This document shows positions 1-64,000 of a stretch of 64,000 nt of DNA, piece after piece. A program made the position numbers and the translations under genes. The stretch is from contig NZ_AP026070.1 of NCBI RefSeq assembly GCF_024363255.1, forward strand, positions 3,534,001 through 3,598,000, in the 5' to 3' direction. Source of the DNA: Shewanella sp. NFH-SH190041. Its GTDB lineage: Bacteria; Pseudomonadota; Gammaproteobacteria; Enterobacterales; Shewanellaceae. The notes under the pieces were generated by a model. It was given only the letters and a program-made list of their open reading frames with translations, did not search any database and was not told where the DNA came from. Position 1 is the first letter of the stretch; every line of letters starts with the position of its first letter.

Positions 1-741
1 AACTCCTATTCAGGTATTGCAGCTGCAACCACAGGTTTTATTACCGGTAACACAGTGCTGATCGTTTCAGGCTCTCTGGTGGGCGCATCCGGAATTATTC
101 TGACCCAGATTATGTGTAAAGCGATGAACCGTTCACTAGTCAACGTACTGTTCGGGGTCATGGGTGAAGGTGGTGAAACCATTGATGCCGATGAAGTCTA
201 TGCCGGAAAAGTTAAAGCATCTTCTCCAGAAGAAGTCGCTATGCTGCTGGAAACTGCAGAGCGAGTCGTGATCGTGCCCGGTTATGGTCTGGCGATGGCA
301 CAAGCCCAACACGCGGTGCGGGATCTGGCTAACCTGCTGCAAGAACGTGGCGCAGAGGTAAAATACGCGATTCACCCTGTGGCAGGCCGTATGCCAGGCC
401 ATATGAACGTGCTGCTCGCTGAAGCTGAAGTACCTTATGATCAGCTGGTTGAAATGGATGAAATCAACCCACAGTTTGAACAAACCGATGTGGCAATTGT
501 GATTGGTGCCAACGATGTGACCAACCCAATGGCGCGGGAAGACAAAACCAGCCCTATTTATGGCATGCCTATTTTGAATGTGGATAAAGCCAGAACCGTG
601 GTTGTGGTGAAGCGCTCTTTAAGCCCGGGCTTTGCCGGTTTGCCTAATCCGCTATTTGCCAAAGATAACACCCTGATGTTATTTGGCGATGGTAAAAAGG
701 CCATTGTTGAACTAACTCAAAATCTGAAAGATGCTGACTAA
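1..741 (+). CDS. pntB: NAD(P) transhydrogenase subunit beta, 3' part
   Basis: This is the C-terminal part (246 codons) of the membrane subunit of the proton-translocating transhydrogenase, which uses the proton gradient to move hydride from NADH to NADP+. The reading frame is open from base 1, so the start and the first membrane helices lie outside the window. The visible part holds the last membrane segment (LIVSGSLVGASG) and then the NADP-binding domain III. The latter has the nucleotide-binding motif GYGLAMAQAQ, VAGRMPGHMNVLLAEA, and the conserved GANDVTNPMA and VVVKRSLSPGFAG stretches. The family ends with an acidic or basic tail like this one, so the 3' end looks intact. A terminator follows 16 bases after the stop. 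pntA would be expected upstream, outside the window. Confidence 0.97.
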   Translation, partial: NSYSGIAAATTGFITGNTVLIVSGSLVGASGIILTQIMCKAMNRSLVNVLFGVMGEGGETIDADEVYAGKVKASSPEEVAMLLETAERVVIVPGYGLAMAQAQHAVRDLANLLQERGAEVKYAIHPVAGRMPGHMNVLLAEAEVPYDQLVEMDEINPQFEQTDVAIVIGANDVTNPMAREDKTSPIYGMPILNVDKARTVVVVKRSLSPGFAGLPNPLFAKDNTLMLFGDGKKAIVELTQNLKDAD

Positions 742-756
742 GCATCAATATTAATT

Positions 757-784
757 AAAAGCCGGCTTGTTGCCGGCTTTTTTA
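757..784 (+). terminator. Rho-independent terminator of pntB
   Basis: A GCCGGC stem with a short TTGTT loop is followed by a run of T, just after the pntB stop. Confidence 0.9.
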
Positions 785-989
785 TTGTCTAAATCACCGT
801 AAGTATCCAACTTGTACTCAAGTTCAATTCCTGCTTATATAGAAAGACAAAATCTATAATAAACATCACGTTGTATCTGTTTTAATTTCAAGCTACAGAT
901 ATCCGTCAGGCTCTATTCGAGCAAGGGGCCAAAGCATAACACTGACAGTTAATCTATGATGGCCAGCGATGACTCAGGGAGGAGACACT

Positions 990-1280
990 ATGGCATTACT
1001 GATATCCCATCCACAACCGGCCAATATGATAGACAGGCGCGCGGCACCTGCTTATCCACCTGAACACTGGGCACATATGAATCTGGCGCAACAGTTTGCC
1101 TTTTACACCCTTACCAAATTGGGGTATCAATTATTGTTTGTGAGACAACAGATGACTGAATTGGCGATAGCCGTAGCCTGCCTAAATGAGCAACTGGCTA
1201 CCATAGATGCTGCCGGAGATATTCATTTTTCACCGGATATCAGGCTCAGAAGCAGAACTAATCAATCTATGCCCCTGTAA
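990..1280 (+). CDS. small conserved-type hypothetical protein
   Basis: A 96-residue protein that I do not recognise. The start at 990 is chosen because GGGAGGAG lies 5-10 bases upstream; the in-frame ATG at 969 has no such site. The protein has no signal peptide and no membrane helix. Residues 25-75 (HMNLAQQFAFYTLTKLGYQLLF and on) look like amphipathic helices of a small all-alpha domain. Its end overlaps by 51 bases the 3' end of the convergent peptidase gene. The strong ribosome-binding site and the codon use favour a real gene, but no function can be assigned. Confidence 0.6.
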   Translation: MALLISHPQPANMIDRRAAPAYPPEHWAHMNLAQQFAFYTLTKLGYQLLFVRQQMTELAIAVACLNEQLATIDAAGDIHFSPDIRLRSRTNQSMPL

Positions 1281-2309
1281 CAAGGTGGTCGCCTTATGCG
1301 TCCCTATCAGCGCCGTGAACGTCGGCGCTAAGTACTGGCCAAGCGCTGGACGACGCCAGTATAAATATCCAGGTAAAGTCTGCATCATACCACTGCCAAA
1401 CAGCCGCTGAACCAAGTTGTTATACTCATCAAGCACAGGTTGTGACGGCAGTCCTTGTTCCCACATTTTCCCCGCTGTAAGCGGCTGGCGGCGGGAGACA
1501 AGCTGTAGTTCATGTAGCAAATCGGCAAAACTGTCTAGTTGTGCCAGATGCGCAATATCACCTCGTTGCAGCAACAAGTGCAGCACAGGCCCACTCCAAT
1601 GGCTGATATTGTCGCGGTCATTTATCAGCGCCAGATTGCGCCGATGCAGTTGCTGCCAAGCCAGGCTTGCATCTGAGCATAATGACAAACTGCGCCAAGC
1701 AGCAAACAGATCGGCTAAAGCTTCATGCTGATATAGGGATAACTGGCGCGGTAGTATCTGCCCCTGTAATCGAGTGACCTCAAGATGCCCTAACTCATGC
1801 CACAACGTCAGCAGCGGCTGAGATTTCAACGGTAAACGATAAACGCTGGCGCCAAGAATACTACTGAGTTCAAACGCAATCTGCTGGTGCTGATAAACAA
1901 TCACACCTGTTAGTTGTACTTGATCAGCAGGAGGCGATGAAGATGAAGGGGCGTAGGATTCGGGAAGCAAGAGCAACGCCATGGCGCCGCGCTGGCCTAA
2001 TAGATGGCGCACCGCTTTAATGTCAGGCAATTGCCCCCTAAGTGCTGGCGGCAACTGCTGCAAACATAATGTCAATTGACTCAAGGGGCAGATCAGCCCA
2101 ACGCTGCTATCATCTGTCGTCAGCGGCACTGCAAACCCAGCTGTATTTTCCCGTAATTGTCCTGTTAACGACAACTCAGTAGTCAGCGCCATAGCCGATA
2201 CTATCGGTACTTTGGCCCCGGTTGGCAGCGTTACGTGCAGGGTAACAGCCTGAGCTCCCGGCAGTAATGCCAGCCAAAGCAGCAAGATGACAAACAGTAA
2301 GGCTGGCAT
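1230..2309 (-). CDS. predicted exported zincin-type metallopeptidase
   Basis: A 359-residue protein with a signal peptide (residues 1-21, cut likely after AQA). It contains HELGH at 171-175, a classic HExxH zinc site. A candidate third ligand is E196 in YQHEALAD, 21 residues after the second histidine, as in gluzincin-like folds. This suggests a periplasmic or secreted zinc peptidase, but I do not recognise the family and the substrate is unknown. The N-terminal ~150 residues are beta-rich with a short Ser/Pro stretch (121-127). The gene lies just downstream of hldE on the same strand (74-base gap), so co-transcription is possible. The 3' end overlaps the small convergent gene. The zinc site is seen directly; peptidase activity is inferred. 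Confidence 0.7.
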   Translation of the reverse strand: MPALLFVILLLWLALLPGAQAVTLHVTLPTGAKVPIVSAMALTTELSLTGQLRENTAGFAVPLTTDDSSVGLICPLSQLTLCLQQLPPALRGQLPDIKAVRHLLGQRGAMALLLLPESYAPSSSSPPADQVQLTGVIVYQHQQIAFELSSILGASVYRLPLKSQPLLTLWHELGHLEVTRLQGQILPRQLSLYQHEALADLFAAWRSLSLCSDASLAWQQLHRRNLALINDRDNISHWSGPVLHLLLQRGDIAHLAQLDSFADLLHELQLVSRRQPLTAGKMWEQGLPSQPVLDEYNNLVQRLFGSGMMQTLPGYLYWRRPALGQYLAPTFTALIGTHKATTLLQGHRLISSASEPDIR

Positions 2310-2383
2310 GTCACCTCCGAAGCAAAACGCAGCAATGGCGGCCTAACAACTAGGGGCGGCCTAGGCTAAGGTTGAGGCCGAGG

Positions 2384-3814
2384 TTATTGACGCGCCATAA
2401 TATTTTCAATAATGGCAGTGGTCGAGATACCTTCTTCAAAATGCAGCACCTGCACCTGGCCACCTGCGGCCATCACTTCAGCACCGCCAGCGATCTCTTC
2501 TACCCGATAATCGCCACCTTTCACCAGCAGATCTGGCAGCAATCGCGCGATCACCCGCTGTGGCGTATCTTCAGCAAAAGGGACAACCCAATCCACTGCG
2601 GCCAATCCGGCCAGAACTGCCATACGGCGATCTACGCTATTGACTGGCCGACCATCGCCTTTGAGACGCCGAACAGATTCATCATCGTTTACCGCCACAA
2701 TCAGTCTGTCACCCAGTTTGCGGGCAGCAGCCAAATAGCTGACATGGCCGGCATGCAGGATATCGAAACAGCCATTGGTCATGACAACACGTTCACCGCG
2801 TAATCTGGCTTGCTCCAGAGCATAGGCCAGTTGATCTTCACTGACGACACCGAATCCGGACTCTCCATCAGTCAGCTTCAGAGCATCAATCAACTCAATG
2901 CGACTTACCGTTGAGGTACCCAATTTACCCACCACGACCCCGGCGGCAGTATTGGCAATCGCACAAGCCTGAGGCAAGTCACTGCCGGCTGCCAGTGCGG
3001 TGGCCAAAGCAGAAATGACGGTATCACCGGCGCCAGTCACATCATAAACCTCACGCGCGACTGTTGGGATGTGTAACTCAGGAGCATCACGGGTGATCAG
3101 CGTCATACCTTTTTCTGAACGGGTCACTAACAAACCATGTAACTGGTGAGCTGCTAACAGTTGCTGCGCCTTAGCAACCAATTCCGCCTCAGTGGCAACC
3201 GGGCCAACCACAGCCTCAAATTCGCTCATATTCGGCGTCAGCAAATATGCACCGTGGTAACGGCTAAAATCCGTCCCCTTGGGATCCACCAGCACTTTTA
3301 CCCCCAGCTCATTTGCCTGTTGGATAAAAGCTTGCGGCTCGGCAATCGCACCTTTGGCATAATCAGATAGCACGACAACATCGGTCTGCGGCAGTAACGC
3401 CGCACTTTGACTGAGCAGCGCATCACTGTCCTGACGGGCAAATTGCTGTTCAAAATCTAGTCTAATAAGCTGTTGATTGCGCGATAGAACCCGTAATTTA
3501 GTAATGGTGGGCTTGTCATCCACCTGATGCCAACGCGGAGCCACACCCAGCGCCTCAATACCTCGACTTAAGGCATCGGCATTCTCATCCCGGCCAACAA
3601 TGCCCGCCAGCTGAACCTGACCACCTAACGTGGCAATATTCAGCGCCACGTTGGCTGCGCCACCGGGACGGTCTTCAATCTGGTTAATTTGCACCACAGG
3701 CACAGGCGCCTCAGGCGAGATACGGCCGGTTGGGCCAACCCAGTAGCGATCTAACATAACATCGCCCACAACCAAAACCCGGGCCTTTTCAAATGCTGGT
3801 AGCGTAACCTTCAT
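2384..3814 (-). CDS. hldE: bifunctional heptose 7-phosphate kinase / heptose 1-phosphate adenylyltransferase
   Basis: A 476-residue cytosolic enzyme that makes ADP-heptose for the lipopolysaccharide inner core. It phosphorylates D-glycero-beta-D-manno-heptose 7-phosphate at C1 and, after a phosphatase step, adenylates heptose 1-phosphate. The N-terminal PfkB-type kinase domain (about 1-318) shows GGAANVALN (51-59) and the anion-hole/catalytic motif VTGAGDT (259-265). The C-terminal nucleotidyltransferase domain (about 340-476) has [10 protein letters not shown], with the HxGH motif at 354-357. The length matches the E. coli protein (477). lpxL lies divergently upstream, so two LPS genes flank the 246-base spacer. 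Confidence 0.98.
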
Positions 3815-4060
3815 AGCGCTCTAACTAAATTGATGGAGTTTAATGGCCGATTGTACCCAATCCCCCTACCCATAAGAAAGAGGCCATCATCCCAAGCTAG
3901 GCTGACTGCCCCAGAACTTTGCCATCAATTACCGGTCAAAGGCACCAAAATGCCCTGATATAACAAGCGGGCAGACATACTCGGTTACCATTGGCGTTGG
4001 TATTAGTTGCCGCTAACGTTAGAATACCGACTCATTTTTCTCCCTGACAGTGAGGTTCAA

Positions 4061-4987
4061 GTGGTAGAACACGCGCAATTTTCCCGCAAGCTGTACCAGC
4101 CAGGTAACTGGCTTCTCTGGGCGGGAATTGGCCTGATGCGCCTGCTAACCTTTATCCTGCCATTATCACTGCAAATGAAACTGGGTGGTGCAATCGGCCG
4201 CTTGGCAATGAAGTTTGTCCCGGGACGGGTCCATACCGCCCGCCGTAATCTGGCATTGTGTTTTCCTCAACTTAGCCCACAGGCCCAACAAGCATTACTG
4301 CGACAGAATTTTACCGAAACGGGCAAAGCTATTTTTGACACCCTCAATGCCTGGTGGTGGTCAGACAGTCAGGTACGCAGTCATATGCAAATCTCCGGGC
4401 AGGAATATGTCGAGCAAGTTACCGCCCAAGGCCAAGGCGTCATTTTGTTTGCCGTACACTGCCTGCCACTGGAAATGGGTGCCCGCATCTTCGGTCAGTT
4501 TCAACCTGGGGTCGGCGTATACCGCCCGCACAATAATCCCGTGATGGAATACCTGCAGGTTCGCGGTCGACTGCGCTCCAATAAAGCTTTGGTACCCAAG
4601 CGGGACCTGCGACAAATGGTGCGTTGTCTGCGCAAAGGTGATGTGATTTGGTATACCGCAGATCAAGATTTTGGCCGCTCCAGCGCGGTATTTATTCCCT
4701 TCTTTGCCGTACCAGATGCCGCCACCATTACCGGTGCCACCACGCTGGCCAAGCTTGGCAAAGCCAAAGTGCTACCATTTTTTGTTGAGCGCACCGCCAA
4801 AGATAAGGGCTACCGTATTGAGATTATGCCGCCACTGGACAACTTCCCCACCGACAGTGAACTGGAAGATGCCAAACGGGGTAACCAGATTATTGAGCAA
4901 CTGATTGACAAGAACCGGGCGCAGTATATGTGGCTACACCGCCGCTTCAAAACCCGGCCACATCAGGATGATCCGTCTTTGTATTGA
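4061..4987 (+). CDS. lpxL: lipid A biosynthesis acyltransferase, LpxL type
   Basis: A 308-residue inner-membrane acyltransferase that adds a secondary acyl chain from acyl-ACP to Kdo2-lipid IVA. The HX4E catalytic motif is HCLPLE (H133 to E138). Further family blocks are [29 protein letters not shown] and [12 protein letters not shown], all close to E. coli LpxL. One membrane helix lies near residues 17-35. The GTG at 4061 is preferred because GTGAGG sits 5 bases before it and the protein then starts like known LpxL proteins. An in-frame TTG at 4007 would add 18 residues. The gene is divergent from hldE, and the L,D-transpeptidase gene follows 79 bases later. The LpxL rather than LpxM/LpxP assignment rests on recognised similarity only. 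Confidence 0.93.
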
Positions 4988-5066
4988 TTTTACCTGCAGG
5001 ATCAATAAGTATGCCTGTGGGAACTATTTCCCGGCCCTTAGGCCCAACTATTGGAAACACAGCCGA

Positions 5067-5978
5067 ATGACCACATTCCGCCTGATTTTACTAGCAGTGA
5101 TCTGCTCTGTAACACAACCAGCATTAGCCACCGACTACCCACTGCCACCAGCCAACAGTCGTCTGGTGGGTGAAAACACTACCTATACGGTAAAACACAA
5201 TAAAGAAACCTTGGAAAGTATTGCCGCCAAGTATCAGCTGGGACTATCCAATATGCTGGAAGCGAACCCTGATGTAGATCCTTTCCTCCCCAAAGCCGGC
5301 AGTCGGTTGATTATTCCGCAGCAGTTAATTCTGCCAGATGCGCCCCGCGAAGGCATAGTGATCAATGTGGCGGAGATGCGGCTGTACTACTATCCCAAGG
5401 GTGAACACATTGTCCGCGTACTGCCCATAGGTATCGGCCAAATCGGCCGGGACACCCCTGAAAACTGGGTTACTCAGGTATACCGTAAAAAAGATGGCCC
5501 CACCTGGACACCGACTGAACGCATGCGCAAAGAGCACGCAGCCAGAGGTGAGATCTTACCTAAGGTTTGGCCCGCCGGCCCAGACAACCCCATGGGACTA
5601 TACGCCCTGTATGTGGGGGACCTGTATGCTATTCATGGTACCAATGCCAATTTCGGTATTGGCCTACGGGTGAGTCAAGGCTGTGTTCGTCTGCGAGCTC
5701 CGGATATCAAAAGTTTATTTGAAACCGTCCCCGTTGGAACCCGGGTGCAGTTTATCAATCAGCCTATCAAAGCCACCCAGGAGCCTGATGGCGGCCGCTA
5801 TTTGGAAGTGCACCAGCCATTGTCCCGCACCGAGGCAGAGTTCGACTCCACAGCACCAGTCCCCCTGCAGTTGTCTCCGGCTATCACCCGTTTTATTGCC
5901 CACCGGGACACAGATTCGTTTGTGATTAAACGCCTGCTGGAAGATAGAACCGGCATGCCGACTCGCATTAACCCATAA
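5067..5978 (+). CDS. L,D-transpeptidase with LysM domain (ErfK/YbiS/YcfS type)
   Basis: A 303-residue periplasmic enzyme of the YkuD family, which forms L,D cross-links in peptidoglycan or attaches Braun lipoprotein to it. Residues 1-21 are a signal peptide, a LysM peptidoglycan-binding domain spans about 39-83, and the YkuD catalytic domain about 95-230. The catalytic motif is IHGTN (H190) and SQGCVRL (nucleophile C206). The usual SHGC histidine is Q here (S203-Q204-G205-C206), a variant also found in this family. The ATG at 5067 is chosen because it gives an uninterrupted signal peptide. An open frame continues upstream to 4905 inside lpxL but looks like read-through. A strong terminator follows. 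Confidence 0.93.
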
Positions 5979-5983
5979 ACAGC

Positions 5984-6011
5984 AACCGACCGGGAGCTAT
6001 CCCGGTCGGTT
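5984..6011 (+). terminator. terminator after the L,D-transpeptidase gene
   Basis: A perfect 11-base stem (AACCGACCGGG with CCCGGTCGGTT) lies 5 bases after the stop. The T-run is short (TTATTTT). Confidence 0.75.
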
Positions 6012-6025
6012 ATTTTGCCTGTGGG

Positions 6026-6125
6026 CACCTTTCAACTGCGTTCCCGGCTTATCAGGTAGCCCAACTACCTATCAAAGCCTTTGCCTGGTATAAGGCATTC
6101 TCACATCACTGTAAAAACAAACTTG
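6026..6125 (-). repeat. degenerate copy of the 262-bp miniature element (reverse orientation)
   Basis: The stretch matches, in reverse complement, the central part of the tandem elements at 36128-36655. It keeps the CGGCTTATCAGGTAGC and ACTACCTATCAAAGCCT blocks and ends in AAACAAACTTG. The terminal inverted repeats are not recognisable. Confidence 0.65.
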
Positions 6126-6136
6126 TTTAACAGCCG

Positions 6137-7192
6137 CTAAAGATGGTGATAAACAAAGCCACCATAGAGGTATTTGGTCGCTTCAGCGCCCAAGACTAGC
6201 ACCCTGTCACCGGGGCGCAGCTGACCACGCTCTCGCAGTCTGGCTAGGCTCATCCAAATCGCCGCTGACCCTAGATTACCCAATGATTTAGCATCATTGA
6301 TTATTCGCTCTGGCGCAATGGCCAAGGCGGCAGCTAATTGGGTATCAATATGGCCATTGGCCTGATGGGGCAAAATAAAGCGAAAATCATCCAGGCAATA
6401 CCCCCTAGCTAACACGGCACTTAATCCAGCTTTAAATAGCGCCGGCCCAATGCTGCGCACACTTTGGGCATCATGATGAAATCGCGCCATCTGTCCTTCC
6501 CCTACATCAGCGGCGCCACCACTAAGATAAAATCCCGGTGCTTTTCCATTGCCCATATGTCCCAAGTACATATCTGATAGCCAAGGGGTTTGGGGCCGTC
6601 TTGCTGCCAGCACGACCGCAGCAGCGCCATCCCCCATCTGGACATAATTAACCAGTTGTCCCGCATCAATAAACTGAGGAGAGATATCAAAATAAACCGA
6701 GCCGGTTTCCATTGCCGCAACGGCCATGGGGCGATCCGAAGCCAGCGCCATCGCCGAGACAATCTGCAAGGCATTGGCAAAGCCGGTGCAGGCTTGGCGC
6801 AGTTCAAGGTAAGGGCCGGGATAATCCAAGACTTCCGCTAACCAAGCCGCATTGGGCGGCACCTGAGTCTGAGGAGTACAGGTGTGGGTCAACAAATATT
6901 CCAGCTCAGTTGCAGGCAAGGCAGCCTGCTGCAACGCAACGGCTAAGGCCTGTTGTGCCAGAGTAACACCACTGGGGGTTGGTACACTTCGCGCCATATC
7001 CAAGCGACGACACAGATGGCGGGATTCAATTCCCAATCGGGAGACTAATGCGGCGGCCCGCCGTTTAAGTCTGGGATCAGGACATAATCGTTGTAGTGCA
7101 TCTAACAATTTTGGGGTCGATACAGCTTCACCGGGCAGACTGAATCCACTACCCAGCACGCTGAGCTCAGCCGGAGCAAACTTCAACGCCAT
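6137..7192 (-). CDS. beta-ketoacyl-ACP synthase III-like enzyme
   Basis: A 351-residue thiolase-fold condensing enzyme of the FabH/KAS III group. The full catalytic triad is visible: Cys135 in RQACTGFA, His276 in PHQANGHID and Asn306 in SLGNLGSAAI. Such enzymes condense an acyl-CoA or acyl primer with malonyl-ACP; the substrates here cannot be read from sequence. The start codon overlaps the 3' end of the upstream ferritin-like gene by 10 bases, so the two are translationally coupled. A GAGGAT ribosome-binding site lies 2-7 bases before the ATG. It is unlikely to be the housekeeping FabH, which sits in the plsX-fabD cluster. A role in a small specialised lipid or natural-product pathway is an inference. 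Confidence 0.88.
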   Translation of the reverse strand: MALKFAPAELSVLGSGFSLPGEAVSTPKLLDALQRLCPDPRLKRRAAALVSRLGIESRHLCRRLDMARSVPTPSGVTLAQQALAVALQQAALPATELEYLLTHTCTPQTQVPPNAAWLAEVLDYPGPYLELRQACTGFANALQIVSAMALASDRPMAVAAMETGSVYFDISPQFIDAGQLVNYVQMGDGAAAVVLAARRPQTPWLSDMYLGHMGNGKAPGFYLSGGAADVGEGQMARFHHDAQSVRSIGPALFKAGLSAVLARGYCLDDFRFILPHQANGHIDTQLAAALAIAPERIINDAKSLGNLGSAAIWMSLARLRERGQLRPGDRVLVLGAEATKYLYGGFVYHHL

Positions 7193-8037
7193 TTATCCTC
7201 CAATCCGGCGCAGAGGCGGTCTAAGTCCACGCCCAGCCATTCAAATTCATGCTGGCGCAGACTCAACAAGTTCTGCAGCCGTTTTAACACCAGATCCGCC
7301 TCAGCCGCAAAGTCATCGCGCTTAGCCCCCAATGCCCGGGCATGTTCCCGCGCAACATACACATGACGAGATTCATCCCGGCGAATAAGCCCACATAATT
7401 GCGCAAAACTATGCTGCCGCCCCAATCGCCCCAACTCTACGCCCTGCATAATTCGGGTCACGCATGTATCCAACACGGCAATGCGCACAAATTGCATCGC
7501 AAGAGAATCGACTCGGCTAAGAGAGGTAAAAAAGCGCCGCGACTGTTGCTGCACCCGGCGATTATCCCGCTCAGCCGCTAACTGAGATAAGACAAATTGC
7601 AGCGCTTGATCATGATGCCATTCATCAGCTTCTACGCTCTGTAATACCGCGCCAGCCCGTTGCGAATGCTTATCTGCACTGGCAATGCCTCTGTGAGAGG
7701 AACAATGACTGGCTGTCAGTTGCCCTGTCGCGACACTATCTCCCCCGGGGGCTACTATGTGCTCTGCAACAAACCCCGCCTTGGGCTCACAACAGAGCCG
7801 ACTGACCTCCGTATTAAAGACCAACTGCGCTGACTGCTCACCGCACAGCAATAGCGGCAACAGACCACACAGAGTGTGTTGCAAGGTATCACTATAAGAG
7901 GTTATCTCAGCGCCATATTGCTGCTGCCAGCGCTGCAAAGGATGATATAGATGAGGAGAAGCTGACAAAGGAAAAACAGCCGCAGGCTGCTGCGGGGTAG
8001 GGAAACAACGATAGGCCTGATTATGCCGCTGGCTCAC
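7183..8037 (-). CDS. ferritin-like putative diiron protein
   Basis: A 284-residue, mostly helical protein. Two ExxH motifs are spaced as in ferritin-like diiron proteins: E139-W-H-H142 (preceded by E136) and E222-S-R-H225 in RRDESRHVYVAREHA. Together with the helical pattern this suggests a four-helix bundle with a carboxylate-bridged diiron site, perhaps an oxygenase or oxidase. The N-terminal ~125 residues look less ordered and Cys-rich. The start is a GTG 6 bases after GGAGG. It is the first gene of a two-gene operon with the KAS III-like gene, so both probably act on the same acyl product. The exact family is not recognised and the reaction is unknown. Confidence 0.72.
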   Translation of the reverse strand: MSQRHNQAYRCFPTPQQPAAVFPLSASPHLYHPLQRWQQQYGAEITSYSDTLQHTLCGLLPLLLCGEQSAQLVFNTEVSRLCCEPKAGFVAEHIVAPGGDSVATGQLTASHCSSHRGIASADKHSQRAGAVLQSVEADEWHHDQALQFVLSQLAAERDNRRVQQQSRRFFTSLSRVDSLAMQFVRIAVLDTCVTRIMQGVELGRLGRQHSFAQLCGLIRRDESRHVYVAREHARALGAKRDDFAAEADLVLKRLQNLLSLRQHEFEWLGVDLDRLCAGLEDKWR

Positions 8038-8186
8038 ATACCCTCCGGGCTTGGCTGCAATAGACTAAGTCTATGCAACAGACCGGAAAAATGGGGGTTG
8101 TTATTCAAAAAGCATAAATTCAAGCCCGCATGCTAAGCCAGAGCCGCTTAACAAAACGTAAAACGCTGTTAGCCAACCCCTCCGGA

Positions 8187-8246
8187 CAGTGTTTGAGGCT
8201 CATTTCTACGGCGTTACCGGCTTATCAGGTAGCGCACCCCGATGAT
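8187..8246 (-). repeat. core fragment of the miniature repeat element (reverse orientation)
   Basis: The bases GTGTTTGAGGCTCATTTCTA and CGGCTTATCAGGTAGCGC match the reverse complement of the central block of the elements at 36128-36655. Nothing else was seen in the 258-base spacer. Confidence 0.55.
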
Positions 8247-8296
8247 AAACGTGAGTAAATAACCTTGAGCCCGCCCCATTAGGCGCCCTGTAAAGT

Positions 8297-9244
8297 TCAA
8301 TCAAGAATATGGCTGATGAAGGTTTCGATTAAAGCACTGTTAGCCAGTATACGGCGGTCAAATTCCGCCTGCGCCGGAGTGTGGCTACTGACTGCAAACC
8401 GGGCACCGCTGCGCACTAAAAAAGCCCCAAACGAAGTATCAAAGCGATTAAAGATGATGCCTTGTGGCGTTAACTGTTCATCACAAGGAATTGATGCCTG
8501 AGAAGATAATGGTGGCATCGCCGATACTGGCATGCTCGCCAATGATGGGCTGGCATCCGCCATTGCTGGTACTAATGCGGTTTCGGCAACAACCTCTAAG
8601 GCCGCTGATTCAGCTTGGGCTGCAGCAGGTAATGCAATTGGGAAATGGCGAGCTAACGTGGTGCGCATGGCCAAACTGAAGGCTCCAGGCTGGCATCTAG
8701 GTTCAAAGGTGGCAAGGTAAGCCTCGTGTGCCTGAATATCTTCATGGCAACTCAATACGCCATCACGGCTGGCAGCCTGTAGCAACTGACTATTGGCATG
8801 CAGAATACGGGTTTCTTCAGAAGCATCATCATGGATTTTTGGCCGACCATGTTCCAGAACAAATCCCTGATTCGGGTTCATGCCATGACGGTTGTACCTT
8901 TGTCCTTTACGAAATCCAGCCGGATTAATCACAGGTAACAAACTGATATTCACCCGATCAAACAGCTCAGGGCGCTGCTTCATCAACCAGTTAACCACCC
9001 CCCAAGGACCTGCAGCCTCTTCACCATGGAAACCGGCACAAATTAAAACTGACGGGATTTCAGCATGGGGCGCGGGACTTTGGTACATCAGCAGTGGGAA
9101 TTTTCCCATTTCACCAAGCTGCAACTGCTGCATACCAAGCCGTTGAGCTTCTTCCGCCAGCATGGCCTGGCAATGGTCAAGATCATTACTGTCGCAGGCA
9201 AACATATTTGACTGCCATTGATGGGATTGAAAAGGGGAGCGCAT
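8297..9244 (-). CDS. M14-family zinc carboxypeptidase-like protein
   Basis: A 315-residue protein of the M14 carboxypeptidase / succinylglutamate desuccinylase fold. The zinc site is HGEE (H73 and E76) with a downstream histidine at H167 in SCHED. The NRHGMNPNQGF block near 118-128 resembles the substrate-binding Asn-Arg region of M14 enzymes. There is no signal peptide, so it is probably cytosolic. A low-complexity Ala/Ser/Pro/Met-rich insertion spans about 208-255, between the catalytic core and the C-terminal part; it may be a flexible loop. A final glutamate for catalysis may lie in FDRRILANSALIETF but cannot be fixed by eye. It is a single gene with spacers on both sides. The substrate is unknown. 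Confidence 0.8.
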   Translation of the reverse strand: MRSPFQSHQWQSNMFACDSNDLDHCQAMLAEEAQRLGMQQLQLGEMGKFPLLMYQSPAPHAEIPSVLICAGFHGEEAAGPWGVVNWLMKQRPELFDRVNISLLPVINPAGFRKGQRYNRHGMNPNQGFVLEHGRPKIHDDASEETRILHANSQLLQAASRDGVLSCHEDIQAHEAYLATFEPRCQPGAFSLAMRTTLARHFPIALPAAAQAESAALEVVAETALVPAMADASPSLASMPVSAMPPLSSQASIPCDEQLTPQGIIFNRFDTSFGAFLVRSGARFAVSSHTPAQAEFDRRILANSALIETFISHILD

Positions 9245-9474
9245 GGGTTATTCCGACGGCATGGATAGCCGATATCATAACAGTATGGCGAGCAAACGGA
9301 ATCGATAAACACCGCGTGAGGCCACATATTTTCGCTATAACATAAACCCTACTGGATACCGGTTGCCCCTCCTTCGTCGTAAGCGTCCTTAGCGACAGTA
9401 TCAACCCTGAATTATCGCTATCCAAAATGCGGCGGCCAGCCAACTATTTATCGGCTAGCGCTAGCACACTTAAG

Positions 9475-12324
9475 CTATTGTCCCTCATCTCCGAGGATAT
9501 GACGATATATCACTTGTACTTGCTCAACTTGAGCGGCAACCTGCGTGAGAGGCACAACCCCCTCCTGCCCCTGTAGGGTCAACCTATGGCTGTTATCACG
9601 CAGTTGACAATAGGCCTGAGTCAACAATTCCGCTTCAGCGGCAGTCAGGATCGCCAATTCCGCCAAGTCAGCAAAAATGCGCACATTATCCGACCAGGTT
9701 GTCAGCACAGGATGGGCGTGACTGTGGGCCAGCACCAAATACTGGGCAATAAACTCAATATCCGTGATCCCACCGGCGCTCTGTTTTAAATCAAATTGAT
9801 CGGGGCGCACATGTAGCAGATGGCTGCGCATTTTACTGCGCATATCCCGCACCTGAAGGGCTAATGCTGCAGGTTCGCGGGATTGCGCCAACACATGAGC
9901 CCGGATAGCACAAAAACGTTGCGCCAATTCGGCATCGCCATACGTAAAACGGGCTCGCACTAAGGCCTGATGTTCCCACGTCCAAGCTTCATTAGCCTGA
10001 TAATCGCCAAAATGGCCAATTTCACTGACCAGTAAACCGGATGCACCGGAAGGTCGCAGACGCATATCCACGTCGTAGAGCGCACCGGAGACGGTGCGGG
10101 TAGAGAACAGATGCAAAATCCGCTGCGCCAGCTTGAGGTAAAAATGGCTGGCATCTATCTGCCGGTCGCCATTGGTCTGCACTCCAGGTGGGGCATTATG
10201 TAAAAACACCAAATCCAGATCTGAGCCATAACCCAGCTCAATTCCCCCCAGTTTGCCATAGCCCACGACCGCAAAGCCCAGCTCACCGGCTTGCAGATGA
10301 GCGGGGATGCCATGCCGCTTGGCTATCTGCTGCCAAGCATAGTGGATCACCTGCTCTATCATAGCTTGAGCTAAATAGGTCAGATGATCGCTGACCTGCA
10401 TCACCGGCAAAATACCGGTAATATCCGCCGCCGCAATTTTCAGTTGCTGTGACAACTTAAACTGCCGCAGGCCTTCCATTTGCTGCTCCATATCATCTTC
10501 CGGGATCCGCAGCAGATATTGTCGTAACTCAGCAGGGTAATCATCCAAATCCGTGGTGTCGTACAACTGTACCGGATCGATTAATTCATCGAGCAGCATA
10601 GGGAAACGCGCTAATTGCTGGGCAATCCAAGGGCTGGCACTACAGAGCTTAACCAACTGCTGACGGGCACCGGGATTTTCGCACAATAGTTCCAGATAAG
10701 TAGTGCGGGTCAAAATCTGATCTAGCACCTGAGAAACCGGTACAAAGGCGGTGTGGGGCGAACTGAGTATAAACAGTTCTTCCAACAGCCGGGGCATCAG
10801 TCGGTCTAGGGTATCTCGTCCCCGTGGCCCGATAGTGCGGCGCATGGTCTGTTGCCGCCACTGACTCAACAATGGCCAAAAACTGTCACTGTCGATGCCA
10901 TGGTTGGCCAACATGAACCGGGCATCCTCATCTTGCTGATCATGCCACAGGGCAATGGTCCAGTGCTCCCGCACATCGTCTTCATCTTCACCGCCAATGG
11001 TATCGAGAAAGTGCCGATGTACTTCAGCCATCACAGCAGTAATGTGCAACTGCAATGCCGCAGGATTGTCATAGCCCAGCACCCAGGATAATCGCAGCCA
11101 ATCGAGGTCATTATCCGGTAAGCTCTGGGTTTGACGATCCGCCATGGCCTGTAGCAAGTTCTCCACCCGGCGCAGAAACACATACCCCTGCTGTAATTGT
11201 TCTATGGCCTGATATCCCAGCTGCCCAAGCTGATGCAGGGCGCTCAGTGCAGACATCAATCCCTGACAACGCAGTGATGGCTCACGCCCACCCCGGATCA
11301 GCTGAAAACTCTGCACCACGAACTCAACTTCCCGGATCCCGCCCGCGCCCAGTTTGATATTATTGGTCAATTGCCGGCGGCGGACTTCCCGGGTGATCAG
11401 CTGTTTCATTTTGCGCAGCGCTTCAATGGCAGAAAAATCAATATAACGGCGGTAAACAAATGGCCGCAGCATACGCTGTAAAGCATCACCGGCCTCCGTC
11501 TGTGGCCCCAGCACACGGGCTTTGACCATGGCATAACGTTCCCAATCTCGCCCCTGCTCCTGATAATAATCCTCAAATGCTGTGGCACTGACCACCAAAG
11601 GCCCACTTTCGCCATAGGGGCGCAGGCGCATATCCACCCGGAAGACAAAGCCATCACAAGTCACCTGATCCAGCAAGTTCACCAGCTTCTGTCCCATACG
11701 GGTAAAGAACTGCTGATTATCCAGTGCTCGCCGGCCGCCTTGGGTTTCGCCGTGCTCAGGGAAGACAAAAATCAAATCAATATCAGAAGAAAAATTCAGC
11801 TCCTGACCACCCAGTTTTCCCATCCCTAAAATCAACAGTGGCTGGGGTTGGCCTTGACGATCGCAGGGGGTGCCATAGCGCTGACATAAACGCTGATACA
11901 GCCAATCTCGGGCAGCAATAATCAGCGCCTCCGCCAGTTCAGATATTGCCACCAGCGCCTTTGCAACCGGAATTTGCCCGAGATTATCGAGACAAGCCAG
12001 CCGCACCAGATGCCGATTGCGGTATTGGCGCAATATTTTTTTCACCTGCTCATCATCAGTCATATCACTCAATAATGCCGCCAACGCCTGATGATGCACC
12101 GCCAAGCTGTCTGCCGGGTTCAAGGTTTGCGTCAACCAATCCGGGTGGCGACACAACTGCTCGGCAATAAAGTCGCTAAGCCCTAATACATGGCTTATTT
12201 GCTGCTGAGCAGCATCCGTTAACCCTTGCCACTGCGTCGGGGCATCCGCGATTAAACGCTGCAAATAACGCTCGGACTGCTGCTGCAAAAGTGATGGTAA
12301 TTGGGATAACGGAGAGACGGCCAT
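9475..12324 (-). CDS. glnE: bifunctional glutamine synthetase adenylyltransferase/deadenylase
   Basis: A 949-residue enzyme that adenylylates glutamine synthetase to switch it off and removes AMP to switch it on, under control of PII (GlnB) and glutamine. Both nucleotidyltransferase domains are visible. The N-terminal one has [20 protein letters not shown] and the C-terminal one [20 protein letters not shown], each with the paired Asp metal ligands. Each is followed by its helical GlnD-PII-type region. The ATG at 12324 is preferred: AGGA lies upstream and the length then matches E. coli GlnE (946). An in-frame start at 12426 would add 34 hydrophobic residues absent from the family. Confidence 0.97.
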
Positions 12325-12517
12325 GGTGATTCCTGCACTGGTAATAGGCGCAACTATCTTACCGGAAAAATGACCAACTGCGAGTGGCCAATAACAGTGA
12401 AAAAGCAGTAAACACAGTAAAAACAATGTGCTTAATTACATTTAACGAGGGATTGATTGATACCGGTGCAGTTATTATCCTGACTCCATCCAACCCAAGC
12501 TGAAATGGAAAGTTCAA

Positions 12518-13303
12518 ATGAGTGACTCCAGGCACTGGAAAGTACGGGATATGGAAGCACCAACCCCTATTGAGCTGGCGATGATGGTAATTTCGCTGGT
12601 TTCTGTAGTACTGGTACTGGTCCTGTCATTTGCCACGCTCGATCCCCAAACACGGGAATTGCTGTTCTTTATCGATACCGGGATCTGCTTTATTTTCCTC
12701 AGCCATTTTTTTATTGGCCTTGTTCGTGCCCGGGACAAAGGTTTTTTTATCAAGCGCCACTGGATTGATTTTGTCGCCAGTATTCCGGCAATAGAGCCGC
12801 TACGCATGATGCGCCTTTTTCAGATTTTGCGGGTGATCCGCTTAATCCGCATGACCCGCAGTCTATTAGTCCCGCTGTTACGGCAACGCGCCCAAACCAC
12901 CCTGGCCAGCTTGCTCGTCGCCATGGTGCTGATCCTCAGTATCTCTTCTGTACTGATTCTATTAGTTGAAAGCGGTGCACCGGGAGCCAATATCCATACC
13001 GCCCAAGAGGCCATGTGGTGGGCAATTGTGACTATCTCCACGGTTGGATACGGTGATTTTTACCCTGTCACCACTGTAGGACATGTGGTCGGTACCCTCG
13101 TCATTATCTGCGGCGTCAGTTTTTTCGGGGTGATATCCGGTTATATGGCTTCTGTCTTTGTGGCGCCTGAGCAAAAAGAGCAAGCTAAAGAGCAGCAGCA
13201 AGAAATGCGTAATGAAGTGGAAGCCGTGCTCAAACGAATGGAAGAAAATCAAAGCAAAATGCTGGCGGAAATTGCCGAGCTAAAAGCCCGGCTAGAAAAA
13301 TAA
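12518..13303 (+). CDS. voltage-gated-type potassium channel (6TM)
   Basis: A 261-residue inner-membrane ion channel. It has S1-S3 helices, an S4-like segment with repeated arginines (RLFQILRVIRLIRMTR, about 99-114), and a pore loop with the K+ selectivity filter TVGYGD (175-180). The last membrane helix runs about 188-212. The C-terminal ~45 residues are highly charged with heptad character (EAVLKRMEEN... to the end), a probable coiled coil for tetramer assembly. There is no RCK or cyclic-nucleotide domain. The gene is divergent from glnE with a 193-base spacer. Potassium conduction is inferred from the filter; the gating stimulus is unknown. Confidence 0.92.
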   Translation: MSDSRHWKVRDMEAPTPIELAMMVISLVSVVLVLVLSFATLDPQTRELLFFIDTGICFIFLSHFFIGLVRARDKGFFIKRHWIDFVASIPAIEPLRMMRLFQILRVIRLIRMTRSLLVPLLRQRAQTTLASLLVAMVLILSISSVLILLVESGAPGANIHTAQEAMWWAIVTISTVGYGDFYPVTTVGHVVGTLVIICGVSFFGVISGYMASVFVAPEQKEQAKEQQQEMRNEVEAVLKRMEENQSKMLAEIAELKARLEK

Positions 13304-13330
13304 ACGTCAAACTTGACGCGCTGTTAGCTT

Positions 13331-13454
13331 TGCAAGTTTTGTAGCCGCAATCTGGGGTTTCTTTATACAAGTCAGAGGCTTTGATAGAGCTTTGATCGAT
13401 AGTTGCGCTACCTGATAAGCCGAGAACGCAGTCGAAAGGCTGCCCCCAACGCTA
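13331..13454 (+). repeat. degenerate miniature repeat element
   Basis: The stretch resembles the left two thirds of the elements at 36128-36655, with TTTATACAAG, CAGAGGCTTTGATAG and GTTGCGCTACCTGATAAGCC in the same order. It occupies the whole spacer between the channel gene and the convergent CYTH gene. Confidence 0.65.
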
Positions 13455-14471
13455 TCAGCTCAATATGCGTTGTACCAGAGCCAACTGTAATTGACCATAT
13501 TGCTTGTGCTGCCGCAGCGCTTGTAACTGCTTAGCAAGCGTATCGGTATCGCCGACCTGCTGAGAAGTTAACTGCAGTTGTTGCAGCAATGGCTGCCACA
13601 CCAGCATTGCTGCCGCGCTATTATCCCTCGTTTTATCAGCTGGCGCGTTAACCAGCAGCGCTATTAATGCTGAGATTAATTGTGTTAACTGCGGCCACCA
13701 TGCCTGGTGATGTTCTGCTGATGGGTGCAATGCTGCGTATTCAACCGCCGCATCTAATTGCTGCCAAAGCTCAACGCCCCGACTAAATGTCTCTATTAAT
13801 ACTGGCCCAGTTAACGGGCCAGAGGGTAGTTGAGTATCAGCTGGGACTACAGGTTTTGCCGAAGATAACCCGGCCAGTTGATAGCCACGCTGAGCTTTAC
13901 TGGCTCGACCAAGTCGCACTGGCAGCCAGCCAGCAGCCTGCTGCGCTAATGCCAGTAATGCGGTAATTTGGCCCTCGAGCAGCTCAAACTCCAACTCGCA
14001 AATAGGCTCTGACTTGCCGCCACTGGTGATTACGCCCCGATCCAATGCCACCTCTACCCGGCCATAGGCTGTTTGTACATGCCAGCACTGACGACAAAAA
14101 TCTGTGCTGAACAAACATTTAAGCGACTGACCCAGCGCCGGAATGTCGCTCCCAACCGGCCAAATTTCTGACGGGAATAACGTTAGATCCGGCACATCAG
14201 CCTGGATATCAATATTGTATTCTGGGCGCGAATGGATCCCACCGGCGACTTTGCCGGCAGTTTTAATGGTTTGTTCACGATGGGTGCCATTGCCACGCAC
14301 CCTTAGCCCCATATCCCAATGACGCAATTGCAAATCTGGGGTATCAAAATAGCGGTTGGTTAACTCTAAGTCGGGCAGACGCTGCGCCTGAGGCAGGCTA
14401 TTTAAGCCCTGCTCCAATGCGGCGTAATCCGCCTCTGAGAAGAAAAGTTTTAGTTCAATTTCAGCGGCCAT
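13455..14471 (-). CDS. CYTH-domain inorganic triphosphatase (YgiF-like)
   Basis: A 338-residue cytosolic protein. The N-terminal CYTH domain (about 1-200) starts with the signature ExExK (E4-I-E6-L-K8). It also shows the basic and acidic strands of the triphosphate tunnel, such as GLRVRGNGTHREQTIKTAG and VEVALDRGVI. In E. coli YgiF this domain hydrolyses inorganic triphosphate. The C-terminal ~130 residues are helical and probably represent a shortened CHAD domain, with GRASKAQRGYQLAG at the junction; E. coli YgiF has a longer one (433 residues total). It lies divergently upstream of the DUF47/pitA phosphate operon, an apt polyphosphate-related neighbour. Confidence 0.88.
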   Translation of the reverse strand: MAAEIELKLFFSEADYAALEQGLNSLPQAQRLPDLELTNRYFDTPDLQLRHWDMGLRVRGNGTHREQTIKTAGKVAGGIHSRPEYNIDIQADVPDLTLFPSEIWPVGSDIPALGQSLKCLFSTDFCRQCWHVQTAYGRVEVALDRGVITSGGKSEPICELEFELLEGQITALLALAQQAAGWLPVRLGRASKAQRGYQLAGLSSAKPVVPADTQLPSGPLTGPVLIETFSRGVELWQQLDAAVEYAALHPSAEHHQAWWPQLTQLISALIALLVNAPADKTRDNSAAAMLVWQPLLQQLQLTSQQVGDTDTLAKQLQALRQHKQYGQLQLALVQRILS

Positions 14472-14706
14472 GGGGAAAACTCTGTGGCAAGGTAATGGAA
14501 AATCATGAATGTGACATTCTGTTCAGACAATGTCATATTGCTGTCATAAAAAGGCTCTAGGATTTGCGCGCTGACGTTAATAAATAGCGCGTTAGCATAA
14601 AAACTGTGCATCGCTATATAAAAACACAGTTTCAATACGCGGACGCATGGGGTAACATTCGCCCGCTTTTTCCACTATAGGGAATAACCTAAATAGGTAC
14701 ACGGCT

Positions 14707-15387
14707 ATGCCAGTAAACTCTATTTTAGGCGTGTTTGCAAAATCGCCAATCAAGCCTCTACAAGAGCATATCGACAAAGTATACGATTGCGCATCTGTAC
14801 TTGTCCCATTTTTCGAAGCAACTATCGCAGGCGACTGGGATAGTGCCGTTGCACAGAGAAAGCAAATCAGTCAAAAAGAACGTGAAGCGGACGCATTAAA
14901 GCGTGAAATCCGTCTGCATCTGCCCGGTGGACTGTTTATGCCGGTTGAACGGACTGACTTGCTGGAACTGGTGACCCAACAGGATAAAATTGCCAATAAA
15001 GCAAAAGATATCTCCGGCCGGGTAATTGGCCGTCAACTCTTAGTCCCTCAAGCTATGCAGGATCCTTTTATCGCTTACCTCCACCGCTGTTTAGATGCTG
15101 TGGCGCTGGCGAAAAAAGCGATTAATGAACTGGACGATCTGCTGGAAACGGGTTTCCGCGGACGGGAAGTAGACCTGGTAGCCAAAATGATCAGTGAACT
15201 CGATGCTATCGAGGAGGACACTGACGATCTTCAAATTCAGGTGCGTCGGCAACTGTTTGCCATGGAAGCTGAGCTAAATCCTATCGATGTGATGTTCCTT
15301 TACAAGATCATCGAATGGGTTGGCGACTTGGCAGATTTGGCCGAGCGGGTTGGTTCCCGTTTAGAGCTGATGCTAGCTCGCGTCTGA
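14707..15387 (+). CDS. DUF47 phosphate transport regulator (TIGR00153 family)
   Basis: A 226-residue all-helical cytosolic protein of the PhoU-like DUF47 family. It usually sits directly upstream of a Pit transporter and is thought to modulate it. Family features visible are PLQEHIDKVYDCASVLVPFFEA near the N-terminus, READALKREIRLHLPGGLFMPVERTDLLELV, and the late DLADLAERVGSRLELM. The stop lies 24 bases before pitA, so the two form an operon. No clear Pho box was recognised in the spacer towards the CYTH gene. Confidence 0.93.
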   Translation: MPVNSILGVFAKSPIKPLQEHIDKVYDCASVLVPFFEATIAGDWDSAVAQRKQISQKEREADALKREIRLHLPGGLFMPVERTDLLELVTQQDKIANKAKDISGRVIGRQLLVPQAMQDPFIAYLHRCLDAVALAKKAINELDDLLETGFRGREVDLVAKMISELDAIEEDTDDLQIQVRRQLFAMEAELNPIDVMFLYKIIEWVGDLADLAERVGSRLELMLARV

Positions 15388-15410
15388 TAACAAGATTTCA
15401 AGGTAACAAC

Positions 15411-16685
15411 ATGGTTGATGTATTAGTAACCCATGGCACGCTGTTAATTGGGATAGCGGCGCTGTTTGGATTTTTGATGGCGTGGGGCATTGGTGCCAAT
15501 GATGTGGCTAATGCCATGGGCACTTCTGTAGGCTCCAACGCTATCACGATTAAACAGGCAATTATCATCGCAATGATCTTCGAATTCGCGGGCGCATATC
15601 TGGCCGGCGGCGAAGTGACCAGCACCATTCGTAAAGGCATTATTGACTCGTCCTATTTTATCAATCAGCCTGAACTGCTGGTATACGGGATGATATCTGC
15701 TTTGCTGGCAGCCGGTATTTGGCTGGTTGCAGCGTCAGCATTGGGCTGGCCGGTATCGACCACTCACTCTATTGTGGGTGCCATTATCGGTTTCGCTTCT
15801 GTGGGCGTTGGCGTTGATGCGGTCGCCTGGAGCAAAGTAGGCGGGATTGTCGGTTCCTGGATTGTCACCCCGGCGATTTCCGGTTTTATCGCTTTTGTCA
15901 TTTTCCAAAGCGTACAAAAACTGATTTTTAACACAGCTGATCCGCTGGCCAATGCGAAGCGCTATGTGCCTTTCTATATGGCGCTGGCAGGCTTTATTAT
16001 GTCTTTGGTGACGATTGCCAAAGGTCTGAAGCACATTGGTCTGCAACTGACATCCAATGAAGCCTACCTGCTGGCATTAGCAATCGCGGTGGCTGTGGGT
16101 ATTTTCGGTAAAATTGCCATTACCCGTCTGAAAGTTACCGGCGTAACCGGCACTGGCACTGATACCCAGTTTGGCGATGTTGAAAAAGTATTCGCTATCC
16201 TGATGGTAGTGACAGCCTGCTGTATGGCATTTGCTCACGGCTCTAATGATGTGGCAAACGCTATTGGCCCTTTAGCTGCGGTAGTTTCTGTGGTTGAAAG
16301 CGGTGGTAATATTTCCTCTCAGGCTGCTATTGCATGGTGGATTCTGCCCTTGGGCGCTTTTGGTATCGTATTCGGTCTGGCCATTTTTGGTAAGCGCGTA
16401 ATGCAAACCATTGGCAAGAATATTACCCACCTGACCCCAAGCCGCGGTTTTGCCGCTGAGCTGGCTGCAGCCTCGACTGTCGTGATTGCTTCAGGTACTG
16501 GTCTGCCAATCTCCACCACCCAAACCTTGGTTGGTGCAGTTTTAGGTGTGGGTATGGCCCGTGGTATCGCCGCAATCAATATCGGCGTAGTTCGCAATAT
16601 TGTTGTCTCTTGGGTAGTTACTCTGCCTGCAGGTGCGGCATTATCTATTGTGTTCTTCTACATTATCAAAGCATCATTTGAATAA
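15411..16685 (+). CDS. pitA: low-affinity inorganic phosphate transporter, Pit family
   Basis: A 424-residue inner-membrane transporter that imports metal-phosphate with protons. The two inverted PHO-4 repeats each carry the signature GANDVANA-type motif: GIGANDVANAMGTSVGS near the start and GSNDVANAIGPLAAVV in the second half. Each is followed by a PVSTTHS or PISTTQT block. About ten membrane helices are visible. The ATG at 15411 is chosen because AAGGTAA precedes it; the frame also stays open upstream inside the DUF47 gene in another frame, which is not coding. The pairing with DUF47 is typical. Confidence 0.95.
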   Translation: MVDVLVTHGTLLIGIAALFGFLMAWGIGANDVANAMGTSVGSNAITIKQAIIIAMIFEFAGAYLAGGEVTSTIRKGIIDSSYFINQPELLVYGMISALLAAGIWLVAASALGWPVSTTHSIVGAIIGFASVGVGVDAVAWSKVGGIVGSWIVTPAISGFIAFVIFQSVQKLIFNTADPLANAKRYVPFYMALAGFIMSLVTIAKGLKHIGLQLTSNEAYLLALAIAVAVGIFGKIAITRLKVTGVTGTGTDTQFGDVEKVFAILMVVTACCMAFAHGSNDVANAIGPLAAVVSVVESGGNISSQAAIAWWILPLGAFGIVFGLAIFGKRVMQTIGKNITHLTPSRGFAAELAAASTVVIASGTGLPISTTQTLVGAVLGVGMARGIAAINIGVVRNIVVSWVVTLPAGAALSIVFFYIIKASFE

Positions 16686-16707
16686 GCGTCAATAGATGTC
16701 AAAATTA

Positions 16708-16737
16708 CAAGAGGGAAGTCAATTGACTTCCCTCTTG
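16708..16737 (+). terminator. perfect 30-base palindrome after pitA
   Basis: CAAGAGGGAAGTCAA is followed at once by its exact reverse complement. No T-run follows, so this may be an mRNA 3'-stabilising hairpin or an inefficient terminator rather than a classic one. Confidence 0.5.
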
Positions 16738-16763
16738 CATTACATGCTCTTAATCCATAGCAT

Positions 16764-17375
16764 GTGAAACAGACCACTTATAGAGAGAATGCTTCCGTGT
16801 TTCGAGTCCTCACTCTGGTAGCCATGTTACTGGTTTCACCGACTTTATTTGCCAAAGGCCAGACCAACTATATCTCAGAAGATATTTATGTATTTGTACA
16901 TGGTGGACCGGGTAACCAATTCCGCATCATCGGCAGCGTCGAAGCCGGGCAGCCGGTTCAGTTGCTAGGGAAAACCCAAGACGATTACAGCCAAATCATT
17001 GACCATAAAGGCCGTGAAGGCTGGGTATTAACCAGCCAGCTGCAAGCTAGCCCAAGTTTCCGGGTGGTTGAACCTGATCTGCGCAGCAAATTGAAAGCCA
17101 GCCAAGATAAGCTGCAACAGGCGATGACCAGCGGTCAAAGTCAAAAAAGTCAGATCACATCTGCTAATGAGCAAATCAGCCAGCTAAAAGCGGCTCTGGA
17201 AACCGCGTCTCAGGAGCGTGACACCGCAAAAGCAGAACTGGCCAATATGGTTGATGACCAAAATTATGATATGTGGCGACAAGGCGGCATGATTGCTGGC
17301 TTTGGCCTTATCTTAGGTCTGATTGTGGCTTACCTGCCACGACCTCAGCGTCGTAATAAAAATCGCTGGATGTAA
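16764..17375 (+). CDS. TIGR04211-type SH3-domain membrane protein (YgiM-like)
   Basis: A 203-residue envelope protein with a signal peptide or anchor at residues 10-30. A bacterial SH3 domain covers about 35-95 (SEDIYVFVHGGPGNQFRIIGSVEAGQPVQLL to EGWVLTSQL), a coiled coil about 108-160, and a C-terminal membrane helix about 174-193, followed by a basic tail. This is the YgiM/TIGR04211 layout. The start is GTG at 16764; an alternative GTG at 16797 would shorten the N-terminal charged region. The cellular role of the family is not established. Confidence 0.88.
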   Translation: MKQTTYRENASVFRVLTLVAMLLVSPTLFAKGQTNYISEDIYVFVHGGPGNQFRIIGSVEAGQPVQLLGKTQDDYSQIIDHKGREGWVLTSQLQASPSFRVVEPDLRSKLKASQDKLQQAMTSGQSQKSQITSANEQISQLKAALETASQERDTAKAELANMVDDQNYDMWRQGGMIAGFGLILGLIVAYLPRPQRRNKNRWM

Positions 17376-17388
17376 CGTCTACGCTGTT

Positions 17389-17415
17389 AAAAAGCCACCT
17401 ACGGGTGGTTTTTTT
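17389..17415 (+). terminator. terminator after the SH3-domain gene
   Basis: The stem CCACC/GGTGG with a TACG tetraloop is followed by seven T. From here to 17687 (about 270 bases) no gene is seen. A GGGGCTG/CAGCCC hairpin lies near 17653-17675, just downstream of the next, minus-strand gene. Confidence 0.88.
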
Positions 17416-17687
17416 ATTGCCTAAACGATTGGCCAAAGCGATTGCCTTAGCAAGCACGGGAAGGCCTTATTCGTGATAAGGCAAGCTCATAAAGCATATT
17501 CCCCCGGCTACGCCTCATCTCTCGCTTAGCTGCTCATTTAGCAATAATAGGCCTAAGAGGGCATTACAAGATAAGCGTATTAGCCCATACAGGGTGAATA
17601 GGGTGAAAATGCCAAACCGGTAGAAAGACGTCGCGTGATATCGCAACGATTGGGGCTGAAAATGGCTCCAGCCCTGATAAACCGTAA

Positions 17688-17933
17688 TTACTTACGGTTT
17701 CGCTTAAACGCGGTCAACAAACGGTTACCGTATTTGCCAGTACTGACATAATCATTAGCATCCAGATACTGCAGATACAGACCTGTCATCGCCATTTTGA
17801 AATTAAGCCAGGTGATACCCCGTGACAAGGTCGCGGGCAATGACACCACAACCCCTAATACTGTCAGCGTCAAACTGAGCATCAGCCACAGCGTCATCGG
17901 CAGGGTGCGAAAAAATTTAGTGAGCTGCAACAT
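17688..17933 (-). CDS. small hypothetical membrane protein
   Basis: An 81-residue protein with one strong membrane helix (about residues 13-35) flanked by basic residues, and a basic C-terminal tail ending RLLTAFKRNRK. The ATG at 17933 is used; an in-frame TTG 12 bases earlier is possible. AGAAGAG sits just before the ATG. I do not recognise a family. The topology suggests a small inner-membrane protein with a cytoplasmic basic end. It stands alone between the SH3-domain gene and putA. Confidence 0.55.
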   Translation of the reverse strand: MLQLTKFFRTLPMTLWLMLSLTLTVLGVVVSLPATLSRGITWLNFKMAMTGLYLQYLDANDYVSTGKYGNRLLTAFKRNRK

Positions 17934-18327
17934 AACTCTTCTCAACAGGAACTGCTAAAGCAGCCATTTTACCGGTCAGCTGATGAGCTTTCAGTTAATT
18001 CCGCTTCATACTCTGGGCTGACACGACTCAGACTATAGGGTTTTATGCTGTTTATTCACGCAGTTAACAGCATTATCCAGCCGAAAAATTGGTTTGCAAA
18101 AGTCTTGTTATTGCCAAGGTTTATCAAGTGTACTCACCTCGCCTAAAGCCCACTGCAAGCCAATTGCATCTCGCTGGCAAATCAGGTAATTTCCCAAATA
18201 TTCACACAGTTAACATCATATTAAACAGAGACTAACTCAGAGCAGAACTTACCTATCTTTTCGCCGACACAGGTAGCATGCCCGCTATGGGCAATCAGGT
18301 GCGGCGGCCGCCAACAGGGAGCACACG

Positions 18328-21300
18328 ATGTTTGAGGCCAAAGAAGTACTGAGCGGACACTATCAAAACGCCACCCCAGCAGAGCTATTTACACTGATCA
18401 GCCCGCATTATGCTATTGATGAAGACCATTATCTGCCGCAGTTAATGACACTGGTCCCCGGCAGTGGCCGGGATATTGCCCAAATCACCCAACAAGCTGC
18501 CAATTTGGTCAACCAAGTGCGGAATATCGATAAAAAAGGGTTGATGGTCGGCATTGATGCTTTTTTGCAGCAATACAGTCTAGAAACTGAAGAAGGCATT
18601 ATTCTGATGTGCCTGGCTGAAGCACTATTGCGTATTCCTGATGCTGCGACGGCCAGCGCCTTGATAGAAGATAAACTATCAGGTGCTAGCTGGGATAAAC
18701 ATCTAAAACAAAGTGACTCTACCTTGGTTAATGCCTCAACTTGGGGGCTGATGCTCACCGGTAAAATCGTCGCGCCCGATAAAGATATGACTGGCAGTCC
18801 GGGAACCCTGCTTAACCGACTACTCAATAAAGTGGGGGAGCCCGTTATTCGCAACGCCATGTATGGCGCGATGAAAATTATGGGGCGGCAATTTGTATTG
18901 GGGCAAGATATCCAACAGGCGCTGAAAAACAGCGAGTGCGAGCGCAGTAAAGGCCGTTGCCACAGTTATGATATGTTGGGTGAAGCTGCACTCACCGCTG
19001 CAGATGCGGCAAAATATTATCAGGACTATGCCGCAGCAATTACGGCCATAGGCTCCCAAGCCTATGAGGATAACGCTCCTCGTCCAACCATCTCAATCAA
19101 ACTCTCTGCCCTGCACCCCAGATATGAAACGGCGCAACAGCAGCGGGTGATTACAGAGTTATATGATAAAGTCTGCGCCCTGATCACCCTCGCGCGGCAG
19201 CATCAGGTCGGTATATCCATTGATGCCGAAGAAGCGGACCGGCTGGAGCTTTCCCTCACCTTGTTTCAGCAGCTGTATCAAAGTAAGGCGGCAAAAGGCT
19301 GGGGACAGCTGGGTATAGTGGTACAAGCATACTCCAAGCGGGCGCTGCCGGTGCTGGTCTGGCTAACCGCCCTTGGTCGTCAGCAAGGAGATAGCATCCC
19401 GGTACGACTGGTTAAAGGTGCCTATTGGGACAGTGAAATCAAATGGGCACAGATCCGCGGGGATACGGGCTATCCGGTATTTACCCGCAAAGCGGGAACC
19501 GATATCTCTTATCTGGCCTGCGCCCGTTACCTATTGAGTGACGCAACTATTGATGTCATCCAGCCCCAGTTTGCAACCCATAATGCCCAAACGGTTACAG
19601 CCATTAACGCAATGGCTGGTACCCGTACAATAGAGTTTCAACGCTTACACGGCATGGGGCAGGATCTGTACGACTGTTTTCTGGCCAACAGCACAGCGTC
19701 GGCATTATCAAGCGAGAATGTTCAGCATACTGAAAACACCCCACTTAGCCATAATCAAACAGCTCATATCCGCATTTACGCCCCGGTCGGTGCCCACAAA
19801 GATCTCCTGCCCTATCTGGTCAGGCGACTGCTGGAAAATGGAGCCAACACTTCTTTTGTACACAAATTGGTTGACCCGGCAACACCGGTTGCTGGGCTGG
19901 TAGAGCATCCACTGATCACTCTGCGTCAATGTGCCACCCCAGCCAATCACAATATTCCTTTACCGCGGGATATTTTTGCCGACCGAGTTAACTCAGCGGG
20001 GATTAACCTGGCTATTCACAGCCAGTCCGCGCCACTATTTACCGCTCTGGACACTTTTGCGAAGCAGCAATGGCAGGCTCATCCGCTCGTGTTTCAGTCT
20101 CCCCCGCATTACGCCAGTTATGACAGCTATGCGGCAGATACCGCAGGAAATCCAGAAAGTAGGGATAATACCAAGGTGCCGGGTGATGATGACTATCCGG
20201 AAAATAATAGCCAAGCATTGTGGCACAGCGTGCTTAGCCCCTATGACAGAAGTCAACTGGTTGGCCGGGTGCAATATGCCAGTGCCGATGACGTTACCCA
20301 AGCCCTGAGCTGTGCGCAACAAGCCTTTCCCCGCTGGCGCGATACTAAGGTGACACAGCGGGCTGCGATGCTACAGCAACTGGCGATACTGCTGGAAGAT
20401 CACCGGGATGAACTGATTGCCCTGTGCTGTCTCGAAGCCGGTAAAACCTTGCAAGATGGTATTGATGAAGTGCGCGAAGCGGTAGATTTCTGTCGTTATT
20501 ACGCCAATCATGCAACCAGTCTGATGGCAAGGCCACAAGTCATGCCCGGACCGACAGGAGAGCGTAATGAGCTATCACTGCACGGGCGAGGCGTGTTTGT
20601 CTGTATCAGTCCATGGAATTTCCCCTTAGCGATATTCCTCGGTCAAATAACCGCGGCGCTGGCAACGGGTAACTGCGTGATCGCCAAACCTGCCGAGCAA
20701 ACCTGTCTTATTGGTTTCAGGGCTGTCGAATTGGCATATCAGGCTGGTATTCCCAAAGATGTGCTGCAGTTTCTCCCCGGCACTGGCACTGAGGTTGGTG
20801 CTCAGCTAACCACGGCAGCAGGTATCGCTGGCGTTTGCTTTACTGGGTCAACCCTCACAGCCAAAGCCATCAATAGCAACTTAGCTCAGCGGGATGGTGC
20901 GATTATCCCGCTTATCGCCGAAACCGGTGGCCAAAATGCCATGATAGTGGACTCAACCTCACTGCCAGAGCAGGTGGTCACCGATGTGGTGGCCTCGGCC
21001 TTTACCAGTGCCGGTCAGCGCTGCTCAGCCTTACGAGTACTGTATCTGCAAGAGGAAATAGCTGATCAGATGATTACGCTGCTGCAAGGCGCAATGGATG
21101 AACTCAGTTTGGGCAACCCTTGTTGTTACAGCACAGATATAGGCCCGGTGATCAGTGCGCAGGCTCAGAGTCAGCTTTATCATCATATTGAGCGCTGGCA
21201 ACAAAACGGGGGACTTATCCATCAGCGTCCTTTGCCTCAACACTGTAGTAGTGGCACATTTGTGCCACCCACGGCCTTGTCTATCAATAGCATCAGCGAA

Positions 21301-21660
21301 TTAGAACAGGAACAATTCGGCCCAGTACTGCATATTGTCCGTTATGCCAGTGATGAACTGGATAAAGTCATCGCCGATATTAATGCCACCGGATTTGGCC
21401 TAACGCTCGGGATCCACAGTCGCAATGAAAGCCATGCTTTAGCGCTGGCGGCGAAGCTGGATGTGGGGAATGTCTATATCAACCGTAATCAGATTGGCGC
21501 GGTTGTCGGGGTGCAGCCGTTCGGTGGACATGGGCTATCAGGAACCGGGCCTAAGGCCGGTGGTCCACTTTATTTAACCCGCTTTGTAACAGAGAAAACC
21601 TGCAGCAATAATATTACCGCCATCGGCGGCAATGCCACGTTGCTGTCGCAGACAGATTAA
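18328..21660 (+). CDS. putA: bifunctional proline dehydrogenase / delta-1-pyrroline-5-carboxylate dehydrogenase
   Basis: A 1110-residue enzyme that oxidises proline to glutamate. The FAD-dependent PRODH barrel covers roughly 100-520 and shows SIDAEEADRLE, VRLVKGAYWDSEIKWAQ and PQFATHNAQTV. The NAD-dependent P5CDH domain covers about 620-1095, with ETGGQNAMIVD and the catalytic Cys near 898 in SAGQRCSALRV. No ribbon-helix-helix domain precedes the N-terminal arm, so this is the bifunctional form that does not repress its own gene. A polar, acidic stretch near 600-630 (NPESRDNTKVPGDDDYPENN) links the two halves and looks longer than usual. The 394-base spacer upstream holds the promoter region. 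A terminator follows. Confidence 0.96.
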   Translation: MFEAKEVLSGHYQNATPAELFTLISPHYAIDEDHYLPQLMTLVPGSGRDIAQITQQAANLVNQVRNIDKKGLMVGIDAFLQQYSLETEEGIILMCLAEALLRIPDAATASALIEDKLSGASWDKHLKQSDSTLVNASTWGLMLTGKIVAPDKDMTGSPGTLLNRLLNKVGEPVIRNAMYGAMKIMGRQFVLGQDIQQALKNSECERSKGRCHSYDMLGEAALTAADAAKYYQDYAAAITAIGSQAYEDNAPRPTISIKLSALHPRYETAQQQRVITELYDKVCALITLARQHQVGISIDAEEADRLELSLTLFQQLYQSKAAKGWGQLGIVVQAYSKRALPVLVWLTALGRQQGDSIPVRLVKGAYWDSEIKWAQIRGDTGYPVFTRKAGTDISYLACARYLLSDATIDVIQPQFATHNAQTVTAINAMAGTRTIEFQRLHGMGQDLYDCFLANSTASALSSENVQHTENTPLSHNQTAHIRIYAPVGAHKDLLPYLVRRLLENGANTSFVHKLVDPATPVAGLVEHPLITLRQCATPANHNIPLPRDIFADRVNSAGINLAIHSQSAPLFTALDTFAKQQWQAHPLVFQSPPHYASYDSYAADTAGNPESRDNTKVPGDDDYPENNSQALWHSVLSPYDRSQLVGRVQYASADDVTQALSCAQQAFPRWRDTKVTQRAAMLQQLAILLEDHRDELIALCCLEAGKTLQDGIDEVREAVDFCRYYANHATSLMARPQVMPGPTGERNELSLHGRGVFVCISPWNFPLAIFLGQITAALATGNCVIAKPAEQTCLIGFRAVELAYQAGIPKDVLQFLPGTGTEVGAQLTTAAGIAGVCFTGSTLTAKAINSNLAQRDGAIIPLIAETGGQNAMIVDSTSLPEQVVTDVVASAFTSAGQRCSALRVLYLQEEIADQMITLLQGAMDELSLGNPCCYSTDIGPVISAQAQSQLYHHIERWQQNGGLIHQRPLPQHCSSGTFVPPTALSINSISELEQEQFGPVLHIVRYASDELDKVIADINATGFGLTLGIHSRNESHALALAAKLDVGNVYINRNQIGAVVGVQPFGGHGLSGTGPKAGGPLYLTRFVTEKTCSNNITAIGGNATLLSQTD

Positions 21661-21692
21661 TCAGTCTGCCCTCGTACAATAAAGGTAATGCC

Positions 21693-21722
21693 AAAAAGAG
21701 CCAGCATTGCGCCGGCTCTTTT
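21693..21722 (+). terminator. putA terminator
   Basis: AAAAGAGCC is paired with GGCTCTTTT around a short loop, 33 bases after the stop. Confidence 0.85.
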
Positions 21723-21798
21723 AACTATGCAACTTATCAACGCCTTGGTCTTGTATAGTGCATCCTCAAAACGTTGCAAAAACAAGCTGTAAAAGATC

Positions 21799-22182
21799 CT
21801 AGTCTTTTTTCCGCCCCAAGACTTTCAGCCCAGCAGTACCATCTTTGGCTTCACCAAATACTTCGATATTTTTAACACAGCGACGGTAAGCAAATTTACG
21901 CCAGTCAGTGCTGTCGCCTTTTTTCACGTCACGGTAAAAGTTGATGGTACGGGTTTCACCGTTTTGGAAGGTAAATACCGCTTTACGCAGTTTTAAATCC
22001 CGCTCGGCGCGGATTTTAATGGCATCGGTTTTACGGCAAACAATCAGCGGGATTTTGGCACCATGGTTGCCATCTTCCAGCAAAATAGTGCGACCCAGCG
22101 TGATGTTTTCAGCCGCCTGAACACCGGCTGCGCCCATTAATGTCACGCCAGCCAACATAGCTAATACAGTTTTTTTCATCAT
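21799..22182 (-). CDS. DUF2541 (YaaI-like) exported protein
   Basis: A 127-residue secreted protein with a signal peptide (about 1-23, cut after VQA). The mature part matches the DUF2541 pattern known from E. coli YaaI: a conserved LIVCR near the start, a GDSTDW motif in the middle, a second cysteine in RRCVKNIEVFG, and LKVLG at the end. The two cysteines may form a disulfide. The ATG pair at 22182/22179 is preferred to an upstream in-frame TTG at 22197. The gene stands alone, convergent with putA. The function of the family is unknown. Confidence 0.8.
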   Translation of the reverse strand: MMKKTVLAMLAGVTLMGAAGVQAAENITLGRTILLEDGNHGAKIPLIVCRKTDAIKIRAERDLKLRKAVFTFQNGETRTINFYRDVKKGDSTDWRKFAYRRCVKNIEVFGEAKDGTAGLKVLGRKKD

Positions 22183-22453
22183 AATTTTGTATCTCAATAG
22201 CAGGGAATGCCACAGTGCTGCATCGCACCGCGAAGTGAGGCTATATTAGTCCTGCATGAGATACCCAGCTATCAGCTTCGACGTAAATTCTGATCTCGCC
22301 GACAATTTGCTTTTTGGAGCTATCACCACAAGTTACACCTGTATCAACCGCAACGACACCTCTGATACCTTGGCAGTAAAAATGTCGCAAAACCAAAAAG
22401 TAATGACCAAACAATACGACCCACTTGCCTACGGCAATAAAGGAAAAGAATGA

Positions 22454-22490
22454 TAAAAAAACCCAGCGAGGCAAACGCCTACGCTGGGGT
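22454..22490 (-). terminator. terminator of yggL
   Basis: On the minus strand the stem CCCAGCG/CGCTGGG is followed by seven T, just past the yggL stop. The ~270 bases from 22183 to 22453 hold no convincing gene. Confidence 0.88.
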
Positions 22491-22512
22491 CATTTCAGCA
22501 GGTGAGATAGGA

Positions 22513-22875
22513 TCAGGCTTCTTCGCCAAACTCACCATAGGTTAAATCAACCAGTTCACCCACGTGCACCTCTGTCACCATTGGATGCTGTGCCAACCAG
22601 CTTTGCAGCTCAGTGCGATCTTGCTCTGTTGGGCTACCATAGCGAGCTTCCGGCATAACAAATGCGTCGCAGCGACCGTGGGACGCCCCACACACAGTGC
22701 TTAAATCCCGCGCTTCCATCCAGCAGATCAGCTCATCGCTAAACTGGTCATAATCAGCATCCGTCTGACAGGCCAAACTGCACTGTACTTGAAAACCGAA
22801 AACCGCAAATTCCCCCAGATAGAGCTTTTTACGCAGCCGTTTGGATTTATTATCAACCTTGTCCAACTTCATCAT
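22513..22875 (-). CDS. yggL: YggL family 50S ribosome-binding protein (DUF469)
   Basis: A 120-residue cytosolic protein with the DUF469 hallmark KSKRLRKKLYLGEFAVFGFQV near its N-terminus. It ends in an acidic tail (VDLTYGEFGEEA). E. coli YggL has the same start pattern (SRRLRKKMHIDEF) and is reported to associate with the large ribosomal subunit. The protein is slightly longer than E. coli YggL (108) and has four extra cysteines in its middle (CSLAC, CWMEARDLSTVC). In many gamma-proteobacteria yggL lies next to trmB or mutY; that context is not present here. The start follows AGGTGAAAC. Confidence 0.85.
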   Translation of the reverse strand: MMKLDKVDNKSKRLRKKLYLGEFAVFGFQVQCSLACQTDADYDQFSDELICWMEARDLSTVCGASHGRCDAFVMPEARYGSPTEQDRTELQSWLAQHPMVTEVHVGELVDLTYGEFGEEA

Positions 22876-22982
22876 GTTTCACCTAACCGATAATTACGAT
22901 GTCTGACAGGCATCATACTGCGGCCAATTTAGCAGTGCCAGATAAAGGCTACGATTTACCACAGATTGCCGTAGAAACAGAC

Positions 22983-23010
22983 AAAAAAGGCGGATGAAAA
23001 ACATCCGCCT
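22983..23010 (-). terminator. terminator of the gene cut by the IS element
   Basis: On the minus strand the stem AGGCGGATG/CATCCGCCT is followed by six T, 30 bases past the stop of the remnant gene. It shows that a real transcription unit ended here before the insertion. Confidence 0.85.
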
Positions 23011-23039
23011 GCAAATCCATCGCTCAACTTAGTGTTACA

Positions 23040-23119
23040 TTATTGCTGAGGATAGAAACGCACCTGGTTGTTACCAGCCTTACCGTCCAATACAGCAAAC
23101 TGCCCCTGTACCACAGAAA
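23040..23119 (-). pseudogene. 3' remnant of a gene truncated by the IS element
   Basis: The minus strand reads in frame into a stop at 23040 and encodes the last ~26 residues of a protein (ISVVQGQFAVLDGKAG... ending YPQQ). The frame runs straight into the left end of the IS element at 23120. The missing 5' part cannot be recognised beyond the right end of the element, so the insertion was probably accompanied by a deletion, or the flank has decayed. The proper terminator downstream supports a former gene. The family is unknown. Confidence 0.65.
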
Positions 23120-23192
23120 TGGCTCCAATTTTTAAGACAGTGATTAAGAGCAAATAATCTGCTTTAATTGTAAACAACAAAAGGAGCAGAGC

Positions 23193-23474
23193 ATGAGCAA
23201 AAAAAGGAAAAATCACTCGCCGACATTCAAGGCTAAAGTTGCACTCGCTGCGGCCAAGGGAAACAAGACGCTGGCTCAACTTTCTTCTGAATTTGGTATC
23301 CATCAATCCCAGATTGGCAAATGGAAGCAGGAGCTTCTAGATAATGCCTCGACCCTGTTTGAAAGCAAGGCTGACAAGGCTAAAAAGAACGAAGTCGACT
23401 GTGAAAAACTCCATGCAAAAATCGGTCAACTGACCATGGAAAATGATTTTTTAGCCAAAGTGCTCGGTCGTTAA
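23193..23474 (+). CDS. IS3-family transposase OrfA
   Basis: A 93-residue DNA-binding protein. A helix-turn-helix (HTH_8 type) covers about 10-50, with FKAKVALAAAKGNKTLAQLSSEFGIHQSQI recognisable in shape. A leucine-zipper-like coiled coil follows (about 65-90, EKLHAKIGQLTMENDFLAKVL). AAAAGGAGCAGAGC precedes the ATG. The last codons contain a T_TTT_TTA slippery heptamer (23447-23453). Ribosomes can therefore shift to the OrfB frame and make the OrfAB transposase. Confidence 0.9.
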   Translation: MSKKRKNHSPTFKAKVALAAAKGNKTLAQLSSEFGIHQSQIGKWKQELLDNASTLFESKADKAKKNEVDCEKLHAKIGQLTMENDFLAKVLGR

Positions 23475-24316
23475 CGAGAGCACAACGGAAAAATAAAGTC
23501 GACCGTAAGGATAAATTGCCCGTTTTACACCAGTGTCGTTTGTTGGGTATTAGCCGCTCTAGCGCCTATTACGAGCCTGCTCCGTTTTCAGCAGAGCAGC
23601 TTGAAATCATGCGCCGGATAGATCAAATTCATCTGAAACACCCGTTTTATGGCAGCCGTAAAATCACGCTGGAACTTTGTGCCAGTGGCTTTCATGTCAA
23701 CCGTAAACGGGTGCAGAGACTGATGCGTTTAATGGACATTGTGCCTCTGTACCCAAAGAAGCAAACATCTCGGCCCAATCAGGCTCATACCATTTATCCG
23801 TACTTACTGCGTGAGCTGAGTATTGAGCGGGCAGATCAGGTCTGGGCCACGGATATCACCTATATTCCGATGGAAAAAGGGTTTGCTTATCTGATCGCCA
23901 TCATCGACTGGCATAGCCGAAAAGTGCTGGCATGGCGCATGTCCAATACCATGGATACACAGTTTTGTCTTGATGCACTCGATGAGGCATTGGCCAAATA
24001 CGGTAAGCCTGAGATTTTCAATACCGATCAGGGTAGTCAGTTTACCAGTGATGCGTTTACCGGCAGGCTGAAAGAAATGGATATCAGGATTAGCATGGAT
24101 GGCAAGGGGCGTTGGGTAGATAATGTGTTTATTGAGCGACTCTGGCGGAGCTTGAAATATGAGGAGGTGTATATCAAAGCTTATGGCACTATTACAGAGG
24201 CAGAACTTGCTATTGGTGAATATTTCGTGTTCTATAACGAACAGAGATTTCATCAGGGACTGAATAATCACACACCTGATCAAGTCTATTTCGCTAAAAA
24301 GAAGTTTGCCGCTTAA
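23447..24316 (+). CDS. IS3-family transposase OrfB (made as OrfAB by -1 frameshift)
   Basis: The catalytic part of the transposase. The -1 frame is open from just after a TGA at 23444, so it can be entered at the T_TTT_TTA heptamer at 23447-23453. There is no good independent start until 23516. The region has an HTH_21 domain (YGSRKITLEL, VNRKRVQRLMR) and an rve integrase core. The DDE residues sit in the usual blocks: ATDITYIP (first D), FNTDQGSQFTS (second D), and the E in DNVFIERLWRSLKYEEVY, followed by the family's EYFVFYNEQRFHQGL ending. Nothing is missing. Confidence 0.9.
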   Translation, partial: FFSQSARSLTRAQRKNKVDRKDKLPVLHQCRLLGISRSSAYYEPAPFSAEQLEIMRRIDQIHLKHPFYGSRKITLELCASGFHVNRKRVQRLMRLMDIVPLYPKKQTSRPNQAHTIYPYLLRELSIERADQVWATDITYIPMEKGFAYLIAIIDWHSRKVLAWRMSNTMDTQFCLDALDEALAKYGKPEIFNTDQGSQFTSDAFTGRLKEMDIRISMDGKGRWVDNVFIERLWRSLKYEEVYIKAYGTITEAELAIGEYFVFYNEQRFHQGLNNHTPDQVYFAKKKFAA

Positions 24317-24509
24317 CCAAACAGATTATTTCTCTTAAAAGATGAAAAATCTGTCTAACCAATTGGGTCCAGCTTACCCAAAAGGTGCTAGACACAAAGC
24401 AGCAGTCATGCTAATCACAGTGAATGAGTCGAGAAAAAGGGAAAGAGAAAGGAAAATAAAAAGAAGTGGAAGAGATTGAGATAACCAATGATGATACGGG
24501 AAGCCCCCA

Positions 24510-24547
24510 CAAAACCCCAATTAGACATCACACCAATTAGGGTTTTG
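24510..24547 (-). terminator. possible terminator of the lipoprotein gene
   Basis: An 8+4-base stem (CAAAACCC-x-AATT with its complement) lies 33 bases past the stop of the gene at 24580. The T content after it is low, so the call is tentative. The rest of 24372-24579 is purine-rich and has no gene. Confidence 0.5.
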
Positions 24548-24579
24548 ATACCATAAACGACTTAGTCTTACCGCACAAA

Positions 24580-25014
24580 TTATCGCGCGGTATCGGCTTC
24601 TACACGACGACCAAGTTGTCGTAAGCTTGTATCCTGCGCTTGAGTTAATGGGTAGATTTTGCTGATGCGACAAGGAATATCGGGATTATCTGGCGTTGCC
24701 ACTGAATCAAATTTAGCTGATAGCGAGGATGACATGCTCTGCTCGGTTAACAGTGCATTGGCAAAACTCAACCCCGAACAGCGGGAAGCCAATTCAATCA
24801 AATAAGGCTTAAAAGGGGTGGTTCTGATAATCAGATAGTTTTCCCCCAATGATGCCCAGCTATCCAAGTTAAACGTGGTAATACGCTTTACCGGTTGCAG
24901 CTGCCATTGCCGCACTTGTTTGCTGACTTCAGACTGCCATTGTGCATTAGATAAATTATTGCCGGCACAGCTCGCCAACAAACCGGTTAGCATCAGGATC
25001 ATCAGTGTTTTCAT
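24580..25014 (-). CDS. putative lipoprotein, DUF6491-like
   Basis: A 144-residue protein with a lipoprotein signal: MKTLMILMLTGLLASC, with the lipid-acceptor Cys16 in a LASC lipobox. The mature part has WQLQPVKRITTFNLDSWASLGENYLIIRT followed by YLIELASRCSGL, two blocks that I associate with DUF6491 proteins, and a further cysteine in IPCRISKI. The residue after Cys is Ala, which favours sorting to the outer membrane. AAGGAGAAACG precedes the ATG. It stands alone. The function is unknown and the family call is from memory. Confidence 0.72.
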   Translation of the reverse strand: MKTLMILMLTGLLASCAGNNLSNAQWQSEVSKQVRQWQLQPVKRITTFNLDSWASLGENYLIIRTTPFKPYLIELASRCSGLSFANALLTEQSMSSSLSAKFDSVATPDNPDIPCRISKIYPLTQAQDTSLRQLGRRVEADTAR

Positions 25015-25264
25015 CGTTTCTCCTTGATCTTAATTATCACTCAGTTAACCATTTCACTTTAGCGGCAACATTGTACAAATAACAATCAAAATCAAGCTGT
25101 CGACTAACATCCCTCAGTCAGTGTCAATTTTCGCGGACAACCCGCCGCAATTTGCTCTCAATTCAATTTTCTTAAGGCCGAGTGCTACCCAGCAGGACAA
25201 TATTCCTTGGCTATACTGAAATCACCCGATGGAAACACACCCTTTACCCAAGAAGGAAACCGTT

Positions 25265-25441
25265 ATGGCTGACAAACTGCTGACAATGGACGAAGTCTGT
25301 AAAATCCTTGATAAATCTCCTACCACCATCAAGCGCTATGCCCGAGAAAACTTGCTTAGCAGTGTGCAGCGTGGCGAAGAACTTAAGTTTCCAAAAGAAG
25401 AAGTCATGCGCTATCTGGAATTTTCCAAACGGTTAGGCTAG
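25265..25441 (+). CDS. small MerR/excisionase-like HTH protein
   Basis: A 58-residue DNA-binding protein consisting almost only of a winged HTH of the HTH_17 type (LLTMDEVCKILDKSPTTIKRYAREN, then a wing KFPKEEVMRYLEF). Such domains occur in excisionases and small regulators. The ATG at 25265 follows AAGGAAACC. The upstream in-frame ATG at 25229 has no ribosome-binding site. No phage or integrase gene is nearby, so a prophage remnant is not supported. A strong terminator follows. The target is unknown. Confidence 0.72.
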   Translation: MADKLLTMDEVCKILDKSPTTIKRYARENLLSSVQRGEELKFPKEEVMRYLEFSKRLG

Positions 25442-25464
25442 CTAGCCATAAAATGACACCCACT

Positions 25465-25493
25465 AAAAAGCGCTGCCCTGGCAGCGCTTTTTA
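25465..25493 (+). terminator. terminator after the HTH gene
   Basis: A perfect AAAAAGCGCTGCC/GGCAGCGCTTTTT stem lies 23 bases after the stop. Confidence 0.92.
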
Positions 25494-25577
25494 GTTCAAT
25501 GGTTAATAGCATTGTCCGATCAATCTAAAAAGGCACACTTGTATCGCTAAATATCTTAATAGCCACTCTACCAAAAA

Positions 25578-25604
25578 TTTTTTCGATAATCCTTATCGAA
25601 AAAA
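25578..25604. repeat. perfect 12-base inverted repeat in an AT-rich spacer
   Basis: TTTTTTCGATAA, a TCC loop, and the exact complement. It lies 175 bases before the DUF5666 lipoprotein gene. It could be a backup terminator or an operator. The rest of the 285-base spacer is AT-rich and probably carries the promoter of that gene. Confidence 0.55.
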
Positions 25605-25778
25605 CCAGCCAAAAACCGCTCAATACTATCGTTTTTCCGCTGTAAATGGCTATTTTGTAAACTTATGTTTTCAAATTATTTTATTAACAAAAGCAACGCT
25701 AATTTAGTCGCTCGCCAATAAGAACTCAGCTAAGTAGAATTGCCCACAATATCTATTTTTTGCTGTGAGAAAATCTCC

Positions 25779-27131
25779 ATGAAACGCCATTTTGCCCTGC
25801 TCCCCTTAGTTGCACTGTTAAGTGCCTGCGGTAATTCCAATGATGATTCTGCCATTAACACCACACTGCCCAGTGTTATCACCGGAGCACTTACGGCAGT
25901 ACATGGGACAATGCTAACCATTAACCAAAACACCACAATCGATGCTGCAGACGCCTCTATTGAAACAGGAAGTAATAGTAAAACGCCAATAGAGCTACAA
26001 ACCTTAAAACCCGGCATGATGTTGCAGATTAATACCGCTGATAATAAAGCCACCTCTATCGTATTTGATAGCCAACTGCAGGCCCAAGCGACATTTGATC
26101 CAATACACGACCAACTGACTATGGCGGGCATAACGGTTTATACAAAAGATGCCAAATTAGCACCGGGATTGGAGTTAAGTAAACTGCCCCAAAATACATT
26201 CCTAGAAGTCAGTGGTTACTACATAGACAGCACCCATTTACAAGCCACTTATATTGAAGTTGAAGACGATTTCCAACCACAAACTGAGCTGGAAGGAAGA
26301 GTCACCGCTTTAAATGGTGAGACATTCAAGCTAGGTCAACTGACCATTGATTTCAGCCAAGCCGCCCAAAAACCAGCTGCAATTAAAAATGGTGACTGGG
26401 TAGAAGTGGAAGGTAACCTCAACGGTCTGACTCTCACCGCCTCTGAAGTCGAAGTGGATCAGCCTGATTACGACAAAGATGCCAGTCTTGAAATGCAGGG
26501 CGTAGTGAGCTGGATAAGCTCCAAAGCCGATCATCTGGTAATTAACCAAACTCAGGCCGTCACATTACAGCCAAGCACCCAATATGAAGGCATTACAGCC
26601 GATGCGATTAAACCTGGTATGGTACTGGAAGTGGAGGGCCACTGGAACCTAGATTCCATGACTCTGATGGCCACTGAAGTTGAACGGGAAGATGCCGGTG
26701 AGCCAACTATTCCAGTTAATGCCAGTGAATTTGAACTGGAAGGTAAAGCTGAATATCACCGTGCGTCAAATACTGTAACAGTAAATGGATATAGCTTTAC
26801 TGTTACCCCGCAAACAGAGTTGGATGACGGGCTTGCGCTGGATAATCTGCAAAATTATTCTTGGGTCAGTGTTTCCGGTTATGAGCAGAACAATCACTTT
26901 ATCGCGCTGGAAATCGAACCAGAAACGCAGGAAACGACTGTTGAACTGCAAGGTAAAGTGGTGATCAATAACAACAAGCAATACACATTATGGGGTTACC
27001 AAGCCTCTGATGACTCATTGAAAAAGTTCGCGACCGGCCCTTTCAGCGATAAAACTGTTGAACTTGAATGTTATTTCAACTTCGGTGAACCCAAGTCTGT
27101 TTATGGTTGCAGCCAAGAACTTGATGACTAA
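25779..27131 (+). CDS. DUF5666-repeat lipoprotein
   Basis: A 450-residue predicted lipoprotein (lipobox LSAC, Cys18 after MKRHFALLPLVALLSAC). The mature protein is a string of about five beta-barrel-like DUF5666 modules of 65-80 residues. Each carries a G-x-V/L-(T/S)-x-L...LKPGM/I-x-V-x-G pattern and ends in an acidic A-x-E-V-E stretch (TLTASEVEVD, TLMATEVERED, FIALEIEPE). The protein is very acidic. Such proteins are probably surface or periplasmic and may bind a ligand or metal through the acidic edges, but no function is known. The ATG at 25779 starts the lipoprotein signal; an open extension from 25740 is not needed. A terminator follows. Confidence 0.82.
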   Translation: MKRHFALLPLVALLSACGNSNDDSAINTTLPSVITGALTAVHGTMLTINQNTTIDAADASIETGSNSKTPIELQTLKPGMMLQINTADNKATSIVFDSQLQAQATFDPIHDQLTMAGITVYTKDAKLAPGLELSKLPQNTFLEVSGYYIDSTHLQATYIEVEDDFQPQTELEGRVTALNGETFKLGQLTIDFSQAAQKPAAIKNGDWVEVEGNLNGLTLTASEVEVDQPDYDKDASLEMQGVVSWISSKADHLVINQTQAVTLQPSTQYEGITADAIKPGMVLEVEGHWNLDSMTLMATEVEREDAGEPTIPVNASEFELEGKAEYHRASNTVTVNGYSFTVTPQTELDDGLALDNLQNYSWVSVSGYEQNNHFIALEIEPETQETTVELQGKVVINNNKQYTLWGYQASDDSLKKFATGPFSDKTVELECYFNFGEPKSVYGCSQELDD

Positions 27132-27162
27132 TCTTACCTGAGTTTTATATCGATACCGATAT

Positions 27163-27191
27163 AATAAGGCGGCCTAAATAGCCGCCTTATT
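27163..27191 (+). terminator. terminator after the DUF5666 gene
   Basis: AATAAGGCGGC and its complement surround CTAAATA. It is AT-flanked on both sides and may also serve the convergent NifX-like gene. Confidence 0.82.
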
Positions 27192-27241
27192 AATATGTTA
27201 TTCGAGCACTTGAGCCTAATACACAGTGATATTCTAGCCTG

Positions 27242-27718
27242 TTACAACTTTTTAAAGCCGGTAATAGGAGCCGCTTGAGGTATGCCAACTGGACTTAGTA
27301 GACTGGTTTGAATCTCCGCTTTATGGCTGTGTCCACCGCAACCGCCACCACATCCCCCTTTTTTCGCATGATTTAACGATGGTCTACCTTGGGATGCAGA
27401 TGTCAGCAATCGCTCTTCAGCCTGGCAATCTGCCAAAACTGCTGTCAATTCAGCCCGACTATCACAACGGCTAACCGCAGCGCCACACGCTAACAGCTTA
27501 CCCAGCATGCGCTCACCGATTTCATCCACTAACACCAAATCAGTACCCTTGGCCTTAATCAGATTAAGCATGGCCTTTTTCGCAGCGCACCCGCCGGCTT
27601 GAGCCGGGTTATCCAGCAATGCTAATAACTGATGATCACCATCATAAAATGCAATTTGACCCGCTTTAGTAAAGTGACGAGCCAAACGGTTTCGACTCAT
27701 TGGCACAGCAATAATCAT
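27242..27718 (-). CDS. NifX/NafY-type dinitrogenase Fe-Mo cofactor-binding domain protein
   Basis: A 158-residue cytosolic protein with a NifX-like domain in residues 1-105 (MIIAVPMSRNRLARHFTKAGQIAFYD start, and CAAKKAMLNLIKAKGTDLVLVDEIGERML). A Cys/Gly/His-rich tail follows (GGCGGGCGGHSHK, about 124-136) that could bind metal. Proteins of this type outside nitrogen fixation are usually paired with a DUF134 regulator, as here: its ATG overlaps the DUF134 stop (ATGA, 27715-27718). No nif gene is in the window, so a general metal or Fe-S/Mo cofactor role is more likely than nitrogenase assembly. Confidence 0.85.
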   Translation of the reverse strand: MIIAVPMSRNRLARHFTKAGQIAFYDGDHQLLALLDNPAQAGGCAAKKAMLNLIKAKGTDLVLVDEIGERMLGKLLACGAAVSRCDSRAELTAVLADCQAEERLLTSASQGRPSLNHAKKGGCGGGCGGHSHKAEIQTSLLSPVGIPQAAPITGFKKL

Positions 27719-28056
27719 TTTTCAGCGTCCTGTAATTTTTCCGGCGCGGCCGGTAATGCAATCGTCTCCTGCATAGCAGGCTGTGGTGGTAGGGCCAAAG
27801 CCCGTCCCTGGGTAATCGCGGTAGCGGTCTTCTGTCTAGCACTGGCAATTAAATTACCGAATGTCTGACGGGAAACGCCCATCTGCTGAGCGGCTTCTTG
27901 CTGATGTAACTGCAGCACATCAGCGAGGTGCAGCGCCTCAAACTCATCACTTAGCAACTGGATTTTATCCAGAGTGCACCCCGGAATGCCGTTAGGTTTA
28001 AACATACGACAAGGTACATGGGTACTCAGGTGACGACATTTTTTCGGTCTGGCCAT
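27715..28056 (-). CDS. DUF134 family HTH regulator
   Basis: A 113-residue DNA-binding protein of the DUF134 (UPF0251) family. It starts with the typical MARPKKCRHL, then a putative metal-binding region with cysteines (VPCRMFKPNGIPGC). A sigma-70 region-4-like HTH follows (FEALHLADVLQLHQQEAAQQMGVSRQTFGNLIASARQKTA). The Pro/Ala-rich C-terminal tail is probably unstructured. It is the first gene of a two-gene operon with the NifX-like gene. A near-perfect 28-base palindrome sits 24 bases before its start codon and is the obvious candidate for self-regulation. No strong ribosome-binding site is visible before the ATG. Confidence 0.88.
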   Translation of the reverse strand: MARPKKCRHLSTHVPCRMFKPNGIPGCTLDKIQLLSDEFEALHLADVLQLHQQEAAQQMGVSRQTFGNLIASARQKTATAITQGRALALPPQPAMQETIALPAAPEKLQDAEK

Positions 28057-28079
28057 ATATAGGTACCGGTTGGATTTAT

Positions 28080-28107
28080 CTAGTTATTGGCATATGCCAA
28101 CAACTAG
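28080..28107. promoter_or_regulatory. palindromic operator candidate upstream of the DUF134 gene
   Basis: A 28-base palindrome with a perfect 14-base centre, TTGGCATATGCCAA (28087-28100), and outer arms CTAGTT/AACTAG. One mismatched pair (A/C) lies in between. It is the only strong dyad in the ~550-base spacer 28057-28608 apart from terminator-like hairpins, and lies where a repressor would block the operon promoter. Confidence 0.65.
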
Positions 28108-28353
28108 ATTGTGCAAAAGTACGCTATTGAAATCAGTGATCAAGTGCAAAAAACGCCATGAATGCCTTGTCGTTATTCATCCCACTCTTCACCTGATATC
28201 GGCTTTACAAAGTGGTAAAAACATTAAAGCGAGGAATAAACAGCACAGGCTATGGCCTAAAGCAAGTTAAGACAGGGTCTAAAGTAAGGACATCCCCTAA
28301 AGTAGAACTAGTTGAAATACTTAGCTTTATCAATCCCGATAAAAAGCATACAC

Positions 28354-28379
28354 AAAAGTAAGTGCCAACTTACTTTTTA
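28354..28379. terminator. terminator-like hairpin in the spacer
   Basis: A perfect 10-base stem (AAAAGTAAGT/ACTTACTTTT) with a GCCA loop, followed by TAT. No gene ends nearby on either strand; it could mark an unannotated short transcript. The rest of 28108-28556 holds nothing I can support. Confidence 0.45.
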
Positions 28380-28556
28380 TCATTAATTAGCCTCTCCCCA
28401 GCATGCAGCCAACTCTCTGCGCTTGGTGACACTTAACCATAAATGGGTTAACGGGATAACGATGAAGATGTATCCGGCCCTATCACAAAGATGTCTCAAG
28501 GGAGCCAACAAGAATGTGTCTTCGACAGATCAACATGCCCAGCTTAACCATTAAAC

Positions 28557-28590
28557 AATGCCCGCAGATAACATTAACACTGCAGGCATT
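28557..28590 (-). terminator. possible cydC terminator
   Basis: AATGCC-CAG and CTG-GGCATT can pair with a small internal mismatch, 19 bases past the cydC stop. No T-run follows. Confidence 0.4.
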
Positions 28591-28608
28591 ATCTAATGGT
28601 TCAAGTGT

Positions 28609-30411
28609 TTACTGGCTGATATTCAATCGCTGATACAAGCTTTGATAAGCGGTATTTTTTGCCAACAATTCGGTATGAGTGCCAGAGGCACTGATGCGCC
28701 CCTGCTCTAGCAAATGAATTTCATCCATCTGCGCCATGGCGGTCAGGCGATGAGAAATCATCAGCAAAGTGCGGTCTTTCGCAAACTCAAACAGCAAATT
28801 CAGCATATCTCTTTCCGTGCGCTTATCCAGCCCTTCAGTGGGTTCATCCAGCAGCAGTAAGGGCGCATCATGCAGCAGTACCCGGGCAATACCAATACGG
28901 CGTTGTTCTCCACCGGATAATTGACGCCCGCCATCGCCTAGCCAGGTATCCAGCGGTTTATCCCCCTGCAACAAAGTCTCTAGTCCTACTTGCTGTAATA
29001 CTGCACTTAGGCGCATATCCAACCGCGTCCGCGCCGCTTTGCGCTGCGCCAGCGTCATCTGACTCCAATTCATATCCACATCATCTGCCGGTAATGCCAA
29101 GGTCAAATTATCCCTCAGGGTACCGGCAAATAAATATACCCGCTGGCTGACCACAGCAATGCCCCGGCGCAGAGCTTCCTGGCTGTAACTGTCAATCTCC
29201 CTACCATCAATACAGATACTGCCGCTGTCAGCCTGCCACTGACGGGTAATTAACTTCAGCAAACTGGATTTACCACTGCCGGTCTGGCCTAACAAGGCCA
29301 CTTTTTTACCGGCTGGCACATTAAGATCCAATTGCGACAATACCTGCTGCCCCGCTTGGTAAGCAAAGCTCAGCCCTGTCACGGATAATGCACCAGTACG
29401 AATATCGCCTGTCGATGTCACAGGAAAGACAATACCCGGTTGCCGATCAGTCACATCAGATACCCGCTCAGCAGCCATCACACAGGCGGAAAGGTGCTGA
29501 AATGATCCCGCCAGCGGCATCAACATCTCAACACAGGCCAGCGCTGCAAACACCACTAAGGCATACATGGGACCAGGTGGCGTGTTGCTTCCAACACCGG
29601 ACGCGGCCAGTACCAGCATCAACAGCAATGCCGCGCCGCTGACTAACACTAAAGCGGCCTGACTCAGCGCCGTAATGGTGGCCATTGACTGCTGCGCTTG
29701 CAAAAACGCCTTATTAACCTGCTCCAGTGCATCACGATAACGACCGCGGGCATTAAACAGTGTCAGCTCCCCTTGCCCCTGGAGATATTCCAGCAACTGG
29801 ATCCGAAAACGCCGCCGCTGTACCAGTACTGCCCGTCCCGGCTGTTTACCCAGCCAATAAAATACCGCGGGCAACATAAAGCAAGCCAACAAGAGTACGC
29901 TACACAGCACCCGAGCAAGCTGAGGATCAAACCAAGCTAAAAACAAATACAGTATGCCGGTCATCACCAGTGATGCCAGTAGCGGAGTCAACAAACGCAG
30001 ATAGAGGTGATCCAGCGTATCAATATCTGCCACCAAGCGGTTAAGTAAGTCACCGTAACGTACTCCGGCCAAATCCTTTTCTGACAGCGGCATCAACCGC
30101 CGCCAGACCCAGATCCGCAAGGATGTCAGTAGCTGAAAAGTCGCTTCATGGGTCGCTAAGCGCTCACCATAACGACTGGCAGTGCGGGTTATGGATAAAA
30201 AACGAACTCCGCCTGCGGGGGTAAAAAAGTTAAAAGCCTGAGCTGACACCAAAGTGACACCAGCAACTGCGGTGGCAGATAAAAACCAGCCTGATAGTGA
30301 CAACAGGCCAAAACCGGCGATCAGAGTGACAATACTGAGCACAATCCCCACCAGCATCATCAGCCACTGCCGACTGAATAAACGGATAAAAGGCAGTAAC
30401 ACTCTCATCAT
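28609..30411 (-). CDS. cydC: cysteine/glutathione ABC exporter subunit CydC
   Basis: A 600-residue half-transporter that pairs with CydD to export glutathione and cysteine to the periplasm. It is needed for assembly of cytochrome bd and of c-type cytochromes. Six membrane helices span about 18-310. The ATPase domain follows, with Walker A GQTGSGKS (375-382), signature LSGGEQRR and Walker B LLLLDEPTEGLD. The start overlaps the cydD stop (ATGA, 30408-30411) and is preceded by AAGGAG, so the two are translationally coupled. The structural genes cydAB are not in the window. In an organism rich in cytochromes c, as the sir cluster suggests, this exporter is expected. Confidence 0.95.
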   Translation of the reverse strand: MMRVLLPFIRLFSRQWLMMLVGIVLSIVTLIAGFGLLSLSGWFLSATAVAGVTLVSAQAFNFFTPAGGVRFLSITRTASRYGERLATHEATFQLLTSLRIWVWRRLMPLSEKDLAGVRYGDLLNRLVADIDTLDHLYLRLLTPLLASLVMTGILYLFLAWFDPQLARVLCSVLLLACFMLPAVFYWLGKQPGRAVLVQRRRFRIQLLEYLQGQGELTLFNARGRYRDALEQVNKAFLQAQQSMATITALSQAALVLVSGAALLLMLVLAASGVGSNTPPGPMYALVVFAALACVEMLMPLAGSFQHLSACVMAAERVSDVTDRQPGIVFPVTSTGDIRTGALSVTGLSFAYQAGQQVLSQLDLNVPAGKKVALLGQTGSGKSSLLKLITRQWQADSGSICIDGREIDSYSQEALRRGIAVVSQRVYLFAGTLRDNLTLALPADDVDMNWSQMTLAQRKAARTRLDMRLSAVLQQVGLETLLQGDKPLDTWLGDGGRQLSGGEQRRIGIARVLLHDAPLLLLDEPTEGLDKRTERDMLNLLFEFAKDRTLLMISHRLTAMAQMDEIHLLEQGRISASGTHTELLAKNTAYQSLYQRLNISQ

Positions 30412-32258
30412 AAATCTCCTTGTCCGATCTTCGAGTGGCTATCGTCATCAGGCTTTGCCCCTGCGTCATCCAACGCAGACGTTAACGTCACCTCATCGAG
30501 TCGGTTTTCCCCCAACAGTCGGGCAAACAGCCCATCTGTCCGGGCTAGCGTCTGATAACTGCCCTGCTGCACAATGCGCCCGCCATCTAACACCAAGATG
30601 TCATCCATTTGCGCCAACCAGTCGAGTCTATGGGTGATCATCAAACAAGTTTTCTGCTCCGTAGCCTTGGCCAGCGCCTGCATCACCAGCTGCTCACTGT
30701 GGCTATCGAGACTGGCGGTCGGCTCATCCAGTAAATACAGGGAAGCCTGCTGTGCCAGCGCCCTTGCCAAGGCGATCCGCTGGGCCTGGCCCACAGACAC
30801 CCCACCGCCTTGCTCGCCAATCATATAATCCAATCCTTGTGGCTGCTGATGGATAAAATCCGCGACACAAGCCTGCTGCAACAATTGATAGACAGCCGCA
30901 TCATCCAGCTGTGGCTGCCCTAATGTGACATTGTCCCGCACACTGGCGTGAAACAGCTGTGGCTCCTGGCCTAACCAAGCCAACTGCTGCCGCAGCCAAG
31001 TCTTATCCACCGTCGCAAAATCCTGACCATTCACGGTTAAACTGCCGCTGATAGGTAAAAACCCCAGTAGCGCATTAAGCAAACTGGTTTTTCCCGCTCC
31101 ACTTGGCCCTACCAAGGCGAGATGCCGCCCCGGCTGCAAGGAAAAACTCACCGGCCCCAGCAGCTGCTGGCCATCCGGGCTGAACACGCATAAATCCTTA
31201 GCTGTGACGGTCAAAGGGCCAGTATCCAACGCCTTTACCGCCTCCGTCCCTTGCACTAACGGCTCAGGTTGATTTAGTAGTGTCATCAAAGCTTCGGCCG
31301 CGCCAATCGCTTGGGCCTTAGCGTGATAGTGGGTGCCCATATCCCGCAGTGGTTGGTAAAACTCTGGCGCCATAATCAGCACAAATAGGCCGGTAAAGAG
31401 GGTGACGGGCACGCCATAGTGGCCGAAATCCAGATGATGTAAGTAGGTAAAACCAAAATATACCGCCAGCACCGCAATTGATACCGCAGCAAAAAACTCC
31501 AGCACGGCCGAGCTTAAAAAGGCCATGCGCAGTACCGACATAGTGCGACTGCGAAACTCTTCTGATGCTGCCGCAATGGTATCAAGCTCAGCAGCTTCCC
31601 GGTTAAACAGCTTGAGGGTAGATAACCCTTGCAGTCGATCCATAAAATGGCCTGACAGGCGGGACAAGGCCGCGAAATTACGCCGGTTGGCATCCGCCGC
31701 ACCCCAGCCCACTAACATCATAAATAGCGGGATCAAGGGCGCAGTCACGAGCAAAATTGTCCCGGCGGCCCAGTTCAGCGGAAATACCACCGCAAGGATA
31801 ATCAAAGGGATCAAGGCGGCCAGGCTCATCTGCGGCAGGTATCTGGCATAAAAATCCTGCAGATCTTCTATTTGCTCCAGCACAATACTGGCCCAGCTAC
31901 CGGCCGGTTTGCCTTTTATCACCGCAGGCCCCAAACGCTCCAGCTTATCCAATACCGCTTGGCGCAAAGTTTGGCGTAGTTGTAGTCCCGCCTGAAAACT
32001 GACCCGCTCACGGCTGAACGCCAATAATGCCCGCAATACAATTAAGCCGCCCAGTTGCCACAACTCAGAGGCAAAATGGCTGGCAGGTAATGCCTGCATA
32101 ATCACGCCGTGTAGCACGCTGGCCACCAGAAATGCCTGGCCAATCAATGCCACACCATTTAGCAGTCCTAAGCCCATGGCCAACAACAGATAAGGGCCAC
32201 AAGCCCCTTTTTGCTGCTTCAACCACAGGGTTAATTGTTTCTCTAGTGATTTATCCAT
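30408..32258 (-). CDS. cydD: cysteine/glutathione ABC exporter subunit CydD
   Basis: A 616-residue partner of CydC. Six membrane helices occupy about 20-300, and the ATPase domain carries Walker A GPSGAGKT, signature SVGQAQR (a variant of LSGGQ) and Walker B LYLLDEPTASLD. The ATG at 32258 (MDKSLEKQLTLWL...) is preferred because it gives the usual CydD start; the frame stays open to 32363 without a better ribosome-binding site. A charged tail of about 30 residues follows the ATPase core. A perfect FNR-type box lies 111 bases upstream. Confidence 0.95.
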   Translation of the reverse strand: MDKSLEKQLTLWLKQQKGACGPYLLLAMGLGLLNGVALIGQAFLVASVLHGVIMQALPASHFASELWQLGGLIVLRALLAFSRERVSFQAGLQLRQTLRQAVLDKLERLGPAVIKGKPAGSWASIVLEQIEDLQDFYARYLPQMSLAALIPLIILAVVFPLNWAAGTILLVTAPLIPLFMMLVGWGAADANRRNFAALSRLSGHFMDRLQGLSTLKLFNREAAELDTIAAASEEFRSRTMSVLRMAFLSSAVLEFFAAVSIAVLAVYFGFTYLHHLDFGHYGVPVTLFTGLFVLIMAPEFYQPLRDMGTHYHAKAQAIGAAEALMTLLNQPEPLVQGTEAVKALDTGPLTVTAKDLCVFSPDGQQLLGPVSFSLQPGRHLALVGPSGAGKTSLLNALLGFLPISGSLTVNGQDFATVDKTWLRQQLAWLGQEPQLFHASVRDNVTLGQPQLDDAAVYQLLQQACVADFIHQQPQGLDYMIGEQGGGVSVGQAQRIALARALAQQASLYLLDEPTASLDSHSEQLVMQALAKATEQKTCLMITHRLDWLAQMDDILVLDGGRIVQQGSYQTLARTDGLFARLLGENRLDEVTLTSALDDAGAKPDDDSHSKIGQGDL

Positions 32259-32368
32259 GGGATCCCGGTCACATATTCTGACAACGGCTGGCAGTATCGC
32301 AGCAGTTAGCTGGGGAATAAACTGCCCCGAACGCTTTTCCCGAGCTTTTGTTATAGGACTCACAAAAA

Positions 32369-32382
32369 TTGATGCAGATCAA
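32369..32382. promoter_or_regulatory. FNR/EtrA-type binding site
   Basis: TTGATGCAGATCAA is a perfect match to the FNR consensus TTGAT-N4-ATCAA. It lies in the divergent spacer, 111 bases before cydD and 152 before rhlE. Oxygen control of cydDC by FNR is known in E. coli, so cydD is the more likely target. Confidence 0.75.
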
Positions 32383-32533
32383 AATATTCCCACCAAAACC
32401 AACGGCGAACAAACGGGTGAAATCCATCCTGCTCCTGCTTATACCATAGCCAAAGACGGCGCTATCCTGTAAGCTGCCCAGCGCCTGCGGGCTTTTGGCC
32501 TGTTGGCCCCTCTTAACGACAGAACGGTACTAC

Positions 32534-34252
32534 ATGAGTTTTTCTTCCCTGGGCCTGTCGGCCCCGATCCTTAAAGCAGTAGCCGCTCAGGGCTACCAAA
32601 CCCCATCACCTATTCAGGCTCAAGCCATTCCCGCAGTCCTTACTGGCCGGGATGTTATGGCGGCAGCCCAAACCGGTACCGGTAAAACCGCCGGTTTTAC
32701 CCTGCCATTATTAGAGCGGCTGAAAGATGGCCGGCGACCTGCAGCCGGTGAAGTTCGCGCCCTGATCCTGACCCCGACCCGGGAACTGGCCGCGCAGATC
32801 AGTGATAATGTCACCGCATACAGCGCCAACCTGAAACTGCGCAGCACAGTGGTATTTGGCGGCGTCTCCATTAACCCGCAATTAGCAGCATTAAAGCGCG
32901 GGATGGATATTCTGGTCGCCACACCTGGGCGACTGCTGGATCTGCACGCCCAGAAAGCGGTGAGCTTTGACAAACTGGAAGTACTGGTGCTGGATGAAGC
33001 GGACCGCATGCTGGATATGGGATTTATTCATGATATCCGCCGCATTCTGAAACTGCTGCCAGCCAAGCGGCAAAATTTGATGTTTTCCGCAACCTTCAGT
33101 GATGATATCCGGGCGCTGGCAAAAGGGCTGGTCAATGATCCGGTCGAAATTTCAGTGACACCACGCAATACCACAGCCCAAACCGTCAGCCAGACAATTT
33201 GTCCCGTGGATAAGAGCCAGAAATCAGCGTTGTTGACTCATTTGATTAATCAACATAATTGGCAGCAAGTACTGGTATTCTCCCGCACCAAACACGGCGC
33301 TAACCGTCTGGCCAAATACTTAGATGGTAAAGGCATCACGGCGGCGGCTATTCACGGCAATAAGAGCCAAAATGCCCGTACAGCGGCACTGGCTAACTTT
33401 AAATCCGGCGCGGTGCGGGTCATGGTAGCAACAGATATCGCCGCCCGCGGGCTGGATATCGACCAACTGCCTCAAGTAGTCAACTTTGATCTACCGAATG
33501 TGCCAGAGGATTATGTCCACCGTATTGGCCGTACTGGCCGGGCAGGCGCAAGCGGCCATGCGGTATCACTGGTCTCAGATGACGAAAGTAAGCAACTGCG
33601 GGATATTGAACGTCTGATTGGTCGCCGCATCGAACGGCAAATGACCACAGGTTTTGAGCCGAGCAAAACGCTGCCTCAAACCGAACTGAGCAGCCCAAAT
33701 AATCATGGCCGTAATCAGCGTCAGCCAGCAAGCAAAGAAAACGGGAAAAATCCCCGCCGCCCGCAGCAGCGTGACCATCAGGCAGCTAACCGCCACGGCC
33801 GCAAGGCAGATGACAGAGTACTCGCTGCCGTCATGGATGAGCCTACTGCGCCGCGTCGCAATAGCAAAGATGGTCAGGATAACCGTTCTCGTCAGGCTAA
33901 CACTAATGGGCAGCAGCCAAGTCGTCGCCGCAGCCATAACAGTGCCGCAGGTAATGGTCAGTCAAACAACCAAGCTCGCAGCCGTGCCCCCCAACATAGT
34001 GCCCATACCAATGGGAACAAGGGTGATGATAAAGGTGCTAACCATAAGCGCGCCAATAGTCAACGCCATGGACAACAGGCGGGTACCCAGCAGCGAACTC
34101 ATGCTGATAGCCAACGCAGTGAGCGCACTAATGATCGACGCAGCGATGGCCAAGCCAAAACAAGTCGCAATCATCATGGGGATAATAGCCAGCATCGCAA
34201 CCGCCGTAGAAGCCAGCCTTCCTCGGCAAAAATGCAAACGCCTCAGGCGTAA
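32534..34252 (+). CDS. rhlE: DEAD-box RNA helicase, RhlE type
   Basis: A 572-residue ATP-dependent RNA helicase. Canonical motifs appear in order: Q motif ([14 protein letters not shown]), I AQTGTGKT (about 45-52), Ia [14 protein letters not shown] (about 154-157), III SAT, IV-V and [12 protein letters not shown] (about 328-337). After residue ~375 comes a ~195-residue low-complexity tail rich in N, Q, R, H, S and G. It is strongly basic and probably unstructured, and would bind RNA or form condensates. The start is MSFSSLGLS, the usual RhlE N-terminus. The gene is divergent from cydD and ends in a strong terminator. Cold-induced or ribosome-assembly roles are typical but not visible here. 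Confidence 0.93.
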
Positions 34253-34316
34253 TAGGATATCCCTGACGGCAAAATAAAGTGCGCCCCTTTAGGGTGAGTC
34301 CAGTGCCGAGATAAAT

Positions 34317-34346
34317 AAGCCCGCTGTTTATGCGGGCTTTGTTTTT
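34317..34346 (+). terminator. rhlE terminator
   Basis: AAGCCCGC/GCGGGCTT with a TGTTTAT loop is followed by GTTTTT, 64 bases after the stop. Confidence 0.9.
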
Positions 34347-34372
34347 ATGCTGACTTTTGTTTTCCAGCAACC

Positions 34373-34963
34373 TTAACGGGATAAATACTGTTGTCGAGTC
34401 GCAATAAAGTGCAATATCGCCATACCACCGTGGCCATAAAGATACAGTTCCACTAATCCAGTCAATGATTTATGCAAATGGCGCAGTTCATTGGCAACAT
34501 CTGGCGCCCACTGCCAGCACACTAACCACAACAACCCGGACGTCAGCACCAATAACATGGCGCCCATGCCTAATCCCTGCACAATATTGGCAATGCCACC
34601 CGGCAGCATCTCAGGTAACTGCTTATTGCGGATCTGCTGCCAATTACGCTGCAGCGCTTGCGTATCCCCATACAGATAGGGGAAAAACATCCGTAATCCC
34701 TGCTGACTCAGCATCTGTTGCAGCATAATGATAAATACTAAAGCCGCAATCAGCCCCAAGGCGATATGTAGCCAAAGAAATACCCCGGACCACAGGCCGC
34801 CGCGCAGCACTCCGGCATGGGTCATATGGATAAAATTACTGTTGATAATCTGGCTGATGACCAATAAGGCCAATAGCCAGTGACAATGGTAAATCTGCCT
34901 GACAGTAAGATTCTGCTGCAGATAACGGTCAAATGCCCGTCCCCAACCCAACCAAGTGCCCAT
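34373..34963 (-). CDS. cytochrome b/b6-domain membrane protein
   Basis: A 196-residue integral membrane protein with four to five helices. Candidate haem-ligand histidines lie in YHCHWLL (helix 1), FLWLHIALG (helix 2) and, near the end, LHKSLTGLVELYLYGHGGMAILH. This pattern fits the cytochrome b561 / Ni-Fe-hydrogenase b-subunit superfamily, which passes electrons between quinones and a periplasmic partner. No partner oxidoreductase is next to it. AGGAGG lies 8 bases before the ATG. The gene converges on rhlE. The physiological partner is unknown. Confidence 0.8.
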   Translation of the reverse strand: MGTWLGWGRAFDRYLQQNLTVRQIYHCHWLLALLVISQIINSNFIHMTHAGVLRGGLWSGVFLWLHIALGLIAALVFIIMLQQMLSQQGLRMFFPYLYGDTQALQRNWQQIRNKQLPEMLPGGIANIVQGLGMGAMLLVLTSGLLWLVCWQWAPDVANELRHLHKSLTGLVELYLYGHGGMAILHFIATRQQYLSR

Positions 34964-35067
34964 GGGAGTATCCTCCTGCCCGGAGCGGTGATATCACGGT
35001 AGCCAATATCTTAGCGGGTTTTGATGATGCAGGAACTGACCTAGGATGAAACCTACTTCACCCGGCC

Positions 35068-36096
35068 TTACCCTCTGGCTTTGAGCTGTATCAGCACAGG
35101 AGCATGATCACTGGCCTGACTGTCCAAGGCAAAATCCGGTCGCATCAAATGACGGTCAAACACACGATAATCCACCACATCCCAGGTACTAAAACGGCTC
35201 CCAGAATCAAACTCGGCAGACAACAAAATATAATCCAGTACACTGCCTTTAGCGCCCCAATAATGGGTTGGTAATGACCGGGCAGCGGGATTGAGTACCT
35301 GATGCAGGGCAAAACTATTTCTCAGGCCATAATAATCCAATCCCGGTGCCACCGGCCGATGACCACTTGGTCGCAATTGCGGCAACCCACTGTCCAGCAC
35401 GGCTAATGCAGTTGATGTCAGTTCGTCATTAAAATCCCCTAATAGCGCTACCGGCAGACCCGAGCGTTGCCGCCGGTCTGTAATGGCCTGCAGTAAGGCT
35501 GCGGCTTCTAGCGAACGCTGCGTCGCGGAGGCGGCGCGCCCTAACGCCTGATGCAACATTGCCGATGCTAATGCGTCTGTATCGCCTGGCAATACGTCTG
35601 GCGCTAAATCCGGTCGACGGGATTTAAAATGCACCACATAACAGTCCAATAAACCAATATGTGGCAGCTGGATCTGACACCATATCGGCGCGCGACTAAA
35701 AGCAAAATCCGCCGCACCACCCAAAGCCAAGATAAGTTGAGGATCAACGGTAACCGCGGCAGAGTGTGTTATGGGATAACGACTGGCAATCGCATTCACT
35801 GGCCGATGAAAAATATAGTCATCGCGCAATAATGGCTGCTGCACCACAGTAAAATGCATCCACCCTTGGGAGGCCAACAATGCCTGTAGCGCTACTGGGC
35901 TAAAGACTTCCTGAAAGGCAATCACATCAGGGCGATAAAGTGTTAAGTAGTCGCAAATCCACTGACATTTACGTTGCCACTGTAGTTGACTGTAAATATT
36001 GTCATATTCATAACTGGCAAATGGTGGCTCGGCAAAATTGAGCAGGTTAAGGGTTGCAAGACTTACCCCGTCCCTTGCGGATAATACAGTTAGCAT
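35068..36096 (-). CDS. endonuclease/exonuclease/phosphatase (EEP) family hydrolase
   Basis: A 342-residue protein of the EEP fold (DNase I / exonuclease III / sphingomyelinase superfamily). Recognisable blocks are TLNLLNF and the metal-binding Glu in DVIAFQEVF near the N-terminus, LLGDFND in the centre, LDYILLS, and the C-terminal catalytic ASDHAPVL. There is no signal peptide, so it is probably intracellular. The substrate could be nucleic acid, a phosphoinositide-like lipid or another phosphodiester. A weak AGATAAG precedes the ATG. It is immediately downstream of the tandem miniature elements on the other strand. Confidence 0.85.
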   Translation of the reverse strand: MLTVLSARDGVSLATLNLLNFAEPPFASYEYDNIYSQLQWQRKCQWICDYLTLYRPDVIAFQEVFSPVALQALLASQGWMHFTVVQQPLLRDDYIFHRPVNAIASRYPITHSAAVTVDPQLILALGGAADFAFSRAPIWCQIQLPHIGLLDCYVVHFKSRRPDLAPDVLPGDTDALASAMLHQALGRAASATQRSLEAAALLQAITDRRQRSGLPVALLGDFNDELTSTALAVLDSGLPQLRPSGHRPVAPGLDYYGLRNSFALHQVLNPAARSLPTHYWGAKGSVLDYILLSAEFDSGSRFSTWDVVDYRVFDRHLMRPDFALDSQASDHAPVLIQLKARG

Positions 36097-36127
36097 TCTT
36101 ATCTCTATCCACTCTTATTTATGCTAG

Positions 36128-36389
36128 GGTCTGTTGACCTTTCAAGTTTGTTTTTGCAGCGATTTGAGGATGCTTTATACAAGGCAGAGGCTTTGATAGG
36201 TAGTTGCGCTACCTGATAAGCCGATAACGCAGTAGAAAGGCGCCTCAAACGCTGCCCGAAGGGTTCGGCTAAAAGCGTTTTACTCTTTGTTGAGCGGTTC
36301 TTGCTTAGAATAACTAGGCGACAAACCACTCGCCGCGATTAAAACGCTTTTGTCTCGAACAAAATTTAATCACGAAAGGTCAACAGACC
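36128..36389 (+). mobile_element. miniature inverted-repeat element, copy 1 (262 bp)
   Basis: The element has perfect 16-base terminal inverted repeats (GGTCTGTTGACCTTTC left, GAAAGGTCAACAGACC right) and is flanked by CTAG on both sides (36124-36127 and 36390-36393). It has no coding capacity for a transposase. It carries internal dyads, such as AGGTAGTTGCGCTACCT near 36210. Short length, inverted ends and a 4-base CTAG duplication point to a non-autonomous element moved by a DDE transposase in trans, perhaps IS5-like. Confidence 0.82.
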
Positions 36390-36393
36390 CTAG

Positions 36394-36655
36394 GGTCTGT
36401 TGACCTTTCAAGTTTGTTTTTGCAGCGATTTGAGGATGCTTTATACAAGGCAGAGGCTTTGATAGGTAGTTGCGCTACCTGATAAGCTGATAACGCAGTA
36501 GAAAGGAGCCTCAAACGCTGCCCGCAGGGTTCGGCTAAAAGCGTTTTACGCTTTGTTGAGCGGTTCTTGCTTAGAATAACTAGGCGACAAACCACTCGCC
36601 GCGATTAAAACGCTTTTATCTCGAACAAAATTTAATCACGAAACATCAACAGCCC
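36394..36655 (+). mobile_element. miniature inverted-repeat element, copy 2 (262 bp, tandem)
   Basis: This is the same length and orientation as copy 1, and nearly identical in sequence. It shares the middle CTAG (36390-36393) with copy 1 and is closed by CTAG at 36656-36659. Its right end has decayed (GAAACATCAACAGCCC), so only copy 1 has perfect ends. The stretch 36660-36939 beyond it holds no convincing gene. Confidence 0.82.
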
Positions 36656-36939
36656 CTAGTGCTATACCAATACCTGACAGCCAACCAAGTCAAAATATTG
36701 ACGAGTCATTTTGTCCATAAGCCTTTGACATTGATACAAATGAAGACATTTTGTCTGCGACAGTAGCTGACTTTACATAACTATTGGAGTTTACCGGATT
36801 TTCTTCGTGATCTCTCACAAGTTCATTGCAAAAGCCGGGATAACATTTTGTTGAAATAGTTACAATTAATTGTTTTATAACGTTATCTCTCATTGTAACC
36901 CGCTGTACTCCTGATTCTTAGTTTAGGAATACCGTTAGC

Positions 36940-37818
36940 ATGATATCTCTGATGAAAAATAATAAAGCATTAACTATTTTGCTGTTGCTGGCGACACTAA
37001 GTGGCTGCGCTAATCACAATTCGTTGACAGAGCCAGAAGCAGAGCCGAATAACGATACGGTCCGAGCAGCCGTTATTGGCGGTATGGTGTATAGCGGGCT
37101 GTGGCCCGAAATTGTCCGCCGTTTTGAAGCGCGTACTGGTTATCAAGTTAAAACCGTTAAATTCGGTATCCGCCCCCAACTGGCAACCAGTCTACGAATG
37201 GGCCAAGTTGATTTACTCACCATGCATTCAGGGGATATCACCACAGATTTGGTTGCCGACGGCTATGGCATCAATATGCGCCCTTGGACCCGTAACGATT
37301 TGGTTATCTGGGGTCCCAAGAGTGATCCGGCCCATATCCGTGGACTCACCAGCGGCATTGAAGCTGTAAAACGCATCGCGGCGACGCGCAGTAACTGGAT
37401 TGATTTTCGTGGGATAGGTCCCCGAGAGCTCGGGCATAACCTGTGGCATCAGGCGGGCATCAAGCCACAAGGTGCGTGGGTGCTACAGGATGATCTGCCC
37501 GGTGGCCGACAATTAATGACACAGGTGGCGGCAAAAAATGCCTATATCATTACCGGACGCATGCCAGTATTACTGGGTAAATGGCATGCCGATCCGCAAA
37601 TGGAAATGCTAGTAGACAGCGATCCCACCATGCGTCGCCCCTATATTGTGATGGAAGCCAATCCCGCCCGTCATTCTGATGTGAATAGCGCCGGAGCTAA
37701 AGCGTTGGCAGATTTTTTGCTCAGTGATGAAGTTCAGCAATTTCTGCTCACATTCGATGGCCCGGTCAATGATGGTGTCCCTCTGTTTTATCCTGTCTGG
37801 CCGACCTTAACTAGATAA
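36940..37818 (+). CDS. TupA-like periplasmic substrate-binding lipoprotein
   Basis: A 292-residue predicted lipoprotein (LSGC lipobox, Cys22). The mature part resembles tungstate/molybdate-binding proteins of the TupA/PBP-like group: IVRRFEARTGYQVK, then QVDLLTMHSG and ITTDLVADGYGINMRPWTRNDLVIWGPKSDPAHIRGL. This follows the TupA order of 'H-D...VADGFG...R...NDFVIVGP...DPA'. No permease or ATPase gene is adjacent, so it is either an orphan binding protein or works with a distant transporter. It lies next to the sir region, but tungsten or molybdenum is not needed by SirA. AGGA lies 12 bases before the ATG; a second ATG four codons in is possible. Ligand identity is inference. Confidence 0.75.
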   Translation: MISLMKNNKALTILLLLATLSGCANHNSLTEPEAEPNNDTVRAAVIGGMVYSGLWPEIVRRFEARTGYQVKTVKFGIRPQLATSLRMGQVDLLTMHSGDITTDLVADGYGINMRPWTRNDLVIWGPKSDPAHIRGLTSGIEAVKRIAATRSNWIDFRGIGPRELGHNLWHQAGIKPQGAWVLQDDLPGGRQLMTQVAAKNAYIITGRMPVLLGKWHADPQMEMLVDSDPTMRRPYIVMEANPARHSDVNSAGAKALADFLLSDEVQQFLLTFDGPVNDGVPLFYPVWPTLTR

Positions 37819-37851
37819 GCACGCATTACTTCTCTCCACTCAAACGTGGTT

Positions 37852-37880
37852 GCCGCACGCTACCTTGGTGCGGCTTTTTT
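37852..37880 (+). terminator. terminator after the TupA-like gene
   Basis: GCCGCA pairs with TGCGGC across CGCTACCTTGG and is followed by six T. Confidence 0.88.
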
Positions 37881-37916
37881 CTTACTATATCCAAGCAAGA
37901 CAGAGGACATCTGTGG

Positions 37917-39197
37917 CTATAAACCTACTTTTTGGTATTTCGTCCACACAACAATATTGCCCATCCGCGGAATAATCCAAATAGCACTGGCCTCATTTTG
38001 GTACAAACGATAGAAGGTTAGCTGATCATCTTGAATATCATCTTTACGAATATTTCGGAAAAAATACGCCGCAGATGGATTAATCATTTCTGGATTGTAG
38101 AGGTTTTTACATTTCACCTGAATATGGAATGCATCCACCTGCCAATCACCAATTTTAGTTTTATCCTGGGTAAAATCGCCCCGGAAAGTATATTTAATCG
38201 GTGCTGTTAAACAGTCTTGATCCGTTAAACAAGATGAGAAATAAAAACTACCAGATTTATCTGTGTCATAAACCAGAGACATGTTAATGTCATAGCGTTC
38301 CAGCAATTTCCCTGCGACGGGGAAATAAACATCCGCCTGATAATTGTGTTCATTAACATCAGACTTTTTACACATGCCTTCAGGAATAATAATTTTGTTA
38401 TAACTGACCCGGTTTTCCATCGCCTGCATTAGCGGAAGAAACTTGGTCATATCCAGTCCGGCGGGTTTGTCATCTACCGCAACAATATTCATCAATCCCT
38501 TGCCACTGCAGTTACGGTAATCCCCCCCTGGGCACAGTGCCAAAGAATAAATGCCGTTATCAGCCATGGCATAAGCACTGAAATTGCCAAACCCTGCTAT
38601 GTGATTACTTTCTGGCGCAATATGTTTCTGCCAACGCCAAGGCGCAGGCCTGTCAGTACCCAGCCGATAGATCAGTTGCGCTTGGCCTTTTTGGCCACCA
38701 ATATTTAAGGGAATACTGGTTTCATGCTGCCAGCGATCAGCACTATTTAGCCAGTAATAGCCCGCTGCGATAGCCAGTAGCACTAACAACACAACGCAGG
38801 CCAGCAATATCGGTAAACGTTTCGATGAGGGCGCTTCCTCACTGGCATCCGTTTGCAGCGAAGAGGCTGTCGATGTGACCTCAAGTTCCTCTTGAGGTTC
38901 ATTGATTTGCAGTTGATACCCCTGACGCGCCAAAGTATTTAATTGAATATCGTCATAGGGCTGCAACTTTTTACGCAACGTACTGACGCATTGGGTCAAG
39001 GACGTAGGGGCAACCACCCGATCCGGCCAGCCGGCAGCCAGCAAGACTTCTTTACCTAAGACTTTATCGCACTGCTGCAACAAGGCAGCCAGCACTGCCG
39101 CTTCAGAAAAGGTTAAAGGCGTTTCAGTGCCGGTTTGTAAATCAACCAGCAGATTTAAATCTTCATCAAGTTGAAGATATGACGTTAATTTTAACAA
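37917..39197 (-). CDS. membrane-anchored winged-helix regulator (ToxR/CadC type)
   Basis: A 426-residue protein with an OmpR/PhoB-type winged helix in residues ~1-98 (TFSEAAVLAALLQQ, SLTQCVSTLRKKLQ, TLARQGYQLQI). A Ser/Glu-rich linker follows, then one membrane helix (about 128-150, LPILLACVVLLVLLAIAAGYYWL region) and a ~275-residue periplasmic domain with six to eight cysteines (for example CPGGDYRNC and SSCLTDQDC). This is the ToxR/CadC one-component layout: a periplasmic sensor directly coupled to DNA binding. The start is TTG with a poor ribosome-binding site. It lies downstream of the sir genes on the same strand, separated by 266 bases with a terminator-like hairpin, so it has its own promoter. 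Its signal and targets are unknown. Confidence 0.85.
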   Translation of the reverse strand: MLKLTSYLQLDEDLNLLVDLQTGTETPLTFSEAAVLAALLQQCDKVLGKEVLLAAGWPDRVVAPTSLTQCVSTLRKKLQPYDDIQLNTLARQGYQLQINEPQEELEVTSTASSLQTDASEEAPSSKRLPILLACVVLLVLLAIAAGYYWLNSADRWQHETSIPLNIGGQKGQAQLIYRLGTDRPAPWRWQKHIAPESNHIAGFGNFSAYAMADNGIYSLALCPGGDYRNCSGKGLMNIVAVDDKPAGLDMTKFLPLMQAMENRVSYNKIIIPEGMCKKSDVNEHNYQADVYFPVAGKLLERYDINMSLVYDTDKSGSFYFSSCLTDQDCLTAPIKYTFRGDFTQDKTKIGDWQVDAFHIQVKCKNLYNPEMINPSAAYFFRNIRKDDIQDDQLTFYRLYQNEASAIWIIPRMGNIVVWTKYQKVGL

Positions 39198-39262
39198 TTG
39201 ACTGGCCCGTAATATTATTCTGATTGAACAAATAAGGGTTATTTAACAAATCAACACCATGG

Positions 39263-39291
39263 TTATCTGTAATTGTAATTCTACAGATAAT
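39263..39291. repeat. inverted repeat upstream of the winged-helix gene
   Basis: TTATCTGTA and TACAGATAA are 10 bases apart, 66 bases before the start of the regulator gene. A wider pair, GGGTTATT/AATAACCC, flanks it (about 39236-39312). It may be an operator or a 5'-leader hairpin. Confidence 0.5.
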
Positions 39292-39331
39292 TAGCTGTGA
39301 TTCAAATAACCCCAGAAATAAAGCCAGAATA

Positions 39332-39354
39332 AAAACTAAATAATTTTTAGTTTT
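39332..39354 (-). terminator. terminator-like hairpin after the sir cluster
   Basis: AAAACTAAA/TTTAGTTTT on the minus strand is followed by a T-rich stretch, 110 bases past the last sir gene. Confidence 0.5.
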
Positions 39355-39463
39355 AAAGCCATGTTCACTTAATCAATATCAATAGAGTAAAATTAATCCA
39401 TTTTATTTTAAAATGTTGATATATACATAATAACTGTATTAATTAGTATCAGCACTACATCAA

Positions 39464-39952
39464 TTAGTTTTTCTGAGATAATAAGGATAAGGTTATATCA
39501 TCAAACTTCATCACCCGACCACCATACTCTGCAGCAAACTTTTCAGCAGCTTCCAGCGATGAGAAAGGGGCGACAGCAGGTCCCATTACCGCTTTTTTCT
39601 GAGGTGCATACACATAATAAGCGGTTTTAGCGTCAATAAAGGCACTGTCATCTGGCTTAGCCCAATCTGTTTTACCCGCATCATGCACATAGTAAGCCTG
39701 AATTTGCCGTTGGTTTTCTGCCTGCAAAGCAAAATTGAACATATCCCGGCTGGAACAAAACTTAGGCACTGATTCAGTATTTTTCAGGATCAGTTCACCT
39801 TTAGGCCCCGGGTATTTAGTGATCATCATGCCGCAGATATGACAACGATCATGTGCATCTATCGCCACAGGCGCATGGGACTTTTCATCAGCACTACTTT
39901 CACCACAGGCCCAGATAAACGGCAACAGCATCAGAGGCAGAAGTTTTTTCAT
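39464..39952 (-). CDS. NosL-like lipoprotein of the sir cluster
   Basis: A 162-residue lipoprotein (MKKLLPLMLLPFIWAC, Cys16). The NosL-type copper-site motif CHICGMMI lies at about 37-44 (D-R-C-H-I-C-G-M-M), and a downstream KFCSSRDMFNF is typical of the family. NosL proteins bind Cu(I) and help copper centres mature. SirA/MccA enzymes carry a Cu(I) next to the active-site haem, so this protein is a good candidate for supplying it. The ATG at 39952 follows AAGGGAAACAC. The frame remains open into sirD but in a non-coding register. It is the last gene of the cluster. Confidence 0.87.
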   Translation of the reverse strand: MKKLLPLMLLPFIWACGESSADEKSHAPVAIDAHDRCHICGMMITKYPGPKGELILKNTESVPKFCSSRDMFNFALQAENQRQIQAYYVHDAGKTDWAKPDDSAFIDAKTAYYVYAPQKKAVMGPAVAPFSSLEAAEKFAAEYGGRVMKFDDITLSLLSQKN

Positions 39953-40077
39953 TGTGTTTCCCTTATCTCCCGTTGGGTTCCGGCCTAGCCGGTAAGCATA
40001 TAAAGGAAGACTGTATGGGCCGGTAACGGGGACAATCCAGCCCATACAGGAGTTAGCAGTTAGACTGCATATGACAC

Positions 40078-41025
40078 TTAAATGGCGTAATGCTGCCCCG
40101 CGTACAGGATAAACAAACGCAGACACATCATGCCGCTGACAGCACAAATACCTGACAGATAGAACGCCTTGGCTGAGTGGCTGAAGGTTTTGCCGGTAGC
40201 AAAGTTCAATAGCAGCGGACCGGCAAAACCGATACCGACGACACCAACCCAGAACAAGGTGGCCCATGTGCCTTCATGGAACGCAGCAAATGCCAGTTGC
40301 CCACCAGCGTTACCCGTCATCAAGGAAACCGCAATCATAAAGATGAATAGGGCTTCAAAGAACATGATTGGCCATTCGGCGCCGTGTAGCAGCTTCATTT
40401 CTGCGCTGTGCAGATTTTCCCGGAATAACCCCACCGCCAACATCTTTGCTGCTGCACCACCGGCAGACAAACCAGAAGCCACAAACAGCGCTGGCAACAC
40501 TGAAGTGTTAATCAGCGGGAAGCGGATCAGGGCGGAAATCAGGAAGCCGGTATAAGCACACACTGACAGTGCCAGTACCAGGGTTAACTGCTCAGCTGGG
40601 CGACGGAAACGGCGCAGGGCGTCGATAACCGGTACCAAGAAAGCCAGTTGCTTGATACTGCGGACTTCTTCTTCCAGCGCAAACAGGGTCACCAATGCCA
40701 CCAGCGGAATGTACAGTGACAGGGCAATAACCCCGATGCTCATCACGGAATTCAGGTTGTAGAACACCAAAATTCGCCAGAAGAACAGCGGATTTGTCAG
40801 GTCAAATACCAGACAAATCATCCCCAGAGCGATGGTCACCAAAGACACCAAAGAGGCTGCCTTTAAAAATGGGGTATTTTCTGTCTGGCCCTTGAAGAAA
40901 CGCAGGCACAACGCCAGGGTCAGCGCACCGCCAGAGATACCGGCGAAAAACAGATATACTGCGATAGGCCAAGGCCAGGCGACCCCTTCAGACAGGCCCA
41001 TAGTGAACTCAATAGTACCGTCCAT
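40078..41025 (-). CDS. sirD: NrfD/PsrC-type quinol dehydrogenase membrane subunit SirD
   Basis: A 315-residue inner-membrane protein with eight to nine helices, of the polysulfide-reductase NrfD family. It takes electrons from menaquinol and passes them to the Fe-S protein SirC. The family start is visible (WPWPIAVYLFFAGISGGALTLAL), and LTNPLFFWRILVFYNLNSVMSIG is the conserved quinol-site region. The start is 3 bases after the sirC stop, with GGGGG in the sirC end as ribosome-binding site. The 125-base gap to the NosL-like gene is short enough for one operon. Confidence 0.93.
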   Translation of the reverse strand: MDGTIEFTMGLSEGVAWPWPIAVYLFFAGISGGALTLALCLRFFKGQTENTPFLKAASLVSLVTIALGMICLVFDLTNPLFFWRILVFYNLNSVMSIGVIALSLYIPLVALVTLFALEEEVRSIKQLAFLVPVIDALRRFRRPAEQLTLVLALSVCAYTGFLISALIRFPLINTSVLPALFVASGLSAGGAAAKMLAVGLFRENLHSAEMKLLHGAEWPIMFFEALFIFMIAVSLMTGNAGGQLAFAAFHEGTWATLFWVGVVGIGFAGPLLLNFATGKTFSHSAKAFYLSGICAVSGMMCLRLFILYAGQHYAI

Positions 41026-41028
41026 AGC

Positions 41029-41736
41029 TTAAACCCCCAGTTTCACGATTGGGATATAACGCAGGCTGGGTTCTGTGCCCATATGCGCTTTAATACGCAC
41101 CGAGTCCTTCACGGCCAACAGGCGGCTAACAAAGGAGTTCGGGTCATTGGCATCACCAAATACCAGCGCATCATAGCGGCAGGCCTGCACACAAGCTGGC
41201 AACTCGCCTTTAGCCAATTTACCTTCCAGACAGAAATCACAGTTGTCGGCAACATCTGTCTTCGCATTGATAAAGCGCGCATTGTACGGACAAGCGCCGA
41301 TGCAATATTTACATCCCGCACACTTGGAATCATCCATAGTGACAATGCCAGTTTTGGGATCTTTATGGGCCGCACCAGTTGGGCACACCGCCACACAAGG
41401 GGCGTTTTTACACTGCTGGCAAGACACACGCACGAACTTACGTTCACAGTCACACTGCATTTTGCCACAGTGCGGACAAGGCTGACCTTCCACCCGACCT
41501 GACTGCTGCTCTAACAGCACTTTAGAAACGCCTTCCGGCAAATCATTGGCCTGATTACAGGCCAGCTTACACTCGCCACAGCCCACACATTTGTTCTGAT
41601 CGAACACCATTACGTAATGAGGTTTGTAACCCGCCTCACTGTCCTCTTTCACTGATGTGCAACCCAGAGGTGCCATCAGTAGAGAACAGGCGCCAACCCC
41701 TTTAAGAAACCGCCGTCTCTCTAGATTTTCACTCAC
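41029..41736 (-). CDS. sirC: four-cluster [4Fe-4S] ferredoxin subunit SirC
   Basis: A 235-residue periplasmic iron-sulfur protein of the NrfC/PsrB type, linking SirD to SirA. It begins with a Tat signal (RRRFLKG, then a hydrophobic stretch). Four cysteine clusters are visible: CVGCGECKLAC, CQQCKNAPCVAVCP, CAGCKYCIGACP and CDFC...CVQACR. A further CPHCGKMQCDC insertion lies between the first and second, resembling a small zinc or extra Fe-S site. GGAGG lies 6 bases before the GTG at 41736, so this GTG, not the ATG at 41742, is the probable start. Confidence 0.93.
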   Translation of the reverse strand: MSENLERRRFLKGVGACSLLMAPLGCTSVKEDSEAGYKPHYVMVFDQNKCVGCGECKLACNQANDLPEGVSKVLLEQQSGRVEGQPCPHCGKMQCDCERKFVRVSCQQCKNAPCVAVCPTGAAHKDPKTGIVTMDDSKCAGCKYCIGACPYNARFINAKTDVADNCDFCLEGKLAKGELPACVQACRYDALVFGDANDPNSFVSRLLAVKDSVRIKAHMGTEPSLRYIPIVKLGV

Positions 41737-41846
41737 AAACATCCTCCATCTATCGGCTTGGCCGATGTCTATTCTTTTTCTTGTCGCTTCAGTGTTGTCG
41801 GATAACGCCGGGGCTCTGTCGGGAAGTCCCGGGGTTCAAGCAGGCG

Positions 41847-42533
41847 TCAGCCCTGCGGGTTCAGTTTGTTCTGCGCTTTTAAAATCGCATTATTGATAGC
41901 CGTTCTATTTACTGGCTGCTGGCGGTTTTCTAGCAGAATTTGCCAGTGTTCAATTGCTTTGGCGTACTCTCCTTTCAGATAAGCATCTGTGGCCAGCAGC
42001 AAACGGGTCTGTAACTCTTCCCGATGCAACGCTAAGGCACGGCCAATGATGATGCCTGTCTGTGGCGCAATGGTGCGCTCATCCCGGTAATACATGGCTG
42101 TTGCCTGCATCCCCAGCAGTTCAGCATCTTCACCAGTCAACTGCAGCAGTTGCTCCAGCGTTGTCACCGCATCGGCATACATGCCACCTGCGGCATAAGA
42201 TTGGGCTAAATTCAGTAATGCAATCTCATCATCTGGCGTTTGTTCTAACGCCTGACGTCCCTTGGTGATATCCGCAGCCAACAGATAATCGATATTTTCA
42301 TCAACCCGGCCACTGTTCCAGTCGCTGAAACGGCCAGTCGTGCTGTATATCACCACACTCAGTACCACCACGAAGGCACTGAGCAACACAGGGATAAATT
42401 GCGGGGTGGAAGCCCTGACGGTCTGAGCGGCAGCCGTGGCCAGGCTGCGGCGCTGAAAACAACAGTGATGCCCCCACAGCAGCAGCACCACACTGCCCAA
42501 CACACATGCCATTACTCCGGCCAGTTCCATCAT
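41847..42533 (-). CDS. TPR-repeat membrane protein of the sir cluster (NrfG/CcmI-like)
   Basis: A 228-residue inner-membrane protein with two N-terminal helices (about 4-22 and 44-64) and a periplasmic part with three to four tetratricopeptide-like repeats (ALEQTPDDEIALLNLAQSYAAGGMYADAVTTLEQLLQL and so on). This is the layout of CcmI and NrfG, which hold apocytochromes for haem lyases. SirA needs attachment of a haem to an unusual CX15CH motif, so this protein probably presents apo-SirA to a dedicated haem lyase. The lyase itself is not in the window. The ATG at 42533 follows GGGAG. Confidence 0.82.
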   Translation of the reverse strand: MMELAGVMACVLGSVVLLLWGHHCCFQRRSLATAAAQTVRASTPQFIPVLLSAFVVVLSVVIYSTTGRFSDWNSGRVDENIDYLLAADITKGRQALEQTPDDEIALLNLAQSYAAGGMYADAVTTLEQLLQLTGEDAELLGMQATAMYYRDERTIAPQTGIIIGRALALHREELQTRLLLATDAYLKGEYAKAIEHWQILLENRQQPVNRTAINNAILKAQNKLNPQG

Positions 42534-42556
42534 TTCAGCTCCCACCCTGCATTCGG

Positions 42557-43318
42557 TTAATGTGCGGACATCATGCCGCCCATACTGCCCATGGTGGGCA
42601 CTTTGTCTTTCTGCACTTCCACTTTGACCAGCTCGATATCAAACACCAAGGTAGACTCTGGTGGTACAGCGCCTGCGCCCTCTTTGCCATAGGCCAGCGC
42701 GGCAGGCACGGTAAAGCGGAATGTTGAGCCAGCCGGCATCAGCTGCAGACCTTCTTGCCAACCTTCAATCAGGGTCATCAGTGCAACACGGGCAGGCTTG
42801 TTCTGGCTGTAAGTGGATTCAAACTCAGTGCCGTCAATCAACTTACCGACGAAGTTCACTGTCACCACATCTTCCGCTTTTGGCTTGTTGCCGCTGCCCA
42901 TGGTCAGTACTTCGTATTGCAAGCCAGACTCAGTTACAGTCACGCCATCTTTTAGCTTGTTTTCAATCAGGAAAGCTTCGCCAGCGACTTTATTTTCCGC
43001 TTGTTGCTTGGCCACCAACATATCGCGCTTGCCGTTCAAAAACTCCAATCGTTGATTCAGCAGGGTCACCACATCTTCTTCACTGATTTCTGACTTGTTT
43101 TTCAGCGCATCAACAAAGCCGGCCACCACATTGTCCATATTGATCTCTGCGCCCAGTTCCAGCTGGTTATAGATTTGGTTGGACATATACTTGCCCACGG
43201 ACGATCCCAGGGCATAGGACTCACGGTCTTGATCCGATTTGAGTTCAACCGCCCCAACAGTGGTGCTCATCAGCAGGGCAATACCGGTAGCGAGGAAGGT
43301 TTTTTTGAACATTTTCAT
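42557..43318 (-). CDS. FKBP-type peptidyl-prolyl isomerase of the sir cluster
   Basis: A 253-residue periplasmic folding enzyme. A signal peptide (about 1-23, cut before VELKSD) is followed by a dimerising helical domain (about 30-125) and an FKBP domain (about 135-235, with LPMV-type TMGSGNKPKAEDVVTVNFVGKLIDGTEFEST and PPESTLVFDIELVKV). This is the FkpA/FklB layout. A ~18-residue Met/Gly-rich tail (SMGGMMSAH) follows and might bind metal. The ATG at 43318 follows AGAGAA. A frame open up to 43450 runs into the preceding gene and is not coding. Its place inside the sir cluster suggests it folds SirA. Confidence 0.9.
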   Translation of the reverse strand: MKMFKKTFLATGIALLMSTTVGAVELKSDQDRESYALGSSVGKYMSNQIYNQLELGAEINMDNVVAGFVDALKNKSEISEEDVVTLLNQRLEFLNGKRDMLVAKQQAENKVAGEAFLIENKLKDGVTVTESGLQYEVLTMGSGNKPKAEDVVTVNFVGKLIDGTEFESTYSQNKPARVALMTLIEGWQEGLQLMPAGSTFRFTVPAALAYGKEGAGAVPPESTLVFDIELVKVEVQKDKVPTMGSMGGMMSAH

Positions 43319-43400
43319 CAGCAAATTCTCTTTATTACAGTGGGCATAGGGTTGGCCGACGCCGCCAGGTGCAGGGAAAGGCGCGCCGACCGGGTAAAGG

Positions 43401-43841
43401 TTAAGGTCTTTCAAAGGGTCTGCCAGACATACGCCAGCCATAGATACCATCAGGCATCTGCATCACATGGGTGTATCCCAGCTTCATTACTTCCCGGGCG
43501 GCCACCGCACTGGCAGTACACAGACGGTTGGCACAATAGAACACCATTTCGGCGTCTTTATTCTTTGGAAGTAACTCTCTCCAATTCTGTACATTGAAAA
43601 AAACCGCTCCCGGGATATATCCCTCAGCCCAGATCTCGAGCGTATTTACGTCAAAAAAATAAACATCACCGCGCTTATAAAGCATCTCTCCTTCTGTCAA
43701 GCTGACATATTTAGGGTTGATATCGTGGCGCACTGCCGGTGACATCTCTTCACCCCCACCCGCTAATGCCGCGCCTGAACCGCTTAATAGCGCTAATGAA
43801 ATTACAAACTGTGTGATTAACTTCTTCATCATCTTTCCCAT
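43401..43841 (-). CDS. rhodanese-domain exported protein of the sir cluster
   Basis: A 146-residue periplasmic protein with a signal peptide (about 6-28). A single rhodanese domain carries the active-site loop CANRLC (catalytic Cys likely the first, in FYCANRLC) and a GYTHVMQMPDGIYGW ending. Rhodaneses move sulfane sulfur or reduce polysulfides. In the sulfite reductase cluster it may handle sulfide or thiosulfate products, or act as a redox chaperone. ATG codons at 43832 and 43829 are alternative starts. Gaps on both sides are short (72-82 bases), consistent with one operon. Confidence 0.82.
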   Translation of the reverse strand: MGKMMKKLITQFVISLALLSGSGAALAGGGEEMSPAVRHDINPKYVSLTEGEMLYKRGDVYFFDVNTLEIWAEGYIPGAVFFNVQNWRELLPKNKDAEMVFYCANRLCTASAVAAREVMKLGYTHVMQMPDGIYGWRMSGRPFERP

Positions 43842-43913
43842 GTAGCCCCGGGCAAGGCCCCGGGGCTGATGTTGAAGGACTTACCGGGATCATCCCGGCA
43901 AGTGCCTTGCGAC

Positions 43914-45959
43914 TTACTTCTTGGCGGTCAAAGAGCCATCAATGATGGACTGAGCCTGGGTAACATAAGTCAGTGCAGCATCCAGACGCTTCTTGGTGTA
44001 GCGCGGACCATGAACACCCCAAGAGCCGTCAGCCTTCACCAGATCCAGTGCTTCCTGAGCTTTTTCAGTCAGCATGTAGACTTCGGTCTTCTGCTCAGTG
44101 GTCAGCTTGGTCACTTCCAGCAGCTGATCGATACGCTCAATCGCCTGTTCAACTTGAACGAAGGTATCTTTCACTGGCTTCTGCCACTTCTGTACTTCAC
44201 CGTAGATTTCCAGCTGATCTTCATAGTGCAGACCTTTCTCCAGTTCAGACTGGAATGGGCTGTGACAGCCTTTGTTCTCTACTACGTCAGCATCAGATGG
44301 TGAGGTACGCGCACAGGTCCACATCAGGTCGAGGTAGTGGTGACCGTCTTCATCCTTCGCCACAGTCCAGCCTTTAACCGCTGCATCACGCGGCTTGCCT
44401 TCTGGTGGGTTCAGCATCTTGCGCTCTGGGTGAACATCAATCTTCCACACGTGGCTCCGGCGTACGGCATCGAAACCAGCCATATCAGGGAACTGCATAC
44501 CAGTGAAGTTTTCACAAGAACCGGTGTTTGGCATGTGACAGGACTGACAAGTTTGGTCGCTGTGCGTCTTGCTATTTTCAGCAATGATTCGCTGTGGCTC
44601 GTGACAATCCTGACAGTCTTTCTTCATCGCAGGCTTGGTGAAGTTTGACTGCCAATCGTTACCGGTCACTTCGTGTGGGTCGTGACAGGTAGAACAACGC
44701 ATCCCCTTGTCATAGTGTGCAGATGAGAACATCTGAGAACCTTCAGTACCGCATGATGGGCAAGAAGACTTCATCTTCACATTAAAGGCATATTCCAACT
44801 TCTGCTTACCCTGCTCGGTATCAGCTAGCTCTTCAATAAAGTTAAAGCGCTGGTGACAACGTTCACAGTTAGATGGCATGCCGCCACCGATACCGCCGTC
44901 CAAGTGACCACCGGCGCCGTGACACTCTTCGCAGGTAATACCTTTTGAGATAGTGTGCTTACGCAATTCTTCTGGGTTACCCAGTGCGGCGAAGAACTCA
45001 TCTTTGGTCTTAAAGTCAAACTTGAAGGTATGGCACACCTCACAGTAAGAAGACGCAGGCTGGAACAGGAATTCTTTCTCGTATTTAGCACCGTAAGAGC
45101 TCATCCCCCACTGGTGAGAACCGGACAGACCAATCTCTTCCAAAGTCGTTGGGAAACTTGGGATCACCTTCTGAATTTCTTTAGCTTTTTCAGGGGTCAA
45201 CCACTCAGCCCAACCACGGGAGAACTGGTTAGCACCCGCGACCAGAGTACCGGTACCGTCTTTGAGCAAACCATCACGTACGTGGTAAGAACCCCGTACC
45301 AGCCAGCTATCCATATAACCGTACTTGGTCCGTGGGGTACCAATGGTGGCGAAAATCGCATCAGGGGTGATACCGTCAGGTAAGATTGAGGTATCTTTGG
45401 TGTTGTACATGGTCTTTTCCAGATCATTGTCTACCTCAGGATGTTCACCTGGGAAACGGACTGTCTGGGCGTGACGGCTACGGCGCCATTTTTCATACTG
45501 AGCAGCGTGACACTCACCACATTTTTCAGGACCAACAAACTTATTAGGGAAATCCAGAATGGATTTTTCACCTAAACGGTACTGAATGGCCATTGGGCGA
45601 CCGTGGTGCTTAGAGTATTTACCACTGTTACCTTCATCCAGATATTCAGCAGCACGGTCAGAGATGAGATAAGTACCCAACAGACGATTTTGCTCTTCAT
45701 ATTTGAAAACAGGGTGATTCTGGAACAGGAAATCGAATAGTTCTTTTTCCTGTACGATATAGTCCTGCAGCGTTTTAATACCTTTGCTTTCTTCAGTCAG
45801 ATCTGGATTGGCAATCACAGCTTGAGCTGATTTGCCCATCTGATGGTTACCATAGCCTGGATCGCCAGCTTTCGGTGCCGCCCAGGAAGTTGCACTGGCT
45901 ACCGTGCCAAGACAAAACAACACGCCCAGCGCCGTTTTGTTTTTCCAATGTTTCATCAT
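43914..45959 (-). CDS. sirA: octahaem dissimilatory sulfite reductase SirA (MccA family)
   Basis: A 681-residue periplasmic cytochrome that reduces sulfite to sulfide with six electrons. A signal peptide ends near residue 27. Seven CxxCH haem motifs are visible, at C147, C306, C343, C365, C422, C449 and C471. The eighth is the diagnostic CX15CH (C549 to C565-H566), which marks the active-site haem of SirA/MccA. Two further cysteine positions, C400/C403 (SSCPSCG) and C482 (GSCENFTG), lie where the Cu(I) ligands of Wolinella MccA (Cys399 and Cys495) would be expected. AGGAGT lies close to the first of two adjacent ATG codons, so initiation at the second (45956) is equally possible. It is the first gene of the cluster. 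Confidence 0.96.
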
Positions 45960-46313
45960 TCACTCCTACATTATCTTTTCGTTGTTATGTCACTAAACCC
46001 GACAGTTCACTGAACGACATATACACTTGAGCAAGGCGTATTCTTCATATCGGGAGCAAGAAAAACGGGGAGTGCGGCGCATTCGGACTATGTTTCAAAC
46101 ACCTAAAAAGCTGAAAACAAAAAAACCTTTAAAATCATAATTTTGATATTTGTAAAAGCGGTTTTTTTAGTTCTATTTAAGAATTTTTTCGATCCCTAAA
46201 AAGCCGTAAGAGAGGATAAACAGGGGAAATTGCGGTAAATCTGCCATTAAGGCCGCTAAATGCAGGTTTTCACTTTTCTCTGAAACAGGAAATAATCATG
46301 GTTTCAGCGCTAG

Positions 46314-46445
46314 GGTCATTGACCTTTCAAGTTTGTTTTTTCAGCGATTTGAGGATCCTTTATTCCAGACAGAGGCTTTGATATGCCGTTACGCTGCCTG
46401 ATGAGCCAATAACCCAGTAGGAAGGCGCCCAAAACACTGCGCCAA
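46314..46445 (+). repeat. truncated miniature repeat element
   Basis: A CTAG (46310-46313) is followed by GGTCATTGACCTTTCAAG and the left half of the element known from 36128. It is about 20% diverged, and the right half is missing. It lies in the ~890-base spacer between sirA and kch. The remainder (45960-46306 and 46446-46852) is AT-rich, holds the divergent promoters, and shows no gene that I can support. Confidence 0.7.
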
Positions 46446-46852
46446 GGAAAAAGACAGTAAAAATTGCCCAACATCACTGCTGACTGATAAATCATGGCCA
46501 TCAATGTGACGGTGTTAATGTGCTTCATCCGCCTGTGAGTTCATCTTCTATTTATCAAACTAGCCACATGTAAGCGCCCACACACTCGTTAACGTGATAT
46601 TGCGCTGTAATCATGGATTAAATGAAAAAGAAAGTTATCTGTAGCAGAAGAAATCATCACAAGTTGAGGGGGACTTCTTGGATTCTCCCAACAGCAAGCC
46701 AGCTGTTATTAGTGAAGCAATAACAAGGTTAGTTATCACGCAGGTAATGAGCCGCGATTCCATCATTCCCCTGAAGAAAATCACCCAAGGACAGTACTGA
46801 TTGGTGTTTCACTGGTGTTTTTCCCTATACTGTGTATCTGTTTTATTGGTGG

Positions 46853-48073
46853 ATGCCTGTTTTGTTTTTAACATCCCGTCTCTGGCAAAAAAGCCTCAGC
46901 CTCTGGTTGGAGCTGCGCCACTGCCTAGCCGCACTAGCGGTTTTTCTTAATGGTCTGGTGATTTTTAAGACTGTCTGGGGCATGTCGGTCAACCTGCTCA
47001 GCTTATTTCATATTGACAGCTTTACCGATATGAACTGGGCCAGTATGGCCAATGGGCCTTGGTTTTTGCTTGGCCTGTTTTTGATGCTCAATGCCTTCGG
47101 GCTACTATTCCGGGCTCGTATCGCTTGGGCGGTCAGTATTGTGCTGTTGCTGATCACCTTGGTCTTTACCTGGCATTTTTACCCGCAAATGACCCACAGT
47201 ATTACGCTATGTCTAACGACATTGCTGATTCTGCTACTACTGAGCAAAGACTTTAACCGCTCCAGTGCCACCGCAGGTGGTATTTTTGCCTTTATCAGTT
47301 TTACCGTATTACTGATTTATTCCACCTATGGCGCGCTGTATTTCGGCAGTGGATTTCATCCGGCCATCAATGATTTGATGACGGCATTTTATTTTTCTAT
47401 CGTCACGATGACCACTGTCGGTTATGGCGACATTATTCCCATGACTGAACCTGCCAGACTATTTACTGTTTCGGTCATTGTTGCAGGCATTACTGTGTTT
47501 GCGACTTCTTTGACCACTGTCTTTGGTCCGCTTATCAGTGGTGGATTAAACAAACTTCTTAAAGGAAATCAGCAGAAGATGAACCGAAAAGATCATTTTA
47601 TTATCTGCGGCACGTCTGTCATGGCATTGGGTACCATCTCCCAACTGCTGAATCGTGGCTTTCATGTCACTATTTTAACCAGCGAGCCTGAAGATAATTT
47701 TGCTCAGATCGAACAACGTGCCGGAACCACTCTGGATATCCTTTCTGGGGACTGTACTGATAATGCTTTGTTGGAGCAGGCCGGGATCAATCAATGCCGA
47801 GCCTTACTCGCGCTAACTGATGATGATGCCACCAATGCCTTTATTGTGCTGTCTGCCAAAGATCTTAGCCCCAGCACTCAAACCGTGCTCACGGTCAATG
47901 ATGCAAAAAATATGAATAAGATCAGGCAGGTTAAGGCTGATGTTGTACTGTCACCCCAACTGTTTGGTAGTGAAATCCTCGCCAGTATTATGGCCGGAGA
48001 GCCGCTGGATAATGACAAACTGGTTTCCATGCTGCTGACATCCGGCCATGGCCTATTTGATAAAAACAACTAA
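46853..48073 (+). CDS. kch: potassium channel protein Kch (pore plus RCK domain)
   Basis: A 406-residue inner-membrane potassium channel, collinear with E. coli Kch. It has six helices, the filter TVGYGD in SIVTMTTVGYGDIIP, and a C-terminal RCK/TrkA-N domain with a Rossmann start (HFIICGTSVMALG). The family ending ADVVLSPQLFGSEILASIMAGE and LTSGHGLF is present. The RCK domain binds nucleotides or ions to gate the pore. The ATG at 46853 is used; a GTG at 46832 would add seven residues. The gene is divergent from the sir cluster and not obviously related to it. Confidence 0.93.
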   Translation: MPVLFLTSRLWQKSLSLWLELRHCLAALAVFLNGLVIFKTVWGMSVNLLSLFHIDSFTDMNWASMANGPWFLLGLFLMLNAFGLLFRARIAWAVSIVLLLITLVFTWHFYPQMTHSITLCLTTLLILLLLSKDFNRSSATAGGIFAFISFTVLLIYSTYGALYFGSGFHPAINDLMTAFYFSIVTMTTVGYGDIIPMTEPARLFTVSVIVAGITVFATSLTTVFGPLISGGLNKLLKGNQQKMNRKDHFIICGTSVMALGTISQLLNRGFHVTILTSEPEDNFAQIEQRAGTTLDILSGDCTDNALLEQAGINQCRALLALTDDDATNAFIVLSAKDLSPSTQTVLTVNDAKNMNKIRQVKADVVLSPQLFGSEILASIMAGEPLDNDKLVSMLLTSGHGLFDKNN

Positions 48074-48103
48074 AATTTCACCGCTTTTATCTGAATATGC
48101 TAA

Positions 48104-49099
48104 TTATTGCTGCAGATATTGCTGATTGATAAAACCAGCCATCCGCGCAGCAATAATGCGATGCACATCAAAAGTGGGGTGCACTTTATCCCAGAATAAG
48201 TGTCCCTGACAGGTTACTGGTGAAAATGAGCTGGCAAAGTTAGCAGCAGTATCAACAGAGGCTTGGGCCAATAGCGGGTTGTTATTAATCGCATCCCGCT
48301 TAATCTGTTCCGCATTCTCAAGTACGGCGCCATAACTGGAAAATGGTTTCCACCAGTAACCACCGTCATAACAAGGTGTCGTCACATCTTGTAAACCATA
48401 ATCCTGAGGCGACAGCATAATGTCATTAAATTGTGAGGCAATATCAAATACCTTCACTTTTTCAGGATTATACAAGGTAGCCACTACCTCACTGAGCCGA
48501 CGATTATGATACTGCGCAATATGACTTTCCTCACGAACAATACCCGCTTCAACGGCTTGAGGCGATGTCCCTAGATCGGGGAGGTTCACTAACATAATAT
48601 GGTTAACACCCTGTACTGATAATCTGGCAATCTGAGTAAATAGTGATGACATAACCTGTTCAGCATCTTTTTCACTATTCCAGCGATAGGCCAAATAGTC
48701 ATTCGCTCCCATCCAAATAACGACTAGATCACTACCTGTAAAATGATTATGTTTTTCAAACTGATCAATTTCAAAACCCAAATGATTAATCACTTTATAT
48801 TGAGGATGAGAACTCAGAGCATGATAATTAACAGCCGTCGCGCCCCCCTCAGCTTCATTGATCAATGGAATATTTTTTTCTAGGTTACTGCCGATTAAAT
48901 CTGTCCAAACTGGACCGTTAGAAAATCGACCTTCAAAATATGGCGGGCTGGATGGTAGATAGCCCTTCATTTTATGATACATCTTGCCAGTATCAGAGAG
49001 ACTATCACCAAAAACAATTATTCGATTAATTTCGGCAGCCTGTAGAGGTAAACACAAGGTCAATGCGACCCAGGCCGTCAATCTGAAAAACCATGTCAT
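48104..49099 (-). CDS. GDSL/SGNH-family exported esterase or lipase
   Basis: A 331-residue secreted hydrolase. A signal peptide (about 1-21, cut after LQA) is followed by the SGNH blocks: I FGDSLSDTG (nucleophile Ser), II GG in EAEGGATAVNY, III GANDYL, and V DKVHPT (catalytic Asp and His). It resembles the thermolabile haemolysin/phospholipase group of Vibrio and related bacteria. Substrates may be phospholipids or other acyl esters. The ATG at 49099 follows GGAG. It is convergent with kch. The 512-base spacer upstream (49100-49611) is very AT-rich, with no supportable gene. Confidence 0.9.
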   Translation of the reverse strand: MTWFFRLTAWVALTLCLPLQAAEINRIIVFGDSLSDTGKMYHKMKGYLPSSPPYFEGRFSNGPVWTDLIGSNLEKNIPLINEAEGGATAVNYHALSSHPQYKVINHLGFEIDQFEKHNHFTGSDLVVIWMGANDYLAYRWNSEKDAEQVMSSLFTQIARLSVQGVNHIMLVNLPDLGTSPQAVEAGIVREESHIAQYHNRRLSEVVATLYNPEKVKVFDIASQFNDIMLSPQDYGLQDVTTPCYDGGYWWKPFSSYGAVLENAEQIKRDAINNNPLLAQASVDTAANFASSFSPVTCQGHLFWDKVHPTFDVHRIIAARMAGFINQQYLQQ

Positions 49100-49611
49100 A
49101 CTGCAAAACTCCAATGTTATCGGCTATTAAGCTTTATTCATGAAAAACAATATGATGTAGATGAGCAAAATAAATTTGGGAATAAATCTCATAAATGGGA
49201 CTTAGACTACAACAAATGTAACGGTATGGTTTGCAAAGAAACACTATTAGATTGAAATGCTAATTAAATTAATTGCATGTAGCACAAATAATCAATGTCA
49301 CTTGCTGATTTTTCTCGCAACTAAAATTCATAAAGCACAAAAAACAAGCAATGCAACCCAAGGATATGTAATTAAATATCACTTTAACAATCAGAATGTT
49401 GCCAAAAATAAATCGCTAAATATTCAATTTGTATGCATTATCCATACATATTCTATTTTCTGTTTTCAATTGAATATGCGATTATCTCGCAGGAGATACT
49501 CGACTGGGCATCAGGGAGGAAGATTGTTATTAATGGGGAAAGATTTTATCCCTGCAAACAATCCTCAGCAGTATTTTTATTTTCCTTTGAACCGAAAATG
49601 AAACACATAAT

Positions 49612-51483
49612 ATGAACTCCCTTTCGTTAAAACAAAAAATTATTGCATCAGTGCTATTGGCGCTATTTCTCGTGATTGCATTGTTATCCTGGCGTAGCTA
49701 TCAGAGCCAGAAACAACAATTAATGCAAACCAGTCTGAATCAGGTACAGCGTCTGGGTAAATTGCAGGCGGAAGAAATTAGTAGTTGGCTCCATTCCCGT
49801 CGCGATGCCGTCAATGGTCTAGCAGGTGCTGTAAATACGAGCCTTCTCAATAGTCTACAACAAGCTAAAGTCTCAGGACGCTTCCAGATGGCCTTCTTCG
49901 GGGAAAATAATGGTCAAATGACCAGCTCGAACCGAGAAGTAGATTATACCGGTTATGATCCTCGTACCCGTATCTGGTACAAAGATGCGGAAAAAGCCCA
50001 AAAACAAATTATTACCAAGCCTTATATTGATATGGCTTATGGTAAGACAGTGATTACCATCGCCCAACCTATTGCTAATGGCGTGGTAGGGGCTGATTTG
50101 GCCATTGATAAGATTGTCAAAAATGTTGTTGATATGGAATTACCGGCCAATGGCTTTGCCATTCTGATCCAAAGCGATGGCACCGTAATTGCCTACCGAG
50201 ATGCGAATAAAACGATGTCGCCGGTTAATGAGATCGATAATAACTTATCAAACCACCTAGTACAGGCCAGTTTAAAACGACAGACATTTTTACCATTGCA
50301 TTTAGACAGTGAGCGTGCAGATAAACTCGTATGGGCCGAAGCCATTCCCGGAGAAGATTGGCAATTACTCATGGTATTGGACAAATCTACACTGGAAGCA
50401 CCATTACAGCATATGCTGTTCAGCCAATTACTGATCGCGTTCCTAGCTTTATTGGTAAGTATTCCAGCGATATATTTTCTGATCAGCAAACTGTTAAAAC
50501 CTCTTATTCACGTTAGCCTAGCGCTAGAAAATATCGCTGATGGCAGCGGTGATTTAACCCGTCGAATTGAAGTGGATACTCAAGATGAGGTGGGACATTT
50601 AGCTGATAGCTTTAACCGTTTTGTCAGTAGCCAACATGAATTAATCGGTCATATCCGCCAGATGGCTGGTGAACTCGATGCGGAAGCAGACCTAAGTCTG
50701 AATCGTAACCAAACATCGAGTGATGAACTGCAACGGCAACAACAGGAAGTCAATATGGTGGCAACGGCAGTTACGGAAATGACGTCAGCCACACAGGAAA
50801 TTGCCCAAAATGCTGAGCAAGCAGCCACTGCAGCGGAAGAATCTTCCTTAAACAGCCAGCAAGGTAAAGCTTTAGTGGAAAAAAGCCGTCAGTCAATTAC
50901 CTCTCTCGCTGATGAAGTGGAGCAAGCAACTAGTGTTATTGCCGAACTACATCAGCATGCTCAGGATATCAGTGGTGTATTAACTACCATTCAGGGCATT
51001 GCAGAACAAACCAATTTGTTAGCTCTAAATGCAGCAATTGAAGCAGCTCGAGCCGGAGAGCAAGGGCGTGGTTTTGCCGTAGTTGCAGATGAAGTACGGG
51101 TATTGTCTTATCGTACGCAGGAATCTACTAAGGAAATCCATAGCACGATTGAGACTCTGCAAAGCACTACCGCCGGAGCTGTCGAGATGATGCAAGCGAG
51201 TCAGTCGCTGGCCAAACTAAGCGTAACGGATGCTACCGCCGCAGTGGAAGCCTTGGAGGAGATCACCTCTGCCATTGCGCTAATCTCAGATATGGCTGGA
51301 CAAATTGCTACTGCTGCAGAGGAGCAAACCCAAGTTACGGGTGAAATCACCCAAAATACTGTGGCCATCAAAGATGTAACTGATGAGATTTCCACGACTG
51401 CAATACAAGGACTTGAACAAGCCCGAAATCTGAAACAACGGGCTGAATTACTATCTACCCAGGTTGCGACTTTTAAACTGTAG
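49612..51483 (+). CDS. methyl-accepting chemotaxis protein (first of a tandem pair)
   Basis: A 623-residue chemoreceptor. Membrane helix 1 covers about 10-28, a periplasmic dCache-type sensor domain about 35-275 (with [26 protein letters not shown], a typical dCache ligand-pocket region), helix 2 about 280-300, HAMP about 302-356, and a long cytoplasmic coiled coil. The signalling hairpin is present ([30 protein letters not shown] region, about 467-500). There is no CheR-tethering pentapeptide at the C-terminus (ends TFKL). A close paralogue follows 304 bases downstream. dCache residues suggest an amino acid or small organic ligand, not resolved here. Confidence 0.95.
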
Positions 51484-51508
51484 TTTTAAATTAAGCATTT
51501 TCCCTGTA

Positions 51509-51539
51509 AATAAAGGTGCCTATTGGCGCCTTTATTTTT
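51509..51539 (+). terminator. terminator between the two chemoreceptor genes
   Basis: AATAAAGG-GCC/GGC-CCTTTATT followed by TTT. The two receptors are therefore separate transcripts. The rest of the 304-base spacer is AT-rich. Confidence 0.82.
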
Positions 51540-51787
51540 GCTGTATTTATATTGCTAAAAATAAAATAGCTTTGTTTAACAAACAATTTAATTACACTCT
51601 ATTCAACAATTATTAAATATTATTTTTAATGCGCTAAAAACAAATAAAAGGGCTATGACTTTTCCACTATACCCCATTCAACCACTAGATGTTTTGTGAG
51701 ACTATCTAATTGATATAAATGAATTTTCACTTAACCAATAAGAACACCATTATCAATCCCTTGTATATCTAAAAGTTGAAATAAAAT

Positions 51788-53662
51788 ATGTCCACTCTAT
51801 CCCTTAAACAAAAAATATTACTCCCTGTGACATTAGCTCTATGCTTAATCATTTTATTATTGTCATGGAATGGCTATCACAGTCAAAAACAGCAATTAAT
51901 TAAAAACAGCTTTAATCAAATTCAACGATTGGGAAATCTTCAAGCTCAACAGATCACTTCTTGGTTGCTCTCTCACCGAAATGTTGTCTCGGGGTTAGCA
52001 GAATCAATCTCTAATCAAAACCTACTCTCCAGCCTGAGACAAGCCAAAATCTCCGGTCAATTTCAAATGACTTATTACGGACAAAAAGATGGTCAAATAA
52101 CTAACTCAAATCCAAGTGTTAAATATGCCAATTATGATCCCCGCAATCGCCCCTGGTATCAGCAAGCCGAACAACAACAAAAACAAATTGTGACCAACCC
52201 CTATATGGGAAAAAGTAACCATTGTTTGGTGATAACCATTGCTCAACCTATTACCCATGGTGTTGTCGGGGCCGATGTCGCGATTGATAGTATTATTCAA
52301 AATATTGTGAATATGAAATTACCCGCCGCAGGTTTTGCTATTTTAATGCAAAATGATGGTACCGTAATTGCGTATAAAGATGCCGCTAAAACCATGCTGC
52401 CAGTTAGTGAAATTGATAACAATTTATCTCATCACTTACTGGAAGCCAGTCGACAGCAACAGACCTTTTTATCACTGCACTTAGACAGTGAAAACGCTGA
52501 CAAATTGATATGGGCAGAAGCTATTCCCGGTGAAGACTGGCAACTATTATTTGTATTGGACAAATCCGCACTAGAAATGCCACTACAGCATATGCTAGTA
52601 ACAGAATTACTCATTGCTCTATCTGTACTACTATTCAGCGTTGCTGTGATTTATGTTCTGATCAGCCGCCAGTTAAAACCCCTTACCCATGTCGGCCTAG
52701 CATTGGAAAACATTGCTGATGGTAATGGCGATCTCACTCGTCGAATTGAAATTAATAATGACGATGAAGTGGGTAAACTGGCAAGTAGCTTCAATCGTTT
52801 TGTCGGCAGCCAGCACAAGCTAATCAGTCATATTCGTCAATTGTCCATTCAATTAGGTAGTGATGCAGATACCAGTTTGGAGAACAATCGTCGAACCGCT
52901 GAAGAACTGAGCAGACAGCAACAGGAAGTCAATATGGTAGCCACTGCCGTGACAGAAATGACATCCGCTACACAGGAAATCGCTCAAAATGCCGAGCAAA
53001 CGGCCACTGCGGCTCAGCAGTCTTCCATCAGTAGTCAACAAGGTAAAGCACTGGTAGAACAAACCCGCAGTTCAATTACCTCGCTTGCCAATGAAGTCGA
53101 AGAAGCCACCAGCGTTATCGGTGAACTAAGTTGCCATGCTAAGGCTATCAGCGGCGTACTATCAACCATTCAGGGCATTGCCGAGCAAACCAACCTGCTT
53201 GCCCTCAACGCTGCCATTGAAGCGGCTCGGGCGGGTGAACAAGGCCGTGGTTTTGCCGTGGTTGCCGATGAAGTACGGGAACTGTCACACCGCACTCAAG
53301 AATCCACCAAAAAGATCCACGCGACTATCGAAACGTTGCAAAACACAACAGCGAATGCCGTTGAGTTAATGCAGGCCAGCCAACTGTTAGCCAAACACAG
53401 TGTCAGTGATGCTGATGCAGCCGCAGGAGCATTAGAAGAAATATCTACAGCCGTCGCGCTAATTTCTGATATGGCGGGACAAATAGCGACCGCAGCAGAA
53501 GAGCAAACTCAGGTCACTGCCGAAATTACCCAAAATACCGTAGTAATTAAAGATGTCACCGATGAAATATTTGCTGGTGCCAGCCAAGGATACGAGCAAG
53601 CCAAATTGCTGAAAAATCGCGCTGAAGAACTGGCTAATCACGTCTCAACTTTCCGACTGTAA
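51788..53662 (+). CDS. methyl-accepting chemotaxis protein (second of a tandem pair)
   Basis: A 624-residue paralogue of the preceding receptor with the same domain order. The two are alike along the whole length and nearly identical in the signalling half, while the sensor domain is more diverged (for example [32 protein letters not shown] here against [32 protein letters not shown]). One residue is inserted in the periplasmic part (residue ~145-150, MGKSNHCLV). This pattern suggests duplication followed by divergence of ligand specificity. The ends are intact and a terminator follows. Confidence 0.95.
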
Positions 53663-53690
53663 TCCCTGCAAGGGAAACACAGCTCACCAT

Positions 53691-53714
53691 AGCGCCTATC
53701 AGGCGCTGTTTTAT
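53691..53714 (+). terminator. terminator after the second chemoreceptor gene
   Basis: AGCGCCT-ATC-AGGCGCT followed by GTTTTATTTT. Confidence 0.85.
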
Positions 53715-53809
53715 TTTCTGTATTGTGATTATCGCCTAATCGGGAGGATTTACTTTCATCGCCCGGCTAGCTAGAGTGGCGCCAATTGTTGTTATAGGGA
53801 AATAAATTT

Positions 53810-54721
53810 GTGCTAAGTGGGTTACTGTTTGTCATTGTGCCACTACTGCTGGGCTACTGCGTCAAATTACAGCAAGTAGAGAAACTACGGCTCATCGATC
53901 TCAGTTGCAGCCGTCTGGTGGTTGTGATTCTATTTCTCATGGGGCTCAGTCTGGCCAAGATGGATCAACTGGGCCATAACCTAGGCCAAATTCTTCATAT
54001 TGCTGGCGTGCTGTTTATCTGCATCAGTGCCTGTAATCTTCTCGTCCTTCCCATATTGGATCGCTGCTGGCAGACAGAGGTCAACGCCCAAAAAACAGCA
54101 CTGCCAATTAAAGCCATGCTGCTAGGGTCAGGTAAATTGATTTTGGCCGTGGTGCTGGGACTACTGAGTGGCCTTACGGCCAGAAGCTTTTTTCCGGGTT
54201 GTCTATTCTGGGTCGACAGTGCCAGTGAAGGTATTTTGCTGTTGCTACTGCTGTTAATCGGTATCAGTCTACGTAACAGTGCCATGCCGCTAAAACAGAT
54301 CCTGCTGAATACCAAAGGTATTGTCTTAGCACTCCTTGTTGCATTGTCATCCCTGCCCGGGGGTATGTTGGCCGCTATTTGGCTTGAGATTCCACTTACC
54401 CAAGGGTTGGCAATGGCCTCAGGCTTTGGCTGGTACTCGCTCACCGGTATTTTGGTAACCGATCATTTGGGGCCTGTATTGGGAGGGGGTGCCTTTTTAA
54501 ATGAACTGCTACGAGAAATGGTTGCCATTTTAATTATCCCGGCATTGATAGCTCGATTTCCTGCCACATCAGTAGGCTATGCCGGAGCCACTGCCATGGA
54601 CTTTACCTTACCGGTGATCCAACAAAGTGGTGGCAACAAATTTGTTCCCATCGCCATTGTCAGTGGCTTTATTCTCAGCCTACTGGTTCCGGTACTGATC
54701 ACCTTTTTCTTGACGCTATAG
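53810..54721 (+). CDS. lysO: lysine exporter LysO
   Basis: A 303-residue inner-membrane protein with eight or nine helices of the LysO (YbjE, DUF340) family, which exports lysine. The conserved centre is present: SASEGILLLLLLLIGISLRNS, then GFGWYSLTGILV and GAFLNELLREMVAIL, which contain the charged and polar residues of the transport path. It starts with GTG, preceded by TAGGGA. It is a single gene; a lysine riboswitch was looked for in the short upstream spacer and not seen. Confidence 0.9.
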   Translation: MLSGLLFVIVPLLLGYCVKLQQVEKLRLIDLSCSRLVVVILFLMGLSLAKMDQLGHNLGQILHIAGVLFICISACNLLVLPILDRCWQTEVNAQKTALPIKAMLLGSGKLILAVVLGLLSGLTARSFFPGCLFWVDSASEGILLLLLLLIGISLRNSAMPLKQILLNTKGIVLALLVALSSLPGGMLAAIWLEIPLTQGLAMASGFGWYSLTGILVTDHLGPVLGGGAFLNELLREMVAILIIPALIARFPATSVGYAGATAMDFTLPVIQQSGGNKFVPIAIVSGFILSLLVPVLITFFLTL

Positions 54722-54723
54722 CG

Positions 54724-54755
54724 CAAAAAAGCCAGCGCAAGGCCGGCTAACTGGC
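54724..54755 (-). terminator. terminator of the TonB-dependent receptor gene
   Basis: On the minus strand GCCAG/CTGGC with an inner GGCC dyad is followed by six T, 17 bases past the receptor stop. Confidence 0.8.
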
Positions 54756-54771
54756 AATATAGCTAATGGTG

Positions 54772-57700
54772 TTAAAACTGCATTCTGGCACCAAGGAACA
54801 TAAAGCGTCCCATACCGCCGCCATAGGCACTGTCAAAATTTCCCTTACCGCCAAGGATAAAGGGGCCGGTCTCATCAAACAGATTATTGATACCGCCATA
54901 AATGCGTACATCAGTCTCGTCAAAGTTCATATCATATGACACTGACAAATTATGGGTTGTCACTGATGGCAATTCACTGCCCCATAGTGATTCCGGATTG
55001 GCGACACAGCTAGCCTCACCGGCAGCACAACGCTCAGTATTGGCTGCCATGGCTTTTTCCCAACTATCATGGGTTGACTGACTACGACGTACAGGACCTT
55101 TGTAACGGCTACTCCAGCGTATCCGCCAATCATCCTTGTACCAAGTCAAAGACGCTGCCCCCTTATCCTTAAAAATATCGGTAGATAGCAGCCCAGCATA
55201 ACTCTCACTATATTGACCATCCGGGCCTGTCGCGGTGATGGTGTAATCAATCACATGGGTCCAGTCCAGTTTCAGCTTCAACCTACCCCACTGATTTAAG
55301 TCGTATTTATACAACATGGCAATGTCATACCCACTGGTGCGTAGCTCATCGGCATTAATTACCCGCTGCAAGACCTCCACCAGCTGTCCATCAGAGTCAC
55401 GTTTAATGTCCCGGCAAAACTCATTATCAGCCCCATAAGGCATTGAAGAGTTGTAACAAAAACCAATAATGTCTTCGTTACTATAAGAGCTCATCGCATC
55501 ATCTGTTGTAATGTCATAATAATCCAATGCTAGCTTCAACCCATCAATAAACTCCGGCGCCATAGATAGCCCAAGCGTAAAGGTTTTTGCTGATTCTTCT
55601 TTCAACTCCGCATTTCCGGCATTTGGTGAGTAACCATTGTTGTCGTCTTCAAATACACCATCAGCAGCAATGGTCGCCGCAATGCCAGGATCCTGACGAC
55701 AGTTACTGTGCCCCGCCCCCGTGGACGTTACCGTCACACCATCACAAAGATCATTGAAAGAGTCATAATCTCCTCGCGGTGGCGAAAGCAGTTCAGTAAT
55801 ACTTGGCGCCCGCTGCGCAGTCGCCCAGTTCGCCCGCAGCATATACCCCGATAGCGGTTCATAAATAAAACCAGCTTTATAACTGGTCACCAGATCCGTG
55901 TTAGACCAGCTGTAATCAGCTAAACGCAGTGACATATCCAATGACAGATTTTCCACTGCGGGCAAATCCCGCAGGAGCGGCACTGATGCTTCTGCGAAAA
56001 CCTCATAAACATCAACATCACCCTTAAAGGCAGGCACATAGTTAAAGGTCACCCCACCATTCGGCACATTCGTGGCAACACTTTGGCTATCCCGGCGATA
56101 TTCAAAACCAAACGCGGATGCAACAGGGCCGGCAGGCAGAGTAAACAAATCCCCCGTCATATAACCCAGCACATTTACCATAGAAATATCTGTGGTGATT
56201 GAAGGGTTGGCACGAATATAGTCGGCAGCCTCTGGCGTAATAGAACCCGCCCCAAATAGGTTTAACGGCACGCAGCCATTGGCTCTGGCAGTTTCATCCC
56301 GACATTGAATGGTGCCATCGGCCAGTTGCTCAGCATCAAGCGCTTCACGAACTCTGGCGACATACAGTTCATTATGACGCTGTTGCTCTTGACGGAACTT
56401 GCCATATCCGAGGGAAATATCCCACTGCCAGTCATCCCAGATATCCCCGCGCAAACCGGCCCAAGAGCGATATGTCGTCCGGGTATTTTCATTAATAATA
56501 TTGCCCACTTCAGCAAAATTACGATCCCATTTCACCCCTTTAGAGCTAGCTTTATTCCGAATTGCATCCGGCATGTAAGGATTATCTTTGGGAATTCGAC
56601 CAATACAGTCAGACCCAAACTCACCTGTGCTGGGGTTACGCACAATGATGGCATCACATTCATCTTCACTTTCTGGTGATTTAGTATTAACCGACTTATT
56701 GCGGCTAAACTGCAGCTGGAAATAAGCTTGAGGCCCGGCAGCAAATTCATAATCTGTCTTCACGGCCAGCGCTAGGGTTTCATCTGGCACTTTCAACATG
56801 GTGAATTGGTTGAAATTGATACCATATCGTTCTTCATGCCAATCCGTTCTCAGAGTTTGTCCGTCATACCAGAAACCTGAGTCAGGCTTAGTACTGCTTT
56901 TTTCATCAAAGACACCACCATATAGAGAATCACTTAAACTGCGCCAGTCAGCTTGAGTGATATCACGCATACACTGATAACCTGATTCCGTCAGCATGGT
57001 GTTACACATCTGCTTAGTGTCGTATTTCCAGCTGTCCTGCTGCTGTGCTCGTTTTCTGTCATGAAAATCCAAGCCATATTCTTTTTCAAAGGAGGCAGCC
57101 ATAAACAGATAACCGGCCCCCCCGGCATAACTGCCACCATAATCAGCATCAATACTAAACTCTTCGCCACCACCATCTAGCGCACCGCCACCCCGGGTAT
57201 TGATGCTAAAACCATGTTGATCTTTTTTAGTAATGATATTCACCACCCCTGCGACAGCATCAGAGCCGTACGCAGCAGATGCTCCTCCGGTAATAATTTC
57301 GACTTTATCGACAAAACTCGATGGTATTGTGCTGAGGCTGACATAGTTACCAGAATAACTATTGGAAACCACACGTCGACCATCGATCAGTGTCAAAGTA
57401 CGATTCACCCCGAGTTCTCGCAGATCTATGGTGGATAAGCCGGTATTTTGCACACTGGATTGGGAATTACTGTTGCTGGTACCTTCAGAAAGCTGTGGCA
57501 TTTCCTCGACTAAAATTGATGCCAAAGAGCCGATACCGGCATCCTCAATGGCATCCTTATCCAAAGTTGCCAACGGCGTGGTAACCGAAAAACTATCTCG
57601 GCGGATACGTGAACCGGTGACGGTAATTTTCTCAACGTTATGCTCTGCCACCTGCTTTGGCGTTTTGGCTGTGTTCTGTGAATGACTTTTATCCGTGACT

Positions 57701-57786
57701 TCAATGGGATCTGCCGCCATTGCCAGACAAGGTGCACTGCCGAAGATTGCCACCTGAACCAGCTTGGTCAGTTTTTTCTTATTCAT
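54772..57786 (-). CDS. TonB-dependent outer-membrane receptor
   Basis: A 1004-residue receptor. A signal peptide (about 1-24, cut after AMA) is followed by an N-terminal segment with the TonB box (EKITVTGSRI), the plug domain (about 75-190, TLIDGRRVV, VDKVEIITGGASAAYGSDAVAGVVNIIT) and a 22-strand barrel ending in a C-terminal Phe (FLGARMQF). Extended loops carry several cysteine pairs (about residues 260-275 and 400-415, and CNTML). The large size and the 'GSRI' plug class are typical of Shewanella and Caulobacter receptors for complex substrates such as peptides or glycans. It is divergent from the bufferin operon with a 392-base spacer. Metal or metallophore uptake is possible but not shown by sequence. 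Confidence 0.93.
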   Translation of the reverse strand: MNKKKLTKLVQVAIFGSAPCLAMAADPIEVTDKSHSQNTAKTPKQVAEHNVEKITVTGSRIRRDSFSVTTPLATLDKDAIEDAGIGSLASILVEEMPQLSEGTSNSNSQSSVQNTGLSTIDLRELGVNRTLTLIDGRRVVSNSYSGNYVSLSTIPSSFVDKVEIITGGASAAYGSDAVAGVVNIITKKDQHGFSINTRGGGALDGGGEEFSIDADYGGSYAGGAGYLFMAASFEKEYGLDFHDRKRAQQQDSWKYDTKQMCNTMLTESGYQCMRDITQADWRSLSDSLYGGVFDEKSSTKPDSGFWYDGQTLRTDWHEERYGINFNQFTMLKVPDETLALAVKTDYEFAAGPQAYFQLQFSRNKSVNTKSPESEDECDAIIVRNPSTGEFGSDCIGRIPKDNPYMPDAIRNKASSKGVKWDRNFAEVGNIINENTRTTYRSWAGLRGDIWDDWQWDISLGYGKFRQEQQRHNELYVARVREALDAEQLADGTIQCRDETARANGCVPLNLFGAGSITPEAADYIRANPSITTDISMVNVLGYMTGDLFTLPAGPVASAFGFEYRRDSQSVATNVPNGGVTFNYVPAFKGDVDVYEVFAEASVPLLRDLPAVENLSLDMSLRLADYSWSNTDLVTSYKAGFIYEPLSGYMLRANWATAQRAPSITELLSPPRGDYDSFNDLCDGVTVTSTGAGHSNCRQDPGIAATIAADGVFEDDNNGYSPNAGNAELKEESAKTFTLGLSMAPEFIDGLKLALDYYDITTDDAMSSYSNEDIIGFCYNSSMPYGADNEFCRDIKRDSDGQLVEVLQRVINADELRTSGYDIAMLYKYDLNQWGRLKLKLDWTHVIDYTITATGPDGQYSESYAGLLSTDIFKDKGAASLTWYKDDWRIRWSSRYKGPVRRSQSTHDSWEKAMAANTERCAAGEASCVANPESLWGSELPSVTTHNLSVSYDMNFDETDVRIYGGINNLFDETGPFILGGKGNFDSAYGGGMGRFMFLGARMQF

Positions 57787-58178
57787 TTTATTGCCCTTTT
57801 TCTGTCCACCTGAGGTCTATTACTGCCATTAACTGCAATATGGGTACACCGCCGCACGTCTGGCCAACCCGTTTCGAGTGATGCCATTCATTTGTATTTC
57901 GTCCACAAGGGTAGAAACAAGCCTGAACAGGTCTTTTTTTTGCCTTTTACAGCTCTATTTAAAATCTATTTCTAGTAAAAACAATCACTTAAAAATTAGA
58001 CTGCTGATAAAAACTTTTATGTAAGCCATTGAAAAAAATAGCAATAAGCGCTGAATCATCGACTCAATAGCCGCCATTACAGGCCGATTTGTTGGGTAGC
58101 ACAAATGTAGCAATACTGTTAAGTTGAACTAACCTGATACAGGTCGTTACCGACAACACTGAGTATGAGGAGTCACAA

Positions 58179-58634
58179 ATGAAGAAAACCCAAACAGCAC
58201 TGTCCGGTGCAGCACTGGCACTGGCCATGGCTGGTATGTCCGGCTGTCAGAGCACTCAGGATGCCCCTACAGCATCATCTGCCGGACGGGCGGATTTGGT
58301 GCACTGCTATGGTGTCAATGTCTGTAAAGGACACAATGACTGCAAAGGCGCAAACAATGCTTGTGGTGGCCACGGCAGCTGTAAAGGCACAGGTTTTGTT
58401 GCCATGCCATCCAAGGCCTGCGGTGATATTGGCGGAAAAGTTAAAGATGATTGGGTCGGGCAAATTTCTCAATCAGAATTAGTTCACTGTTACGGCATTA
58501 ATGTCTGCAAAGGCCATAACGACTGTAAGTCTGCCAACAATGCTTGTGCTGGCCATGGTAGTTGTAAAGGCCATGGTTTTGTCGCTGTGCCAGCCAAAGC
58601 TTGTAGTGATGCAGGCGGTAAAGTGGGATCCTAA
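58179..58634 (+). CDS. bufA: bufferin-type precursor peptide with two tandem cores (BufA2-like)
   Basis: A 151-residue precursor. Residues 1-22 form a lipoprotein signal with lipobox MSGC (Cys23). The mature part holds two nearly identical cores with a period of 61 residues. Each has six cysteines (43, 49, 55, 62, 68, 81 and 104, 110, 116, 123, 129, 142) in the order [14 protein letters not shown], ANNACxGHGSCKGxGFVA, PxKACxDxGGK. This pattern is that of the BufA2-type bufferins, metal-binding peptides whose cysteines are modified by an MNIO enzyme. The linker between cores (about 88-102) is charged. GAGGAG lies 7 bases before the ATG. A single core is normal for the family; the duplication and lipid anchor are unusual. 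Confidence 0.85.
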
Positions 58635-58700
58635 TTTAGCACGTATCAGGCCCGGCAAAATGACGGGCCTGCCATCGACTCACAACATTATGGAGCCCCT

Positions 58701-59633
58701 TTGCAGAGCACACTGACCCACCCTTTTCTCGGCTTTGGCCTTGGGCTTCGCACGCCACATTTTGAGCATATCTTGCAGCAACGACCAGCTATCGATTGGT
58801 TCGAAATTTTGTCAGAAAATTATATGGTTGCTGGCGGGAAACCCAGATATTACCTCGATGCAATCGCTGAGCAATACCCCTTAGTTATGCATGGCGTTTC
58901 CATGTCTATCGGCAGTACAGATCCGCTGGATATGGCTTATCTTCGCTCACTCAAACAACTGGTTAATACAGTCAATCCAGCTTGGATATCCGATCATATC
59001 TGCTGGACTGGTGTACATGGCGTTAATAGTCATGATCTATTGCCACTGCCTTACACCGAGGAAACCGTTGCCCATGTCAGCGATAGGATCCGTCAGGTAC
59101 AAGATTTCCTTGGGCGGCGCATCTTACTGGAAAATGTCTCCAGCTATCTCACCTACAAAGATTCGGTAATGACTGAGTGGGAATTTATCAATCAGGTTGC
59201 TGAGCACTCAGACAGTCTAATTCTGCTGGATATCAACAATATTTATGTCAGTGCCCGCAACCATGGTTTTCAGGCAAAGCACTTTATTGATCAGATTAAC
59301 CCTAAACGAGTACAGCAGTTCCACCTCGCCGGACACAGTGATTATGGCGACTATGTAATTGATACGCACGACCATGATGTCTGCGAATCTGTATGGCAAT
59401 TATATCGCTATGCACTGCAACGCTTTGGCGCGGTTAGCACCATGATTGAACGAGATGCCAATATCCCCGAATTTACGGCTCTGACAGCGGAACTGGATAT
59501 TGCTAGAGATATTGCCCAAGAGGTCATCGGCAACCATTATGCTCACACGCGACCAAGCGAGAACGACATAACGAATAGAATAGAAAGCAAAACGACAAAT
59601 CCATCAATACCACGTTCAGGGAAAGTATCATGA
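58701..59633 (+). CDS. bufB: MNIO-family (DUF692) peptide-modifying enzyme BufB
   Basis: A 310-residue cytosolic enzyme of the multinuclear non-haem iron oxidative group (DUF692, TIM-barrel). In bufferin pathways it oxidises cysteines of the precursor to heterocycles such as thiooxazole. The family blocks carrying the iron ligands are present: MHGVSMSIGSTDPLD, WISDHICWTG...HDLLPLPYTEE, ILLENVSSY, LLLDINNIYVSARNH, QFHLAGHSDYG...DTHDHDV, and the late MIERDANIPEF. It starts with TTG preceded by GGAGCCCC, 66 bases after bufA. The last 30 residues form a polar tail. It overlaps bufC by four bases. Confidence 0.95.
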   Translation: MQSTLTHPFLGFGLGLRTPHFEHILQQRPAIDWFEILSENYMVAGGKPRYYLDAIAEQYPLVMHGVSMSIGSTDPLDMAYLRSLKQLVNTVNPAWISDHICWTGVHGVNSHDLLPLPYTEETVAHVSDRIRQVQDFLGRRILLENVSSYLTYKDSVMTEWEFINQVAEHSDSLILLDINNIYVSARNHGFQAKHFIDQINPKRVQQFHLAGHSDYGDYVIDTHDHDVCESVWQLYRYALQRFGAVSTMIERDANIPEFTALTAELDIARDIAQEVIGNHYAHTRPSENDITNRIESKTTNPSIPRSGKVS

Positions 59634-60424
59634 GTAAGCTGGCACAAACCCAAGACATTATGATGGATTATTTGTTGACACAATCGCCGCAGCAACAACA
59701 GGCAGCAGAACAGTTGCTGCAACAGGGCGGCGCAATTGCTCCAGCGATACGACTACAAATCTACGCCAATGCTTATCGGATCCGGTTGCAGGAAACCATT
59801 GAGACAGATCATGAACAATTATGCCTTTACCTTGGTGATGAATTGTTTGCTCAAATGCTCGATGGCTACCTAAGTGCTTATCCATCTCGGCATCGCTCAT
59901 TACGACAGTTTTGTGATAATTTGCCACAATTTCTACGACAAGATGCTTTTTTTAGCCAATACCCATTACTTGCTGAATTGGCACAGTTTGAACGCCTGCT
60001 ACTCACAGCTTACGATGCCGCAGATGCACCTAGAGAAGCATTTACCACACTGCAACAACTCCCTGCCGCGCTGTGGCCAGCGACCAGCCTGAGATTACAC
60101 CCCAGTGTGCAATTATTTACGTGCCAAACCCCAGCAGTGGAGTGCTGGCAGGCGCTAAAACAACAACAATCGCCACCAAACCCTGACAGTATTTATCCAC
60201 GCTGCTGGCTTTTATGGCGGGGTAATAGCCGGGTAACCGAGTTTATCTCACTGCAACCTTACCAGCAGGCGTTGCTTGAAGGGGTACTAAATGGGCAAGA
60301 CTTTGCAGCCCTCTGTGAAAATATGCTGATATTTAGTGAGCCGCAACAAGCACCTGCATTGGTGCTGCAATCTTTTCAAGCGTGGTTTGATATGGGGCTT
60401 ATCCGTCAGGTGGTAAGCCCATAA
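59630..60424 (+). CDS. bufC: DUF2063 partner protein BufC
   Basis: A 264-residue helical cytosolic protein of the DUF2063 family, which partners MNIO enzymes and is thought to recognise the precursor peptide. The N-terminal helical DUF2063 region (about 1-100) shows LRLQIYANAYRIRLQETIETDHEQLCLYLGDELFAQML and GYLSAYPSRHRSLRQFCDNLPQFL-type blocks. The C-terminal part (about 165-260) is a second domain. The ATG overlaps the bufB stop (ATGA), so translation is coupled and the two proteins are probably made in equal amounts and form a complex. Confidence 0.93.
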   Translation: MSKLAQTQDIMMDYLLTQSPQQQQAAEQLLQQGGAIAPAIRLQIYANAYRIRLQETIETDHEQLCLYLGDELFAQMLDGYLSAYPSRHRSLRQFCDNLPQFLRQDAFFSQYPLLAELAQFERLLLTAYDAADAPREAFTTLQQLPAALWPATSLRLHPSVQLFTCQTPAVECWQALKQQQSPPNPDSIYPRCWLLWRGNSRVTEFISLQPYQQALLEGVLNGQDFAALCENMLIFSEPQQAPALVLQSFQAWFDMGLIRQVVSP

Positions 60425-60579
60425 GACTGGCTCATCCCTCACCGCAATGACACAAATCCCCCGACATCACTGAACCAAACAAAAACAAAGTTAACTGGCT
60501 ACTCTATTAAGCATCCCCTTGATGACGCGCATCCTGTTAGAATGCCCTTAAATTGAGACGTTATAAGAGGAACAGGATC

Positions 60580-60831
60580 ATGAAAACCTGTTGTTTCAGC
60601 CTGATCACCGATACACCACTGGTTGAGATGGAAGATTTTGAGCAAATCTGTGTACAGTTAGAAGAAGCTGAATGCGATGATGCCAGAATCCATTCTGTTA
60701 ATGACAAATTAGTACTGGATTTTGAACGCCAAGCTGAATCTATGGCGGCAGCAATTGTAGCTGTGCGCCAAGCTCTGGCCCAAACACCGGGGATCCAGAT
60801 TGTCGATACAGTGATGGTTAGCGAAGCATAA
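60580..60831 (+). CDS. small hypothetical protein downstream of bufC
   Basis: An 83-residue acidic protein (MKTCCFSLITDTPLVEMEDFEQICVQLEEAECDDARI...) with a vicinal Cys pair at 4-5 and two more cysteines at 24 and 32. The layout is mixed alpha/beta, with a helix at about 53-70 (QAESMAAAIVAVRQALA). I do not recognise the family. The ATG at 60580 follows AGAGG; an upstream in-frame ATG at 60553 has no ribosome-binding site. It lies 155 bases after bufC, so co-transcription is uncertain. Position and cysteines make a link to the buf system possible but unproven. Confidence 0.6.
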   Translation: MKTCCFSLITDTPLVEMEDFEQICVQLEEAECDDARIHSVNDKLVLDFERQAESMAAAIVAVRQALAQTPGIQIVDTVMVSEA

Positions 60832-60886
60832 CAGCAAGAATTATATTACGCGCACTATGGGTGTAACCTAATAACTGTCAGAAAAC

Positions 60887-60913
60887 AAAAAGCCGGCTAA
60901 TGCCGGCTTTTTT
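60887..60913 (+). terminator. bidirectional terminator between the small gene and lysS
   Basis: AAAAAGCCGGC/GCCGGCTTTTT stem with T-run on the plus strand and A-run for the minus strand. Confidence 0.9.
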
Positions 60914-60930
60914 ACACTTTTCTTAAATGA

Positions 60931-62439
60931 TTATGCTTCTGGGCGCAGAGCCGGGAACAGAATCACGTCACGAATAGTGTGAGTGTTGGTAAACAGCATT
61001 ACCAGACGGTCGATACCAATACCTTGACCGGCAGTTGGTGGCAGACCGTGTTCCAGAGCACGTACATAGTCGGCATCATAGAACATGGCTTCATCGTCAC
61101 CAGCATCTTTTGCTGCAACCTGAGCCTTGAAGCGAGCATCTTGGTCTTCAGCATCGTTCAACTCACTGAAGCCGTTAGCCACTTCACGACCACCGATGAA
61201 GAATTCAAAACGGTCAGTCAGGAAGTCATTGTCATCGCTACGGCGAGCCAGTGGAGAAATATCCGCTGGGTAACCAGTGATGAAGGTAGGTTGCATCAGT
61301 TTAGGCTCAGCAGTTTCACCGAAGATCTCTTCCAGCAGCTGACCACAGGTCCAGAAAGTTTCTACTTCCATGCCCAGGCTCTTAGCCAGATTACGCATGA
61401 ATTCCAGATCTTTCACCTGATCATAAGTCATCGCCTGAATGGTGGCATTGTCTGGGTTATGGTGCTGAATTGCTTCCAGCATGCTCATACGGCAGAACTT
61501 ACCACCAAAGTTTACAGTGTGCTCACCGTAAGGCAGCAATGGGCTGCCCAGCAGATCAGTGGCAACAGAGCACAGCAGCTCTTCAGTCAGATCCATCAGG
61601 TCATGGTAATCAGCATACGCCATATAGAATTCCATCATGGTGAATTCTGGGTTATGACGAGGAGAAATACCTTCATTACGGAAGTTACGGTTGATTTCGA
61701 ATACGCGCTCAAAACCACCGACAACCAGACGCTTCAGATACAGCTCAGGGGCAATACGCAGGTACATATCGATGTCCAGCGCATTGTGGTGAGTGATAAA
61801 TGGACGAGCAGACGCACCACCTGGGATGACGTGCATCATTGGTGTTTCAACTTCCATGAACTCTTTTTTGATCATGAAGCTACGGATTGCGGCAACAACC
61901 TTAGAACGCATGATGAAAGCATTGCGAGATTCTTCGTTAACAATCAGGTCAACATAACGCTGACGATAACGGGTTTCTTGGTCAGCCAGACCGTAGAAGT
62001 CAGATGGCAGAGGGCGCAGTGCTTTGGTCAGCAGCTGGTATTCTTCCATGTTGACATACAGATCGCCTTTACCTGACAGATGCAAAGTACCTGTAATACC
62101 GATGATGTCACCGATATCCAAACCTTGGTATTTGTCTTTCAGAACAGCTTGAACATCTTTATCTGCATAAGCCTGGATACGGCCAGATACATCCTGGATC
62201 ACTAAAAATGGGCCACGCTTAGCCATAATACGGCCGGCGATGCTGGTGCGGAAATTTTCGGCTTCCAATTCTTCTTTGGATTTACCGGCAAATTTGGCCA
62301 GCAGCTCAGCTGCCTTATGGGTACGACGGAAGGTGTTTGGATGGCCATTTGCTGGGCTGTCTTTGCGGATGTGAGCCAGTTTGGCACGACGCTCTGCAAT
62401 CAACTTGTTTTCATCTTGAATTTGAACTTGTTCAGTCAT
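60931..62439 (-). CDS. lysS: lysyl-tRNA synthetase, class II
   Basis: A 502-residue cytosolic enzyme that charges tRNA-Lys. The OB-fold anticodon-binding domain covers about 55-165 ([21 protein letters not shown]). The class II core follows, with motif 1 near [18 protein letters not shown], motif 2 [23 protein letters not shown] and motif 3 [11 protein letters not shown]. The length is standard. It lies 16 bases downstream of prfB, the usual prfB-lysS operon, so release factor 2 and LysRS are co-expressed. Confidence 0.98.
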
Positions 62440-62455
62440 TTTCCGCTCTTCTCAC

Positions 62456-63554
62456 TTATAGCCCGGATTTTAGGCTTGCTTCAATAAACTTATCCAGATC
62501 GCCGTCCAGTACGGCCTGGGTATTGCGGTTTTCAACGCCGGTGCGCAAATCTTTAATACGAGCATCATCCAACACGTAAGAACGGATCTGACTACCCCAG
62601 CCAATATCAGACTTAGCATCCTCTGCGGCCTGCTTTTCAGCGTTATGCTTGAGCATCTCCAGCTCGTACAGTTTCGCCTTCAACTGCTTCATGGCTGTAT
62701 CCCGGTTTTTATGCTGGGAACGGTCATTCTGACACTGTACTACTGTATTTGTCGGTAAGTGCGTGATACGGATCGCAGATTCGGTCCGGTTTACGTGCTG
62801 ACCACCCGCTCCTGATGCCCGATAGGTATCAACTCGCAAATCTGCCGGGTTAATATCGATTTCAATCGAGTCATCAATTTCTGGATAGACAAATACAGAA
62901 CAAAACGATGTATGGCGACGACCACTGGAGTCAAAGGGTGATTTACGCACCAGACGGTGAACGCCAGTTTCAGTGCGCAACCAACCATAAGCATATTCGC
63001 CGCCGAAACGGATGGTGGCACTCTTGATACCAGCAACATCCCCATCTGAGACTTCCATCAGCTCAGGTTTAAAACCGTGATCTTCACCCCAGCGCAGATA
63101 CATGCGCAGCACCATATTGGCCCAGTCTTGCGCCTCAGTACCACCTGAGCCGGATTGAATATCCAGATAGCAGTTGAGCTGATCGTTATCCCCGGAGAAC
63201 ATACGGCGGAATTCCAATTCAGCCAAGCGGGTTTCCAGATCATCAAGCTCAGCTTTCACATCATTGAAAGTGTCTTCATCATCTTCTTCAACCGCCAGCT
63301 CCAGCAGGCCTTCCACATCTTCCAGGCCAGAGTCCATGGTATCAATGGTTTCCACCACGGCTTCCAGGCTTGACCGCTCTTTTCCCAGTGCTTGGGCACG
63401 GTCAGGTTCATTCCACACATCGGAGCTTTCCAGCTCCCGGGTGACTTCTTCTAGACGCTCTTTTTTGGCGTCATAGTCAAAGATACCCCCTAAGGAGCAT
63501 AGTGCGGTCAGCAAGCTCCTTAATCTTAAATTTCACCGGATTTACTTCAAACAT
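62456..63554 (-). CDS. prfB: peptide chain release factor 2, with programmed +1 frameshift
   Basis: RF2 recognises UAA and UGA stop codons. The gene starts at the ATG 63554 ([13 protein letters not shown]...). After 25 codons the frame meets TGA (63479-63477) in the context CTT TGA C, preceded by the Shine-Dalgarno-like AGGGGG. This is the classic autoregulatory site where ribosomes slip +1 when RF2 is scarce. The downstream frame then gives 341 more residues (about 366 total), with the anticodon-like SPF tripeptide ([14 protein letters not shown]) and the GGQ peptidyl-hydrolysis loop in [14 protein letters not shown]. All features are intact. The 324-base spacer beyond 63554 is AT-rich. Confidence 0.97.
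63477..63495 (-). promoter_or_regulatory. RF2 programmed frameshift signal
   Basis: On the minus strand AGGGGGTATCTTTGAC combines an internal ribosome-binding-like AGGGGG, the slippery CTT codon and the in-frame TGA. It acts as feedback control of prfB. Confidence 0.95.
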
Positions 63555-63878
63555 GGACTTTTCAACTATCGGTTAGGTAATACACAAATGAACAGATACA
63601 AATAAACCCTGTATTTTACCTTAACGGCGCGTTAATACCAATCACCTATACAAGCGTGCACCCTTGTCTATAATCAGACAAAATCATTAACACATCCTGA
63701 CAAACTGTAACCAAGCTTCCCCTAACCAACTGATTTAAATAGCCATATATATATTTGTAGTAATTTTCGCCGTTAACCTCACCATACTAAGTTATGCATG
63801 AAGCTGATTTCGTTGCTAGATTAACAAATAATTAGTTTTGTCACCGTGAGGTTATAAAGGAAGCCTATACTCATTGCC

Positions 63879-64000
63879 ATGGATGAAACTCGTACTGCCT
63901 GCTGCTATCAAGAAATCGAAGGTCATTGCTGTAATGAGCCTGCCGGTCCCTCCGGATTATGCTATTGGCATGATCCTGCGATAATTAAGAATCACCCAGA
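63879..64000 (+). CDS. 5' end of a Cys-rich protein (partial)
   Basis: The first 40 codons of a protein that runs off the window: MDETRTACCYQEIEGHCCNE, followed by a region with CYWHDP. Four cysteines occur in two vicinal pairs, plus one more before WHDP. I faintly recall pentapeptide-repeat or channel proteins with such a start, but the visible part is too short to name it. The ribosome-binding site is poor (AAAGGAAG is 20 bases upstream). An overlapping ATG two codons on is in another frame. Confidence 0.5.
   Translation, partial: MDETRTACCYQEIEGHCCNEPAGPSGLCYWHDPAIIKNHP

Follow-up and report, generated by a model that had tools for sequence, protein, structure and literature searches.

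Positions 58179-60424 of the window, the 64,000-nucleotide stretch of Shewanella DNA analysed here, carry on the forward strand a bufABC operon, in the order bufA, bufB, bufC. We read it as a BufA2-type bufferin operon making a membrane-tethered pair of copper-binding domains, and give this explanation as a whole a probability of roughly four in five. The sequence supports a bufferin operon whose precursor has two cores and, probably, a lipid anchor; what we propose for its modification, lipidation, location and metal is drawn from the family. Two cores are the normal state in this clade and a rarity across the class as a whole. A twelve-cysteine duplicated Buf2 and predicted lipoproteins among Buf2 precursors have both been published (PMC12452194), so neither feature is new; going by the accessible part of that paper, which gives the two features separately, what is added here is their joint frequency and history.

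Identity of the bufABC operon

The first gene, bufA (58179..58634; this and all further features are on the forward strand), encodes a 151-aa BufA2/Buf2 precursor with 13 cysteines, Cys23 and two sets of six, and was matched in two stretches by the NCBIfam model NF050166 (Cu_RiPP_BufA2) at 141.2 bits against a cut-off of 60. After a gap of 66 nt, in which GGAG at 58692..58695 reads as the likely ribosome-binding site, bufB (58701..59633) opens with a TTG start and encodes a 310-aa MNIO (DUF692) bufferin maturase, with 388.8 bits to NF050167 (MNIO_BufB; cut-off 310) and 376.2 bits to PF05114. The third gene, bufC (59630..60424), overlaps bufB by ATGA and encodes a 264-aa partner with DUF2063 (PF09836, 61.9 bits) and, from its predicted fold, an RRE-like part. 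The MNIO and DUF2063 genes and their ATGA overlap, as described from the letters alone in an earlier sequence-only reading, were borne out by the ORF coordinates, by Pfam for both proteins and by NCBIfam for BufB. The locus thus combines a BufA2 model match above cut-off, six cysteines per domain and the bufABC gene order. It shares with Buf2 (BufA2, NF050166) the six-Cys core, a putative Sec-type signal, this gene order and the MNIO plus DUF2063 partner, and differs from it in nothing of kind.

In BufB, 18 His, Asp or Glu positions are kept in at least 97% of 135 MNIO rows, and 11 in all 135. As BufC scored far below the cut-off of the NCBI HvfC model (31.4 of 142 bits), its identification depends on the Pfam match, the fold and the place of the gene in the operon. 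The predicted fold (pLDDT 95.6) matched chain A of 8hi7 (TglHI; E 6.9e-7) and gonococcal NGO1945 (3dee; E 7.3e-7), and the RRE part is suggested by weak fold matches to lasso-peptide RREs with leader (6jx3, E 0.31, prob 0.99; 5v1u, E 1.3). A search of the BufC sequence against solved structures returned nothing under E 0.16.

That the operon is instead of methanobactin or oxazolin type is highly improbable. Those systems belong to the same MNIO superfamily, and BufB does score 280.9 bits with the HvfB model and 74.6 bits with the MbnB model, but both values lie below the respective cut-offs (360 and 325), whereas BufB exceeds its own. BufA had no HvfA match and, on reading the sequence, has no EGKCG motif, and a separate HvfABC-type operon is present in the same genome. 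Oxazolin/HvfABC and fontiphorin systems ('captophorins') likewise pair an MNIO with a partner and modify many cysteines on one precursor (PMC13097082), but oxazolin precursors carry EGKCG-type repeats where the window's BufA has six-Cys domains. Methanobactin MbnABC shares the MNIO enzyme and the copper theme, but has no Sec signal, carries an oxazolone-thioamide and serves copper uptake (PMC12452194).

The second MNIO operon of the genome (locus L004, 783-3056; contig C1 near 1.62 Mb) has a 148-aa precursor with EGKCG repeats, which scored 106.3 bits with the repeat model (cut-off 19.5) and 67.3 bits with full-length HvfA (below 95). With HvfB at 429.2 bits (cut-off 360) and HvfC at 257.1 bits (cut-off 142) in the same operon, the bacterium has both oxazolin-type and bufferin-type systems.

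For the bufferin operon we propose, by analogy with the family, that BufC, through its DUF2063 and RRE parts, would hold the BufA leader/signal region in the cytoplasm while BufB, a multi-iron oxidase, would modify part of the cysteines in each core, most likely forming 5-thiooxazoles. Export of this modified precursor through Sec would follow, and Lgt, LspA and Lnt would act at Cys23 to give a triacylated lipoprotein, which its +2 Gln would send to the outer membrane by the E. coli +2 rule, under which Gln at this position predicts such passage. The product would be a pair of copper-binding domains on a flexible membrane tether, facing the periplasm or possibly lying at the surface, and would buffer the cell against excess copper. 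Buf1 carries thiooxazoles, and the modification of Buf2 has so far been reported only through preliminary mass-loss and UV data (PMC12452194). The portion of the bufferin/MNIO literature accessible to us yielded no experiment on a two-core lipobox bufferin.

A metal or role other than copper buffering, such as oxidative stress or another soft metal (gold, silver or mercury, for example), is unlikely. Bufferin operons are also called gold-induced (gig) and MerC fusions exist (PMC12452194), and we recognised no copper gene by eye among the neighbouring ORFs, one of which, of 92 aa, had no NCBIfam match; against this, a role in copper stress has been reported for Buf1 and, preliminarily, for C. 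vibrioides Buf2 (PMC12452194).

Two cores in one precursor

From HMM domains and alignments, core 1 of BufA runs from Leu40 to Asp91 (58296..58451; Cys 43, 49, 55, 62, 68 and 81) and core 2 from Leu101 to the end (58479..58631; Cys 104, 110, 116, 123, 129 and 142). The description of two six-Cys cores repeating every 61 residues held up on three counts: a single direct-repeat family in bufA comprises two copies of 149 nt, 183 nt apart and 75% identical; the BufA2 model matched the frame twice, at 76.1 and 74.5 bits; and the first cysteines of the cores, C43 and C104, lie 61 residues apart. No further BufA2 match at E <= 0.001 was found across the 4.37-Mb genome. The structure predicted for BufA is of low confidence (pLDDT 68.9); compared with solved folds it gave no match of weight (one at E 8.4), and a search of solved structures with the BufA sequence gave nothing under E 0.16. 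Twelve conserved cysteines in duplicated 6-Cys domains are published for 10% of Buf2 ('Buf_6/12Cys'), the other 90% having six, together with an AlphaFold model of a duplicated Buf2; iterative processing has been raised there for very long EGKCG precursors (PMC12452194).

In an alignment of the window with the best 80 of 189 relatives, the six cysteines are present in 81 of 81 rows in core 1 and equally in 81 of 81 in core 2, and their spacing is 5-5-6-5-12 in 158 of the 160 cores caught by the pattern. Among 22 Shewanellaceae rows, dN/dS was 0.067 for core 1 (69 pairs) and 0.078 for core 2 (62 pairs), calculated from pairs with 0<dS<1.5 whose mean dS, about 1.05, is near saturation. By these ratios, both cores are under similar, strong purifying selection. 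This bears on the reading in which one core is the real substrate and the other a structural or decoy repeat. Since only the two central cysteines of the four in Buf1 are modified (PMC12452194), not every cysteine need be a target; against such a division of labour stand the matching dN/dS values, the invariance of the six cysteines in both cores and a mean core identity that is no lower within one protein (0.78) than between orthologous cores (0.77 and 0.74), and we consider it improbable.

The two cores of the window are 85% identical in protein but 45% identical at comparable synonymous sites, which argues that selection, not recent copying, keeps them alike. Such likeness within a protein, with synonymous sites scrambled, would be expected if one enzyme pair must accept both cores. 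Recent gene conversion between the window's cores was considered and found unsupported, as their synonymous identity of 0.45 compares with 0.48-0.50 between loci. Over 79 loci, synonymous identity between cores averages 0.58, a mild excess, and gene conversion may have acted in some relatives.

Frequency and history of the second core and the lipobox

The N-terminus of BufA (signal region, 58179..58247) has a basic start, a hydrophobic stretch and a lipobox, Met-Ser-Gly-Cys23, with predicted SPII cleavage before Cys23 and Gln at +2. The lipobox previously pointed out at Cys23 was confirmed by a PS51257-like rule that asks for a Cys at 15-35, a basic n-region and an uncharged h-region; the leader fails a stricter G-LPP-like lipoprotein pattern, with Gln5 read as the breaking residue. 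The precursor is probably lipid-anchored. SPII signals occur in a subset of bufferins, and mass spectrometry has shown lipidation of two MNIO peptides outside this family, DybA and NedA, which are likewise MNIO-modified and lipobox-bearing but belong to other precursor families, chryseobasin-like and oxazolin-like (PMC12636315).

Relatives were collected by a scan of named genome contigs in which the best 80 of 189 were kept, a set biased by a two-core query and by a search pattern that covered the lipobox. Two cores are present in all 80 of these best 80 of 189, with a BufB match downstream in 79/80 and a BufC match in 77/80. At L035 the contig ends; at L029 the BufB match is only partial, covering residues 9-77, and BufC is missing although 2.7 kb follow. 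Downstream of the two-core lipobox precursor L037, 4 kb of sequence gave a match to neither BufB nor BufC; a precursor with BufB and BufC matches is present on a second contig of that isolate (L023).

By the rule applied here, a lipobox is present in 53 and absent from 27 of these two-core relatives (best 80 of 189), so the design can do without the anchor. With the window added, the PS51257-like rule is satisfied by 49 of 81 leaders and the G-LPP-like pattern by 39; 27 satisfy neither. The +2 residue is never Asp in the 53 lipobox-bearing relatives among the best 80 of 189, which fits outer-membrane sorting by the E. coli rule. Were Cys23 left unlipidated, with signal peptidase I (or no peptidase) cutting, the two-core peptide would be free in the periplasm. 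The 27 two-core relatives lacking a lipobox (best 80 of 189) speak for such a soluble bufferin, 20 of them with an AxA-type site at residues 23-36 (L009, L036 and L040, for example), as does the absence of the lipobox from 19 of 26 distinct precursors of the genus; the window's leader, however, meets the PS51257-like rule and lacks an AxA site in that interval, and we regard the soluble form as unlikely here. The AxA comparison is itself a weak test, since 23 of 54 lipobox leaders hold an AxA too, and mutual exclusion of lipobox and AxA was dropped as uninformative about the anchor.

The lipobox-bearing two-core precursor was then placed among wider samples. Of 369 genomes drawn from the class, 97 had a BufA2 match, and precursors were taken from the stretches listed above cut-off other than the window's own (30 + 53). 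Among the matches listed there were 90 distinct precursors: 72 were one-core without a lipobox, 15 one-core with a lipobox, and three had more than one core match, two of these with a lipobox. Only one of the three, L183, which is the gene of the named locus L031, is truly two-domain, the other two being built of internal repeats. At least five of the 90 (L099, L182, L184, L189 and L193) have a start that is difficult to locate; these were counted as without a lipobox. Among the matches listed, a lipobox thus occurs in 15 of 87 one-core class precursors (17%), which agrees with the about 16% of Buf2 published as predicted lipoproteins (PMC12452194).

Within the genus, the gene was found in 30 of 117 genomes, that of the window included, and all 26 distinct precursors are two-core, seven with a lipobox and 19 without. 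An order draw gave a BufA2 match in 46 of 295 genomes. Matches above 170 bits (window included, and partly from the same genomes as the genus draw) were two-core in 23 of 23 and carried a lipobox in 10 of 23; the seven weaker matches fetched were all one-core, three with only four cysteines, and 19 further listed matches scored below 25 bits.

The statement in the sequence-only reading that most precursors have one core is upheld by the class draw, in which, among the matches listed, 87 of 90 precursors are single-core and 72 of 90 are one-core without a lipobox. That reading had also called for a search for two-core bufA homologues and would have yielded if two-core lipobox precursors proved the normal form in the family. 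The search, now run, divides the answer: in the clade two cores are the rule and a lipobox accompanies them often (23/23 and 10/23), whereas in the family multi-core precursors with a lipobox are 2 of 90 among the matches listed. The novelty implied for a two-core, lipid-anchored precursor does not stand, as both features are published (PMC12452194) and common in relatives. The suggested oddity becomes a known, widespread form in which anchoring and core number appear to vary separately. An association between the two features looks strong by count (lipobox in 53 of 80 two-core relatives, the best 80 of 189, versus 15 of 87 single-core precursors among the matches listed) but is not claimed, because the two sets were sampled in different ways and the tree shows only three changes of core number, so that shared ancestry could account for it.

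A quick BufB tree of 134 rows required three changes of core number against 17 of the lipobox. A more careful tree covered 75 two-core rows, namely the window, L144 and 73 of the 80 named loci (best 80 of 189), seven having been left out for a BufB match that was short, broken, missing or identical. It gave nine lipobox changes (9-10 in bootstraps), of which the well-supported branches alone force only three; its bootstrap support was not yet fully stable, and long branches lead to nine of the rows. The nearest row to the window is Shewanella corallii, with the lipobox present; the precursor leader of a further same-genus locus, L116, is identical to that of the named S. corallii locus, L006. 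Given three core-number changes against about nine of the lipobox, and a lipobox present in S. corallii and absent from 19 of 26 genus precursors, the duplication appears to be old and stable, in contrast to a labile anchor. We tentatively suggest, at somewhat less than even odds, that duplication and anchor are separate variables and that a stable two-domain bufferin has repeatedly switched between outer-membrane-tethered and periplasm-free forms. If so, pairs of related Shewanella species offer a natural comparison for learning how tethering serves a copper buffer, for example by displaying it at the surface, loading it into vesicles or retaining copper close to cuproenzymes of the outer membrane. 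Close relatives with and without the lipobox, with the same two cores and the same BufBC, would provide a test of a lipid tail on a metal-buffering RiPP.

Other precursor forms were also seen. In genome G356, a lipobox Buf2 precursor (L187, 1991-2456) has 13 cysteines through in-core repeats of CKG-type units, not domain duplication, together with a Gly-His-rich stretch and two other precursor genes beside it. A 10-Cys precursor with internal repeats in genome G345 (L196) adjoins a single-core lipobox precursor gene and shows a further, intermediate way of adding cysteines. Long frames at L182, L184, L189 and L193, and one at L186, carry a single six-Cys core at the C-terminal end and are possibly the published MerC-Buf2 fusions.

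Possible regulatory features around bufA

Upstream of bufA, a sigma-70 scan found no site, and a comparison of 25 Shewanellaceae and Motilimonas loci by shared words gave no convincing common motif; in 57600-60700 no Rfam family reached its gathering score. A dyad, ATTTGT-N8-ACAAAT, at 58087-58106 and a short palindrome seen by eye, ACCTG-ATA-CAGGT, at 58132-58144 are possible operator sites; visual inspection of the 200 nt that precede the gene in the nearest relative (L006) showed neither.

Folding and comparison with relatives place a stem-loop with an 8-bp stem in the bufA-bufB gap (58647..58671), a candidate mRNA stabiliser or attenuator. Hairpins between precursor and enzyme genes are familiar in other RiPPs, and we therefore treat this one as a detail, not a discovery. 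A word search of the accessible part of PMC12452194 for hairpin, terminator, attenuator and stem-loop found none of these, and a thin literature search showed, among the papers listed, none joining bufferins or MNIO with a hairpin or attenuator. The window's gap alone gives a weak signal (z -1.48, 13 of 200 shuffles as good; 1 of 12 shuffles within about 1 kcal/mol), and the argument is comparative, against shuffled gaps of the same loci. A hairpin of -12 kcal/mol or better is present in 76 of 80 two-core gaps (79 distinct loci, as L183 repeats L031), where dinucleotide shuffles predict 20.2. A further 57 fetched precursor genes, nearly all one-core, lie within reach of a bufB, and 53 of them have such a hairpin, against 29.6 expected. 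The stem-loop is kept by position and not by sequence, which differs between species. It probably keeps precursor mRNA above enzyme mRNA, and may thereby set the substrate/enzyme ratio.
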